From positions 1 through 37,033 of the forward strand of contig JANQFZ010000040.1 in assembly GCA_028277605.1 (NCBI GenBank): a DNA stretch of 37,033 nucleotides, read 5' to 3'. Each line of letters starts with the position of its first letter. Position 1 is the first letter of the stretch. Below are positions 1 through 37,033 of this stretch, one piece after another. The notes beneath the pieces were generated by a model, which worked only from the letters and a program-made list of their open reading frames with translations, was not told where the DNA came from and did not search any database. A program made the translations under genes and the position numbers. This DNA comes from Vallitaleaceae bacterium (lineage in GTDB: Bacteria; Bacillota; Clostridia; Lachnospirales; Vallitaleaceae).

Positions 1-27
1 AATAGTAGTATACTATTCACCCTTTCT
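1..27 (-). terminator. hairpin cut by window edge, downstream of veg
   Basis: Read on the minus strand this is AGAAAGGGTGAATAGTA, then TAC, then TACTATT at the window edge, so at least seven bases pair back and the rest of the second arm lies outside the window. The 17-base string at 11-27 recurs exactly (reverse complemented) at 11693-11709, where it forms one arm of a 20-bp hairpin. It sits 45 bases past the veg stop codon, a terminator-like position. Confidence 0.5.
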
Positions 28-71
28 ATAAATTATCAGTGGCTGTTAAAGTTTCATTTTAAACCGTAGGG

Positions 72-320
72 TTACTCTTGACATAATGATAACTCTACAT
101 TATTCGTAAGTATATCTGTATAACTATAAGAAATAGTTCTATAAGAATCCTGTAATTCATTGTGAACTTTTACGACAAAAATACTTGGATACGTACTTTC
201 TAAAACACCTTGCCTAACGACAACTCTTTTTCTGCCTTTGTTAGCTTTGATCATGACTTTACTGCCAACATAAGCATCTACTTTCTCTTTGACCTTGCAA
301 ATATCTTCTTTTGCAATCAC
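72..320 (-). CDS. veg: Veg family protein
   Basis: This 82-residue protein matches the Veg (DUF1021) family in length and in its basic core (VGSKVMIKANKGRKR) followed by a beta-rich region. In Bacillus subtilis, Veg stimulates biofilm matrix genes by opposing the repressor SinR; that role is family knowledge and may not hold here, since no SinR system is seen in the window. The start is GTG at 320, chosen because a GAGGTGG ribosome binding site lies seven bases upstream. Two consensus sigma-A promoters stand in tandem just upstream, so strong constitutive expression is likely. A hairpin follows the gene at the window edge. Confidence 0.9.
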   Translation of the reverse strand: MIAKEDICKVKEKVDAYVGSKVMIKANKGRKRVVVRQGVLESTYPSIFVVKVHNELQDSYRTISYSYTDILTNNVELSLCQE

Positions 321-353
321 TCGTTACCACCTCATCCCTTTACAACTATCCCT

Positions 354-382
354 AGTATATCATACCAAGTTAAATAGGTCAA
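354..382 (-). promoter_or_regulatory. veg proximal sigma-A promoter
   Basis: On the minus strand TTGACC (377-382) and TATACT (354-359) are separated by exactly 17 bases. Transcription would start near 347, giving a leader of about 27 bases before the GTG start of veg. Confidence 0.75.
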
Positions 383-393
383 TAAATTTCTCA

Positions 394-422
394 ATTGTAC
401 CAAATTTTTAACAATTAGTCAA
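394..422 (-). promoter_or_regulatory. veg distal sigma-A promoter
   Basis: On the minus strand TTGACT (417-422) and TACAAT (394-399) have a 17-base spacer. This is a second complete promoter 40 bases upstream of the proximal one, so veg appears to have tandem promoters. It also lies directly behind the signal peptidase stop codon. Confidence 0.65.
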
Positions 423-440
423 TAGAATTTTATAGATTTA

Positions 441-965
441 TTAATAATTTTTTACAAAACTATATAATCTATGCAACGGGTAGACTCTTAAAATGACTTT
501 ACCTCTCACAGCTCTGGTCTCAAAACACCCCATTATTCTACTATCTTTGCTTTGTTTTCTATTGTCACCAAGGACATATAGACAATTTTTTGGTACAATA
601 ATTTCTTCTGTTCCATCTGTTGAATTTTTAATATAGTTTTCAGTGATTAGTTCTTCATTTCTGTAAAGCTTATTATTCTTAATGACAATATGGTCTCCTT
701 CTAGTCCAACGATACGTTTTACTATTTTTTCTTGTGTTCCAGATGCATCATAATCTAATACAACTAAATCTTCGTAACGATATCCACTGATCCATGTAAC
801 TAATTTTGAGACAATGATGCAGTCATTATTTTGTAGTGTATTCTCCATGGATTTGCCTTGAACACGTAATGGCCAAAAACTATAGATGAATAGAATAAGT
901 ATAAGCCCTAAATAGATGAGTCCAATTGTATAGTCCTTAATACTTAGTGTTGCCTTTTTTTTCAT
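441..965 (-). CDS. lepB: signal peptidase I
   Basis: Type I signal peptidase, which cleaves signal peptides from exported proteins on the outer face of the membrane. The 174-residue length fits the short Gram-positive SipS type. One transmembrane segment spans residues 14-31. The catalytic serine is in GKSMENTL (Ser39), the general-base lysine is in KIVKRIVGLEGD (Lys83), and the conserved GDNRKQSKDSR box lies at about 133-143. An AGGAG ribosome binding site precedes the ATG. The gene stands alone between veg and a lipoprotein gene, both on the same strand. Likely clients in this window include the SLH surface protein. Confidence 0.95.
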   Translation of the reverse strand: MKKKATLSIKDYTIGLIYLGLILILFIYSFWPLRVQGKSMENTLQNNDCIIVSKLVTWISGYRYEDLVVLDYDASGTQEKIVKRIVGLEGDHIVIKNNKLYRNEELITENYIKNSTDGTEEIIVPKNCLYVLGDNRKQSKDSRIMGCFETRAVRGKVILRVYPLHRLYSFVKNY

Positions 966-1155
966 TTTTTATACTCCTAATGGCAGTTTATTCTTAATTA
1001 TAGAAATTAAGCTTAATTTTAAACATATCGTATGACAGCCTTTTCTTTTTAGTCAGCATTAAGGTAGCCTTTAAATAGCATATACAGCTTATACTTTATT
1101 TATTCATCTCGTTAAAACTATTTTGATAATTAATTGTTTTTTTGACAGTGAAAAA

Positions 1156-1175
1156 CAACCATTTAAAAATGATTG
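1156..1175 (-). terminator. terminator after prcB-like gene
   Basis: CAACCATT and AATGATTG pair across a four-base loop (one G-U pair), with a T-run on both sides. Read on the minus strand it lies 43 bases beyond the lipoprotein stop and is followed by TTTTTC. The remaining 966-1155 and 1176-1217 hold no gene that I can see. Confidence 0.6.
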
Positions 1176-1217
1176 CTTTTTTTGTTTTCTAGCTTTTAAT
1201 TGTAGTTTTTTATATCA

Positions 1218-1628
1218 TTACTTATAGCGAATCGACATACCGAGGTCTATTGTTTTAACAACAATATAAGGATACGTTAAGCTCATGGTTACCATATCTT
1301 CTTTAGTAGGTCCTAATAATTCCGTTTCTATCACAATATGATCCTGACTCTTATAGAAATCCTTTACTTGAATACTATATCCGCCTGTTTCCTGCTCTCC
1401 ATAGCCAATGATGATATATAAGTATTCTCCATCGCTATAACTAAATTTGAAGGGTTCTTTGGTCTCTATAGCTTCTTCTATCTTTATCATAAGAATTTCT
1501 GGTACATCTTCATCCTCCACTACCGTAAAATCTAAATCTCCTAAATTATCCTCTTCATATTCTTTAACCGATTGGCAAGATACTGCAATTAAAATGATGC
1601 TGAGCACTAAGATAGATACTTTTTTCAA
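1218..1628 (-). CDS. PrcB-domain lipoprotein
   Basis: Small secreted lipoprotein of about 136 residues. The signal is MKKVSILVLSIILIAVSC, with a lipobox-like AVSC whose cysteine would be lipidated. The C-terminal half (residues about 80-125, with TGGYSIQVKDF and then alternating beta strands) resembles the PrcB C-terminal domain, named after the protease-complex subunit of Treponema. The molecular role in Firmicutes is unknown to me. The ORF opens at a GTG at 1637, but the bases GGTGATAGAG form a ribosome binding site ahead of a TTG at 1628, and starting there gives a clean lipoprotein signal, so I chose TTG. Confidence 0.7.
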   Translation of the reverse strand: MKKVSILVLSIILIAVSCQSVKEYEEDNLGDLDFTVVEDEDVPEILMIKIEEAIETKEPFKFSYSDGEYLYIIIGYGEQETGGYSIQVKDFYKSQDHIVIETELLGPTKEDMVTMSLTYPYIVVKTIDLGMSIRYK

Positions 1629-1754
1629 CTCTATCACCCTATTAACTGTTTGTATTATTTTATTATATGAAAGTAAAATATATGCAAAAAACTGATGCTT
1701 TATTTCTAGACAGCTATGAATACCTATAATAGGTTGAATACGTACACGATTAAT

Positions 1755-1783
1755 AGGCTGTCAACAGTAGATGTTGGCAGCCT
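1755..1783. terminator. hairpin downstream of aldo/keto reductase
   Basis: AGGCTG-T-CAACA pairs with TGTTG-G-CAGCCT around a five-base loop, making a 12-bp stem with one T-G position. It lies 64 bases beyond the reductase stop on the minus strand. No good T-run follows on either strand, so it may be a weak terminator or an RNA-stabilising hairpin. On the minus strand the odd position becomes a C-A mismatch, so the fold is slightly better as plus-strand RNA. Confidence 0.4.
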
Positions 1784-1846
1784 TATGAAAAATTGTGTTT
1801 TATGTATTTATTTACTATCTAATTGTCTTATTGTGTTTGTTAGTTT

Positions 1847-2827
1847 CTACTCAGCTTTCTCTACCATACGATCAATTTCTAAAACAGTTTCTTTAGACAT
1901 TTCCCACTCTAAGGCTTTAAGATTTGCCACTACCTCATCTTTGTTCATGACAGTAGCAATGATTGAAGTTATTTCTTCTTTTGCAATAAGATAATTCATA
2001 GCAATTTCATTCATTTTTTTATTCTTTAAAGCCTCTATATTTCTAACGTCATTTAATAGCTTTAAATATTTTTCTCTTTGTTCGCCATGGAGTTTTGGAT
2101 TACTATTTCTAACATCTCCCTCTCCAAAGGTGGTATCAGCAGTTATTTTCCCAGTTAACAATCCTTGGAACAATGGACTATATGGGAAAAACGCTAAACC
2201 ATTTTCTTTGACATAAGGAAATACTTCTCTACCCACTCTGTATTGAAGAGGTATGTTATGGTAGGTTTCAGCATTTTGTTCAAACATATTGTAAAGCCCC
2301 TGCATGGATACAACATCTACAATTTCTGAAGCCTTTTGAATATCACTGACAGAAAAATTACTTAAACCAATGTATCTAGTTTTTCCTGAATCCTTTATAG
2401 ACTTCATTGCATTCATGGTTTCTTCCAAAGGTACATCATTAGCGGTTGGCCAATGTACTTGTAATAAATCGACATTATCCACACCGAGACGTGTTAAGCT
2501 TTCATCAATTTCTTTTAGAAGACTCTCTGCTGATACATCGTTTCTAACTTCACCCTTATCATTCCATGGTAAACCTGCCTTTGTTGCAATAAAGATTTTA
2601 TCCCTTTGACCTTTAATCGCTTGTCCAAGAACTTCTTCCGCATGTCCATTACCATATACTGGTGCTACATCAAAGAGGTTGATACCGAGTTCAATAGCCT
2701 TTTGAATTGCTTCAATTTGATCCTTATCACTATGTTTCGTCCAACTGCCTTTTCCAGATGCACCCCAGCATCCAAAACCTATAACACTAAAATCAAAATC
2801 AATCTTTTTTACACTTCTATACTTCAT
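1847..2827 (-). CDS. aldo/keto reductase
   Basis: NAD(P)H-dependent aldo/keto reductase of 326 residues, a usual TIM-barrel length. The catalytic tetrad is visible as Asp53, Tyr58 (in DVAPVYGNG), Lys83 (in IATKAG) and His125 (in QVHWP). RYIGLSNFS at about 171 is the conserved barrel strand near the cofactor site, and PYSPLFQGLLTG follows. Substrate cannot be told from sequence. An operator identical in core to those of the KDG genes lies 205 bases upstream (3032-3045), suggesting control by the neighbouring LacI-type regulator and perhaps a role in uronate or deoxy-sugar metabolism. That link is inference. An AGGAGGG site precedes the ATG. Confidence 0.9.
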   Translation of the reverse strand: MKYRSVKKIDFDFSVIGFGCWGASGKGSWTKHSDKDQIEAIQKAIELGINLFDVAPVYGNGHAEEVLGQAIKGQRDKIFIATKAGLPWNDKGEVRNDVSAESLLKEIDESLTRLGVDNVDLLQVHWPTANDVPLEETMNAMKSIKDSGKTRYIGLSNFSVSDIQKASEIVDVVSMQGLYNMFEQNAETYHNIPLQYRVGREVFPYVKENGLAFFPYSPLFQGLLTGKITADTTFGEGDVRNSNPKLHGEQREKYLKLLNDVRNIEALKNKKMNEIAMNYLIAKEEITSIIATVMNKDEVVANLKALEWEMSKETVLEIDRMVEKAE

Positions 2828-3031
2828 TTTTACCCTCCTAAAATTTTTATATGATTGTATTAAAAACTACTAAATTATAGAATTCGCTGTAGTGCTTATA
2901 CTCTAGTATTAAGTGCTAAATATAATAAAACAGGAAAACTTAAATGAATACTAAGAAGTCATGTCATCCTATCATTAAAAGCTTCTTATTTTACTTATTT
3001 TTCATTCATGAGACATTAACTCATCGTTTTG

Positions 3032-3045
3032 TGGAACCGGTTACA
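3032..3045. promoter_or_regulatory. LacI-type operator, copy 1
   Basis: TGGAACCGGTTACA is a near-palindrome sharing its TGGAACCGGTT core with the sites at 4218 and 6239. It lies just past the regulator stop and upstream of the aldo/keto reductase, on whose promoter it may act. I could not pick out a convincing promoter beside it. Confidence 0.65.
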
Positions 3046-3074
3046 TTATTGGCAAATTTTATATATGTTTTTTA

Positions 3075-4109
3075 TTATCTTATTCTTTTTTCTGAGCCTC
3101 TAGATATTATTTTAGGTTGTATAATAATCCTTTGAATCTCTTTCTTCTTATTAGAATTCGTAAAATGATCTAAAAGTAGAGACATCACTTGTCTACCCAT
3201 ATCTACAGAATTACGTTGTGCCACAGAAATATTTACATTTAAAGCTTTTAGTAATTCAATATCATCAAATCCTACAAGACTCATATCCTTTGGAATCTGA
3301 TAATTATCTTCAAATAATGCTTTTAGAACTCCAATTGTAGTTAAGTTATTGGCAGAAAAAAGTGCTGTTGGACGTTCGTCAGTATTCATAATCGCCTTTG
3401 TAATCTCATAAGCCTTCTCTGTTGAAAAATCACCTTCATATATAAATCTTTCATCCAATAGCAGCCCTGATTCATCCATAGCTTTTTTATAGCCTTTTAG
3501 ACGATCTCGACCAATAAGTAAATTTAAGTTTCCTGTTATGGTTCCTATTTTGGTATGACCACTATCGATTAATAATTTGGTACACGCATATGCACCATGA
3601 CTATTGTCAGTAAAAACACCATCCCAATCTATAAATTCAAAGCCACGATCAAGTAACACAACTGGTATATTAAGTTGTTTAACACTATTAATAAACTTCT
3701 CCATATAGTGTAAGTCTTTCGTTATTCCTGCTGAAACAGGAGTTATAATAATACCTTTAACATGATAGGTTCTAAGCATTTTTAAAGCTTTCATTTCCTT
3801 TTCTGGTTGATTATCTGTATCACAAAATAGAATAGTCAAGTCTTGTTCTTCTGCTATTTCACTAATTCCTTTAAAAATCTCTGCAAAGAATGAATTGCTA
3901 ATCTCAGGTATTATAACACCAATAACATTACTGTCATTCGTAGATAAACTCCTTGCTGTTGCAGACGGTACATAATTAAGCTCTTTAATTTTTGCTGCGA
4001 TCCTTTCGGAAGCCTCCAGAGATACATATCCAGAATTATTTAAATACCTAGAAACTGTTGCTTTAGATACTTGACACTCATCAGCAATATCTTTTATTGT
4101 AACACCCAT
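3075..4109 (-). CDS. kdgR: LacI-family repressor of KDG genes
   Basis: Transcription regulator of 344 residues. Residues 1-50 form the LacI helix-turn-helix and hinge (TIKDIADECQVSKATVSRYL, then ATARSL at about 56), and residues 60-340 form a periplasmic-binding-protein-like sugar sensor (VIGVIIPEISNSFFAEI). It sits between KDPG aldolase (divergent) and the reductase. Three copies of one operator motif occur in the same 3.2 kb, so it most likely represses kdgA, kdgK and itself and is released by KDG or a related sugar acid. The ligand is inferred from the neighbours. An operator overlaps the start of its own predicted transcript, which suggests autorepression. A GAGGAG site precedes the ATG. 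Confidence 0.85.
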   Translation of the reverse strand: MGVTIKDIADECQVSKATVSRYLNNSGYVSLEASERIAAKIKELNYVPSATARSLSTNDSNVIGVIIPEISNSFFAEIFKGISEIAEEQDLTILFCDTDNQPEKEMKALKMLRTYHVKGIIITPVSAGITKDLHYMEKFINSVKQLNIPVVLLDRGFEFIDWDGVFTDNSHGAYACTKLLIDSGHTKIGTITGNLNLLIGRDRLKGYKKAMDESGLLLDERFIYEGDFSTEKAYEITKAIMNTDERPTALFSANNLTTIGVLKALFEDNYQIPKDMSLVGFDDIELLKALNVNISVAQRNSVDMGRQVMSLLLDHFTNSNKKKEIQRIIIQPKIISRGSEKRIR

Positions 4110-4217
4110 TCTTTTTCTCCTCTATGGAACCAGCTATATTCACTAATATAATACTAATATCATCCATTGATTGTTCGTTAATTAACAAGGATATTATTGA
4201 CTGTGGTTTAGATATTG

Positions 4218-4231
4218 TGGAACCGGTTACT
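4218..4231. promoter_or_regulatory. LacI-type operator, copy 2
   Basis: TGGAACCGGTTACT lies between the divergent regulator and aldolase genes. It begins five bases beyond the -10 box of the regulator promoter, over its expected start site, and 26 bases behind the -35 box of the aldolase promoter. This position favours direct autorepression and possible shared control. Confidence 0.75.
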
Positions 4232-4235
4232 TATG

Positions 4236-4264
4236 AGAATATCACTAATTCTGTCATTTGTCAA
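4236..4264 (-). promoter_or_regulatory. kdgR promoter
   Basis: On the minus strand TTGACA (4259-4264) and TATTCT (4236-4241) have a 17-base spacer. The -35 box overlaps that of the plus-strand kdgA promoter, because TTGTCAA reads as a promoter box on both strands. Confidence 0.6.
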
Positions 4265-4287
4265 CTATTACAAAACATAAGTATATT
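4258..4287 (+). promoter_or_regulatory. kdgA promoter
   Basis: TTGTCA (4258-4263), an 18-base spacer and TATATT (4282-4287) form a plausible sigma-A promoter about 120 bases upstream of the aldolase start. A second possible -10 box, TATAAT at 4380-4385, lies closer to the gene but lacks a recognisable -35. Confidence 0.5.
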
Positions 4288-4413
4288 GTCCATTACTCCT
4301 TATTATTGACACATGTAATGTTCCATGTTAAGCTTTATTGCAACTGATTATATATCATTTTTAATTTATTCTCTATCTGTATAATCAATAAACTTATTAA
4401 TAAGGAGTTAACC

Positions 4414-5034
4414 ATGGAAAAAATTTTTGAACAAATTAATAAGGTAAGAATCATGCCTGTAGCAGTAATTGAAAATCCTGAAGATGCAGATCCAATTGCA
4501 AATGCATTGATTGCAGGCAATATTCCTGCAATTGAAGTCACAATGAGAACATCCACAGCGGCGGAATCTATCTCACGAATATCTAAAAACAAGGACATAA
4601 TGGTAGGTGCAGGAACAGTCCTTACTACTGAACAGGTAGATATTGCTATAAAAGCAGGTGCTCAATTCATCGTTGCACCAAACTTAAACAAGGACGTAGT
4701 TAAATACTCCATCTCAAAAGATATACCCGTTATTCCTGGAATAGCAACATGTACAGAAACTCAACAGGCTGCTGTGCTTGGTCTTAGAATCCTGAAGTTT
4801 TTCCCTGCTGAACTGAACGGCGGCGTCAAAATGCTCAAGACCTTCGGTTCTGTTTTTCCCGATCTACAATTCATGCCAACTGGTGGACTCAATTTATCAA
4901 ATTTTAAAGACTACCTCTCACTTCCAAATGTCATCGCATGCGGCGGTAGTTTTATGCTTCCCAAAAAAAGTATTCAAGAAAAAGAATTTACGAAAATCAC
5001 AGATATCTGCAAGGATATCATCCAATCCCTTTGA
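4414..5034 (+). CDS. kdgA: KDPG/KHG aldolase
   Basis: Class I aldolase that cleaves 2-keto-3-deoxy-6-phosphogluconate to pyruvate and glyceraldehyde-3-phosphate, and often also 2-keto-4-hydroxyglutarate. At 206 residues it has the usual length. Glu41 (IPAIEVTMRT) and the Schiff-base Lys128 (ILKFFPAE) are present, along with MVGAGTVLT and the phosphate-binding FMPTGGL near 154. The usual PGxxTPTE loop reads PGIATCTE, with Cys for Pro. It is one of very few plus-strand genes here, divergent from its regulator and convergent with KDG kinase, with a shared terminator between them. AAGGAG precedes the ATG. Confidence 0.93.
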   Translation: MEKIFEQINKVRIMPVAVIENPEDADPIANALIAGNIPAIEVTMRTSTAAESISRISKNKDIMVGAGTVLTTEQVDIAIKAGAQFIVAPNLNKDVVKYSISKDIPVIPGIATCTETQQAAVLGLRILKFFPAELNGGVKMLKTFGSVFPDLQFMPTGGLNLSNFKDYLSLPNVIACGGSFMLPKKSIQEKEFTKITDICKDIIQSL

Positions 5035-5086
5035 AATTAATAATCTGATTCACATAGACATCAATGCATAGAATACCACAATAAAT

Positions 5087-5120
5087 AGCATTGGTTAATT
5101 CTCTATCCTTAACCAATGCT
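5087..5120. terminator. bidirectional terminator between kdgA and kdgK
   Basis: AGCATTGGTTAA pairs perfectly with TTAACCAATGCT across a ten-base loop. A TATATTGTTTT tract follows on the plus strand, and an A/T-rich tract on the minus strand, so it can end both convergent transcripts. Confidence 0.75.
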
Positions 5121-5146
5121 TATATTGTTTTAACTAACAATTCAAC

Positions 5147-6109
5147 CTAGCAGCCTCTTCTCCAGTTCTTCTCTCCCTTCATAAACGCATTTAATTCATC
5201 ACGATAGGGCAAACCGTCGTTATCTCCTTTACTCATCACCTGAATTGCTCCAATAGCATTGCCTCGAAGCACAGCTTCTTTAATTGAAAGTCCTTCACGA
5301 AGAGCGGATAATACGCCGACTGCAAAGCCATCACCAGCACCTACAGTATCCATGATTTGGTCAACCTTAAAACCTTTGACCCATCCACTTTCACCAGTTT
5401 CTGTGGCAAAATAGGCTCCTTTAGCACCAACTTTGATGATTACAGTCTTGGTTCCCATGTCAAGATATTTCTTCGCAGCTTCTTCAGGAGCCTCTTGACC
5501 AAGTATAATCTTGACTTCATTAATACCAGGCATAAAGATATCAGACTTAGCAGCCATATCATTCATATATTTTGACATGACATCCGTAGATTTCCAAAGC
5601 TGCAGACGAATATTTGGATCGAAGGAAAATAGACAGCCATTTTTCTTCGCCTTGTTACAAAGGACATCCACGGTCTGTCTACAATTATCCGTCAAAGCTG
5701 ATAATATTCCCGTACAATGCACCATATCAAATTTAGAAAAATCCAGCTCTTGAATATCCTCAGAATTCAGAGTGGATGCAGCACTTCCTTTTCTAAAATA
5801 AAAGATACCAGGATCTCCTTTCTCCACCTTCTGTTTAAACATAAAACCTGTTGGAGCAGCATTTGAATAGAGGATTTCCTCAGTCGATATACCGACAGCA
5901 TCCATCATCTTAACAATCTTCCTACCAAATGGATCATCCCCAAGTTTCGTCATGTAGGTTACATCATTGTCAAGACGTTTCATCCCTACAGCTACATTGA
6001 ACTCTGCACCGCAGGTCGTCAATGTAAAATTATCTACATCCTCAAGCTCTCCTATAGAATTTGCTATAAACAACCCCATTGGCTCTCCAATCAGCAAAAC
6101 ACTTTTCAT
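5147..6109 (-). CDS. kdgK: 2-keto-3-deoxygluconate kinase
   Basis: PfkB-family sugar kinase of 320 residues that phosphorylates KDG to KDPG, the substrate of the aldolase encoded next door. The PfkB signatures are seen at the N-terminus (LTTCGAEFNVAVGMKRL) and near residue 250 (DTVGAGDGFAVG), where the Asp is the catalytic base and GAGD forms the anion hole. FYFRKGSAAS near residue 105 fits sugar-acid kinases. Substrate assignment rests on sequence and on pairing with kdgA under a common operator. An operator lies about 130 bases upstream of the ATG, inside the predicted leader, where a bound repressor would block elongation. GGAGGA precedes the start. Confidence 0.88.
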   Translation of the reverse strand: MKSVLLIGEPMGLFIANSIGELEDVDNFTLTTCGAEFNVAVGMKRLDNDVTYMTKLGDDPFGRKIVKMMDAVGISTEEILYSNAAPTGFMFKQKVEKGDPGIFYFRKGSAASTLNSEDIQELDFSKFDMVHCTGILSALTDNCRQTVDVLCNKAKKNGCLFSFDPNIRLQLWKSTDVMSKYMNDMAAKSDIFMPGINEVKIILGQEAPEEAAKKYLDMGTKTVIIKVGAKGAYFATETGESGWVKGFKVDQIMDTVGAGDGFAVGVLSALREGLSIKEAVLRGNAIGAIQVMSKGDNDGLPYRDELNAFMKGEKNWRRGC

Positions 6110-6238
6110 CCTATATCCTCCTTTAATAGTTTATACAATCAGAGCCTTACATTAATTGACATAACCGTATCATTCTTAAAAGGAATAATTTTCTTTAAAG
6201 AATCTGATACATAATAAATCTATAGTTTACTATTTTAA

Positions 6239-6252
6239 TGGAACCGGTTCCA
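6239..6252. promoter_or_regulatory. LacI-type operator, copy 3
   Basis: TGGAACCGGTTCCA is a perfect 14-base palindrome and the best of the three sites. It lies about 30 bases downstream of the predicted kdgK transcription start, a roadblock position. It differs from a CcpA cre site mainly by G/C where cre prefers A/T at positions 3 and 12. Confidence 0.8.
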
Positions 6253-6288
6253 CAAGAAATTGTGAAGCATTATCCTTTTCAAATTTTG

Positions 6289-6317
6289 ATTATACACTGA
6301 TTGTTCTATTATGTCCA
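6289..6317 (-). promoter_or_regulatory. kdgK promoter
   Basis: On the minus strand TGGACA (6312-6317) and TATAAT (6289-6294) have a 17-base spacer. The expected start is near 6282, giving a leader of about 170 bases that contains the operator. The -35 box is part of an inverted repeat (6309-6354). Confidence 0.6.
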
Positions 6318-6387
6318 TATTTGAAGCTTTTTTCTATAATTCCTTTGGACATAAGGTTATCTGAACATCTTGGATCGGTCAGATAAC
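6309..6387. repeat. two adjoining inverted repeats upstream of kdgK
   Basis: TTATGTCCA (6309-6317) pairs with TGGACATAA (6346-6354). One base later GTTATCTGA (6356-6364) pairs with TCAGATAAC (6379-6387). Both arms are nine bases and perfect. The 394-base stretch 6110-6503 therefore holds an operator, a promoter, these repeats and a terminator, but no gene that I can see. Confidence 0.55.
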
Positions 6388-6445
6388 AACTCGTATGAAA
6401 CTTATAGTTATTCATAGTTATTAAAGTGATTTAGCACATAAATGT

Positions 6446-6482
6446 AATAAAAGACCAGCTTTTTGATCGCTGGTCTTTTATT
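6446..6482 (-). terminator. pgm terminator
   Basis: AATAAAAGACCAGC pairs perfectly with GCTGGTCTTTTATT across a nine-base loop. It begins 22 bases past the phosphoglucomutase stop. The T-run is built into the 3' arm, so the structure can work on both strands. Confidence 0.85.
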
Positions 6483-6503
6483 GCACTTATTATGTATTAA
6501 CTC

Positions 6504-8246
6504 TTATTGTATAATAGTATTCACTCTATTCATGACTTCGGTTGAAAAAGCTTCCAACTTATTTTCAACTTCATCACTGCTGGTTCCTTTTACTCCAAAA
6601 TAAAATTTAATTTTAGGTTCTGTACCAGAGGGACGTACACAGAACCACGAACCGTCTTCCATATGATAATAAAGTACATCGGATTTTGGTAGTTCTGTTG
6701 ATTCCGTCGTATTATGTACAAAGTTTCTAACTTCACCTGATAAATAGTCTCTCATTTCAATAACTGGTACACCTAAGATCTGTTTAGGCGGATCAGACCT
6801 CAAAGTGCTAAGAATATGTCCAATTTTTTCAACACCTTCAACACCTTTTAAGGTAATGGACTGCTGATTTTCTAGATAGTATCCATATTTTTCGTAGAGT
6901 GCATCTAAAGCATCTTTTAACGTCATCCCTTTAGATTGATAATAGGCTGTCAGCTCACAAACTGACATAGTTGATACCACAGCATCTTTATCCCTAGAAT
7001 GAGTTCCGATAAGATAGCCATAACTTTCTTCAAAGCCAAATAAGTACGTATAGCTACCCGATTCTTCAAATTCTTTAATTTTTTCTCCTATATACTTAAA
7101 GCCAGTAAGTACTTCTACTAATGTGACTCCATAGTATCTGGCGATTGCCTTAGCCATATCTGTTGTCACTATAGTTTCTATCACTGCACCGTTTGGTGGC
7201 AGCGTACCATTTTCTATTTTCTGTGTCAAAATATAGTCTAAGAGCAGTGCACCAATCATATTGCCCGTTAACCGTGTATACTCACCGTTATTATCCTTGA
7301 CCAAAGCACCTAACCTATCAGCATCTGGGTCTGTAGCCAATAAGATATTGGCTTTCTCCTTCTTTCCTAGCTCAATAGCTAATTCATAGGCTTTTATGTC
7401 TTCTGGATTAGGGTAACTAACTGTTGGAAAATTGCTATCGGGTAACTCCTGCTCAGGAACAACATAGACATGTTTAAATCCTATCTCCTGCAATACTCTC
7501 CTTACTGGAATATTACCTGTACCATGAAGGGGAGTATAAACAATTCTAACATTATCTGCTTCCTGCTTTATAACGTCATGATTGATGATTTGTTTTTTAA
7601 GCTGTTCAATATACAAGTCATCTATTTGTTTTCCAATGGTAACATATAACGCTTTATCTTTAGCCTCTTGAAGTTCCATGCTCTTAACTTTATCAAAAGA
7701 AGTAACATTTTTCACTTCATTAATAATTTCTAAGTCCTTAGGTGCTGTGATTTGAGCACCATCCTCCCAATAAACCTTATAGCCGTTATATTCAGGCGGA
7801 TTATGACTTGCTGTTAAAACAATACCAGATATACATCCTAGTTCTCTTAAAGCAAAGGATAGTTCAGGCGTAGGTCTTAAGCTTTCAAATACATACGCTT
7901 TGATACCATTTGCATTGAGTACTAAAGCGGATTCATCTGCTAATTCTGGAGATAGACGTCTTGAATCATAAGCTATCGCAACACCTTTAAGAGCTGCATC
8001 TTTACCCTGCTTATTTATATAATTAGCCAATCCCTGTGTAGCTTTTCTAATGGTATATTTGTTGATTCTATTAGTCCCTGCGCCAATAACCCCTCTCATA
8101 CCACCAGTTCCAAACTCAAGATCCTTGTAGAATCGATCTTCAATTTCCTTTTTATCATCCTTAATGGACTTCAATTCCTCTATAGTAGCCCCATCAAAAT
8201 AATCACTGGTCAGCCAAGCATCGTATCTACTTAAATAATCTTCCAA
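6504..8246 (-). CDS. pgcA: phosphoglucomutase / phosphomannomutase
   Basis: Alpha-D-phosphohexomutase interconverting hexose-1- and -6-phosphates, which feeds nucleotide-sugar and glycogen routes. All four family landmarks are present: the phosphoserine loop TASHNP (Ser near residue 147), the metal loop DPDADRLG, the sugar loop GFEESYGY and the phosphate loop RPSGTEPKIKFY. The reading frame opens at an ATG at 8264, but codons 3-4 of that version spell GGAGGG, an ideal ribosome binding site seven bases before a TTG at 8246, and no site precedes the ATG. I therefore start at TTG, giving 580 residues that begin MEDYLSRYDAW. The promoter at 8281-8309 supports this. Confidence 0.93.
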   Translation of the reverse strand: MEDYLSRYDAWLTSDYFDGATIEELKSIKDDKKEIEDRFYKDLEFGTGGMRGVIGAGTNRINKYTIRKATQGLANYINKQGKDAALKGVAIAYDSRRLSPELADESALVLNANGIKAYVFESLRPTPELSFALRELGCISGIVLTASHNPPEYNGYKVYWEDGAQITAPKDLEIINEVKNVTSFDKVKSMELQEAKDKALYVTIGKQIDDLYIEQLKKQIINHDVIKQEADNVRIVYTPLHGTGNIPVRRVLQEIGFKHVYVVPEQELPDSNFPTVSYPNPEDIKAYELAIELGKKEKANILLATDPDADRLGALVKDNNGEYTRLTGNMIGALLLDYILTQKIENGTLPPNGAVIETIVTTDMAKAIARYYGVTLVEVLTGFKYIGEKIKEFEESGSYTYLFGFEESYGYLIGTHSRDKDAVVSTMSVCELTAYYQSKGMTLKDALDALYEKYGYYLENQQSITLKGVEGVEKIGHILSTLRSDPPKQILGVPVIEMRDYLSGEVRNFVHNTTESTELPKSDVLYYHMEDGSWFCVRPSGTEPKIKFYFGVKGTSSDEVENKLEAFSTEVMNRVNTIIQ

Positions 8247-8280
8247 ACCGTTCCCTCCATTCATTTTTCATCCGTTTACT

Positions 8281-8309
8281 ATTCTACACGATTCATTTAT
8301 TAAAATCAA
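8281..8309 (-). promoter_or_regulatory. pgcA promoter
   Basis: On the minus strand TTGATT (8304-8309) and TAGAAT (8281-8286) have a 17-base spacer. The expected start near 8274 leaves only ten bases before the first ATG but 28 before the TTG start, consistent with the TTG choice. Confidence 0.6.
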
Positions 8310-8372
8310 AAGCTTTTTTGTGAACATAACCTTTAATTTAGCTTACTATATTTTTTTCCGTCAAATTGCTAT

Positions 8373-9773
8373 TTAATGTCCGTAGGCATCTTCAGCAGGT
8401 GTTTGATAAGTGGGATCGGACTCTTCTGGTTCCTGATTGATATCTGTGTTATTCTCCTGATACGTATTTTCGTTGTAAGTGGATGTGCCATCCGTCGTGC
8501 CACTATCCATTGGAACTAAATCAGGAAATAAGAAACTATTATTTTTATTGTTTTCATCAATAGTAATCTCATATTTAACTGAATAATGATTATCCTGTCT
8601 AAGTGTCAATGTATGGTTTCCAGGTGTTATAGGTACAGAAATAGGTATAATACCTGACCAATTATAGTCAATATAAAGCTCCGCTCCTTTGGGTCTGCTG
8701 ACATTAAGAAACAGTGGAATACGCTCTAATTGTATCGGATAGTCCAAATAGGCCTGACTAATAGTCAGTTCCTTTTCTACCTTTGTAAACCCTTCTTTTT
8801 CTGCTCGTAAGGTATACTTGCCATAATTTAATTTAACAGGTTCATTGGTGTTAATGGATTCATTATTAATGTACAGATTAACATCCTCATCAGAAAAAAT
8901 AAAGTTGACTAAACCGACCTTTGGTGTTGAATCACTTAAATCAATCTCAACTTCTTTATCTTCTACAATCATAATCTCAGCCGAATAGGGCATCATACCC
9001 TCTTTAGTAATTAATAGTTTATGAACCCCCACAGGTACTGTAACCGTAGTTGTCTCTTCAATATCTATGAGCTTCTTAGTACCAACCTCCATAATACCGC
9101 CTATATAGCTACTATGGTTGCATAGTGTTATAAAACCATGTCTATTCTGCATGATAACTGCCCATACTGTATTTTTATATCCTCTTAAGGTTACTTCGTC
9201 AACTTCATTAATATGATTTAGGTCAAAGCTATCTTCATTATAAATAGTCACCAGCTCGTCTGTATAGTCATATCTATCGTTGCCAATTTCTATTATATTT
9301 TCATCAGTATTAATATGAACCTCACTAATATTTTTTCTCTCCCAAGTTTTTGCAGTCTTATAGACATGTTCTGGTCTCATTTTATTAATATCATATTTGC
9401 TCTCTATCATATCACCATTTTGTAACTGTGCAAAAGTAAGCTCTGTTCCATATTCATCTTTAATTACAACACCGCCATCCATCACTAATTCTATTTTTTC
9501 ATTTTTCTCGATATCAAAAACCGATAACTTACCTAAATCTGTATCTACTTCCTTAATAACCCCTAATAAACGTTCTACTTCATTTTCTAAGTTCTCATTC
9601 TCATCTACCGGACTATGTGCTTGTTGCTGATTATCTTTATCAGCTCCCTTATTGGTCAAAGAAATGATACCATAGACTATAAGTATTAATAAGACACCAG
9701 CGGCACCTATAATGGACATTTTTTTGATCATATCCATATTTTCTTTTTTTTGAATTTTTTTTTGTTTTGGCAT
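8373..9773 (-). CDS. membrane-anchored PEGA-domain protein
   Basis: This 466-residue protein has a basic cytoplasmic tail, one transmembrane helix (about 19-40) and an extracytoplasmic remainder. Residues 60-200 resemble small beta-barrel segments. From about 215 come three PEGA-like repeats, ending in phrases such as GVHKLLITKEG, GKYTLRAEKEGF and PGNHTLTLRQDNH. The last 40 residues are acidic and low in complexity (NTDINQEPEES). PEGA domains occur in surface-layer-like proteins and are thought to bind other proteins or wall. No enzyme motif is seen. It follows the O-antigen-ligase-like gene by 39 bases and is probably co-transcribed with it. A GAGGTGAG site precedes the ATG. Confidence 0.8.
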   Translation of the reverse strand: MPKQKKIQKKENMDMIKKMSIIGAAGVLLILIVYGIISLTNKGADKDNQQQAHSPVDENENLENEVERLLGVIKEVDTDLGKLSVFDIEKNEKIELVMDGGVVIKDEYGTELTFAQLQNGDMIESKYDINKMRPEHVYKTAKTWERKNISEVHINTDENIIEIGNDRYDYTDELVTIYNEDSFDLNHINEVDEVTLRGYKNTVWAVIMQNRHGFITLCNHSSYIGGIMEVGTKKLIDIEETTTVTVPVGVHKLLITKEGMMPYSAEIMIVEDKEVEIDLSDSTPKVGLVNFIFSDEDVNLYINNESINTNEPVKLNYGKYTLRAEKEGFTKVEKELTISQAYLDYPIQLERIPLFLNVSRPKGAELYIDYNWSGIIPISVPITPGNHTLTLRQDNHYSVKYEITIDENNKNNSFLFPDLVPMDSGTTDGTSTYNENTYQENNTDINQEPEESDPTYQTPAEDAYGH

Positions 9774-9812
9774 TTTCTCACCTCATACTATTATAGAGCT
9801 AGTCATAATATG

Positions 9813-11504
9813 CTATTGTATAGGCATACTTATGAAGTACTCATCCATCATTTTCTCTGCTTTCATCATATTCTGCTTAATTTTATCTGTCACTGTAAAA
9901 TTAGGTCTATGGTGAACATTTAACTGTGTTGCTCTTTCTTTTCTTAGCTTATCAATATAATAAGGTATTTTAAGGCATTTATCAAGAAAAATGCTCCCTT
10001 CCTTTAAATCATTAACCATAAAAGCATGTTTTATAGCACCTACTAAATGGTCGCTGTATATTTCTAGATGCTCCATTTCCAAAGGATTTATTTTTATGAG
10101 CTGCTCACTATACTCAATGGCTTTTTTATAATTCTTCTTTTGATAAGCATGATCTCTTAAGACACAATAGGCATCTACTGTATATGGATTAAGTTGAACG
10201 ATGCTCTCTGCCCATTGTTCTTTTTCCATATACTCATGCTCGTTAAAAGTAGATAGAACTTTTAGTTTTGCCTCTGTGTTCCATGGATATATATTAAGTG
10301 CAGCATGATAATGACCTGTATAATGATAATAACTGCTGATTCCCATAAGTATATAGACACACATAATACCAAAAAGAAGCATTAGGCTCATTTTTCCAAG
10401 CTTGTATTGTTTTATTTTATCTTTCCTTATTCCAATAATCAACAAGATAACAAAGGCAATGATTGGAAATTGTAGGTCAAAATCGATGCATCCATGGGCT
10501 ATTATAAGACATAGGAGCAATTTCTCTATGAATTTAAGCCGCTGATTAACCAATACAATTACTCCTAAGATAGTAACAACCACAGCACCTAAAACTCCTA
10601 TATCCATTAATACTTGTATTAAATAGCTATGCGTATATTTTACTAGATACATAGAGCCTGTTTGATACATTCTCTGTACATAATAGTAACCCAATGAACC
10701 TGACCCAAATGGAAAGTCTTTTAAAATAGCTAAGCTATCTTTATAATACAACAGTCTCGTCTGCCACTCACTAACAGAAAAAGAAGTTTCTTGTATTCGA
10801 GAAAGTAAGCTAATAGAATCAAAATAAACCATAAGTCCACAGCTGATTAAGATACCCATACCTAATGAGGCTACAACCCTTTTAATCTTATCTCTTTCAC
10901 GAAAAACAAGAATGACACATCCTATGATGGCTATAATATAGAGACTCCTGCTATACGTCAGAAATAGACCTACCCATAATAAAGTTGAACCAAAAAAATG
11001 ACCTTTTTTAAAAGGCTTCACATCATAAAGCAGTATTAGACCTACCAATTGATACAATCCAAAGGTATTAGGATATTGTATCAGTGACCCTAATCTTCCA
11101 TTTTGAATGGTCATTTCACCTAAGTCAGGTATAAAAAAACCGAGAACTCCTACTGCCGATAATAAACAGGCACTATAGGCTATACATTTATAGTAAATAT
11201 ACTTTTGATTTTCAACAAGCAATTGCATTAGAAGAAGATAAAATAAATAGCATACAACTATTTTTAATACCCCCATAAGAGCCATGCCTTTATCTACTGC
11301 GTAGCTAATAGAAAGAACGTATAGCAAACCATAAACTATAATAAGTCCATGAGTTAAACTGTAATCTAGTCGTATGGATCTTTGACGCAAAAGGATTATC
11401 AGACATAACGCTAGTATTGCCCCAGTAAAATACGCTTCGTGATAGAAGTACAGACCTTGAAACAAAGGACTTAATATAATCAATATACAAAACAGCTTGT
11501 CCAA
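9813..11504 (-). CDS. O-antigen ligase-like membrane protein with TPR tail
   Basis: Polytopic membrane protein with about ten to twelve hydrophobic segments over residues 1-385. It carries the Wzy/WaaL-type core (GRLGSLIQYPNTFGLY, then FGSGSLGYYY and KYTHSYLIQVLMDIGVLG, where the His is typical of the periplasmic active loop). A soluble C-terminal part (about 400-540) contains TPR-like helices (NYKKAIEYSEQLIKINPLE). The family joins or polymerises glycans on the outer face of the membrane; the substrate here is unknown. The ORF opens at TTG 11525, but codons 4-5 spell the ribosome binding site GGAGGG, followed seven bases later by TTG 11504, which I take as the start (MDKLFCILIIL). Confidence 0.85.
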   Translation of the reverse strand: MDKLFCILIILSPLFQGLYFYHEAYFTGAILALCLIILLRQRSIRLDYSLTHGLIIVYGLLYVLSISYAVDKGMALMGVLKIVVCYLFYLLLMQLLVENQKYIYYKCIAYSACLLSAVGVLGFFIPDLGEMTIQNGRLGSLIQYPNTFGLYQLVGLILLYDVKPFKKGHFFGSTLLWVGLFLTYSRSLYIIAIIGCVILVFRERDKIKRVVASLGMGILISCGLMVYFDSISLLSRIQETSFSVSEWQTRLLYYKDSLAILKDFPFGSGSLGYYYVQRMYQTGSMYLVKYTHSYLIQVLMDIGVLGAVVVTILGVIVLVNQRLKFIEKLLLCLIIAHGCIDFDLQFPIIAFVILLIIGIRKDKIKQYKLGKMSLMLLFGIMCVYILMGISSYYHYTGHYHAALNIYPWNTEAKLKVLSTFNEHEYMEKEQWAESIVQLNPYTVDAYCVLRDHAYQKKNYKKAIEYSEQLIKINPLEMEHLEIYSDHLVGAIKHAFMVNDLKEGSIFLDKCLKIPYYIDKLRKERATQLNVHHRPNFTVTDKIKQNMMKAEKMMDEYFISMPIQ

Positions 11505-11695
11505 TCTTAACCCTCCTATCAACAAGGATATGATATCTTAAGTCGTTATTTTATAGGACTCCGAAGAAGTTTTAAAGCTTACTTCTATTGTAAACATATT
11601 TTAACAATATAACAAGTTAAGAGCAGTTTATATTGCGTATAACCTTCCATAAGAACAAAATCACTTATTTTATATCGAATTATAAAACTAACAGA

Positions 11696-11745
11696 AAGGG
11701 TGAATAGTATTAGCTAGGGTTATGAAGCTAATACTATTCACCCTT
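11696..11745 (-). terminator. 20-bp perfect hairpin after cotS-like gene
   Basis: AAGGGTGAATAGTATTAGCT (11696-11715) pairs without mismatch with 11726-11745 around the loop agggttatga. It lies 93 bases past the stop of the next minus-strand gene. On that strand TTTCTGTTAGTTTT follows, a poor T-run. The outer part recurs at the window start after veg. Apart from this hairpin I see nothing in the stretch 11505-11837. Confidence 0.6.
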
Positions 11746-11837
11746 GACTGATATGCTAGCTATAATTTTGACTATCATTATTTACCCATAGTATAATAAG
11801 ATTAATTCAAAATGCAATTATTTGTAAGGATGCTGTA

Positions 11838-12833
11838 CTATAAAATACATTTCTTATAAGCAAATAAAAACTCCTGTTTTTTACCTCTCTGTTCTATCAG
11901 CTTTTTCAACTTAATCACACTCTGCTTAGGCTTCCACGCTTTATTCTGATTAAAATAGTAATTGCTTATCTTCCAAAATTTTTCAGGATAGCATAATAAA
12001 TAAAAAAACACTTCTAATTCATCCTTACTTAATGGATAAATGGAATTATAGGCTTCAATAAGCTTTAGTCCTATGTTCACATGCCAATTATTTTTTTCAA
12101 GTACCTTTCTTGTCATACGATATAAATCTATAATAGGTAAATCAATGGAGCAATATTCGAAATTAACTGTAAACAATGTATCATTGTGAATCAGTATATT
12201 ATGATGAATATACTGTCCATGTGTAATAGCTACCTTCTTATTATTTATATCACTCAGCTGTTGATATTTTGAATGTATAAGATAGTCTAATGCGCGCTCT
12301 GCTTTTTCTTTAAAGTAATCATAATGGCTCAAAAACATAATATCAAAATCGGACCATCTTTTGAGCTTCCTTATTTTATTTCTAATTCTTGAAAGCTCTC
12401 TATTATGCTTGGCTAATTTATTCTCTAGTTCTCCAGCTCGAATAAAAGTCCTATATTTTGCACCCACTCTAAAGTTTTTGCTTTTTTTATGAAGCTTAGC
12501 TAGATTTTTTGCAGATACAACTATTTCATCTTCATCATCGAAATAGACTTCCCGTCCTTTTATCCAGTTTTTCATAATATACTTGTTTTCATCATCATGG
12601 TAGTAGGGCTTCTTTTCTTTTGTTAAAGACAGTCGATCAACATTGTTAAATCCATTATGATTTAGATGCTCCTCAATATCATACATAAATTTAATTTTAT
12701 CTGGATGAAGTTTTACTTCTTTAAACAATTTTAGCCCTTGATCAGTTTCTAATATGTATGCTCCTCTACCTTTATAGGTATTCTTTACTGCTATATCAAA
12801 TTGCTCTATAATACTTTGGTATTCTTCTAGCAT
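11838..12833 (-). CDS. CotS-family kinase-like protein, catalytic residues replaced
   Basis: This 331-residue protein has the aminoglycoside-phosphotransferase-like fold typical of spore-coat CotS/CotI proteins. The catalytic loop, usually HxDxxxxN, reads HGQYIHHNIL, so the base Asp is Gln207 while Asn212 is kept. The metal-binding Asp two strands later is Asn224 (TVNFEYCSIDLPIIDL). It therefore looks like a pseudokinase, or a branch with other chemistry. Spore coat location is inferred from the family. It is monocistronic or ends a transcript, since a strong hairpin follows. A TGAGGTGATG site precedes the ATG. The two other CotS-family genes nearby keep both aspartates. Confidence 0.8.
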   Translation of the reverse strand: MLEEYQSIIEQFDIAVKNTYKGRGAYILETDQGLKLFKEVKLHPDKIKFMYDIEEHLNHNGFNNVDRLSLTKEKKPYYHDDENKYIMKNWIKGREVYFDDEDEIVVSAKNLAKLHKKSKNFRVGAKYRTFIRAGELENKLAKHNRELSRIRNKIRKLKRWSDFDIMFLSHYDYFKEKAERALDYLIHSKYQQLSDINNKKVAITHGQYIHHNILIHNDTLFTVNFEYCSIDLPIIDLYRMTRKVLEKNNWHVNIGLKLIEAYNSIYPLSKDELEVFFYLLCYPEKFWKISNYYFNQNKAWKPKQSVIKLKKLIEQRGKKQEFLFAYKKCIL

Positions 12834-12982
12834 CCCATCACCTCAACCTTCAGTAATTAGTAGAGCTCCTACTTCAAAAAATGGTATAAAAAAATCCTAT
12901 CTCCATTACAAATAAGTCACTACTTTAATATATATGAAGCAACCGATTATAATATGAGGACAGGAATTTAATTATTTTAAAA

Positions 12983-14323
12983 TTATTGAAGGTTATCATG
13001 AATATATTTAAGAAGAATTGTCCTTGTATTCTTTTCAGGGTCTTCTATTACCAAATCTAATAGCTGTTTTAATATCTCACCAATTCTTTTACCTTCTACT
13101 ATACCTATTTGAATGAGATCATGACCATTCACCGCCAATTGTTTTAAGCTAACGCATTCATTTTCTTTTTTAATCATTTCAGCCATCTCACGAATGGTAT
13201 TAATTTTAATGATACGTTCTTCAATTAAATTGGGATGCTGAGCACGAATATCTGCTGACTGTACTTTTAAATAATCTTCAAACAGAGCTTCACCAACTTT
13301 ATAGATGGCTTTACGTACATTCTTGGGGTGAACCTTGAATCGATAATCATGATAGGTTACCAGCTTAACAACCGTCTGTATAGTTGCATTATCAAACTTT
13401 AATCTTCGCAATACCTGTTTGGCAATATCAGCACTAACCTCTTGATGTCCGTGAAAATGTGTTATGCCTTCTTCATCTGTTCGCTTTGTTTTGGGTTTTC
13501 CTATATCATGCAAAAGCATGGTCCATCTTAAATGAGGGTTTGATTCTATTAATCTTACAGATTTTATAATATGTCTATCTATAGGGTATGCATGATAAGG
13601 ATGCTTTTGTTCATTATGAATACAAGGTATAAATTCTGGTAGAACAAAAGTCATCAGCCCTAATTCATGTAATGTAATCAGTTTTTCAGGATTATTAGAT
13701 AAAAGAATTTTTGTCAATTCTACCTGTATTCTTTCTGCGCTTACATTTTTTATTAAGGGTGCCATGTCTATGATAGCCTGCTTGGTTTCTTGTTCTATTG
13801 TAAAGTTAAGCTGAGCTGAAAATCTAACAGCTCTAAGCATTCGAAGAGCATCTTCCTTAAATCTCTGGTGCGCCACACCAACACATCGTATGATCCTTTT
13901 TTGTAAATCTTGCATTCCGTTAAAAGCATCTATAAGACCTTCCTTAGGATGATACGCCATAGCATTCATTGTAAAGTCTCTTCTTTTTAAATCTTCTAGT
14001 AAATCACTGGTATATTCTACCGATTCTGGCCTTCTATAATCTATATATTCTCCATCAATTCTGTAGGTTGTAACCTCATAGGGTACACGATCGAGTAGTA
14101 CTGTGACCGTTCCGTGCTTTAATCCTGTGTCCACAGTTTTAGTAAATATCTGTTTTATCTGTGCTGGTGTCGCTGAGGTTGTTATATCCCAATCCCCCGG
14201 CTTTCTTCCTAGGAGGCTGTCTCTAACACAGCCTCCTACGACATAAGCACTATAGCCGTTCTCATTAAGTCTTTGGATAATGCTCTCTGCATTAGGGGGA
14301 AGGATGATTGGATTATGCTTCAT
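12983..14323 (-). CDS. cca: CCA tRNA nucleotidyltransferase
   Basis: Class II nucleotidyltransferase that builds or repairs the 3' CCA end of tRNAs. In order: the nucleotidyl-transfer motif GGCVRDSLLG with catalytic acids in GDWDIT (residues about 30-50), RRDFTMNAMAY, the nucleotide-selecting helix region, an HD phosphohydrolase-type domain (LLHDIGKP near 277, FHGHQEVSA), and a C-terminal tail. The length of about 446 residues is typical for Firmicutes enzymes with HD. An ATG exists at 14335, but GGTGA, five bases before the ATG at 14323, is the only good ribosome binding site, so I chose the latter. It shares the strand with manA, 64 bases upstream. Confidence 0.95.
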   Translation of the reverse strand: MKHNPIILPPNAESIIQRLNENGYSAYVVGGCVRDSLLGRKPGDWDITTSATPAQIKQIFTKTVDTGLKHGTVTVLLDRVPYEVTTYRIDGEYIDYRRPESVEYTSDLLEDLKRRDFTMNAMAYHPKEGLIDAFNGMQDLQKRIIRCVGVAHQRFKEDALRMLRAVRFSAQLNFTIEQETKQAIIDMAPLIKNVSAERIQVELTKILLSNNPEKLITLHELGLMTFVLPEFIPCIHNEQKHPYHAYPIDRHIIKSVRLIESNPHLRWTMLLHDIGKPKTKRTDEEGITHFHGHQEVSADIAKQVLRRLKFDNATIQTVVKLVTYHDYRFKVHPKNVRKAIYKVGEALFEDYLKVQSADIRAQHPNLIEERIIKINTIREMAEMIKKENECVSLKQLAVNGHDLIQIGIVEGKRIGEILKQLLDLVIEDPEKNTRTILLKYIHDNLQ

Positions 14324-14387
14324 ATTTATCACCATTTACGATGAGCTAGATTTAGTCCAGCTTCTCTTTTCATACACTCATTAATTA

Positions 14388-15443
14388 CTAAAATAAGATC
14401 CTTACTTTTTGTCTTATAGTCTGTTCGTCATAACCTGCATCCACTAATGGCTGTATCATTTCGTTGGCATTATCTGGCACATAGGTTTTTATAAAATCAC
14501 CATTACCTTCAATAGAATAAGAACCGAGTGAAGCAGGAATAAAAACTGCATCTCCTTTTTTGATGGGGTAGGACTCTTGGTTGTAGTTCAAGCTTCCACT
14601 CCCATCGATGCATAAGTAGATATAGAACTTTTTCTGTTCTGTATCATGCAGCATCGTACCATGAAGCTTTACTTTTTCTAAAGCAAAATAGCTATTTGCT
14701 ATATAGTAAAGTGTTTCAAATTCTTCGTTTTTTATACTAAGTCCTTCTGTCTTAGTTGTTTCATGGATACCTTCGAAATCTATAACATCAATAGATTTTT
14801 CTATATGTAGGTCTCTTTTCTTACCATCCAAGCCTACTCGGTTCCAATCATAGACCCGATAGGTTGTATCTGAATTCTGCTGAACCTCCGCTAATACAAT
14901 ACCATCCCCGATTGCATGAAGCACTCCTGCTGGAATATTAATGACATCTCCTGCCTTAACAGGAATTGTATTTAGGGTATCTTCTACTTTTCCATCTTTA
15001 ACAGCTTGTACAAAGTCTTCTTTTGAAATCTCTTTTTTTAGACCTACAATCAGCTCTGAGCCAGGTTTCGAATCTAAAATATACCAGCACTCATTTTTTC
15101 CAAATTCTCCATTCTCATTAACGGCTGCATAGGCATCATCTGGATGAACTTGAACAGAGAGTTTTTCTTTAGCGTCAATGAATTTAATGAGTAATGGAAA
15201 TTTCTTGACCTCAGTAAATGCCGAACCAAGCCATGCCTCCTTATCATTCAAAACAATATCCTTTAAAAGCTTCCCTTTATAAACACCATTGCTTACCGTA
15301 GAATTGCCATTATCATGGCAGGCAACTTCCCAACTCTCACCTGTGTGGTCATTGGGAATTGCTTTGTCAAATAAGGTACTTAATTGAGAACCGCCCCATA
15401 TTCTATCTTTAAAATCTGGATTTAAAAATATTGGATAAATCAT
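14388..15443 (-). CDS. manA: mannose-6-phosphate isomerase, class I
   Basis: Zinc-dependent cupin isomerase interconverting mannose-6-phosphate and fructose-6-phosphate, the entry to GDP-mannose and other mannose-derived sugars. Recognised from NPDFKDRIWGG at the N-terminus, the metal-site motifs QVHPDD (near 98) and GKNECWYIL (near 114), the second cupin segment NIPAGVLHAIGDGIVLAEVQ (His and Glu ligands) and DTTYRVYDWNR near 192. Length 351 suits the short Bacillus-type enzyme. It lies between cca and the glycosyltransferase operon and may supply hexose phosphate for surface glycans. A CAGGTGAT site precedes the ATG. Confidence 0.94.
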   Translation of the reverse strand: MIYPIFLNPDFKDRIWGGSQLSTLFDKAIPNDHTGESWEVACHDNGNSTVSNGVYKGKLLKDIVLNDKEAWLGSAFTEVKKFPLLIKFIDAKEKLSVQVHPDDAYAAVNENGEFGKNECWYILDSKPGSELIVGLKKEISKEDFVQAVKDGKVEDTLNTIPVKAGDVINIPAGVLHAIGDGIVLAEVQQNSDTTYRVYDWNRVGLDGKKRDLHIEKSIDVIDFEGIHETTKTEGLSIKNEEFETLYYIANSYFALEKVKLHGTMLHDTEQKKFYIYLCIDGSGSLNYNQESYPIKKGDAVFIPASLGSYSIEGNGDFIKTYVPDNANEMIQPLVDAGYDEQTIRQKVRILF

Positions 15444-15620
15444 CTTATCACCTGCTTTTTATTTTTTCGCTTGTGAAGCCTAACAGCTCCTTGCGATTAT
15501 TATAGCAGTAAATAGGATAAAACTCCAATATTTTGTTAACTGAAGTCTTAGAGTTTTATTTTATAAGATATACAAGACATCTAAACTTCATAATAACATT
15601 GGAAAGTAAAGGTTAATATT

Positions 15621-16793
15621 TTAACTCGATTTTATACCTCTTTTCTTAGAAACAATATCAAATAGCTCTAATAATTGATGTGCAACTCTATTAAAGGTAT
15701 ATTTTTCTTCAACCATTTTTCTTCCGTATCTTCCCATTTCTAGACCTTTTTCCTCATGTTCTAGCAAATAAATGATTTTTCCTGCCATTGCCTCTGGATT
15801 ATCAAATTCATTAAGAAGCAGTCCATTTTTGCTCTCTTCTATTACCTCAGCATTACCTCCACGATTGGTGGTTATAATGGGAAGACCAGCAGCCATGGCT
15901 TCATAGTGAACTCTAGCTAATGGCTCCTCCCATTGAGAAGCACATACAAATATGTCTCCCATATTATAATAGGTATGAATTAATTTAGGAGCAAAGAAGC
16001 CAGTAAAAATTACAGGTCCAGGAAGACTTTTACTCTTTTTTTGAATATGAATGACATAATCATCTGTGGCATTGCTTCCATACCATTTGCTGCCGACAAA
16101 AAGTAATGCTGCTTCTGGGTGAAGCTTCATAACTTTTTCCATTGCTTTAATTAATATGTGAGCACCTTTTTTTTTGCCAAGTCTACCAATATAGAGAATA
16201 ATTTTATTGGATTCAAGACCATATTTCATGCGCATTGCCATTCTAGATTGCTGTACTTCTTCTGACCACTTAGGTTTTATTTGTTCATAATCAACAGCAG
16301 AGTAAACTACATTTAATTTGTCTTCAGCAATGGGGTATAGTTTTTTGACTCCATCAGCAATAAATTGACTCACTGTTGAAATAAATTCAACTTTTTCTAT
16401 ACACTCAACCGCCCTTGTAGGGTCGATTTTCTTGGGTAACATCATCTCATTATGGAGACTTAAGCTAAAGGCAGTATTAGGCGCCGCTTTACTTAGACGA
16501 GAAACCCATCGCGGTCGATTAAAGACATGAATTAAATCATAAGTTGTGTCTTCTTCAATTAGTAGGTTCTTAATATTCTTAACATACTCATCCCTTGTTT
16601 TGCCATGTACACGTAATATTCTTATATTACCTGATGCTTCTCTTTCTGGTAATGTATCATTATATAGGCTAATTACCGTTATCTCATGGTGTCTAGCCAA
16701 TATAGGGAGTATACCTTCAATATATATCTGAATAGCACCTCCCAAAATCGGAGGCACTGGTAGCTTTTCTGTACAAATAAATGCTATCTTCAC
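15621..16793 (-). CDS. GT4 glycosyltransferase, CotSA-like
   Basis: GT-B-fold family 4 glycosyltransferase of 390 residues. The N-terminal acceptor domain starts MKIAFICTEKLPVPPILGGA (glycine-rich loop). The donor domain includes ILYIGRLGKKKGAHILIKA near 200 and the EX7E motif in EEPLARVHYEAMAAGLP (near 288), followed by GGNAEVIE. It retains a nucleotide-sugar site, so it is probably active; donor and acceptor are unknown. It starts at GTG with AAGGAGG seven bases upstream, 12 bases after a CotS-family gene. In Bacillus subtilis the glycosyltransferase-like CotSA is encoded next to CotS, so a spore coat role is likely by analogy. The gap 15444-15620 shows only a weak AAAACTC/GAGTTTT stem. Confidence 0.88.
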   Translation of the reverse strand: MKIAFICTEKLPVPPILGGAIQIYIEGILPILARHHEITVISLYNDTLPEREASGNIRILRVHGKTRDEYVKNIKNLLIEEDTTYDLIHVFNRPRWVSRLSKAAPNTAFSLSLHNEMMLPKKIDPTRAVECIEKVEFISTVSQFIADGVKKLYPIAEDKLNVVYSAVDYEQIKPKWSEEVQQSRMAMRMKYGLESNKIILYIGRLGKKKGAHILIKAMEKVMKLHPEAALLFVGSKWYGSNATDDYVIHIQKKSKSLPGPVIFTGFFAPKLIHTYYNMGDIFVCASQWEEPLARVHYEAMAAGLPIITTNRGGNAEVIEESKNGLLLNEFDNPEAMAGKIIYLLEHEEKGLEMGRYGRKMVEEKYTFNRVAHQLLELFDIVSKKRGIKSS

Positions 16794-16805
16794 GTTTGTC
16801 CTCCT

Positions 16806-17816
16806 TTAATATAAGTCTTTTAAAATGTTGACTTTACTATGCTCTATTTCAGCAATTCTAATGATCTCACTTGAACTTAAACTTTTATTTTTCTTGAACA
16901 AATTTTTAACGGTTGCAAAAAACCAATGTGGGAACAATAAATCTATAGCAAGAACTCTTTTTTGTTCTATTGATAAAGGATTACTACGCCCATACCAATC
17001 TACTATTTCTTTTATTTTCATCTTATCCCATACACCACGTTTCTCCATCCGTTTTCCAATAATTTTTCTTAAGTCTCTCATTTCCAAATCATAGGTAACG
17101 CCATCTAAATCAATGACATAAACCGTTTCTCCTATATAAAGCGCGTTACCTTCTCCATAGTCCTGATGGCATAGCGCTGCCTGCTCTAGCTGAATGCTCG
17201 TCATTTCTGGATAGGCAGAATGATTCAATGCTTCTATTGCTGTGTTTCCCATATCTATTATTTTGTCTATCCATTTAAGATAGGCTTTGTAGACAGGGAT
17301 GTTTTGATGGTTTGATGCTTCTTTCTTCCATTTTAGCATTCTATTTAACATAGATTCATATTGATGGGGCCACCTACCTAGTTTAGATGAAATTTTAGCA
17401 CATTCTGGAGGATAATATCCTTTGGATTTTACATGAAAGTGCCCAAGTCCCTTCAAAGCTAATCGTAAATCAGCAGGCTTTTTAAAGTTAAAATCTTTAC
17501 CGTCGATCCATTCATATAGAACAAAAAGCTGTCCCATATACTCAGTTATCGGCTCGTTATCTTTATTAAGATAAATCTTGGGTACACATCCCCCACAAGA
17601 GGCAATATATCTCTGAGCATTTACTGTAAATACAGCCTTTTCTTTTATGTGCTTTAGTCTTTTTAGACATCTATGTTCATTTCTGTGTGTCACCTTCCAT
17701 AGTGTTTTTAGACCTTTATTCTGAATAAGCTTTAATGCATCTGGCACAATGTCATACCTTGAAAGTACATAAGCAGCTAATTCTGGTAAGTTTAAGGTAC
17801 CATTTTCTGTATTCAT
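16806..17816 (-). CDS. CotS-family spore coat kinase
   Basis: CotS-family protein of 336 residues with an intact kinase-like core. CHQDYGEGNALY contains the catalytic Asp and metal-binding Asn, and VYVIDLDGVTYDLEMRDLRK holds the second metal Asp and the family-typical trailing RDLRK. The N-terminal lobe has the nucleotide-binding Lys region (HRCLKRLKHIKEK). Substrate is unknown. The frame has an ATG at 17828, but its second and third codons spell GGAGGT, the ribosome binding site for the ATG at 17816, which I use. It lies between a second CotS-family gene and the glycosyltransferase with small gaps, so the three genes probably form one operon. Confidence 0.88.
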   Translation of the reverse strand: MNTENGTLNLPELAAYVLSRYDIVPDALKLIQNKGLKTLWKVTHRNEHRCLKRLKHIKEKAVFTVNAQRYIASCGGCVPKIYLNKDNEPITEYMGQLFVLYEWIDGKDFNFKKPADLRLALKGLGHFHVKSKGYYPPECAKISSKLGRWPHQYESMLNRMLKWKKEASNHQNIPVYKAYLKWIDKIIDMGNTAIEALNHSAYPEMTSIQLEQAALCHQDYGEGNALYIGETVYVIDLDGVTYDLEMRDLRKIIGKRMEKRGVWDKMKIKEIVDWYGRSNPLSIEQKRVLAIDLLFPHWFFATVKNLFKKNKSLSSSEIIRIAEIEHSKVNILKDLY

Positions 17817-17914
17817 ACGAACCTCCATTTGATCAGATATACTATTTGGGTATGGATTAACCTATATGTTGAACTAACTATTTGTAAGCTATTTTCTTTG
17901 TTTAGTATGTTTCT

Positions 17915-18967
17915 TTATTTTTTCAATTCCTGCGCTGGTAGAAGACTATCCATATTTGAAACAATTGGGTCAACTGATTTTTCTATTTTGATCATCTCTT
18001 TTAATCTCTTGATATATTTGCTCTCTGTCCAGCTTTTTTCTCTTTTTTCATAGTACTTTCTCATAATACCAACAAATAAATGTGGATAAGTTAAGGTAGG
18101 CCTTAGAAGCTGCCACTGCCAGTTCTCTAGGGGATTTTTCTCTTGATACCACATCAGTATATCCTTTACTAGAGAATACTCCCACTCACCTTTTCGCTTA
18201 ATTATTTTGTTTAGGAGTTTTCTTATATCCCTTAATGGAATATCAAATGTAAGAGAATCTGTATCTAATACATAAATGCGATTTTTTTTATCCAATAATA
18301 AGTTTCCAGCTGTAAAATCCTGATGACAAAGCCCGCCCTCATTGCTAACAGCGTTTACCCATTGATGATAAGCATCCTGAGCGGTTTCCTCTATAGCTTT
18401 TTGCACTCTATCATAAAAATACGGAAATTCGTTAAGTATAATTTTTCCAAAAGTTGAATGGTCTTTATTTGAGCATTCTTGCTCGTAGAAATCTTTTATC
18501 TTTTCTGCCTGCTGTTGATATTTATCTACCCATCCCCCTAAATGTGTACGAACTTTACAAGTCTTCGGAGCCTTAAATCCTATGGATGCTTTGTGAAATT
18601 TGGCAAGCTCCTGCACCACTCTTTTTATATGGTCAGATGTATAATAATCAAGTGTACTTCCATTAATAGCTTCAGAAAGCATATAACAGGTTTCATTTAT
18701 AACCGTGTAATTGCAGTCTTCTCTTGTTTTTATTATTTTGGGTATATAAACGCCATGCTCCATTAAGTATTCCATGGCAGCAATAATGAATCGAAGTGTT
18801 TTTTCTGGATAGGCTTCTTTTTTAAGTATTTTATTGCCCTCTGGTGTACGTATCCACCAAACCCCTTTTTTTCCTTTATAAGACTCTGTTTTAATACCTA
18901 ACACTTCAATAGAATAAGCTTTTAAAGCTTCTTTTACCTCTTCTAAAACCTGATTAGTAACAGTCAT
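17915..18967 (-). CDS. CotS-family spore coat kinase
   Basis: First gene of the likely three-gene coat operon, 350 residues. The kinase-like signatures are complete: CHQDFTAGNLLLDKKN for the catalytic loop and IYVLDTDSLTFDIPLRDIRK for the metal site. It is clearly paralogous to the next gene downstream, the two sharing CHQD, the GN pair and the RD-x-RK tail. The ATG follows GGAGGT by 13 bases, rather far. A nearer ATG after the same site is out of frame and closed within eight codons. A mother-cell promoter is expected from the role, but I found no convincing sigma-E or sigma-K site in 18968-19067. Confidence 0.88.
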   Translation of the reverse strand: MTVTNQVLEEVKEALKAYSIEVLGIKTESYKGKKGVWWIRTPEGNKILKKEAYPEKTLRFIIAAMEYLMEHGVYIPKIIKTREDCNYTVINETCYMLSEAINGSTLDYYTSDHIKRVVQELAKFHKASIGFKAPKTCKVRTHLGGWVDKYQQQAEKIKDFYEQECSNKDHSTFGKIILNEFPYFYDRVQKAIEETAQDAYHQWVNAVSNEGGLCHQDFTAGNLLLDKKNRIYVLDTDSLTFDIPLRDIRKLLNKIIKRKGEWEYSLVKDILMWYQEKNPLENWQWQLLRPTLTYPHLFVGIMRKYYEKREKSWTESKYIKRLKEMIKIEKSVDPIVSNMDSLLPAQELKK

Positions 18968-19067
18968 AAAACTGAATCATACCTCCTATAATTACTAAGC
19001 TCGCAATACACCTTACTCTATAGGTAAAAACCATTAACCTATATAATACGTATGTTTAATTTATAAC

Positions 19068-19186
19068 TAAGACAATTTTATAATTACCTATACTGATTCT
19101 ATCCTATAATATGTTGGACTCACCCCTTCTATGAAATCTACATATTGCCGTATAGTAATTAAGTTATGAATTATAAAATTGCCTTA
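19068..19186. repeat. 119-bp MITE-like inverted repeat
   Basis: Arm 19068-19093 (TAAGACAATTTTATAATT, then ACCTATAC) is matched in reverse by 19150-19186 (GTATAGTAATT, a nine-base insertion, then AATTATAAAATTGCCTTA). The outer 18 bases differ at one position, and the inner part by one missing base. It separates the coat operon from a small acidic gene. No ORF and no clear target-site duplication is seen. Confidence 0.45.
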
Positions 19187-19225
19187 AATAGTAGTAGGAA
19201 TATACAAAAAATATCAAAATAATAA

Positions 19226-19239
19226 GGGGATGAATCCCC
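19226..19239 (-). terminator. terminator of small acidic gene
   Basis: GGGGAT and ATCCCC pair across two bases only five bases past the stop. On the minus strand a T-rich tract ending GATATTTTTTG follows. The tetra-G stem is short but strong. Confidence 0.65.
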
Positions 19240-19244
19240 CTACT

Positions 19245-19505
19245 TTATAACATTAAGTCCATATCTTCCTCTTCTTCTTCCTCTTCTTCCTCTTCTTCTA
19301 AATAAGACCAAGTCATTTTAATGGCTAATTGACCTTCTTCATCATTCTTTTCATATTTTACTTTTAATTCTATTGGTTTGTCATCAGGAATTTCAACTAG
19401 TTCATCTTCTACTTCTAGTTTTTCTTTAATTAATTTTGAAAATACTTCTTTTATACTCTCGAAGCATTCTTCCTTCATGCCAGCATATTTTTCTTGATAT
19501 TTCAT
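19245..19505 (-). CDS. small acidic protein with poly-Glu tail
   Basis: An 86-residue protein of no family I recognise. Residues 1-35 look helical (KYAGMKEECFESIKEVFSKL), residues 45-75 look like two or three beta strands (IELKVKYEKNDEEGQLAIKM), and the end is a run of eleven Glu followed by DMDLML. No signal peptide or membrane helix is present, so it is probably cytoplasmic. Its own terminator and a strong AAAGGAGG site indicate a real, separately transcribed gene. The Glu run comes from a GAA/GAG triplet tract, which can change length without a frameshift. Confidence 0.7.
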   Translation of the reverse strand: MKYQEKYAGMKEECFESIKEVFSKLIKEKLEVEDELVEIPDDKPIELKVKYEKNDEEGQLAIKMTWSYLEEEEEEEEEEEDMDLML

Positions 19506-19662
19506 TGATCTATCGCCTCCTTTTTACTCTTATTATATTCATTAAATAGGATAGAATGTTACTTAATTTATTCATTTATTTTGTCTCAGTTCCATTACTA
19601 CTCCGTAACCTGTAACCAGTCTTAATATAGAAAGGGTAAAAAAAATATCTTTAGACTGATAA

Positions 19663-19713
19663 AATGCCCCTTTGTTTTCTAACCAAAAATAGGTTTGAGA
19701 ACAAAGGGGCATT
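19663..19713 (-). terminator. terminator of SLH surface protein gene
   Basis: AATGCCCCTTTGTT pairs perfectly with AACAAAGGGGCATT across a 23-base loop that itself contains short pairing bases. On the minus strand the hairpin begins 46 bases past the stop and is followed, about 12 bases on, by a run of eight T. A similar but decayed hairpin occurs at 23253-23300. Confidence 0.75.
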
Positions 19714-19759
19714 ATTATATTATACTATTGAGTCTGCTAATGCAATTAAGATCTCTTTC

Positions 19760-22700
19760 TTAGTCGCAAATAAGATTAAATGTTATTTCCTTGTTTTCTG
19801 ATGGATTGTCTGCTGTGAATATTAAATCAGCACCGACATTCGTTACCGTCCAACCATCTACTTCAATGCTAGTTAATAATTCTGCTAGTTTATGCGCAGA
19901 CGTAATTTGGTCAATAGGAACTTTCAATAAGTACTCTGTTCCATCATTAAATATTGCTGTTACTTCTGATGTAGTAGCTTTTGTTGAACCGCTAAAGGAA
20001 ACTGTATATTCTTGCGAAACACCTACACATTCCTCGTCAATTCTGTCTAGTGTAATGCTACTTTGCGTGGTTGTTACAACCGCTGTGATATTATCTTGAT
20101 GTTGTTCAGCTACTAGTTTTTCTAATACTATTTTTCCATCTGTTACCTTTATACTCCAATTTTTCTGTCCTGCATTTGATTCTGCGTTTACAACTAATCC
20201 TGTTACAATTGTAATAGCGCTTTCCGTAGTATATTGAACAGTATATTGTGAAGTAAATTCTTTAACACCATCGGCTTTTACTTCTAAACCAACAACACTA
20301 CCCGTTGTAACTCCAATAACACTATCCGTTGTTTTAAAGACTTCTACTTGTTTAACTGATATAGCACCTTCAGTAGTAGTAAAGCTTATACCTGACTCTT
20401 GTATTTCAGATACCGTTACAGCACAGGTATCTATTTTTCCACCACTATTGGTTGTTACGGTTATGGTTGCTTCTCCTGCTGATACAGCTGTGACTTTTCC
20501 ATCAGAGTCAACTTTTGCTACCCCTTCATTATCACTTGACCATGTAACAGTTTTATCAGTGGCACCATAAGGCTCTATTGTTGCCTTCAGTTGATATGTA
20601 TCATCTACATTCATATCGAGACTATTTGTATCAAGTGTCACTGCTGTTGGTGTTACAACTACTACATCACTCACTACTTTTATAACACATGTCGCTGTTT
20701 CTCCACCACTATTGGTTGTTACGGTTATGGTTGCTTCTCCTGCTGATAATGCTGTGATTATTCCTTCAGTGTCAACTGTAGCTACATCTTCATTATCACT
20801 TGACCATGTCACAGTTTTATCAGTGGCACCATTAGGTTCTACTATTGCCTTAAGTTGATATGTATCATCTACATTCATATCAAGACTATTTGTATTAAGT
20901 GTCACTGCTGTTGGTATAACCTCAGCTACACCACTCACTACTTTTACGATACATGTCGCTGTTATTTCACCACTATTAGTTGTTACGGTTATTTTTGCTT
21001 CTCCTACTGATACAGCTGTGACTTTTCCATCAGAGTCAACTTTTGCTATCCCTTCATTATCACTTGACCATGTCACAGTTTTATCAGTGGCACCATTAGG
21101 TTCTACTATTGCCTTCAGTTGATATGTATCATCTACATTCATAGTAAGACTAGTTTTATCAAGAGTCACTGCTGTTGGTGTTACAACTACTACATCACTC
21201 ACTACTTTTATGACACAAGTCGCTGTTTTTCCACCATTATTAGTTGTTACGGTTATAGTTGCTTCTCCTGCTGATACGGCTGTTACCGCTCCATTAGTAG
21301 TAACTGTTGCAACAGTTTCATCACTACTTGACCATGTCACAGTTTTATTAGTGGCATTAGTTGGATATACTGTAGCTGTAAGCTGGTGAGTCTCTCCTAT
21401 TTTCATGCTTGCTGGTACTGAATTAGTATCAACTACTACCGATGTTGGTATTGTAACTGAACTATTATTATCTCCATTTGAGCTTCCGCCATTACTTCCA
21501 CCTGAAGAGGGTTGTGATGGCGAACTTGGGTCACCAACTTCTACTGTTTGTCCTGCTTCTAAATCTTTATCTCCCGCTGTTACTCCAGTTACATTGTCTG
21601 CAACCTTTACTTTTGTTCCATTTGTATTGATTTTTACATTGTTTGCATTAACCTTAACATCTGTAACTGTTCCTGTTCCTTCAATCATAAATCCTTCTGC
21701 GTTTTTATTTACAACTACATTCTTAATTGTACCTTCGCAATTGATATTTGTATTTTTTGCATCTATGCTGATTTCTGTTATTTTAGCATTTTCTTTTACA
21801 GTAAATTCTACAGCACTTGCTATAACATCTACTTCATTAATAGTACCAGTGCCATCAACTACAAGATTACTAACGCCTTCTTTTAGTTTAAGTGAGCTTA
21901 CGGTACCTTCTACTTTGATAGACGTATCTTCAGCTGATACTTCAATATTATTGAAATTTCCATCAAAAAGCATTTCAGAATTCTTTGTTGCTTCTTCTGG
22001 TATTACTACACTTTTAAATCCATCCCCTTCTAATTCTTGTTCAACTAGCATAGCTCCAGATTTTAATGTAGTTACTTTTACTTCGGTCTTACCACTAGCT
22101 ACAATACGAATTTTACCGTCTTGTTTTTTAACTACAAGATTGCCTTCGACTGTACAATTGTTTAGGTAGATTGATTCTTCTCCTCCACCTCTTACAATTA
22201 TATTTCCTGCAATATTAACATTGTCTAAGTAGACCTCGCCATCTCCAACACCTTCTGCGATAATTAAATCTCCTTCAACTTTTGCATCTTTGAATTTAAC
22301 ATTAGCACAATTTACAATAGTTGTTCCATTCAAAGTTTCAGATAGTGTAGCTGGCTCTTTTATTAAACTTGTTACTGCGTTATCAATTATTTTTATGACA
22401 CTTGCTCTGGTTATATTCGCCTTGGGGGCAAAGTTACCATTTAATAATCCATTTATGTATCCTTTGTTTTTGAATGCTTTTACTAAGCTTTTTGCCCAAC
22501 TGGATATCTCACTGTCATCTGGAAATGATGTTTTTCCTTCTTGCTCATCAGTTCCTAAAGCTCTTGCTATCATAACAACGGCTTCTTCTCTAGTAACATA
22601 ATCATTTGGGCGAAGATTTCCTTTTGACCCTAACATAATACCAGCTGCATTATTTTTTAGAATTGCTTCTGTATACCATGTGTTTGTTAAGTCAAGAAAG

Positions 22701-22957
22701 ATATTTTTTGATTGATATTCATATTTCATTAGTCTGTCAATAATAACAGCCATTTCAGCTCTAGTAATATTTTTATCAGGGTCAAAGGCTCCATTATTCC
22801 CTTTTAAAATATCTAGAGATGACCATTTTTGAATTTCTTTTTCAGCCCAGTGTCCTGCTGTATCGCTATACATATTGGTCTCAGCTGAAGCGGTTAGATT
22901 TCCAAACATGGAAACGATCATCAAAACTGAAAGAATAATACTTACTTTAGATCTCAT
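19760..22957 (-). CDS. S-layer homology / Ig-like (BIG2) surface protein
   Basis: Secreted 1065-residue wall protein. A signal peptide ends at about AETNMYSD (residue 25). Three SLH domains follow (about 28-80, 85-135, 140-195; for example FDPDKNITRAEMAVIIDRL), which anchor proteins to pyruvylated wall polymer. Residues 200-480 are a repetitive beta-rich stretch (VEGDLIIAEGVGDGEVYL) resembling a parallel beta-helix. A Ser/Gly linker (about 480-500) leads to four tandem BIG2 Ig-like domains of 88 residues each (about 500-850), then an unassigned C-terminal region. No catalytic motif is visible; an adhesive or structural role is likely. It is monocistronic with a good GGAGGAG site and its own terminator. 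Confidence 0.9.
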   Translation of the reverse strand: MRSKVSIILSVLMIVSMFGNLTASAETNMYSDTAGHWAEKEIQKWSSLDILKGNNGAFDPDKNITRAEMAVIIDRLMKYEYQSKNIFLDLTNTWYTEAILKNNAAGIMLGSKGNLRPNDYVTREEAVVMIARALGTDEQEGKTSFPDDSEISSWAKSLVKAFKNKGYINGLLNGNFAPKANITRASVIKIIDNAVTSLIKEPATLSETLNGTTIVNCANVKFKDAKVEGDLIIAEGVGDGEVYLDNVNIAGNIIVRGGGEESIYLNNCTVEGNLVVKKQDGKIRIVASGKTEVKVTTLKSGAMLVEQELEGDGFKSVVIPEEATKNSEMLFDGNFNNIEVSAEDTSIKVEGTVSSLKLKEGVSNLVVDGTGTINEVDVIASAVEFTVKENAKITEISIDAKNTNINCEGTIKNVVVNKNAEGFMIEGTGTVTDVKVNANNVKINTNGTKVKVADNVTGVTAGDKDLEAGQTVEVGDPSSPSQPSSGGSNGGSSNGDNNSSVTIPTSVVVDTNSVPASMKIGETHQLTATVYPTNATNKTVTWSSSDETVATVTTNGAVTAVSAGEATITVTTNNGGKTATCVIKVVSDVVVVTPTAVTLDKTSLTMNVDDTYQLKAIVEPNGATDKTVTWSSDNEGIAKVDSDGKVTAVSVGEAKITVTTNSGEITATCIVKVVSGVAEVIPTAVTLNTNSLDMNVDDTYQLKAIVEPNGATDKTVTWSSDNEDVATVDTEGIITALSAGEATITVTTNSGGETATCVIKVVSDVVVVTPTAVTLDTNSLDMNVDDTYQLKATIEPYGATDKTVTWSSDNEGVAKVDSDGKVTAVSAGEATITVTTNSGGKIDTCAVTVSEIQESGISFTTTEGAISVKQVEVFKTTDSVIGVTTGSVVGLEVKADGVKEFTSQYTVQYTTESAITIVTGLVVNAESNAGQKNWSIKVTDGKIVLEKLVAEQHQDNITAVVTTTQSSITLDRIDEECVGVSQEYTVSFSGSTKATTSEVTAIFNDGTEYLLKVPIDQITSAHKLAELLTSIEVDGWTVTNVGADLIFTADNPSENKEITFNLICD
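20412..21467 (-). repeat. four 264-bp tandem repeats encoding BIG2 domains
   Basis: The marker GTTGTTACGG (plus strand) starts at 20451, 20715, 20979 and 21243, that is, at exact 264-base intervals (88 codons). Linkers alternate: the one between copies 1 and 2 and the one between copies 3 and 4 encode KVVSDVVVVTP, while the middle one encodes KVVSGVAEVIP. The AB-AB pattern suggests duplication of a two-unit block or gene conversion. Confidence 0.85.
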
Positions 22958-23038
22958 GCTTTTCTCCTCCGTTTTTTTGTACCAGAGTATTGATTATATT
23001 TTAACACCCTAGTCATTATTTTTTTAACTTGTCTTAAA

Positions 23039-23067
23039 AATATATAATTTGTATTTTTAAGATACAA
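23039..23067 (-). promoter_or_regulatory. possible promoter of SLH protein gene
   Basis: On the minus strand TTGTAT (23062-23067) and TATATT (23039-23044) have a 17-base spacer, about 82 bases upstream of the ATG. The area is very AT-rich, so chance matches are likely. The 486-base gap 22958-23443 holds this, an imperfect hairpin at 23253 and nothing else I can name. Confidence 0.35.
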
Positions 23068-23252
23068 GCGTGAAAATCCATAGGTACTATTTCATATCTT
23101 ATAATATACCTATAGTATCCTTCTACCTTACTAACTATTTTATCAAAAATTGTAGTATTATGGAAGTAGGAGATGTAAAATTTTTCTTTAAACTTAATAC
23201 AAAACGATTTTATTAAATACTATTATTAAAATTATTAGTTGTCTCATGTTTA

Positions 23253-23300
23253 ATGCCCCTTCATTCTAGACCCTTATATGAGTCTAAAAATAAAGAGGCA
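23253..23300 (-). terminator. imperfect hairpin downstream of NUDIX gene
   Basis: TGCCCCTTCATT-CTAGAC pairs imperfectly with GTCTAAAAATAAAGAGGCA. It resembles the terminator at 19663-19713 in its outer bases (TGCCCCTT). It lies 144 bases past the NUDIX stop and lacks a clear T-run. Confidence 0.4.
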
Positions 23301-23443
23301 AGCGTAGTGTAATTCATTTACTATTTACCCTACATTAACTAAATATACCTTATATTATAAGAACAATTGCAAATAATAGGTGTAAAATTATTAACGTTAC
23401 TCATAAAATACTAGTATAAAAATATATAGATGAGGAAACTGAT

Positions 23444-24016
23444 TTAAGCAACAGGAACCGTCCCCAGCGCTTTTCTAATAAGCTTATCATAGATTGTTAT
23501 TAAGTAGGGTTCATTTGAATAACTTGCTACTTGATGGATAGGTATCCATTTGAGATCATTGGTTTCTTTATGATTTATTTTTAGTTTTTCTTTTTCATCA
23601 GTCATTAAAATATAGGCTAAATTTAAGTGAAGATGGGTCGCCACATATTCTCCATTTTTTTCATGCCCCCATACAGGTAGAATATCGAGGGAGGCAATCT
23701 TGTCAAAGAGAGGTTGAATATGAGTAACTCCTGTTTCTTCTCTTGCTTCTTTTAAGGCAATATGTAGTAAATCGGTGTCACCATCTGCATGACCACCCGT
23801 CCAAGTCCATGTATCATAAATTTTATGATGTATCATCAATACCTTGTCTAAGTTGGTATTCATTATAAATCCTGAACTAGATATATGAGCAAAGACATTA
23901 TCTCTTAATAGTATGTTTTGAGGAAACTGTTCTATATAGTTAAGTATTACACTTTTCTCTTTTTCTTCTTGCTCGTTATCTGGTTGATATTCTAATATTT
24001 GCTGAATATACTTCAT
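23444..24016 (-). CDS. NUDIX hydrolase
   Basis: NUDIX-fold pyrophosphohydrolase of about 190 residues; substrate unknown. The Nudix box is GGHADGDTDLLHIAL followed by KEAREETG. Against GX5EX7REUXEE the first Glu is Thr and the Arg is Lys, while the metal-binding EE pair is kept. The frame opens at GTG 24025, but GGAGGTG lies just before the ATG at 24016, which I take as the start. The last eight residues (ALGTVPVA) are encoded by a REP-like repeat, and another copy lies just before the ribosome binding site, so the gene is bracketed by direct repeats. It follows proS closely and may share its T-box control. Confidence 0.85.
   Translation of the reverse strand: MKYIQQILEYQPDNEQEEKEKSVILNYIEQFPQNILLRDNVFAHISSSGFIMNTNLDKVLMIHHKIYDTWTWTGGHADGDTDLLHIALKEAREETGVTHIQPLFDKIASLDILPVWGHEKNGEYVATHLHLNLAYILMTDEKEKLKINHKETNDLKWIPIHQVASYSNEPYLITIYDKLIRKALGTVPVA
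23455..23472 (-). repeat. REP-like repeat, copy at NUDIX 3' end
   Basis: GAACCGTCCCCAGCGCTT (plus strand) matches the copy at 24067-24084 at 17 of 18 bases and in the same orientation. Read on the minus strand it is the GGGGACGGTTC type that I associate with REP elements of Y1-type (RAYT) transposases in Firmicutes. Here it is coding, giving the end of the NUDIX protein. Confidence 0.65.
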
Positions 24017-24037
24017 AATTACCACCTCCAGCTTATT

Positions 24038-24084
24038 GGTTCTTTTTGCTTGAAAGCAAGCAAAAAGAACCGTCCCCAGTGCTT
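24038..24084 (-). repeat. REP-like hairpin between proS and NUDIX gene
   Basis: GGTTCTTTTTGCTTG (24038-24052) pairs perfectly with 24057-24071 over a four-base loop, and the adjoining GTCCCCAGTGCTT completes the REP-type unit. It runs into the proS stop codon and ends 21 bases before the NUDIX start. It could act as a transcript-processing hairpin or partial terminator. Confidence 0.7.
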
Positions 24085-25519
24085 AGTAAGCTTTTCCCCA
24101 ATAGACCATTTTTTTAGCTGGTTTGCCGCAGCAAACACAGGTATCGGATACGTGTTCCTGATCAAATGGTATGCAGCGAGAGGTTGCACCTGTTTTTTCT
24201 TTTATCGCTTCTTCACAGGCTGGGTCACCACACCACATCGCTTTGACAAAACCTGGATTTTCTTTTAATTGATTTTCCATTTCATCCATAGTAGTCGCTG
24301 TATACGTATGCTCATCTCTATGGTTTTTCGCTTTTTCTAATAGTTCTTGCTGCATGACCTGTAAAACTTGGTTTACCTTTACTTCCAGTTCATCTAATGA
24401 TACAAAGATTTTTTCTCTAGTATCTCTTCTGACAAGAACTGCTTGGTTTTTTTCTATGTCTTTGGGGCCTATTTCAACCCGTAATGGTACCCCTTTCATC
24501 TCATGCTCACTGAATTTCCAGCCTGGACTTTTATCAGAGTCGTCTAAGGTAACTCTTAGCGTTTGACTTAGTTTTTCTTTGAGTTCACCTGCTTTTTCTA
24601 AAACACCTGCTTTTCTTTGCATAATTGGTATAATAGCAATTTGAATAGGTGCTATTGCTGGTGGTAGAACAAGACCGGAATTATCACCATGAACCATAAT
24701 GATACCGCCAATAAGTCGTGTTGATACACCCCAAGAGCTTTGGTGCACATATTTTAGTTTGTTTTCCTTATCTGTATACTGAATACCAAAAGCTTTAGCA
24801 AATCCATCACCAAAATTGTGTGTTGTTCCTGATTGAAGACCTTTTCCATCATGCATTAAGCTTTCAATGGTATAGGTTGCTTTTGCTCCTGCAAACTTCT
24901 CTTTATCTGTTTTCTTTCCTTTAATCATTGGAATCGCTAGTACTTCTTCACAGAAATCTGCATAGAGGTTTAACATATTAATAGTTTCTTCCTCTGCTTC
25001 TTCTGCTGTTGCATGAGCTGTATGACCTTCTTGCCATAAAAACTCTAATGAACGAAGAAAAGGTCTGGTCGTTTTTTCCCATCTTACAACAGAACACCAT
25101 TGGTTATAGAGTTTTGGCAAGTCTCTATAAGACTGAATATCATGTGCATAATGCTCACAGAATAAGGTTTCTGAGGTTGGTCTGACACATAAACGTTCAT
25201 TTAGCTTCTCTTCTCCGCCATGGGTTACCCATGCGACTTCTGGTGCAAAACCTTCAATATGATCCTTTTCTTTTTCTAATAAGCTTTCTGGAATAAACAT
25301 AGGCATATAGACATTTTGATGTCCTGTTTCTTTAAACCTTTGGTCTAATTGTTTTTGTATTAACTCCCAGATAGCGTAACCGTATGGCTTGATGATCATA
25401 CATCCTCTGACACTAGAGTAATCAATTAATTCAGCTTTTTTTACGACATCTGTATACCACTGTGTAAAATCTTCTTCCATAGATGTTATAGCTTCAACTA
25501 ACTTTTTTTCTTTTCCCAT
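24083..25519 (-). CDS. proS: prolyl-tRNA synthetase (short, archaeal/eukaryotic-like type)
   Basis: Class II synthetase charging tRNA-Pro, 478 residues. It lacks the large editing insertion of the bacterial long form. Recognised from [33 protein letters not shown] (motif 2 region), [20 protein letters not shown] and the motif 3 segment [12 protein letters not shown]. The C-terminus has a four-Cys zinc-like cluster (CGDPACEE and later CVCCGKP) and ends in the YWGKAY typical of this type. GTG 25528 opens the frame, but it abuts AAAGGAG, so the ATG at 25519, eight bases past the site, is the better start. A T-box leader controls the gene. Confidence 0.95.
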
Positions 25520-25570
25520 AGATTTCACTCCTTTTATTATACGTTAACTAAATCATTTCATTTTCTGTAC

Positions 25571-25812
25571 AAAAAAACTCCTATCCCAAAAGGGACGGAG
25601 TATCCGTGGTACCACCCTAGTTAGCAGTTTACTCAAACTACTCTCTCTGACCTTTATAACGAAAAGGGAACCGCTGTATTTTTATACAGAACTCCGAGAT
25701 AGGTTCAATATGTATTTTATGGAAGTCTTACAGCCTAGGACTTCTTCTCTGCTATAAAATTGACATATCTACTTATTCTCATCATCATTACTTTCTAGTA
25801 TTCTTTTCTTAT
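25571..25812 (-). promoter_or_regulatory. T-box riboswitch leader of proS
   Basis: The conserved T-box sequence AGGGTGGTACCACGG is at 25604-25618 (minus strand). It is followed by a terminator stem (ACTCC-GTCCC against GGGAT-A-GGAGT, 25577-25601) and seven T. Upstream, GAACCTA places a proline codon CCT at 25701-25703 as the likely specifier, matching the downstream gene. Uncharged tRNA-Pro would stabilise the antiterminator. The boundaries are set by the promoter and the terminator. Confidence 0.92.
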
Positions 25813-25819
25813 TATAGTC

Positions 25820-25848
25820 ATTCTAATTAACAACTTTAGTTTTGTCAA
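25820..25848 (-). promoter_or_regulatory. proS promoter
   Basis: On the minus strand TTGACA (25843-25848) and TAGAAT (25820-25825) have a 17-base spacer. It begins five bases past the stop codon of the preceding membrane-protein gene, with no terminator between them. Confidence 0.75.
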
Positions 25849-25853
25849 GGTAA

Positions 25854-26939
25854 TTATACTTTAAATTTTATAAATAAATACCTTATCCATCCAATACAAT
25901 TGATTATGATAAAAGGCATAAAAAACGAGGATACAAGAGAAAATTCTATAGTTATCTGCCCTAAAAGAGGAAAATCATTAATATATATCTTAGAGCAATA
26001 ACATAGTATCACAACAACAAAGCTTACACTAAATGCATATAAAAGCATATTTTGTATGTAATTATTTTTGCTTAGTTTAATAATACAATAGAGTAACCAG
26101 CATAAAATTGCAATAAAACATATAAGAACAAGAATAGAAACATACTTGGGTAAAACTATGGCTGAAGGCATTTTATTGGTAATAACATGGATTAGATTCA
26201 TATTGATGAGTCTATCTGAAATAATGCCAGTAAAGCTTCCTCCTAAAAATAGTATTAGGGCATAAGCCATAACATTAAAAACTACAACCAGACTCGTTGT
26301 GAAGGGAACACGCTGATAGATTAAAAGCCCAACACTCATTAAAAATATTAAACCCCCTAAGTAAACCAGCGTTTTCTGTAACGCGTGAATACCTGAAAGT
26401 TTTTTAAACTTCGAGCTGCTAAAAAACTCCATCACCATTTGTATTAAGAAAACACATAGAATTGTAGCTATTATATTTCTAATAGATGTAAATGTTAGTA
26501 TTTTACCTGATTCAAAGGTAGTAATCATGGATATAACCCATTGTAACAAAGCATAGCTTACAGAAGCTGATAGCATAACTTGAATGTTGTACTCTCTTGC
26601 TTCATTACCATAAATGTATTTTTTGGCTAGATAGAAAGCAAGTATTGGCATAAACAATAGAATAACTAAACCTATTTGAATGGGTGATGTATCAAGCATA
26701 AGCTGGTTAAATAGAGATAGATTAAATACCATATAAGTCATCCGTATAGTTTTACTGATAATTGTTGTTCCACTGGTATTAATGCCGCCATATAAAACTA
26801 AATTGACATATTCATTAGCGGCTATGTTAATAACGATAGCTACAATTAAAGAAACTAAAGTATGAATAACAAAAGCTGTCAAGGAAACCTTAAGACCCGA
26901 TATAATTGAATCCATAATTTCATTTTTCTTCTTTTCCAT
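25854..26939 (-). CDS. polytopic membrane protein, unknown function
   Basis: I do not recognise a family for this 361-residue protein. It has about nine hydrophobic segments, the first at 18-40 after a charged MEKKKNEIMDSI start and the last at about 325-350. Charged loops are short, with KKYIYGNEAREYN near 107 and SSSKFKKLSGIH near 175 as the main cytoplasmic candidates. There are no catalytic or transporter motifs I can name. It is the last gene of a probable operon behind the PspC gene (47-base gap), so an envelope-related role is possible. A TAGGAGTGG site precedes the ATG. Confidence 0.75.
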   Translation of the reverse strand: MEKKKNEIMDSIISGLKVSLTAFVIHTLVSLIVAIVINIAANEYVNLVLYGGINTSGTTIISKTIRMTYMVFNLSLFNQLMLDTSPIQIGLVILLFMPILAFYLAKKYIYGNEAREYNIQVMLSASVSYALLQWVISMITTFESGKILTFTSIRNIIATILCVFLIQMVMEFFSSSKFKKLSGIHALQKTLVYLGGLIFLMSVGLLIYQRVPFTTSLVVVFNVMAYALILFLGGSFTGIISDRLINMNLIHVITNKMPSAIVLPKYVSILVLICFIAILCWLLYCIIKLSKNNYIQNMLLYAFSVSFVVVILCYCSKIYINDFPLLGQITIEFSLVSSFFMPFIIINCIGWIRYLFIKFKV

Positions 26940-26986
26940 ATTTCCACTCCTAAAGCATTAAACATTGACTTACCTAATATATACAC

Positions 26987-27172
26987 TTAGGCCTCTCTAG
27001 ATGGTACAATAAGAGCTAATAGCAGATATATCCATACACCTAGAAATCCAAACAAAGTACTTACCGCAAATATAATTCTAATAATAGTAGCATCAATAGC
27101 CACATATTCTGCTATCCCACCACAAATACCAAGGATTTTCACGTCGGTATTTGAACGGTATAATTTCTTCAT
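26987..27172 (-). CDS. PspC-domain membrane protein
   Basis: Small PspC-domain protein of 61 residues. The diagnostic segment is KILGICGGIAEYVAIDATIIR, followed by a single long hydrophobic stretch (IIFAVSTLFGFLGVWIYLLLALIV). In proteobacteria PspC takes part in the phage-shock envelope stress response; stand-alone PspC proteins in Firmicutes are mostly uncharacterised. The frame opens at GTG 27181, but that GTG is inside the ribosome binding site GGGGTGAG, so I start at ATG 27172. It lies 20 bases after the HAD-like gene. Confidence 0.88.
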   Translation of the reverse strand: MKKLYRSNTDVKILGICGGIAEYVAIDATIIRIIFAVSTLFGFLGVWIYLLLALIVPSREA

Positions 27173-27192
27173 AAAACTCACCCCTTTAAAAA

Positions 27193-27885
27193 TTAATCTA
27201 ATGTTTCTAGCAGTTTTTTCAAGGTGACTTGTGTAGATTCATTTTTATTATTTGATTGTGTGGTATGGATTTGCAATCCATTTAAACCCAAGTTCTTAAC
27301 ACTGTTGATGTCTGGACTATGATTGCTTATCACTAATGTATATTTAGGATTTAAATCATACTCTTCTATAAATTTTTTGTAAAATTTTGGATCTGGTGCA
27401 CAATATCCAAAATCTGAAGAGAAATACAATCGATCACCAAGATATTTTTTTATTGAAACAAGCTTAATTTCAGGTACTGCAAAGGCTCTTTGCGCATTTG
27501 CTAATAGATAGATATTCTTTTTATTCTTCTTTAAAGCTTCTAGAACTTCTAATACATCATCGCACCGCTTAATATGTTCTGTAGATAATAAGCGGAAGGT
27601 TCTCGCAGTATGAGTGATAACTTTATTTTTGGGCTTGATTTTTTTATCTTTATAAAGCTTATAGAATACATTTTCAATATCTACTTCTGGGTACTCCGAC
27701 TTTGTATTCATTTTAAAATATCTAAGTTGAGCTTTAGAAAATTTTTCTTTTAATTCTTCAGGGGTATAATAAGCTTCATAATAGCCATAAAGCATTGCCA
27801 TTTTACTCCATAGCTGATCTTTTTCTTCGTTGGTTGCTATATCGATAAGTGTTCCATAAAGATTAAATATATAGTGTTTATACAT
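27193..27885 (-). CDS. HAD-like protein with Asn at the nucleophile position
   Basis: This 230-residue protein has haloacid-dehalogenase-fold features: motif I at residues 6-13 (IFNLYGTL), a helical cap (about 20-90), motif II near residue 130 (YLLANAQ) and the motif III lysine region (SIKKYLGD). In active members motif I reads FDLYGTL with Asp as the phosphoryl-accepting nucleophile. Here residue 8 is Asn (codon AAT), and the acidic motif IV is also weak (SNHSPDINSV). The protein may be catalytically dead or altered, perhaps a regulator or binding protein. It sits within the putative operon with 20-22-base gaps on both sides. GGAGGCAATT precedes the ATG. Confidence 0.82.
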   Translation of the reverse strand: MYKHYIFNLYGTLIDIATNEEKDQLWSKMAMLYGYYEAYYTPEELKEKFSKAQLRYFKMNTKSEYPEVDIENVFYKLYKDKKIKPKNKVITHTARTFRLLSTEHIKRCDDVLEVLEALKKNKKNIYLLANAQRAFAVPEIKLVSIKKYLGDRLYFSSDFGYCAPDPKFYKKFIEEYDLNPKYTLVISNHSPDINSVKNLGLNGLQIHTTQSNNKNESTQVTLKKLLETLD

Positions 27886-27907
27886 AATTGCCTCCTACAG
27901 CTTATGC

Positions 27908-29122
27908 TTATTTTTCTTTTTTAAATGGAATCAATTCAATTTTTCTAACTTGTTTTCTTTTATTTGCCCATCGTAAAATAAATATCTGCACAATACCTGC
28001 TAATGGTATGGATAAAATCATACCGAGCAGTCCAAAAAATTTACCAAAAACAAATATAGCAAGGAGAATAAATACTGGGTGCATACCAACACTCTTCCCT
28101 TGAATTCTTGGGCTTACAAAAATATAATAAATTTGTTGTACGATTACAATGTAGGCACCTATAAATACCGCATCCTGCCATCCATCTCTTCCCAAGGCTA
28201 TAATAACAGCAGGGACTATTCCAATCCAAGTACCGATATATGGTATGATATTAGTATAACCTGCAAAAGTTCCTACTATAAAGGAATAGTCAAAGCCAAT
28301 AACCACCAACGATATAACGGTAACAAAACTAAGCAGCGTTAGATCGATTATCTTTCCTCTTAAAAAACTTAATAAAACAGCATTAATTTTTTCCATAATT
28401 TCGTTAAAGGATGATCTTCTTTTTTCATTTAAGGTTAGTCGTAAGATATTTTCTACAAGATTATAAAAATACTCTCGATTTAAAATGAAGTTAAAGGCAA
28501 ATACAAATCCAAAAGTAATATCTATAAAATATCTACCAAAAGTTGCAATACTAGAAGTTATACCAGTTAGGACAGATTGGATGCTGTGCGTAATATCTTC
28601 TGTAAATTCTGTTAAAACATTAAGTATATTGGTTGGCAGTCCAAAATTCATCAAAATATCTTCAATGTTAGATATTTCTAAGGTATATTGCTTAGCTAAA
28701 GATGAAATACTATCAAAAAGCTTATTAAACTCAAAATCATTAACACTCCCGTTAATCATGATAAAGACACTATAACCTAAGAAAAATATGATGCCAATAA
28801 TAACAACTAATGTAAGTATAAGACTTATAATTCTTATTCTTTTTTGACGTCGCCGTTCTATAGCTCTAGACCATTTCTTACTTAATCTAATTCTGCCAAA
28901 TATTCTTTCAAAATACTTCACTATAGGCATTAATAAATAAGCAATGACTATCCCCCATAAAAATGGTGAAAAAACCTTGACAACAAAAGAAAAAGCTGAT
29001 TTTACATTATCTACAGCAACGACAAAATTATCTAGCAAAAGATAAATTAAATAAATAATAACAAACCCTAGTGTTATATATTTAATTTTTTTCATGTAGC
29101 CATGATCCAGCTTTAACTTCAT
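27908..29122 (-). CDS. AI-2E family transporter
   Basis: Membrane protein of 404 residues in the AI-2E (PerM/YdiK/TqsA) family. Eight or so transmembrane helices are visible, with the family-typical YTNIIPYIGTWIGIVPAVII segment near 280 and SVGMHPVFILLAIFVFGKFFG near 340. Between is a long, partly amphipathic region (about 120-200). Members export small molecules or ions; named substrates (autoinducer-2, Na+/H+) vary, so no substrate is assigned. It follows the response regulator by 91 bases and precedes the HAD-like gene by 22. AAGGAG lies nine bases before the ATG. Confidence 0.9.
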   Translation of the reverse strand: MKLKLDHGYMKKIKYITLGFVIIYLIYLLLDNFVVAVDNVKSAFSFVVKVFSPFLWGIVIAYLLMPIVKYFERIFGRIRLSKKWSRAIERRRQKRIRIISLILTLVVIIGIIFFLGYSVFIMINGSVNDFEFNKLFDSISSLAKQYTLEISNIEDILMNFGLPTNILNVLTEFTEDITHSIQSVLTGITSSIATFGRYFIDITFGFVFAFNFILNREYFYNLVENILRLTLNEKRRSSFNEIMEKINAVLLSFLRGKIIDLTLLSFVTVISLVVIGFDYSFIVGTFAGYTNIIPYIGTWIGIVPAVIIALGRDGWQDAVFIGAYIVIVQQIYYIFVSPRIQGKSVGMHPVFILLAIFVFGKFFGLLGMILSIPLAGIVQIFILRWANKRKQVRKIELIPFKKEK

Positions 29123-29213
29123 AGATTTAGCTCCTTAAATTTTAATGTCCCTAGCAGTTCGCCAAAATCAGGCACATATCTTATTATAAGTATCTCACAA
29201 CAACTATTTTTGC

Positions 29214-29906
29214 TCAAGTAAAAATGTCATTTTTTCTATCAATTTTTTCAATTTTGAAGGTATATCCCACTCTAAAGATAGTCTGTATGTATTTTGATTT
29301 ATCTTTTAGTTTTTTTCTAATGTTCTTTATAACTGTATCAACAACTCTGTAGTCTCCAATATAATCATAGCCCCATACTGTATTTAATATATTTTCTCTC
29401 GTTAATACATCTCCCTCATTCTCAACAAGATACGTTAATAAAGCAAATTCTTTTCTTTGAAAATTCAACTGCTTGTTATCTATTCTTATGGTGTAAGCAT
29501 TTTTATTAATACGTATTCCTTTACATTCAATAACATTATCATTGTTCCTTTGCATCATAAGTTTTTCTAATGTACAAGTACATTTAAGAAGACATGTATC
29601 CATATCTATCGGCTTAATAAGATAGTCATCATAACTACACCTATAGTAGTTCATTTCATCTTGATAATCGGCAAGTAATATAATAGCTGTATGAGGCTTG
29701 TACTTAAATTTGTTGCAGCAAGCTAAACAATCAGTCTTTATAATAGCCATATCCAAAAGAATCAGGTCTACCGTGTGTAAAGCAAAAAGTTCTAACCCTT
29801 CTTTGGTATTATCTGTATTCTTGACATTATAGCCACTTTCTGTTAATACTTCTACTAATTGTTCTCTTAGAGCATCCTCTTGAACTATAACCAATATATT
29901 TTTCAT
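29214..29906 (-). CDS. OmpR/PhoB-type response regulator
   Basis: Two-domain response regulator of 230 residues. The receiver domain (1-120) carries Glu10/Asp11, the phosphorylatable Asp52 (LILLDMA) and Lys98 (YLIKPID). The winged-helix DNA-binding domain (about 130-222) has FQRKEFALLTYLVENEGDVLTRENILNTVWGYD and the RVVDTVIKNIRKKL recognition helix, ending in FRVGYTF. No histidine kinase gene is in the window, so it is an orphan here. Position suggests it heads, or controls, the following four-gene envelope cluster. The leader contains two perfect or near-perfect inverted repeats (29961-30011). GGAGGTG precedes the ATG. Confidence 0.93.
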   Translation of the reverse strand: MKNILVIVQEDALREQLVEVLTESGYNVKNTDNTKEGLELFALHTVDLILLDMAIIKTDCLACCNKFKYKPHTAIILLADYQDEMNYYRCSYDDYLIKPIDMDTCLLKCTCTLEKLMMQRNNDNVIECKGIRINKNAYTIRIDNKQLNFQRKEFALLTYLVENEGDVLTRENILNTVWGYDYIGDYRVVDTVIKNIRKKLKDKSKYIQTIFRVGYTFKIEKIDRKNDIFT

Positions 29907-29960
29907 TTATACACCTCCACATCTATGACCTTCCGTATTACTTAATAGGATTGCCACTCG

Positions 29961-30011
29961 CCAAATAAAATAACCCTCATCATTTTATTGGATAGGGATG
30001 ATATCCCTATC
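29961..30011. promoter_or_regulatory. two inverted repeats upstream of response regulator
   Basis: GATAGGGAT-GAT-ATCCCTATC (29991-30011) has perfect nine-base arms. Directly beside it CCAAATAAAAT and ATTTTATTGG pair imperfectly across ten bases (29961-29991). They lie 55-105 bases before the regulator ATG and 160 bases past the ABC-F stop. They could be a terminator for the ABC-F gene (but with no T-run) or an operator. Confidence 0.45.
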
Positions 30012-30172
30012 TTAATTATTGATTGCCTTAGTACTATTATAAAAAATACAACGCATTTTTTCTACCTTTTTCTACATAATTTTCAGCTTGAAGACAATAA
30101 TGACTATTAACTTTAATTAATCACAATTGCTCACCCTCTATATATCGACCTTTGATGGTTTTCTTTATATTA

Positions 30173-32095
30173 TTAAGATTTATTTGCATCCATTTCTTTT
30201 TGTAAGGCTTCCCAAATTGCAAGTGCTTTTTCTAACTTTGACTGATTTAGATTGACTTGATTGGACAGTTCATGAAGTCTGTGAGCATCTGTAGTATGTG
30301 TTAACATTTCATTTTTCAAATTTTTTATTTCATTTTCTAACACATCAATTTCTTTTTCACATGCTTCTACCTGATAATAATAAGATTGCAGCTTTTTGGG
30401 CTTTTCTTTACTGCTCTTCTTTAGGTTTTTCTTACTCATTTTTGGTTCTTTCTTCTTAATAACTGAGGAATTAATAGTTTTGCTTTTTTCATTTTTAAAA
30501 TATTCATAATCCCCCTTATAAATTATAAGGTTTTTATCTTCGATTTCAATTATTTTAGAAGCTATTTTATTGATAAAATACCGATCATGAGAAACGAAAA
30601 CTATGGTTCCTTTGTAATCTAATAAAGTTTCTTCTAATATTTCTCTTGAATCAATATCTAAATGATTGGTTGGCTCATCAAGTATTAGGACATTTACTTT
30701 TTCATATAGAAGCATGCACAGTTTAAGCCGACTTTTTTCTCCGCCAGATAATACCTTAATTTTTTTAAAACTATCATCCCCTACAAAAAGGACTTTTGCT
30801 AGAGCCTTTCTAGCCTCTCCTATGTTAATTGAATAGGTTTTAGAAAACAGTTCTAAGATAGATACTTCCTCATTATCAAAAACTATTTCTTGAGGGAGAT
30901 AGCCTATTTTCACACGACTTCCTAACTTTACTGTACCATTATCAGGCTGTATCTCATTCATTATAATTTTTAAAAGTGTCGTCTTACCAGCACCATTAGC
31001 CCCTAGAATTCCAGCACAATCTTGAAAATAGAGCTTTAGATCAACATTGAGTAATAATTCTAAGTTTGGATAACTATGACTGATTCCCTCTAAAATAATG
31101 ACTTCATTACCAGAGCGTTCTGAGGAAGTAGACATTTTAATCTTAGGTTTTTCTAATACGGGTTTTTCATTACGACTCATTTTAGATAACCTTTTTTCTA
31201 GTTCCTTTGCTCTTTTGAACATCTTTTCACTGTCTCTCATGGTTCCCCATATCCTGAATCGTTTAATCTGCTCTTCCATTCTTTTAATCTTTTTTTGCTG
31301 AGCTTTATAATGCTTCATAGCTTCTAAGAATCTTCTCTCTTTTTCAACCAAATAATAGCTATAATTACCATAATAAGTCTCAACACCATCCTCATCGAGT
31401 TCAATTAACTTCGTAATCACACGATCTAAAAAATATCGATCATGGGATATAATTATCACTGCACCTTTATACTCCTTTAAATAAGCTTCGAGCCATTCTA
31501 TAGATGCTAAATCTAGATGGTTAGATGGTTCATCGAGAAGCAAAATATCAGGCTGTTCAAGCAATATTTTACCTAGTAATATTTTTGACTTTTGACCTCC
31601 ACTCAGTTGGTTGAATAACTTAGCTTTCATGTTCTCAGGAATGTTAATACCTTCCGTTATTTTACTGATTTTTTGTTCTATATCATAACCGCCCAGCCTT
31701 TCAAACTCTTGTTGGAGTTTCCCATAGGCTTTCATAAGACGATCTAAGTCTTCAGATGAGGTTCCAGATTTCTCTAGTTTGATCTCAATCTCTATCATTC
31801 GTTCTTTAATTTCTTTTATTTTGTCAAAAGCTGACATTAAAACATCCATAACTGTTGTTTCATCTTTAAAAACTGGCAATTGGGCTAAGTAGCCAATAAT
31901 AGCTTCTTTTCTTTTATAGATTTCTCCTTGATACGTTTCTGTTCCCATTAATATTTTCATTAGGGTTGTTTTACCCGTTCCGTTTCTTCCTATTAGACCA
32001 ATGCGTTCATTGGTTTTTAAGTCAAATGTAACGTTTTGAAATAGCTTATGAGCCCCATAATACTTTACTAAATTTTTAACACCTAATTCTATCAT
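30173..32095 (-). CDS. ABC-F translation factor (Uup/YdiF type)
   Basis: Cytosolic ABC-F ATPase of 640 residues, without membrane domains. ABC domain 1 has Walker A GRNGTGKTT (about 37), signature LSGGQKSK and Walker B LLLDEPSNHLD. A charged linker (about 240-320; RFLEAMKHYKAQQKKIKRM) is the ribosome-contacting P-site motif region. ABC domain 2 has GANGAGKTT, LSGGEKSRL and LILDEPTNHLD. A C-terminal coiled coil (about 560-635) resembles Uup and YdiF. Such proteins bind the ribosomal E site and rescue stalled or antibiotic-bound ribosomes. The leader contains an upstream ORF and a terminator, so expression probably senses translation. GGAGGACACGCTA precedes the ATG. Confidence 0.93.
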   Translation of the reverse strand: MIELGVKNLVKYYGAHKLFQNVTFDLKTNERIGLIGRNGTGKTTLMKILMGTETYQGEIYKRKEAIIGYLAQLPVFKDETTVMDVLMSAFDKIKEIKERMIEIEIKLEKSGTSSEDLDRLMKAYGKLQQEFERLGGYDIEQKISKITEGINIPENMKAKLFNQLSGGQKSKILLGKILLEQPDILLLDEPSNHLDLASIEWLEAYLKEYKGAVIIISHDRYFLDRVITKLIELDEDGVETYYGNYSYYLVEKERRFLEAMKHYKAQQKKIKRMEEQIKRFRIWGTMRDSEKMFKRAKELEKRLSKMSRNEKPVLEKPKIKMSTSSERSGNEVIILEGISHSYPNLELLLNVDLKLYFQDCAGILGANGAGKTTLLKIIMNEIQPDNGTVKLGSRVKIGYLPQEIVFDNEEVSILELFSKTYSINIGEARKALAKVLFVGDDSFKKIKVLSGGEKSRLKLCMLLYEKVNVLILDEPTNHLDIDSREILEETLLDYKGTIVFVSHDRYFINKIASKIIEIEDKNLIIYKGDYEYFKNEKSKTINSSVIKKKEPKMSKKNLKKSSKEKPKKLQSYYYQVEACEKEIDVLENEIKNLKNEMLTHTTDAHRLHELSNQVNLNQSKLEKALAIWEALQKEMDANKS

Positions 32096-32158
32096 TAGCG
32101 TGTCCTCCTAACTTGGTAGTTTTGAAATTAGATAAGGGTATACTGTGTTTTTGCGCAC

Positions 32159-32186
32159 AAAAAAACCTAGACCATATTAGCCTAGG
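32159..32186 (-). terminator. leader terminator (attenuator) before ABC-F gene
   Basis: On the minus strand CCTAG pairs with CTAGG around an 11-base loop, with AAAA before and seven T after that extend the stem past one mismatch. It lies between the upstream ORF and the ABC-F ATG, so it would stop transcription before the gene unless prevented. The loop base run CTAATAT is complementary to ATATTAG inside the last codons of the upstream ORF (32251-32257). Confidence 0.65.
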
Positions 32187-32231
32187 ATTTTACAACCATC
32201 TTTAATAATTAAATGGTATTTATATGCTTCT

Positions 32232-32369
32232 TTAAGTTATCCTTATATGCCTAATATTGTACAACTCAAACACTGGTGCTTTATTAAATTTGGACAGATC
32301 TCTCCCGTAGGTATAAGAAATTGCTGTTATATTTCTTTTGAAATCGATCCACATTTGAGTTGCGTTCAT
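32232..32369 (-). CDS. 45-residue upstream ORF in ABC-F leader
   Basis: A complete small ORF from ATG (32367-32369) to TAA, with AGGTG six bases before the ATG. The peptide starts MNATQMWIDFKRNITAISYT and ends NIRHIRIT. It is not a family I can name with confidence. Context suggests a leader peptide whose translation governs the terminator 46 bases further on, as in known ribosome-mediated attenuation of ABC-F resistance genes. At 45 codons it is longer than typical leader peptides, so a small functional protein or a remnant of a longer gene is an alternative. Confidence 0.55.
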   Translation of the reverse strand: MNATQMWIDFKRNITAISYTYGRDLSKFNKAPVFELYNIRHIRIT

Positions 32370-32404
32370 TTTCTTCACCTTTCAAAACCTTTTTTTATAC
32401 AATA

Positions 32405-32434
32405 ATAGTAACAAAAATAGACGTTACTTGTCAA
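32405..32434 (-). promoter_or_regulatory. promoter of ABC-F leader
   Basis: On the minus strand TTGACA (32429-32434) and TACTAT (32405-32410) have an 18-base spacer. Expected start near 32398 gives a leader of about 300 bases before the ABC-F gene, with the upstream ORF about 29 bases in. Confidence 0.65.
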
Positions 32435-32474
32435 TGAATTTTAATATCTTGTTTTTACCATTTTAACTTCAATA

Positions 32475-33044
32475 TCACTCTAAATAATCATAGTATGATT
32501 TCCCATTTCTATTGTCGCTAGCAACAATTTGCAAATTGCTGAATAAATCATCTAGACAGTGGGTAACTTGTACTGGTGTATCTGCATCGTCTAAATTGAT
32601 AAGAATTTCTTCAAATTCTTGCCTTAGCCCTTTAATAAACAAATACTCATCTTCTGTTAACTTTTGATCTAACCAAAATGCTTCTGTATTTAACTGGTTG
32701 CCTTTTTTCCCTTGAATGGCAAAAATTATGTTTTCAATCTCATAATTAATAGGATAATTTAAGTCTCTATAAGCAAAATTCGCACCGTCTACAAGAAAAC
32801 AATGAAGACTTGTCAATGCCTTAATGCTATCTGTTAATGAATAGGTTAATGAATTCCAAGTTGCTCCTTTTTCATTGTATGTATTTTCTATATTTTTAAA
32901 ACTATTACTTACTTCCCGCATATACCCTTTTAGATAATTTACATATCTTCTTTCATCTTCTTTACTAATTCTAAATTGACGGATATTAAAAAATACTGAA
33001 ATTAATAAAATTATGGTTAAGAAAATACTGGTTATTTTATACAT
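32475..33044 (-). CDS. hypothetical single-helix membrane-anchored protein
   Basis: No family recognised for this 189-residue protein. It starts with one transmembrane helix (MYKITSIFLTIILLISVFF), after which the rest is hydrophilic and mainly helical, with heptad-like stretches at 30-65 and 125-150 (LTEDEYLFIKGLRQEFEEIL). It lacks a lipobox and catalytic motifs, and faces outward if the helix acts as an uncleaved signal anchor. It ends about 40 bases before the ABC-F promoter and is probably transcribed alone. AAGGGTGA lies before the ATG. It adjoins decayed mobile-element DNA upstream. Confidence 0.65.
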   Translation of the reverse strand: MYKITSIFLTIILLISVFFNIRQFRISKEDERRYVNYLKGYMREVSNSFKNIENTYNEKGATWNSLTYSLTDSIKALTSLHCFLVDGANFAYRDLNYPINYEIENIIFAIQGKKGNQLNTEAFWLDQKLTEDEYLFIKGLRQEFEEILINLDDADTPVQVTHCLDDLFSNLQIVASDNRNGKSYYDYLE

Positions 33045-33081
33045 AATTAATTCACCCTTCCGCTTTTATATTTATACTATT

Positions 33082-33211
33082 ACTTTCCCGAAGAGATAAC
33101 CTTTACCCCTTCTCCATTATACATCCCTTCTTGTCTATAGCTTTTATATTCATAAGATGATTTGAAAATCTCATATATTGAAATAACCAAATCTCCTACG
33201 TACAGTAGAAT
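33082..33211 (-). pseudogene. open reading remnant of unknown origin
   Basis: In the frame of the IstA remnant, after its second stop, the minus strand stays open for 43 codons (ILLYVGDLVISIYEIFKSS, then EYKSYRQEGMYNG and VISSGK before TAA). No start codon with a ribosome binding site is seen. I do not recognise it. It may be the tail of a lost gene. Confidence 0.25.
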
Positions 33212-33400
33212 TCATAAAACATCTATGTAGACCATTTCTCCAAAATCTAGTTGTACTTATACCACGATATGCTCTAATGGCAGATAACCCTCCTTTGATT
33301 GCTTTAGCTCTTTTTTCTTTTTACTTACATAAGCTGATACTGTTCTCTTTCCTCTATCATATCCATGTTCTTCTACTAGGCGATTATAGATTCTTACTGC
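33212..33400 (-). pseudogene. IS21-family transposase (IstA) remnant
   Basis: The minus strand encodes AVRIYNRLVEEHGYDRGKRT, then VSAYVSKKKKELKQ, SKEGYLPLEHIVV, a TAA, and VQLDFGEMVYIDVL before a TGA. This matches the region of IS21 IstA that leads into the integrase core, where the usual text is like GYLPLEHPPGEAQVDFGEA. The Glu before the AQVDFGE box has become a stop codon (TAA). The N-terminal helix-turn-helix part and the rest of the DDE domain, as well as istB, are missing. It is a dead fragment abutting the P-type ATPase remnant. Confidence 0.8.
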
Positions 33401-33405
33401 AACTA

Positions 33406-33654
33406 ATAGAGTATATGGTTATTATGAATGATGCGCCTTCTAAATTACCAACCGCCATCCATATAGCTAGGAAAACAAAGACAATTGCCAACCAGAATAT
33501 TATTTTTTCTATAGGCATTAAACTTGTTATTATGGTATTGGCTTTCTTAGGATACACTCCACTATGGGTAGCTGTTTTTGGCGATGTTGGTGTTTCTATA
33601 CTCGCTGTGTTTAACTTTATGAGAGTTTTAAAGCGAGTTAAGAGGCAGGTGTAA
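33406..33654 (+). pseudogene. C-terminal remnant of metal-transporting P-type ATPase
   Basis: Eighty-two codons match the very end of P1B-type ATPases (CadA/ZosA-like). VIMNDAPSKLPTAIHIARKT corresponds to the VVIM-D-PSKLPTAI segment, followed by NQNIIFSIGIKLVIMVLAFLG, PLWVAVFGDVGVSILAVFNF and MRVLKRVKRQV, the last two transmembrane helices. Upstream of 33406 the homology stops abruptly at the IstA fragment, and two residues are missing in IEYMVIM against IEAADVVIM. An ATG at 33277 opens the frame but encodes antisense IstA sequence, so it is not a real start. It is the end of a lost ~700-residue pump. Confidence 0.85.
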
Positions 33655-33686
33655 ATTAGTCGTTATAATCTATTTGGTATAATAAA

Positions 33687-33718
33687 ACCAGCTAAGTATC
33701 TAATGGTACTCAGCTGGT
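33687..33718 (-). terminator. terminator of DEAD-box helicase gene
   Basis: ACCAGCT-A-AGTA pairs with TACT-C-AGCTGGT across eight bases. On the minus strand TTTTATT follows at once. It lies 64 bases beyond the helicase stop and could also serve the plus-strand remnant. Confidence 0.7.
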
Positions 33719-33781
33719 CGCTAGTTATATATGATAAAATAACTTCTTTATTTATAGATTGATGATACTCATAGTACTGTT

Positions 33782-35401
33782 TCATTTTTTCCTTGTATTT
33801 GCCTTTTCTATGGTCACTTTTCTTCCTTTGATGCGTTTTTGGTCTAACTTACTGAGGACTGTTTTAACATAAGGACTTAGGACTTCAACAAATGAGAATT
33901 TTTCGTACATATCGATACTACCTATATGCCTTCCCTCTATACCAGACTCACCAGCAATCGCCCCTAAAATGTCTCTTGGCATCGCTTTATGATTTTTTCC
34001 TACATTAATATAGAGTCTTGTCATATCTCTTGTATCCTTCTTACCTCTTGGTTCTCTTGAAAATCTTCTACTATTTTTTTCCTTCTCTGTATCGTTGATA
34101 TCTATATGATCTGTTTTTTCATTGAGTTCAAAGGTTATTTTTAATAATGCAGCAGCTATTTTTTCTAAATCATAGCCTTTATTTACCATATGGTCAACTA
34201 ACTTATAGTGTTTTTCTAAATCCGAAGTCTCAATAACTTTAGAAACTTGATCAAAGAACGCTTCTGTTTTCTTGGCATTGACTTGATCCATCGTTGGTAT
34301 TTTTTTCTTATCAATTCTTTTATTAATGTAGTATTCAATATTTCTTAATCGTCTTTTTTCCATTCTTGATACAAGTGTAATGGAACGACCAGATTTACCT
34401 GCTCTTCCACTTCTTCCAATACGATGCACATAGTAGTCTTCCTTTTCTGGAACATCATAGTTAATAATCAGATCAACCTCTTGAATATCCAGACCTCTAG
34501 CAGCAACATCTGTAGCCACAAGTAGATTAACTACACCTCTATTGAATTTATTTAATACACTTAATCTTAATTCCTGCTTCAAATCACCGTGAATTTTCTC
34601 TGCATTGTAGCCTCTAAAATGAAGTTCATCGGTTACAGTATTGACTTTACTTTTTGTATTACAGAAGACTATACAGCGTTTTGGATTATATATATCAGTA
34701 ATTCTACATAAAGCTTCTGTTTTATGTCTTTCTTTTACTTCGCAATAGGCTTGTTTTACTGTAGCTGTTGTTATAGATTTGGATTTTATTCTTATTAGCT
34801 TGGGATCTTTTTGATAAGTTTTTGTGATATCCAAAATACTTTGAGGCATGGTTGCTGAGAATAGTATGGTTTGTCTGTTCTCATCAATCTTATCTAGGAT
34901 AAATTCTATCTCTTCTCTAAAGCCCATTTTTAGCATTTCATCTGCTTCATCTAGTATAATCGTATGAATATGATCCAGTTTCAATGTTTTTCTTCTTATA
35001 TGATCCAAAGTTCTCCCTGGTGTGCCAACAACGATCTGTGTTCCCTTTCTCAATGCCATAATTTGCCTGTTGATAGGTTCTCCACCATAGACAGGGATAA
35101 TTTTAACATCCTGCATGTACTTTGCAATTTTACGGAATTCATTACTTACCTGTACTGATAATTCACGGGTTGGACATAGTATTAGCACTTGAGGCTTTTT
35201 TAAGTGCTTATCGATTTTCTCTAGCATAGGGATAGCAAAAGCAGCTGTCTTTCCTGTACCTGTATGGGACTGCCCTATAACGTCAAATCCATCCATAATC
35301 AGCGGAATACCTTTCTTTTGAATCAAAGTGGGCTCTTCAAATCCCATCTCCAGTACCGCTTTTTTTATTTCATTAGAAATATCCATTGTTTCAAAACTCA
35401 T
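33782..35401 (-). CDS. DEAD-box RNA helicase with DbpA-type RNA-binding domain
   Basis: ATP-dependent RNA helicase of 539 residues. Helicase core motifs are in order: Q motif (FEEPTLIQ), I (SHTGTGKTA), Ia (PTRELS), Ib (TPGR), II (DEAD), III (SAT), IV (IVFCNT), V (TDVAARGLD) and VI (HRIGRSGRAG). After a dimer-like helical linker (380-440) and a basic stretch comes a DbpA-type RNA-binding domain (about 455-530; RLYINVGKNHKAMPRDILGA). It belongs with DeaD/CshA/DbpA proteins acting in ribosome assembly and cold adaptation. The predicted leader is about 195 bases, with a hairpin at its 5' end. AAGTAGGAC precedes the ATG at some distance. Confidence 0.94.
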   Translation of the reverse strand: MSFETMDISNEIKKAVLEMGFEEPTLIQKKGIPLIMDGFDVIGQSHTGTGKTAAFAIPMLEKIDKHLKKPQVLILCPTRELSVQVSNEFRKIAKYMQDVKIIPVYGGEPINRQIMALRKGTQIVVGTPGRTLDHIRRKTLKLDHIHTIILDEADEMLKMGFREEIEFILDKIDENRQTILFSATMPQSILDITKTYQKDPKLIRIKSKSITTATVKQAYCEVKERHKTEALCRITDIYNPKRCIVFCNTKSKVNTVTDELHFRGYNAEKIHGDLKQELRLSVLNKFNRGVVNLLVATDVAARGLDIQEVDLIINYDVPEKEDYYVHRIGRSGRAGKSGRSITLVSRMEKRRLRNIEYYINKRIDKKKIPTMDQVNAKKTEAFFDQVSKVIETSDLEKHYKLVDHMVNKGYDLEKIAAALLKITFELNEKTDHIDINDTEKEKNSRRFSREPRGKKDTRDMTRLYINVGKNHKAMPRDILGAIAGESGIEGRHIGSIDMYEKFSFVEVLSPYVKTVLSKLDQKRIKGRKVTIEKANTRKK

Positions 35402-35572
35402 TAATTTTCGTCCTACTTTCTTGTCATAATAGTATTGTGCATATTATATTTTTATACACTTTATATAAACTTTCTATCCAATACGTTTTAGTTATACTGT
35501 AATCATACTCCTCTAAGTGAATATGGATAATATATCTTTACTATTGGTGAAAATTAATTTTTACATTACAAA

Positions 35573-35590
35573 CCCCCTATTACAAGGGGG
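35573..35590 (-). promoter_or_regulatory. 5'-terminal hairpin of helicase leader
   Basis: CCCCCT and AGGGGG pair perfectly over six bases. Given the promoter at 35603-35631, this hairpin begins about six bases from the predicted transcript start. It may protect the mRNA end or act in temperature or growth control. A terminator role is less likely, given the weak GGTTTGTAATG tail. Confidence 0.5.
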
Positions 35591-35602
35591 ACAACTTAAT
35601 TC

Positions 35603-35631
35603 ATTATAATATAAACACATTCTGTTTTCAA
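35603..35631 (-). promoter_or_regulatory. helicase gene promoter
   Basis: On the minus strand TTGAAA (35626-35631) and TATAAT (35603-35608) have a 17-base spacer. The start would be near 35596, about 195 bases upstream of the helicase ATG. Confidence 0.65.
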
Positions 35632-35772
35632 GGGAAATGTTTTTTATAGCAGGGTTTTATTACTTAAATAAAACTTTTAATATCATTAAATTGAATTACA
35701 GAAAGAGTTTATAAAGAGTAATTGTACACTTTATCATGGAATAATTTACCTATATAGCTATTAGTGTAAGTG

Positions 35773-35810
35773 TCTATTGTCGATAATATAAGTTGTAATA
35801 AGACAATAGA
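35773..35810. repeat. inverted repeat in intergenic region
   Basis: TCTATTGTC (35773-35781) pairs perfectly with GACAATAGA (35802-35810) across a 20-base AT-rich loop. The 528-base gap 35402-35929 holds this, the helicase promoter with its hairpin, and the terminator at 35878. I see no gene in it. Confidence 0.35.
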
Positions 35811-35877
35811 AAACAATAAATTCTTAACTTTTATCAAAGCATTTCAAGATTAATTTCTAAATCAAACTATAAATTAT

Positions 35878-35911
35878 AAAACTGTCCTAAATACAATTTC
35901 GGGACAGTTTT
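35878..35911 (-). terminator. terminator of DUF1667 operon
   Basis: AAAACTGTCC pairs with GGACAGTTTT (within GGGACAGTTTT) across a 13-14-base loop, 18 bases past the DUF1667 stop. On the minus strand the 3' arm ends in TTTTATAATTT, a suitable tract. Confidence 0.75.
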
Positions 35912-35929
35912 ATATCTCCTTTTAATTTA

Positions 35930-36295
35930 CTAGCCAATTTTACTCATACTTCTAGATGCAACCACATCAACACCTGTTTCTAATACATTCTCAACTACAA
36001 TATCGCCTACTTTAACAGGTGCTTCTATTTCAATTCTATTAATGACATCCATACACTCGAATATTTTATCCTTGGGTATAGGTTCCTTTGTTTTAACTGG
36101 AATCCGATTGAGTAAACCATTCTTAATTTTTACTGTAGTAGTTAAAACTCTTGTAGGATTGGTTAGCTCTTTTATCCCATAGTCCTTTCCTCTTGGACAT
36201 TGATTACCTGTTACAACATAGTTATCATTTTCTTTAGTTACGGTGAGTCGGCATCCCATGGGACAGACAATACAGACCAATTCTTTCTTTTCCAT
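35930..36295 (-). CDS. DUF1667 protein, probable iron-sulfur partner of FAD oxidoreductase
   Basis: A 121-residue DUF1667 protein. The N-terminal CIVCPMGCRLTV and the later NQCPRGKDYG give four Cys in a pattern suited to an iron-sulfur or zinc site. The middle reads ELTNPTRVLTTTVKIKNG, a family hallmark, and GDIVVENVLETGVDVVAS ends the domain. These proteins are regularly encoded after FAD-dependent dehydrogenases like the one upstream and are thought to act as electron-transfer subunits. The frame extends back to 36355, but AGGAGGG seven bases before ATG 36295 fixes the start. It starts one base after the oxidoreductase stop, so the two are tightly coupled. Confidence 0.9.
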   Translation of the reverse strand: MEKKELVCIVCPMGCRLTVTKENDNYVVTGNQCPRGKDYGIKELTNPTRVLTTTVKIKNGLLNRIPVKTKEPIPKDKIFECMDVINRIEIEAPVKVGDIVVENVLETGVDVVASRSMSKIG

Positions 36296-36296
36296 T

Positions 36297-37033
36297 CTAA
36301 CCCTCCTCCTTTTCCAATAAAACTGTGAGCTTAGAACTATCATTAGGAACATCACTTTTTCTTAGCTTAACACGTTCCATTTCACCTGGTGCAAGATGCC
36401 GCTTCTTCAATCTCTTAACTTCTTTTCCATCTACTTTTACAACCATTTGCACATTTTTATAAACATTGTCGACTCGCATAAGCAAATCAAGGGTTTTATC
36501 TACATTTTCCATTCTGACATCATGAGGAACAATATAGCGTATACCTTCCCCTGCTTCCACATCACAACTATGGCTGTCTTTCAGTTCTTTTTTTACATAC
36601 TTAGCTGCACTTCTGCCTGCTTTTATACTCTCTTCCGTTACATAATCTACTAAATCGTGTACATGAACGACATTTCCGCAAGCAAATATTCCATTACGAC
36701 TTGTTTCCATGGATTCATTAACTTTTGGACCAGAAGTTATCGGATCTATTTCTATACGTGCTTGATTTGATATTTCATTTTCAGGAATAAGACCAACAGA
36801 TAGAAGTAATGTATCACACTCATAATAAATCTCAGTTCCCTCAATCGGTCTTCGGTTCTCATCCACCTTCATGACTTTAACGCCTTCGACTCTATCTTTC
36901 CCTTTGATTTCTGTTACTGTATGGCTGAGCATTAAAGGAATGTCATAATCGTCTAGACATTGAACTATATTTCTTGTTAACCCACCTGAATAAGGCATGA
37001 GTTCTACTACAGCTAATACTTCAGCACCTTCTA
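36297..37033 (-). CDS. NAD(P)/FAD-dependent oxidoreductase (C-terminal part, cut by window)
   Basis: The C-terminal 245 or so residues of a flavoprotein of the glycerol-3-phosphate dehydrogenase/thioredoxin-reductase-like type. The visible reading frame runs through the window edge: EGAEVLAVVELMPYSGGL belongs to the NAD-binding Rossmann half. It is followed by YYECDTLLLSVGLIPENEI and the FAD-binding NGIFACGNVVHVHDLVDYVT (GxFAxGD-like). The Met at 36998 is internal, not the start. The tail (about 160-233) is a beta-rich domain. It is coupled to the DUF1667 gene by a one-base gap. Family context suggests a glycerol-related dehydrogenase, but upstream genes are not in view. Confidence 0.88.
   Translation of the reverse strand, partial: EGAEVLAVVELMPYSGGLTRNIVQCLDDYDIPLMLSHTVTEIKGKDRVEGVKVMKVDENRRPIEGTEIYYECDTLLLSVGLIPENEISNQARIEIDPITSGPKVNESMETSRNGIFACGNVVHVHDLVDYVTEESIKAGRSAAKYVKKELKDSHSCDVEAGEGIRYIVPHDVRMENVDKTLDLLMRVDNVYKNVQMVVKVDGKEVKRLKKRHLAPGEMERVKLRKSDVPNDSSKLTVLLEKEEG

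Follow-up and report, generated by a model that had tools for sequence, protein, structure and literature searches.

The roughly 300 bases in front of an ABC-F gene on the minus strand of the window (the whole stretch of 37,033 nt that was analysed) raise the question of how this gene is controlled. The gene (30173..32095, minus strand, ATG at 32095) encodes a protein of 640 aa with two PF00005 domains and PF12848 in Pfam, and it reached 471 bits with NCBIfam NF000355 (cut-off 380). We consider it probable that the leader is an RNA element common to the macrolide-resistance leaders of Bacilli and predict that it acts as a ribosome-controlled transcription attenuator of the ABC-F gene. It is best read as a variant of the ErmD-type attenuator with a long upstream ORF (uORF), for which termination, translation and induction are predicted.

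An earlier note had described a consensus promoter, a uORF with its own ribosome binding site and an intrinsic terminator with seven T before the ATG, and all of them were located on the minus strand, in the order and at the positions claimed. The promoter-like site, TTGACA-18-TACTAT with a TG preceding the second hexamer (32405..32434; TTGACA 32434-32429, TACTAT 32410-32405; 10 of 12 matches), is weak evidence when taken alone, because shuffles of the region contained 2.8 such sites per stretch. Among 48 leaders of this kind, 21 had a site with at least 10 of 12 matches 20–110 nt upstream of the uORF, where block shuffles gave an expectation of 2.1. The uORF of the window (32232..32369, minus strand) comprises 45 codons and translates to MNATQMWIDFKRNITAISYTYGRDLSKFNKAPVFELYNIRHIRIT. 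A Shine-Dalgarno (SD)-like AAAGGTG (32376..32382, minus strand) stands 6 nt upstream of its ATG, and such stretches were also seen upstream of the relatives' uORFs (weak in L196), which comprise 30–57 codons in the 48 leaders. The peptide had been called unfamiliar, and the homologue search indeed returned none. The terminator (32159..32189, minus strand) consists of an AATCC extension, a 9-pair stem-loop (32186-32166) and the seven T (32165-32159). One terminator was found in the window leader compared to 0.2 expected from shuffles, and 26 of the 27 first ABC-F leaders had one (L014 is ambiguous).

The fold of the window leader alone was mildly better than that of shuffled sequences (z −1.63; 6 of 100 shuffles as good), so that the case for more than chance rests on the relatives. 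In the single minimum-energy fold, the SD of the ABC-F gene (AGGAGG) was unpaired. At gathering score, Rfam gave only a T-box elsewhere in the window and none over the leader, and only a tRNA and a glmS element in 17 and 11 loci of relatives.

In the family of the window, 12 of 22 genomes contained an ABC-F match at E ≤ 1e-140, and the leader layout was present at 11 of these 12 orthologs (absent in G003). In the class sample of 391 genomes, 29 had an ABC-F ortholog at E ≤ 1e-145, and the leader was found in 12 of them. No leader was detected by model R3 (see below) within the 1500 nt flanks in the other 17, which were 14 genomes of family f26 plus G336, G373 and G408. Second copies of the ortholog in G340 and G408 were kept outside the leader comparison, and the second ABC-F copy of G248 (L094) was without a leader. 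One locus (L015 in G040; no match by R3) was dropped as ambiguous, and four (L075, L091, L096 and L097) were superseded by longer stretches of the same places (L101, L104, L102 and L103). Both the ORF and the terminator are kept before ABC-F orthologs, so the refutation proposed in the earlier note, a lack of conservation in relatives, fails.

The ABC-F protein itself missed the cut-offs of the named ARE families (Vga: 336 of 725; OptrA: 329 of 1450; others likewise), and the general NF000355 was the only NCBIfam cut-off passed. Two ABC-F paralogs in the same genome also passed it with 464 and 439 bits, meaning that NF000355 cannot separate resistance ABC-Fs from paralogs.

The uORFs have a conserved motif in common. 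Its consensus is ACGGGAGNAGTCTGTCC, and in the 27 ABC-F leaders, the block ends at uORF nt 78–108, with one T and one C unchanged in all 27. The copy in the window, TACGGGAGAGATCTGTCC (32292..32309, minus strand), was identified by leader comparison and by the models R2 and R3. The pattern ACGGGAGNARTSYGTCC, from which the window's own motif departs, occurred exactly once in the 391 genomes, upstream of an ABC-F ortholog (L082), and its reversed control did not occur in them. In the set of 48 leaders (29 before ABC-F and 19 before MFS genes), the motif lay in frame 0 of the uORF in 39 and in another frame in nine (L010, L068, L012–L014, L146, L182, L196 and L201); it is therefore conserved as RNA or DNA. 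Third codon positions accounted for 116 of 262 differences (44%; p 2e-4 against one third) in 16 related leader pairs, which are not independent, and this share fits translation with a weak peptide constraint. By reading, the [RK]x[RK] or R-L-R arrest motif was absent from the uORF peptide of the window. Amino-acid starvation sensing was considered, and no run of one codon was seen in the uORF.

The start of the uORF can pair with the sequence behind the motif. In the window, strand 1 of this pairing (P1) covers uORF codons 3–6 (32352..32363, minus strand), and strand 2 lies at 32261..32272 on the same strand; both appeared in folds. The letters differ from group to group (GCAACUCAAAUG/UGUUUGAGUUGU in the window, CAACUGAUUUAU/AUAAGUUAGUUG in L003 and UUUUAGUUAAC/GUUAACUAAA in L069), and in L198 P1 reaches 21 pairs with one bulge. 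MAFFT alignments misplaced P1 (in L007/L008 or the window), and RNAalifold on these alignments gave little; an alignment-free swap test was used instead. With partners swapped between groups (27 leaders), the mean z of groups A to J was −2.8, −3.8, −2.8, −3.2, −1.4, −0.1, −2.0, −2.9, −1.8 and −3.3, where the stretch used for group F (−0.1) omits most of P1. None of 50 swaps was as good as the true P1 of the window. When one leader from each of eight clusters of the 48 was re-paired at random, the true sum was −158.3 kcal/mol compared to a random mean of −101.2 (sd 11.4), and it was equalled in 1 of 20,000 draws. For MFS leaders (six representatives), 33 of 20,000 draws were as good; for ABC-F leaders (five representatives), it was 185 of 20,000, which is about the rate at which the true pairing itself gets drawn.

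A second possible pairing, P2, joins early codons to the motif and also appeared in folds. In the window, its 5' strand is UGGAU-C-GAUUUC (32340..32351, minus strand), and the motif forms the 3' strand. UGGAU facing GUCCA or GUCUA was found in eight of eight sequences of groups A–C, with no two-sided changes. The swap test gave no support for P2, and it is uninformative here because the motif is alike in all leaders. The nearest ABC-F ortholog found (L066; 64% identity, from a different family) retains the uORF, the motif, P1, the terminator and both halves of a possible antiterminator. P1, P2, the motif and the wider family had been missed in the earlier reading.

Two models were used to search for further leaders. 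R2 describes the motif region by sequence only and was trained on 25 of the 27 first ABC-F leaders; R3 was trained on 34 of 38 leaders, with near-duplicates excluded and no macrolide-gene leaders among them. At E ≤ 6.6e-4, R2 found 24 loci in the 391 genomes, and 22 of these stood before an ABC-F or an MFS_1 transporter gene. Ten were outside the training set (two ABC-F and eight MFS). Of the remaining two, L147 lies between a glmS ribozyme and glmS, whereas L149 seems to be inside a coding sequence. At E ≤ 0.05, R2 matched 125 of the 391 genomes compared to ~20 expected, which means that the E-values of the sequence-only models are optimistic. Below the best 24 loci, those met via the MFS search were examined, plus G236:C169 and G119:C104. 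In family f40, R3 at E ≤ 0.001 gave 23 matches in 17 of 22 genomes (11 ABC-F, 11 MFS and 1 degenerate).

The MFS protein belongs to PF07690 and reaches no NCBIfam cut-off. Its orthologs (E ≤ 1e-50) were found in 17 of the 391 genomes, and a leader of this kind was present at all 17. Twelve of these leaders were supported by a model (G408 only at E 0.042), and five were recognised by reading (G373, G111, G394, G163 and G272), with no match by R3 at E ≤ 0.5 in the latter MFS loci. In G134, the uORF and the motif lay ~440 nt upstream of the MFS gene. Vallitalea pronyensis (G021) had leaders before both an ABC-F and an MFS copy. Seven model matches were not counted as leaders (L105 in G015, L148, L149, L184, L185, L208 and L219), and others were ambiguous (L147/L124 before glmS, the degenerate L166, L210 and L212). 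As judged from the DNA alone, the putative uORF, the motif, the P1 complementarity and the terminator stand together before ABC-F and MFS genes.

In 239 genomes of the phylum, R3 found 12 loci at E ≤ 0.001 with the window's own genome excluded. Five were directly before an ABC-F gene, one had an ABC-F start more than 700 nt on, one preceded a Mef-like MFS gene, one a TGS GTPase gene (L209), and four were in other contexts. Two of these loci had the uORFs MGFCRLRFPTLNIK and MTHSMRLRFPTLNC, with the motif after the uORF stop. The gene behind MGFCRLRFPTLNIK, a piece cut by the locus end, scored best with the Msr family (642 bits, cut-off 680) and passed only the general NF000355; the gene behind MTHSMRLRFPTLNC scored best with Mef(A) (298 bits, cut-off 675). 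The leader DNA of the Msr-like and Mef-like loci matched 25 and 23 plasmid records, respectively, of which eight were examined. Two of them carried mef(F)-msr(G), one an msr(G)-like gene, and in one a putative RNA methyltransferase gene stood ahead of an msr(I)-like gene. The other four contained mphN, two macrolide 2'-phosphotransferase genes and the ErmD gene of Bacillus licheniformis, the leader of which has the uORF MTHSMRLRFPTLNQ. All ten macrolide loci given to R3 were matched (E 5.6e-8 to 0.0018), including all eight from plasmids; the window, which was in the training set, gave E 1.1e-7.

The pairings were also found in these leaders. Nine of the ten macrolide leaders were scored (L223 was not), and the SD/start region paired with the sequence directly behind the motif at −12.1 to −17.5 kcal/mol, values that have no swap control. 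The R-L-R codons were able to pair with the motif. The motif and a predicted P1 thus recur in the leaders of erm(D), mef(F)-msr(G), msr and macrolide phosphotransferase genes. At the level of blastn, there was no DNA match for the Clostridial leaders (L139 against plasmids, the window leader against phages).

According to the available part of PMC8298421, erythromycin and telithromycin cause ErmDL to stall around Arg6-Leu7-Arg8, and expression of ermD is induced. The available part of PMC4335068 lists related leader peptides and describes the mef(E) region as having no homology to the erm(K) region beyond the peptide. Attenuators of the erm(D)/erm(K) type and the present leaders have in common the motif (ACGGGA..AGTCTGTCC), a uORF with SD, downstream terminators and pairing of the uORF start behind the motif; in folds of both, early codons may also pair with the motif. 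Leaders of the erm(D)/erm(K) type have a uORF of ~14 codons that includes R-L-R (or K-L-R) and stops before the motif, whereas the window has 45 codons and a different peptide, and its uORF spans the motif. The suggestion of leader-peptide attenuation is supported by the conserved layout and by the motif and P1 in common with erm(D), mef and msr leaders, among which the ErmD type is a known attenuator in the parts of these two sources at hand (PMC8298421, PMC4335068).

With free ribosomes, the whole uORF would be translated, the sequence behind the motif would be covered or held in P1, the terminator would form and transcription would stop. A drug that holds a ribosome on the first uORF codons would mask strand 1 of P1. 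The 5' arm of the terminator could then pair with the sequence behind the motif or, in some groups, with the motif, and with this arm captured, RNA polymerase would read into the ABC-F gene. The company of erm, msr, mef, mph and efflux genes makes a ribosome-targeting drug the likely signal. For the window, macrolides are only a lead, because its peptide is without [RK]x[RK].

The earlier note had pointed to ATATTAG in the last uORF codons as complementary to CTAATAT in the terminator loop, so that ribosome position could change the fold. The complementarity holds (32257-32251 with 32180-32174), with the site spanning the end of the 5' arm and the loop rather than the loop alone. It is half of a longer possible antiterminator, the other half being AGGAT with ATCCT. 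The candidate strand ATATTAG-GCATATA-AGGAT (32239..32257, minus strand) forms a duplex of −10.1 kcal/mol with the terminator arm, and 6 of 24 swaps were as good. Both halves are kept in L066, but the antiterminator of the window's group A was no better than swapped controls (mean z −0.2). The test paired the region from the motif to the terminator start with the 5' arm of the terminator in 26 of 27 leaders (L014 was left out). The mean z was below −1 in six of ten groups (B, C, E, F, G and I), and the antiterminator was unsupported in A, D, H and J. The motif itself is a possible partner of the terminator arm in group F and several macrolide leaders.

The effect of ribosome position was modelled by hiding 31 nt around the P site and folding the RNA to the terminator loop in 38 of the 48 leaders (10 were left out). 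Antiterminator pairs took up a share of the 5' arm of 0.39 with no ribosome, 0.54 with one at codons 1–8 and 0.41 with one at codons 17–26. Early masking increased the share in 29 leaders, decreased it in 4 and left it the same in 5, and the gain was smaller in MFS leaders. The window showed no gain from early stalling (0.70 with no ribosome, 0.67 early); its share dipped to 0.39–0.57 at codons 24–27 and to 0.26–0.50 from codon 34 to the stop. L066 formed little antiterminator (0.24). P1 and the antiterminator strand of the window lie side by side and do not overlap. In its predicted off-state, ribosomes on the final uORF codons (34 to stop) would cover the antiterminator strand. The mask model thus predicts for the window that full translation is off, an upstream stall is on and the untranslated state is left on. 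The least secure element of the attenuator reading is the antiterminator pairing in the window.

Some of these observations can be read differently. Stalling might be determined by the nascent peptide far into the uORF, at its I-T-A and YGRxLSK stretches, as happens with classic arrest peptides, and the motif would then be conserved mainly for the residues it encodes. Peptides of distant groups do have I-[TV]-[AHG] and G[RG]x[LVA]S in common, frame 0 predominates for the motif (39 of 48 leaders), and the share of third-position differences (116 of 262) points the same way; but the nine out-of-frame leaders, the position after the uORF stop in macrolide leaders and the lack of a homologue of the uORF peptide make this unlikely. 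Somewhat less likely still is a motif that serves chiefly to pause RNA polymerase and so synchronises it with the ribosome. A T, a pyrimidine and a G stand at spaced positions of the motif (in 27, 27 and 24 of 27 leaders), a spacing that resembles the elemental pause consensus, but the upstream G pair of that consensus is absent in groups B and C, and some of the conservation is accounted for by pairing in P2. According to the available part of PMC9226507, pausing is important in the vmlR leader.

A riboswitch that needs no translation, with a small molecule binding directly to P1, P2 and the motif, would account for a motif conservation that exceeds pairing and is independent of frame. We regard it as very improbable: the uORF and its SD are kept throughout, no Rfam family matched, and the macrolide relatives act via uORF translation in the parts of PMC8298421 and PMC4335068 at hand. 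An unused ORF next to an ordinary terminator in AT-rich DNA would fit the unremarkable single-sequence fold. This is hardly credible and already contradicted by the P1 test and by the recurrence before two unrelated gene types and macrolide-resistance genes. The ribosome-controlled attenuator remains our preferred reading.

Attenuators before ABC-F genes with uORFs of 3–9 codons are already known. The available parts of PMC9226507, PMC10201436 and PMC12421871 describe vmlR, vmlR2, cplR, lsa(A) and ARE5, which likewise have a uORF, an anti-antiterminator, an antiterminator and a terminator before an ABC-F gene. Their uORFs are short compared to the 45 codons of the window, as the earlier note had surmised, and the motif is not mentioned in these parts. 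In vmlR and cplR, the SD of the gene is also hidden in a hairpin. In streptococci, mef(E)/mel and msrD are described as leader-peptide transcription attenuation of the Mef pump and the Msr ABC-F (available parts of PMC4335068 and PMC10314930), with the leader peptides MTASMRLR and MYLIFM; they are likened by description, not by DNA. In the part of one open-access source that was covered, no report was found of the motif, its spread over gene types or the form with 30–57 codons; the ermK/ermD papers of 1991–1992, which lie outside this source, may describe parts of the macrolide fold.

More tentatively, the leaders may all be one ancient portable RNA switch that carries the ACGGGAGNAGTCTGTCC motif between P1 and P2 and responds to a stalled ribosome regardless of the peptide being made. 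At least six gene types would have recruited it, and the long-uORF form of Clostridia would be a broad stalling sensor. If this is true, the gene types are ABC-F, two kinds of MFS pump, macrolide phosphotransferase, rRNA methyltransferases and the TGS GTPase, and the reading frame is only the probe while the RNA is the device. The comparison itself brings together the macrolide attenuators of Bacilli and the unannotated ABC-F and MFS leaders of Clostridia, which had seemed unrelated, as one recognisable element. It offers a sequence handle for spotting inducible resistance genes in unannotated genomes and predicts that the ABC-F of the window and the MFS family respond to ribosome-stalling drugs. 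With it, one can ask whether the range of drug classes sensed by a long uORF is wider than that of the short macrolide leaders. The HflXr and VgaL ribo-regulators of Listeria are reportedly attenuators of an ABC-F gene and of a gene for a ribosome-acting GTPase. The parallel to the latter is L209, where a TGS GTPase gene stands behind a leader of the present kind; the likeness is one of gene type. With the ABC-F protein of the window, tblastn against plasmids (E ≤ 1e-120) found one record, at 43% identity.

In the leader of the ABC-F gene, a further possible pairing was seen. The nine bases GTTTTGAAA (32388-32380, minus strand), which adjoin the Shine-Dalgarno sequence of the upstream ORF (uORF), are a perfect complement of TTTCAAAAC (32127-32119, minus strand), located a short distance upstream of the ABC-F Shine-Dalgarno sequence. 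The two segments were paired in the minimum-energy fold of the leader. When the sequence of L066, the leader of the nearest ABC-F ortholog found, was read by eye, no such nine-base complementarity was seen. A GTG at 32378 is in frame with the uORF, and a start at this codon would make the uORF three codons longer.

Several leaders (L010, L011, L069 and L101-L104) carried two terminators in tandem downstream of the uORF. A recurrent CCCGGGT segment was located immediately upstream of the gene in L101-L104.

In family f26, the ABC-F ortholog lacks a leader of this kind (L076-L081, L083, L085-L088, L090, L092 and L093). The MFS transporter ortholog of this family, where found, has such a leader, assigned by reading (L198-L200 and L202).

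At locus L209 (G460:C32, match 28165-28191), the uORF MLTKGTDTTCFVMMHKRVGFKLSTKGVVCPILTPRGLS and the conserved uORF motif were located upstream of a GTPase gene with MMR_HSR1 and TGS domains, perhaps a third type of ribosome-acting gene under the same leader element. A degenerate leader (L166; G060:C112, match 23700-23735) retained its terminator and had neither an ABC-F nor an MFS gene directly downstream. Another motif match lay between a glmS ribozyme and glmS (L147/L124; G402:C1:2753431; E-value 5.6e-4 with R2, the sequence-only model of the motif region). A small ORF terminates at this match, which may be due to chance or be a relic.

The window holds another RNA element, a T-box leader (RF00230, 25588-25794, minus strand, 122.7 bits), with a prolyl-tRNA synthetase gene downstream (24083-25528).
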